From NCBI GenBank assembly GCA_021791455.1, contig JAJYWM010000289.1:1-5703 (forward strand): a stretch of DNA of 5,703 nucleotides, in the 5' to 3' direction. The position numbers were made by a program, and so were the translations under genes. The notes beneath the pieces are model-generated. The model did not search any database, was not told the DNA's origin, and saw only the letters and a list, made by a program, of their open reading frames with translations. The stretch comes from a bacterium (GTDB lineage Bacteria > Chloroflexota > Dormibacteria > UBA8260 > Bog-877). Shown here piece by piece: positions 1 to 5,703 of this stretch (position 1 is the first letter of the stretch; each line of letters begins with the position of its first letter).

Positions 1-23
1 ACGGAGGCTCTGCCTGAATGCGC

Positions 24-40
24 GTGAGCCAGTGGCTCAC
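24..40. repeat. Perfect 17-bp palindrome (8-1-8)
   Basis: GTGAGCCA and its exact reverse complement TGGCTCAC flank a single G. As DNA it looks like a binding site for a dimeric protein. As RNA it would fold as a 7-bp stem with an AGT loop. It starts one base before the last base of a TGA at 25-27, which may end an upstream gene, so it could also be a transcription terminator lacking a U-tract. Part of the left half recurs at 131-137 (GTGAGCC) as a half site. The function is unknown. Confidence 0.5.
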
Positions 41-315
41 ATGGGGCCAACGCGCCACCGTGGCGGGGCGGTCAGGCCCAGGTTCGGAAGGAGGCTTCAA
101 GATTCCCGCCATGCCAGCACTCGGCGGCGCGTGAGCCTCGTCGAGCTAGGCTATCGCCGGGACGGCCCTATGCTCGGGTTCCCGAACACATGCGCGTGGT
201 TTTCGCTTGACCACGTATCGGAACTGACCTAGATCTGATGCGCTGGATCATGTTGCCGAACCTGTGCTTGGCGAATGGTCCGGGGCGATGCGTGGTGGCC
301 GCGCCCAGGATCCGG

Positions 316-333
316 GCCTGTGTGGGCACAGGC
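316..333 (-). terminator. Probable hairpin terminator after the HARE-HTH gene
   Basis: GCCTGTG (316-322) and CACAGGC (327-333) are perfect complements around a four-base loop, giving a GC-rich 7-bp stem. It lies 43 bases past the stop codon of the minus-strand gene that ends at 377, where a terminator would be expected. There is no T-tract on the exit side in either direction, so it would be a hairpin-only terminator of the kind often proposed in high-GC bacteria. The alternative is a protein-binding palindrome. Confidence 0.45.
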
Positions 334-376
334 TGGAGTACAGGGGCTCGGGTTCCGCAATGATGCGAATAGCACG

Positions 377-781
377 TCAGGCAACTACCCTCCAATAGCC
401 CCTCCGACCGGGGACGTGCTGAAACCGGCTTGAGGAGCGTGACAGGGTGCGGAACAGGGTTGAGTAAGCGCTCTCGGAGCGCAGAAGCTTGCCCTCTTCT
501 TGTAGCAGGGGCACCATTTCGACTACGCGCATAGGCTTGCCTGAGCGACGCAAGCACGCCTCGGCGGCATCGGCGATGGAACCTACCGAGGCGGGATCTC
601 CCTGGCCCTCCACCCGCTGGAGGTGGTGGAGGTTGATCTCCGCAGTCCGAATCCTGGCGGCCAAGCCCCTCAGTTCCACGCGGTGAGCAGCGAGCGTCAT
701 TTCCAGCCGCTGCTGGCTCTGGCGGAGCTCAGCGAGCTGGCGTTCGAGCTGCTCGGTCTCATCTGCGCGCAAGAGTGGCAT
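377..781 (-). CDS. Coiled-coil plus HARE-HTH-like winged-helix protein
   Basis: A 134-residue protein. Residues about 6-58 form a heptad-rich, Glu/Gln/Leu/Arg-rich helix expected to be a coiled coil that dimerises the protein or binds a partner. Residues about 66-134 resemble a HARE-HTH winged helix: an Ala-rich first helix, the turn SGKPMRV, a second helix ending in EEGKLL, a helix with SAYSTLFRTL, and a C-terminal wing FQHVPGRRGYWRV. HARE-HTH domains occur in RNA polymerase delta subunits, ASXL proteins and restriction or modification proteins, usually as DNA-contacting or adaptor modules. The start is fixed by an in-frame stop at 794-796. No Shine-Dalgarno is seen before the ATG, but TAAACT (791-796, minus strand) sits 9 bases upstream, which fits a nearly leaderless mRNA. 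The gene diverges from the AAA+ gene, so it could be its regulator or a subunit of the same machine. The fold is a pattern-based call and the role is inferred. Confidence 0.7.
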   Translation of the reverse strand: MPLLRADETEQLERQLAELRQSQQRLEMTLAAHRVELRGLAARIRTAEINLHHLQRVEGQGDPASVGSIADAAEACLRRSGKPMRVVEMVPLLQEEGKLLRSESAYSTLFRTLSRSSSRFQHVPGRRGYWRVVA

Positions 782-790
782 ACGCGCGCC

Positions 791-796
791 AGTTTA
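791..796 (-). promoter_or_regulatory. Candidate -10 box of the minus-strand gene
   Basis: On the minus strand this reads TAAACT, matching the conserved TAnnnT of a -10 box, 9 bases before the ATG at 781. Transcription would then start at or within a couple of bases of the start codon, consistent with the absence of a ribosome binding site. No good -35 box is visible. A CCAC-GAAA-GTGG inverted repeat (813-824) lies just upstream and could be an operator in the shared intergenic region. Confidence 0.3.
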
Positions 797-845
797 GGCC
801 ACTCGCCCCGGACCACGAAAGTGGCACGTCCTAGTGGTGATGTGT

Positions 846-851
846 CATACT
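846..851 (+). promoter_or_regulatory. Candidate -10 box for the AAA+ gene
   Basis: CATACT matches four of six bases of the TATAAT consensus and lies 31 bases before the ATG at 883. No convincing -35 hexamer occurs at 16-18 bases upstream, so this would be a weak or activator-dependent promoter. If used, the transcript would start near 858, inside the loop of the inverted repeat at 850-874. The hairpin could then form only on RNAs starting further upstream. Confidence 0.25.
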
Positions 852-875
852 CCTAAGGATAGCTCGATTAGGAGG
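850..875 (+). promoter_or_regulatory. Shine-Dalgarno AGGAGG inside an inverted repeat
   Basis: A textbook AGGAGG (870-875) lies seven bases before the ATG at 883 and decides that start. It overlaps the right arm of a perfect 7-bp inverted repeat, CTCCTAA (850-856) and TTAGGAG (868-874), with an 11-base loop. In an mRNA carrying both arms the ribosome binding site would be paired. In DNA the same repeat could be an operator. The base matches are seen directly; control of translation is inferred. Confidence 0.55.
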
Positions 876-882
876 CAGGTGG

Positions 883-2589
883 ATGGCACAGTGGGTGGTG
901 GAGGATTCCGGAGTTCAAGGCCCGCTGTCCGCGGTCTTGACCGATGATGTCTTTCTTCCTGGAGAGACCCACGTCATCACCGCTCACTGGGACGAGGAGG
1001 TCGCGGTTCTGGCGGCACTCCCTGGAGCCGACGGTCTGGTCGTGGTCCTTCCCAGGGCAGTTCATCACTCAGACGCCAGGCCGGCAATCGGCGTCCTGGC
1101 GGTGGCTGACGCCGTAGGTTCGGATGACTTCGGCCAGGTCCAGCGAGCCCGGCTGTTCGGGCTGAAACGGATCGAGGTCAGGTGCCTGTCCCGTCGCGGT
1201 GTCCTGCTGGTGGTCGAGATCAGCGAGATCGATGAGGGAGAGGCCACGGAGGCTGACCTGGGCCGTCTGCTGCGCCTGGCCCGTCGCGCTGCCAGGAGTG
1301 AGAGTCTCGGGAGCCGCTCCGGACTATCCCCAGAACTGGGAGAGAAGTCTCCGAGTCAGCTGGCGGACGCGCTTGCCGTGGAGCTCGGAGCGAGCGATGA
1401 GGCGCGACTGACGCTGCTGGGGGCGACAAAGTGGGTGGATCGGCTGCCAATCTTGGAGCAGCTCGCGAAACCGCGTCGGACACGGTTGCGCTCCCCGCGA
1501 GCCCGTCGGCCACGGAGCAGTGAAGCAGCGGACGAGCAGTTGCCGCCTGAGATCAGGAGGGCGGTCGAGAACTGTCTCGACGAGCCCGGAGGCGCGACCG
1601 AGGCGCCGGGCCGGGTGGCAGCTCGGGTGCTGCGGGAGCTGGTCTGGGAAGCGCCGCCAGCCCAGCCGGTGGACCTGGCCCGGGCTCGCCAGTTGCTGAA
1701 CGACAGCCACGCGGGCCTTGCGGAGGCCAAACGAGCCATCCTGGACCATCTGGTTGTTCTGGAGTGGCAGCGTCAGCGCGGCATACCACCGTCCGCTGGA
1801 CATGCACTGTGCCTGGTGGGACCGCCCGGGACTGGCAAGACCACGCTGGCCGCCAAGGTGGCAGAGGCGATGGGGCGGCGGCTCGAGCGGATTCCCCTTG
1901 GAGGCGTCGACGATGTCTCCCTCGTCGGGTCGGATCGCGCGTACCGGCACTCGCAGCCGGGAGAGATCGTGAGGCGGCTGCGAGCGGCCCAGGTCCACCC
2001 ATCTCAGGTCGTGTGGCTGCTGGACGAGATCGACAAGGCCTCCCGCTGGAGCGACCACACGGCGATCCCGGTGCTGCTGGCACTGCTGGACCCATCCCAG
2101 AACTCCGCGTGGCAGGACCGCTTCCTCGATGGAGTGTGCCTGGACCTGTCCGGATCCATGTTCATGGCCACCGCCAACGAGCTGGACGGGATTCCCAGCT
2201 CCCTGCGCGACCGGCTCCGGTGCGTGGAGGTTCCTGGATACTCATCCGCCGAACAGATCCAAATCGGAGTCGAGAAGCTGCTGCCCAAGCTGCTGAGCCA
2301 GTTGGGCGCTGACGGCGTGGTCGAGGTGGCGGAGTCCGCGCTGGGCTCCCTGGTCCTAGATCACCCACGGACTGTCGGTTGTCGACAGCTCGAGCAGCGC
2401 TTGCAGGTGGTGCTGGCCCGGGCGCTGGAACTCCACATGGATGGCGGCGGCCAAGTGACCGTGGATGCGCCAATCGCCAGGGCGTGGGTGCCTCCAGAGC
2501 GGTCGTCCGGGATCGGGTTCCAGTGGCAGGCGCGGCTGGACTCCGTGGCTGTGGCGCCTGGCGCGCTGTCCGTGGGCGTGGGCGACTGA
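883..2589 (+). CDS. Lon-like AAA+ ATPase lacking the protease domain
   Basis: A 568-residue protein that follows the architecture of Lon up to the end of its ATPase module. Residues about 12-118 resemble the Lon N-terminal (LAN) substrate-binding domain: VLTDDVFLPGETHVI, then VLPRAVHH, then an RIEVRCL strand. Residues about 155-300 are the helical linker, with SQLADALAVELG and DRLPILEQL as in Lon. The AAA+ core has Walker A GPPGTGKT (313-320), the Lon-type IPLGGVDDVSLVGS and PGEIVRRLR stretches, Walker B VVWLLDEIDK (376-385), sensor 1 MATAN (N432), an arginine finger (R444 in LRDRLRCVEVPGY) and sensor 2 (R501 in VGCRQLEQ). The chain stops about 35 residues after the lid, so the Ser-Lys protease domain of Lon (about 190 residues) is absent. 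No other frame downstream supplies it. The protein should therefore hydrolyse ATP and remodel or load a partner rather than degrade it. It starts at an ATG with a strong Shine-Dalgarno and heads the rightward gene set with the recombinase-like and transposase genes. Confidence 0.9.
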   Translation: MAQWVVEDSGVQGPLSAVLTDDVFLPGETHVITAHWDEEVAVLAALPGADGLVVVLPRAVHHSDARPAIGVLAVADAVGSDDFGQVQRARLFGLKRIEVRCLSRRGVLLVVEISEIDEGEATEADLGRLLRLARRAARSESLGSRSGLSPELGEKSPSQLADALAVELGASDEARLTLLGATKWVDRLPILEQLAKPRRTRLRSPRARRPRSSEAADEQLPPEIRRAVENCLDEPGGATEAPGRVAARVLRELVWEAPPAQPVDLARARQLLNDSHAGLAEAKRAILDHLVVLEWQRQRGIPPSAGHALCLVGPPGTGKTTLAAKVAEAMGRRLERIPLGGVDDVSLVGSDRAYRHSQPGEIVRRLRAAQVHPSQVVWLLDEIDKASRWSDHTAIPVLLALLDPSQNSAWQDRFLDGVCLDLSGSMFMATANELDGIPSSLRDRLRCVEVPGYSSAEQIQIGVEKLLPKLLSQLGADGVVEVAESALGSLVLDHPRTVGCRQLEQRLQVVLARALELHMDGGGQVTVDAPIARAWVPPERSSGIGFQWQARLDSVAVAPGALSVGVGD

Positions 2590-2693
2590 CGTGAGCGTTG
2601 AGATGCCCTGGGTCGGACTCCACTGCCAGGAGAGAGTTGACGAAATCGTTACATCGGGAGCTGGTTACTCGCGCGCACGTAATGCGGGGTCCG

Positions 2694-2726
2694 GAAGTCG
2701 ATTTGAGCCCTGGCGAAGTCATTTGA
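2694..2726 (+). repeat. Tandem direct repeats phased by two helical turns
   Basis: GAAGTCGATTTGA (2694-2706) recurs as GAAGTCATTTGA (2715-2726), identical apart from one deleted G. The starts are 21 bp apart, about two turns of B-DNA, so a protein bound to both would contact the same face. The second copy overlaps the candidate -35 box TTGACG (2723-2728). This is typical of activator or repressor sites, or of transposase-accessory binding sites. The repeat is seen directly; its role is inferred. Confidence 0.55.
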
Positions 2727-2751
2727 CGGGAGTCGCCGACTCTGTCACGAT
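2723..2751 (+). promoter_or_regulatory. Candidate promoter with embedded palindromic operator
   Basis: TTGACG (2723-2728) matches five of six bases of the -35 consensus and is followed after exactly 17 bases by CACGAT (2746-2751), which matches the -10 consensus at three positions. The spacer contains a perfect 13-bp palindrome, GAGTCG-C-CGACTC (2730-2742), positioned so that a bound dimer would block RNA polymerase. Transcription would begin near 2758-2760, directly before the ATG at 2761, implying a leaderless or nearly leaderless transcript for the small ORF and the genes after it. Confidence 0.45.
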
Positions 2752-2760
2752 CGTTGTGCC

Positions 2761-2895
2761 ATGTCGAGTACCACGATCACTTCAGGCGCCCCGAGACTGC
2801 TCGGGGAAGGCGAGCTTCTGCTCCAGCCTGGATTCGTGGCCAACCTCGGCTGCGGTGGGACCATCCGCCAGACAGGAGGCGGTTGCCGGGCGTAA
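2761..2895 (+). CDS. Possible small ORF or displaced N-terminus, 44 codons
   Basis: ATG at 2761 opens a 44-codon frame ending in TAA at 2893-2895. Its third-position GC (about 73% by hand count) is higher than that of the recombinase-like frame over the same bases (about 64%), and its composition looks protein-like (SGAPRLLGEGELLLQPGFVA, then GCGGTIRQTGG). It is not a recognised family. It begins just after a candidate promoter, and its stop lies 10 bases beyond the likely TTG start of the next gene, which would allow translational coupling. The alternatives are a leader peptide, or the true N-terminus of the recombinase-like protein displaced by a frameshift near 2885-2895. Confidence 0.35.
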   Translation: MSSTTITSGAPRLLGEGELLLQPGFVANLGCGGTIRQTGGGCRA

Positions 2896-3932
2896 CCGCA
2901 GGACTCCTCGCGGAGTCGGTGGCAGAGCTCATGGCTCTGCCTGAGGGAAACAAGTACCGCGAGGTGGCGGAGCGGTCGTACCGACCGCGGATCGCTCCTA
3001 TCGATGACCAGTGGGAGCGAGCCGTGCCACTGCTGGTAGAGATCCTGGCAGCTGACCCGAAGAGGTTTTCGCATAGTTCGCGACTCCTCGACGGGCGTCG
3101 GGCCGCCCTGGCCCGCCACATCTACTGGCTGGCTGGCGAGCACCCCCGCCAGCTCAATCCCGACTTCGCCCTTGACGAGGCGACGCTGGTGCGCTCCGCG
3201 CTGAACTCCGAGGGCCACACCACCGAGCGCTCCCAGACCAGCTACCGGAGCCAGGTTCGCTCTTTCCGGGCGGGCTTCCCCGAGCTGTTCCCAGTCCGTA
3301 CGCGCAAGCGCTCAGGTGGGTCTATCGCACCTCTGTCGGATGAGGACTTCGAGATCGCCTGGCAGGGAGCGTTCACTTTCCGCAGCGAGGCGACCTGTCG
3401 ATCCGTCCAAGCGATGCTTCTGCTGGCCCGTGGGGCTGGCGTGGACGGCGTGGAGGCTCGCTACCTTGCCGGTACCGATGTGGAGCGCAAGCCAGGGGCC
3501 GGCCTCTGGGTGCGGATCGACGCTGGGCGGCGCACGCGGGAAGTCCCGGTGCTGGCCAGGTTCCAGGCGGACCTGGAGTGCCTGGCGAAGTTGGCCGGGA
3601 GCGGTCCCGTGATCGGTGGCGGCTCGGTGCCGGCCCCGTTTGGGCGGCCCAACGAGCTGAGCGACATGCTCAAGCGCCGCCTCCGACCCATGCATCCCGA
3701 CTTCGAGATCTCGTGTGTGCGGCTGCGCAAGGCATGGGTGCTGGAACAGCTCAGCCACTGGCCGGAGCTGCATATCTTCCTACGGGCAACCGGCCTCAAG
3801 TCGATGCACGGCCTGGAGGATCTGGTGGCTCGCTGCCCGGTGGTGCCGGAGGATGCGGCTCAGGAGGCTGAGACCCTCGGCGGCATTCACCCAGCGCCGG
3901 AGTTTGCCTACGACCGCGGAGCCGTGGGCTGA
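2883..3932 (+). CDS. Tyrosine-recombinase-fold protein, catalytically dead
   Basis: About 349 residues from a TTG start at 2883. That start is preceded by a perfect AGGAGG (2874-2879), though only three bases away. The frame is open back to a TTG at 2754 and ATG 2931 is another option; residues before position 4 look like out-of-frame text. Residues about 113-137 (TSYRSQVRSFRAGFPELFP) resemble a core-binding domain. The rest follows a tyrosine-recombinase catalytic domain: LLLARGAGVDGVEARYL (179-195), a beta hairpin RIDAGRRTREVPV (211-223), VRLRKAWVLEQL (279-290) and TGLKSMHGLEDLV (303-315). Against the canonical residues, Arg I is Asp188, Lys is Arg217, the His of HxxR is Val279, Arg II is kept (Arg282), the His of LGH is Leu305 and the nucleophilic Tyr is Leu314. 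It should bind DNA or form a scaffold but not cut. Its stop overlaps the transposase ATG by one base (TGATG), so the two are probably made together. Confidence 0.7.
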   Translation: MPGVTAGLLAESVAELMALPEGNKYREVAERSYRPRIAPIDDQWERAVPLLVEILAADPKRFSHSSRLLDGRRAALARHIYWLAGEHPRQLNPDFALDEATLVRSALNSEGHTTERSQTSYRSQVRSFRAGFPELFPVRTRKRSGGSIAPLSDEDFEIAWQGAFTFRSEATCRSVQAMLLLARGAGVDGVEARYLAGTDVERKPGAGLWVRIDAGRRTREVPVLARFQADLECLAKLAGSGPVIGGGSVPAPFGRPNELSDMLKRRLRPMHPDFEISCVRLRKAWVLEQLSHWPELHIFLRATGLKSMHGLEDLVARCPVVPEDAAQEAETLGGIHPAPEFAYDRGAVG

Positions 3933-5629
3933 TGGACCCCAAGCTTCTGTACGAGGTAAGTGAGCGCCTGGGAGCCAGGACCTTCGCCTTCCTCCGAGAG
4001 CTGGATCGGGCGATCAAGCCAGAGCGGGGCGTGGCCTTGTTGCCGAGTCGAGTCTTGGTGATCGGTGGCATTTGCCTCGGGGATGAGCCAGGTCCGAAGA
4101 CGATCACCCACCTGGCTAAGATGATGGCTCGCGCCAACCAGGGCCAGCTCCACATGCTCTACGGGACCTCGGCGGGTCCGGCCCACGATCCTGGCCCTGA
4201 ATTGAAGCCACCCAGCGAGGCGCAGCTGTACCGGCTCTTCGACGCCATGGCGACGGTCCTGGGCAAGCAGCACCGGCCGCGGGAGCTCGAGGGTTTGACG
4301 GGCAAGAGGCTGGAGGCTTCCAAGCGCCTCTGGGAGCGGCGGGTGAGGCGGGCGCGAGAGCTTCTGCGCACCGACAACGACCTGGACACTCAGATCGCGC
4401 TGTCGATCCACCTCCTGGAGGACACGGCGCCGCCGCAGCCCGAGGGGGTGGCGCACACGACGGACACGACCGAGATAGAGGCGGACTGCCGCCCGATCTC
4501 CCAGGCGAGGCTGAAGCGCGGGGAGCGTGCGGCCGACGGCGACGCCAGACATCGCGTCCACAAGAGGGGCGATCGGGACCAGGACGCGCCGGGAGAGCGG
4601 GAGCGGAGGAAGAAGCGGAAGGAAGACGGAGCCAAGCCAAGTACGGATCACTACTTCGGCTTCGGCGACGACGTCATCGGCGGGACTGCCGACAACGCCA
4701 GCTACGTCTACGCCCATGCCCTGTTCGGGGCCAATGCATACGACGTCCCGGTGTCGGTGAGGCTGGTGGAGCAGCTCCTGGCCCGCGGCCACGGGGTTAC
4801 GGAGCTCATCGGCGACCGAGGGTTCAGCCAGGACACCAAGTGGATGGCCGGGCTGCGGGACCTCGGCGTGATGGGGGTCTTCGACCTGAAGTCGACTCAG
4901 ATGCACACCTTCCCGACCTGGAGGGGCTGCCTCATGCTCCCGAGCGGGGTGTACCTGCCGATGCTTCCCGAGCGGCTGTGGCTGATCGAGCGACCGGGTC
5001 CGCAGGCTCCGCCGGAAAAGAAGGCGGCCTACCGCAAGGCGATCGAGGAGCGGTCCATCTACGCCCTGGTGGCGCACGGCAAGCCGACACCGGGCCAGGT
5101 GCGGCTCAGCTCGCCGGTGCTGCGGCGCAAGAGTCAGCACGCCCTGGGCTGTCCCAAGGTGCCGGTCTCGATGCGCCGCCGGGACCCCAGTCTACCGGTC
5201 TGCGATGGCAACCACGGCGACGACGAGGCGTGCTGCATCAAGACCGCCACCCTGAGGGCCGAGGAGATCCCGAGCATCTTCCAGTTCCCCTTCTGGGGCA
5301 GCCCCGAGTGGGAGGAGAAGTACGCCAAGCGCACCAACGTGGAGCGGGGCTTCTCAAGTCTCAAGAACCCGGACGTGATCGGTCTTACCAAGGGCCAGTT
5401 CCACTACCGGCACATCCCCAACGTGGCCCTGCTGGTCACGTTCATGTGGGGCGCCCACAACCTCCACCTCTGGATGAAGCGGGAGGAGGACGCCGCCAGG
5501 GCGGCAGCGGCCATATTGCGCAAGCACCGGCTCCTGCCGCGGCGGAGCTCCCAGGTGGCCGTGGTGCTGGACCCGGGCTCCACCCTCCTTGAGGAGCCGG
5601 CGCCGGCCGAGGACTCCCCGGCGCCGTAG
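3932..5629 (+). CDS. IS4-superfamily DDE transposase
   Basis: A 565-residue protein that should carry out strand cleavage and transfer as an RNase H-fold DDE transposase. The first Asp is D178 in TTDTTEIEA, the second is D295 in ELIGDRGFSQD, and the Glu is E471 within a perfect Y-(2)-R-(3)-E-(6)-K signature (Y464, R467, E471, K478), the hallmark of the IS4 superfamily. The triad is intact, so the enzyme may be active. Residues about 194-237 form a very basic, probably disordered linker with an RRKKRK run. Between D295 and E471 lies a long insertion with a Cys/His cluster (C407, C424, H428, C434, C435) that may bind zinc. The tail after about 517 is Ala/Arg- then Pro/Glu-rich. The ATG overlaps the stop of the recombinase-like gene, with only a weak GGAG at 3918-3921, so translation is likely coupled. 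This argues that it is a fixed partner of the upstream genes rather than a random insertion. No matching IS terminal repeats are evident at its immediate borders. Confidence 0.88.
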   Translation: MDPKLLYEVSERLGARTFAFLRELDRAIKPERGVALLPSRVLVIGGICLGDEPGPKTITHLAKMMARANQGQLHMLYGTSAGPAHDPGPELKPPSEAQLYRLFDAMATVLGKQHRPRELEGLTGKRLEASKRLWERRVRRARELLRTDNDLDTQIALSIHLLEDTAPPQPEGVAHTTDTTEIEADCRPISQARLKRGERAADGDARHRVHKRGDRDQDAPGERERRKKRKEDGAKPSTDHYFGFGDDVIGGTADNASYVYAHALFGANAYDVPVSVRLVEQLLARGHGVTELIGDRGFSQDTKWMAGLRDLGVMGVFDLKSTQMHTFPTWRGCLMLPSGVYLPMLPERLWLIERPGPQAPPEKKAAYRKAIEERSIYALVAHGKPTPGQVRLSSPVLRRKSQHALGCPKVPVSMRRRDPSLPVCDGNHGDDEACCIKTATLRAEEIPSIFQFPFWGSPEWEEKYAKRTNVERGFSSLKNPDVIGLTKGQFHYRHIPNVALLVTFMWGAHNLHLWMKREEDAARAAAAILRKHRLLPRRSSQVAVVLDPGSTLLEEPAPAEDSPAP

Positions 5630-5639
5630 GCGTCGCCGG
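5618..5639 (+). terminator. GC hairpin over the transposase stop codon
   Basis: CCGGCG (5618-5623) and CGCCGG (5634-5639) are perfect complements around a 10-base loop containing the stop codon TAG (5627-5629). There is no T-tract. In DNA this rich in G and C such a short stem can arise by chance, so it is only a weak terminator candidate. Confidence 0.25.
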
Positions 5640-5658
5640 CACCCTTTCCACCGACCAG

Positions 5659-5677
5659 GATCCAAGCTTCCTGGATC
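5659..5677. repeat. Inverted repeat after the transposase gene
   Basis: GATCCA (5659-5664) and TGGATC (5672-5677) flank a seven-base loop. An alternative fold pairs CCAGGA (5655-5660) with TCCTGG (5669-5674). It lies 30 bases past the transposase stop and could be part of a terminator or of the right end of a mobile element. There is no following T-tract. Confidence 0.35.
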
Positions 5678-5703
5678 AAGCGCGCCCTGAGGCAGGCCCA
5701 ACC

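Follow-up and report, generated by a model that had tools for sequence, protein, structure and literature searches.

The window, a stretch of 5,703 nucleotides, is best read from its sequence as the transposition module of a mobile element in uncultured Dormibacteria, whose gene set it holds for the most part. The element is probably a homing transposon that works like Tn7, in which a tyrosine-recombinase-like protein (INT) would serve as target selector, a protease-less Lon-type AAA+ protein (the ATPase) as regulator and a DDE_Tnp_1/IS1182-like protein (TNP) as transposase (Table 1). A sequence-only reading had proposed a new three-gene transposition system here; a new multi-component system is supported, but the element is larger than three genes.

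Table 1. Features of the window
Feature	Position	Strand	Remarks
Left variable part of element, probably cargo	1..376	.	No left end in window
Divergent 134-aa ORF	377..781	-	Coiled coil; C-terminus weakly like HARE-HTH; fourth conserved module gene
Lon-type AAA+ ATPase, 568 aa	883..2589	+	Degenerate Lon N-domain, no protease domain; proposed TnsC-like regulator
INT, tyrosine-recombinase-like, lacking Arg-I and Tyr	2883..3932	+	Proposed target selector/adaptor
TNP, DDE transposase (DDE_Tnp_1/IS1182-like), 565 aa	3932..5629	+	Putative triad D178, D295, E471
Right transposon end, inner part	5620..5703	+	nhmmer match to right-end model

The gene module and its Lon-type ATPase

The ORF list of the window holds the three genes on one strand, with INT in a frame that runs from 2754 to 3932. 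Because INT homologues begin at MPGV or LPGV or later, the INT start is most likely the TTG at 2883 (349 aa) and not 2754. The three genes are intact and are kept as a set in Dormibacteria relatives; the one-base overlap of INT and TNP, as first described, is also real, the INT stop and TNP start sharing TGATG at 3930–3934. All ORFs of the window are intact with dN below dS, and the ATPase compared with L008 and L094 gives a dN of 0.10 and a dS of 0.42–0.43. Identity of the window with L008 starts at position 236 and with L094 at 398. The divergent 134-aa gene is present in all six ATPase-bearing loci compared, namely the window and L001, L007, L008, L009 and L094 (41–91% identity to the window copy), and dN is below dS in 15 of 15 pairs. 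Its product is probably a regulator; a HARE-HTH match of 15 bits, below the cut-off, is found for the copies of the window and L008 and not for those of L094 and L009.

The AAA+ part of the ATPase matches the Lon profile TIGR00763 with 195.5 bits (query residues 250–513, profile positions 302–559 of 795). The full-length Lon equivalog score of 608 bits is not reached, as only the AAA+ part matches, and traces of the Lon N-domain score 19.1 bits, below the cut-off. Among the 120 matches listed of 1307 ATPase relatives, the Lon protease domain (PF05362) is found in none of the 77 short relatives (P0064–P0140) and in all 43 of Lon length (P0141–P0183). The nucleotide motifs are intact, as had been stated: the columns that we take to be Walker A, Walker B, sensor 1 and the Arg finger are conserved in 40 aligned rows, with P0119, whose Walker A is broken, as the exception. 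In the Pfam search of the window ATPase, an IstB-type match scored 12.8 bits against a cut-off of 24.1. Nor is a TnsC/TniB type indicated, the best families being AAA and Lon, with no TniB among the best 25 of 34 Pfam matches.

The order ATPase, INT, TNP, together with the divergent 134-aa gene, is kept in all five Dormibacteria genomes that carry a close homologue of the ATPase (at least 694 bits); none of three more distant ATPases (408–492 bits) precedes INT and TNP, and distant relatives occur in other settings (L091–L093). INT lies directly upstream of TNP in eight of the nine loci that hold the TNP start and at least 0.5 kb of upstream sequence (the miss is L011), and the ATPase is present in five of the seven TNP loci with at least 3 kb upstream (the misses are L010 and L100). 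Locus L100 was rejected as an ATPase-less counterexample, being a cut copy whose likeness to L096 begins only at about INT residue 15. Locus L010 carries INT and TNP with no ATPase within 6.9 kb, apart from a fragmentary match of 26.5 bits on the opposite strand, and L011 holds a decayed relative of the L010 TNP without INT. Two patterns that would have spoken against a joint system, a transposase found mostly alone as an ordinary insertion sequence and an ATPase found mostly without the transposase, are not borne out by these counts.

In the protein lists (32 TNP, 31 INT and 77 ATPase), putative shared contigs, to be taken as a hint only, number five for TNP and INT, four for TNP and ATPase, three for INT and ATPase and one for all three.

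Modules are swapped without the genes parting, at breakpoints that fall within INT and near the end of the ATPase. Between L001 and L009, ATPase identity is 96% and TNP identity 44%; between L001 and L094, conversely, TNP identity is 98% (over 339 aa) and ATPase identity 47%. Such differing histories of ATPase and TNP, the retention of INT and TNP without the ATPase in L010 and the existence of distant ATPase relatives without INT or TNP would all suit a variant of the same homing transposon, in which the HTH–ATPase pair is cargo (serving, e.g., defence or regulation) and INT with TNP, or TNP alone, chooses and joins the target. This variant is unlikely, given that the ATPase lies directly upstream of INT in all five close loci and that L011, with its relative of the L010 TNP, is decayed. 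In two pairs (the window with L008, and L001 with L096), moreover, the shared stretch comprises the ATPase and the N-terminal part of INT and ends within INT, which fits a contact between the two proteins, although chance breakpoints would look alike.

INT and the transposase

Searches of INT against Pfam, NCBIfam and PDB sequences gave nothing significant (the closest PDB match is one peptide with a not meaningful E of 0.24), and there is no HMMER match to PF00589; with a local recombinase HMM, INT members scored no more than about 11 bits. Profile–profile alignment with tyrosine recombinases (hhalign) gave no meaningful match with a set of nine recombinase sequences and a match with 30 rows. 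The score was 34.3, which none of 200 column shuffles equalled (best 21.4), and the reversed profile reached 16.3. The alignment stays in register across 148–152 columns of the core-binding and catalytic domains, at a probability of just 22–27%, the aligned part being the N-terminal domain and the first half of the catalytic domain. Asp occupies the Arg-I position in all 30 rows, no conserved Tyr lies near the C-terminus, and the active site R-K-HxxR-H/W-Y of active tyrosine recombinases is not found in INT, its HxxR and Tyr positions having been placed by eye where the profile match had already ended. The proposed integrase fold is supported by the profile–profile match, and its lack of catalytic residues by the missing first catalytic Arg and Tyr; INT is best read from these alignments as an inactivated tyrosine-recombinase-like protein. 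That it is instead an unrelated helical DNA-binding adaptor, with the rest of the model standing, would agree with the HMMER, PDB and recombinase HMM results, the low hhalign probability and the outcome with nine recombinases; it is quite unlikely in the face of a score above all 200 shuffles and the reversed profile and of the long alignment in register.

TNP matches DDE_Tnp_1 with 20.7 bits, below the cut-off of 23, and 21 of 26 TNP alignment members match this family at E ≤ 0.01. At that threshold, TNP and its relatives match DDE_Tnp_1, DDE_Tnp_1_6, DDE_5 and HTH_67 only, and no rve-type TnsB transposase family. The putative catalytic triad, already described as intact, is kept in 26, 25 and 26 of the 26 members at its three positions. 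The IS1182 profile NF033551 gives TNP 28.9 bits, far below its cut-off of 270, and a PDB search by sequence gave nothing meaningful (best E 0.29). A plasmid origin was considered and rejected, the one match having 28.5% identity over 45% of TNP, on a Streptomyces clavuligerus plasmid. A viral origin was also rejected, one scan of viral_contigs having given no relatives, and no Rfam family reached the gathering threshold in nine sources.

Element ends and insertion beside nrdJ

Comparison of insertion sites, which had been proposed as a check, yielded element ends, one target duplication and a fixed target. In the Dormibacteria clade, each of the 11 host nrdJ 3' ends that could be read (L001, L002, L004, L005, L007, L008, L009, L012, G331, G005:C159 and G330:C196) is joined, 3–4 bp from the stop codon, to the right end of the element, which lies 160–220 bp beyond TNP and points to nrdJ in every junction read. 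The target gene, which encodes class II ribonucleotide reductase, was identified in L008 by NCBIfam NF005122 (1448 bits). The site is shared despite transposases down to 43% identity and different outer tips (GAGGGT..TTGCGA or GAGCC..TTGGCGA). In the window, 5702–5620 corresponds to positions 148–230 of the 230-bp right-end model, the outer right tip of relatives lying about 147 bp beyond the window's stop, and a search for the left end gave no match inside the window. Because the window lacks both outer ends, we infer its own target from its relatives.

The left end is about 130 bp, and tandem arrays occur in L003, L006, L001 and G004. In G004, the sole element with both ends read, a 5-bp duplication is seen: CGGTC stands beside both ends of an element of about 27 kb with metal-handling cargo, its left copy adjoining an older right end. 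CGATC occurs at two L001 junctions, which are separated by a further right end and an ATPase fragment in reverse orientation, and the spacers of the L003 and L006 arrays are not alike (TCGTC, CCATC, CAGTT and CGCTC).

The clade yielded no nrdJ site without an insertion, and the case for movement therefore rests on the arrays, the two transposase types, module exchange and the one 5-bp pair. Together with the occupied site at every readable nrdJ end and the numerous truncated copies, this absence would also suit an old single insertion at nrdJ, inherited in the clade and now decaying or domesticated, with site specificity by descent. The two transposase types, each with its own tips, imply at least two changes on the nrdJ tree, in which 9 of 14 rows are labelled, although 84–86 of 500 label shuffles are as good as the real labels. 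Tandem arrays with full ends, the 5-bp repeat flanking one element, modules of 96–98% identity next to those of 44–47%, and the intact window ORFs with dN below dS likewise make descent from one insertion very improbable. An ordinary IS1182/IS4-like insertion sequence whose neighbours are accidental, to which the weak IS1182 and DDE_Tnp_1 similarity of TNP might point, is effectively ruled out by the gene co-occurrence (INT upstream of eight in nine TNP starts) and the fixed site, and also by the span between the G004 ends and the low IS1182 score.

A divergent branch (INT 40–42%, TNP 34–40%) lies beside a nickel superoxide dismutase (Ni-SOD) gene, and both of its known copies may go back to a single old insertion. 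Target choice may be due to INT or to TNP, between which these data do not discriminate.

Proposed mechanism and comparison with known systems

In the homing transposon that we favor, TNP would bind the asymmetric multi-site ends, insert the element and leave the 5-bp duplication. INT, its catalysis lost, would bind the conserved 3' end of the nrdJ coding sequence and recruit the Lon-type AAA+ ring, which would in turn license insertion by TNP just beyond the nrdJ stop, with the right end toward the gene. Since the right end would lie just past the stop codon, the host gene would be spared. The cargo would fill the stretch from the left end to the divergent 134-aa gene. Contacts of TNP with the ends, of INT with the target and of the ATPase with both INT and TNP are predicted, as is a need for each protein. 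The earlier idea of a multi-component transposition system is supported by the ends, the fixed target and the co-occurrence of the genes; that the ATPase and INT choose its targets is put forward as a model.

There is about an even chance that the element is an independently evolved counterpart of Tn7, with a peptidase-less Lon as regulator, an IS1182-like enzyme paired with it, and a tyrosine recombinase, now dead, serving as an exchangeable address reader for conserved gene ends (nrdJ, Ni-SOD). If so, AAA+-gated targeted transposition would have arisen more than once from unrelated parts, and general rules (a ring, a selector, multi-site ends and a safe site past a gene) could be tested by comparison. 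It would also be the first transposition role for a Lon-type ATPase, as far as listings and abstracts in the open-licence literature show, and one more case of an inactive tyrosine recombinase taken up as a selector; the system would be a compact candidate for placing large DNA at chosen sites.

Tn7 encodes TnsA, TnsB and TnsC with TniQ/TnsD, combining an AAA+ protein, a DDE enzyme and a selector; it inserts at attTn7, past glmS, with a 5-bp duplication. The Dormibacteria element resembles it in large cargo, asymmetric ends, a 5-bp duplication and single-orientation homing past a conserved gene, as at all 11 nrdJ junctions, and, if the ATPase and INT act as proposed, in joining an AAA+ protein and a DDE enzyme with a selector. 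It differs in having a DDE_Tnp_1/IS1182-like TNP and not an rve-type TnsB, a Lon-type AAA+ protein and not TnsC, and tandem copies that accumulate. TniQ (PF06527) was found over the cut-off in 0 of 15 genomes and likewise in none of 14 control genomes, so that this search has no positive control; a weak match in G002 scored 22.7 bits (cut-off 27).

According to its published description, TnsF of Tn6022, a transposon with DDE and AAA+ proteins, is an inactivated target selector derived from a tyrosine recombinase; it has 498 aa, combines zinc fingers at its N-terminus with two core-binding domains and part of a catalytic domain, and acts with TniQ, the target of Tn6022 being comM (PMC10293859). 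INT is like TnsF, as portrayed there, in its inactivated tyrosine recombinase domain, and differs in its 349 aa, in having no TniQ partner found and in an element beside nrdJ rather than comM. A dead tyrosine recombinase as adaptor, at first called unusual, thus has a precedent as target selector in what that source reports of TnsF (PMC10293859).

With IS1182/IS4-type elements, the Dormibacteria element shares a transposase of the DDE_Tnp_1 kind, but its TNP comes with three partner genes, long cargo and a fixed target. IS21 (IstA/IstB) and Mu (MuA/MuB) also pair a DDE enzyme with an AAA+ partner; neither is known to have a separate selector, and the ATPase, in contrast to theirs, is closest to Lon, with just the low IstB score given above. 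With Lon proteases, finally, the ATPase has in common the AAA+ domain and the sub-threshold traces of the Lon N-domain, whereas its 77 listed short relatives have no protease domain and its genetic setting is a transposon.

The three-gene module and its relatives

The window carries a module of three same-strand genes beside a divergent ORF. The ATPase matches Lon only over its AAA+ part (195.5 bits), and among the 120 rows listed the Lon protease domain is absent from the short relatives (0/77) and present in all Lon-length ones (43/43). The D, D and E of the putative triad in TNP, a DDE transposase (DDE_Tnp_1/IS1182-like), are kept in 26, 25 and 26 of 26 alignment members, respectively. Against tyrosine recombinases (30 rows, drawn from loci found in this analysis), INT scores 34.3 in hhalign (E 0.0007, probability 27%); the alignment stays in register through the core-binding domain and half-way into the catalytic domain. 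As controls, the best of 200 shuffled profiles scores 21.4 and the reversed profile 16.3; the TNP and ATPase profiles reach 21.8 and 19.9. The Arg-I position of INT is Asp in 30/30, and the alignment has no conserved Tyr column in the C-terminal region. Just 5' of the likely INT start, the DNA at 2852–2883, possibly a promoter or translation signal, is conserved with loci L001 and L094 though outside INT.

Conserved open reading frames of the window
Feature	Position	Strand	Type
134-aa ORF, divergent	377–781	minus	conserved ORF
Lon-type AAA+ ATPase	883–2589	plus	conserved ORF
INT, integrase-like	frame open from 2754, start most likely TTG 2883, end 3932	plus	conserved ORF
TNP, DDE transposase	3932–5629	plus	conserved ORF

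A large protein set, searched with scoring limited to the best word-sharing candidates, holds 32 homologues of TNP and 31 of INT; seven of the nine organism-named rows are Dormibacteria bins, the other labels being Micrarchaeaceae and Nanopelagicaceae. Scanned once with the TNP profile, the genome collection gives 13 loci. Within the class (110 genomes, centre G002), TNP is present in 12 genomes, in several as fragments, and INT in 8. In a phylum sample of 301 genomes, TNP matches in 9 and INT in 5, including three and one, respectively, with only weak matches (E 5e-5 to 5e-4). INT lies upstream of TNP in 8/9 loci that cover the start of TNP plus the preceding 0.5 kb, and the ATPase in 5/7 that extend 3 kb upstream. 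In the class genomes, all five ATPase places of at least 694 bits have INT and TNP downstream on the same strand, as do none of the three at 408–492 bits; the remaining places, among the matches listed, reach at most 319 bits and are mostly Lon-length open frames. In G001 and G007, intact copies are accompanied by ATPase fragments, two in all. At L096, an N-terminal piece of a second ATPase (9098–9685; 72% to the window ATPase over residues 18–160) lies directly upstream of the intact one, with recombination or tandem insertion as candidate readings. A distant ATPase relative at L091 (7099–8886, minus) has another setting, beside what we take, by eye, to be a RusA-like gene and type I restriction genes.

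Element ends and insertion sites

The sequence 3' of TNP is conserved between elements over ~160–220 bp, with a G+C-rich hairpin inside, and its tips read ..CGCAAGACCCTC or ..CGCCAAAGGCTC or close variants. In 11/11 readable cases the stop codon of nrdJ, the host class II ribonucleotide reductase gene, which reads towards the element, lies 3–4 bp beyond this right end. The nrdJ flank is unreadable in G294, whose contig breaks off at the stop codon, as well as in G157, G334, G245 and G008, whose match stops short of the C-terminus. No such right end was seen by eye in 16 nrdJ flanks outside the clade. A second target is seen at L010 (G008) and L011 (G005), where a nickel superoxide dismutase gene (Sod_Ni, 166 and 169 bits) ends 13 bp before the right end. 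The two loci agree at 90% across TNP and this gene and at 73–77% in most of the other long alignments, and so may stem from a single insertion. The L011 TNP carries a stop, and INT is not detectable there.

At L003, L006, L001 and in G004, a right end is followed after ~5 bp by a conserved left end of ~130 bp that starts GAGGGT or close to it. In G004, CGGTC and an older right end precede the left end at C17:106430, and the nrdJ-side right end, on contig C74, has CGGTC after it; with C17 and C74 as neighbours, the element would span ~27 kb. Counting against this, array spacers in L003 (where one of three junctions is too decayed to yield a spacer) and L006 are not alike. At ~2.3 kb each, the tandem units of L003 (1878–4193 and 4204–6587) have both ends but no room for all of the genes; they are arrayed non-autonomous copies or deletion derivatives. 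In L006, three transposase 3' ends, all truncated and pointing the same way (6166–6954, 11025–11582 and 14122–14502), two with a complete and one with a partial right end, are the remains of repeated insertions. A reversed ATPase fragment in L001 (2568–3017, minus) abuts an internal right end, an arrangement at odds with a simple tandem array.

Module exchange and cargo

Identity between the window and L008 falls from 91% (134-aa gene) and 82% (ATPase) to 58% (INT) and 43% (TNP). L001 and L009 share 96% in the ATPase, 59% in INT and 44% in TNP, and L001 and L094 share 99% in INT, 98% in TNP (339 aa present) and 47% in the ATPase. Shared stretches break near the ATPase end and at about INT residues 99 and 210. 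On the nrdJ tree (9/14 rows labelled, by the analyst), transposase type requires at least two changes; shuffled labels need as few in 84–86 of 500 shuffles, and therefore the result shows change, not clustering. Among the loci compared, tips go with transposase type and the nrdJ site is unchanged.

Among the products of eight ORFs scanned in the G004 cargo are a metal-sensitive repressor, an ArsP_1/YHS permease and a heavy-metal-binding domain protein, together with a two-component pair and Rieske, YkuD and DUF3800 proteins. Left of the G007 module, L096 (3968–7402, minus) encodes a 1144-aa protein with an N6 DNA methylase domain, a possible defence cargo.

A proposed homing transposon and its precedents

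In the portions available of a mostly open-access literature, no source was found that joins a transposon, a Lon-like ATPase, a tyrosine recombinase and a DDE transposase, and the best 15 of 49 partial matches lack the Lon term. IS1182 is absent from such literature on AAA+ proteins, selectors and Tn7, and nrdJ was not found in the Tn7 literature searched, likewise mostly open-access and available in part. The best 10 of 13 sources on ribonucleotide reductase and TniQ mention no such site in title or abstract start. For Dormibacterota and transposons, the sole match in the mostly open-access text available is a soil resistome survey.

We read the whole system as a homing transposon. TNP would cut and join the element, a role supported by the ends, the CGGTC duplication and the triad. 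From gene order, fold and the precedent of TnsF, we infer that INT would read the nrdJ end and that the ATPase would couple TNP and INT. The precedent for INT as selector is the target selector of Tn6022, TnsF, an inactivated tyrosine-recombinase-derived protein (PMC10293859).
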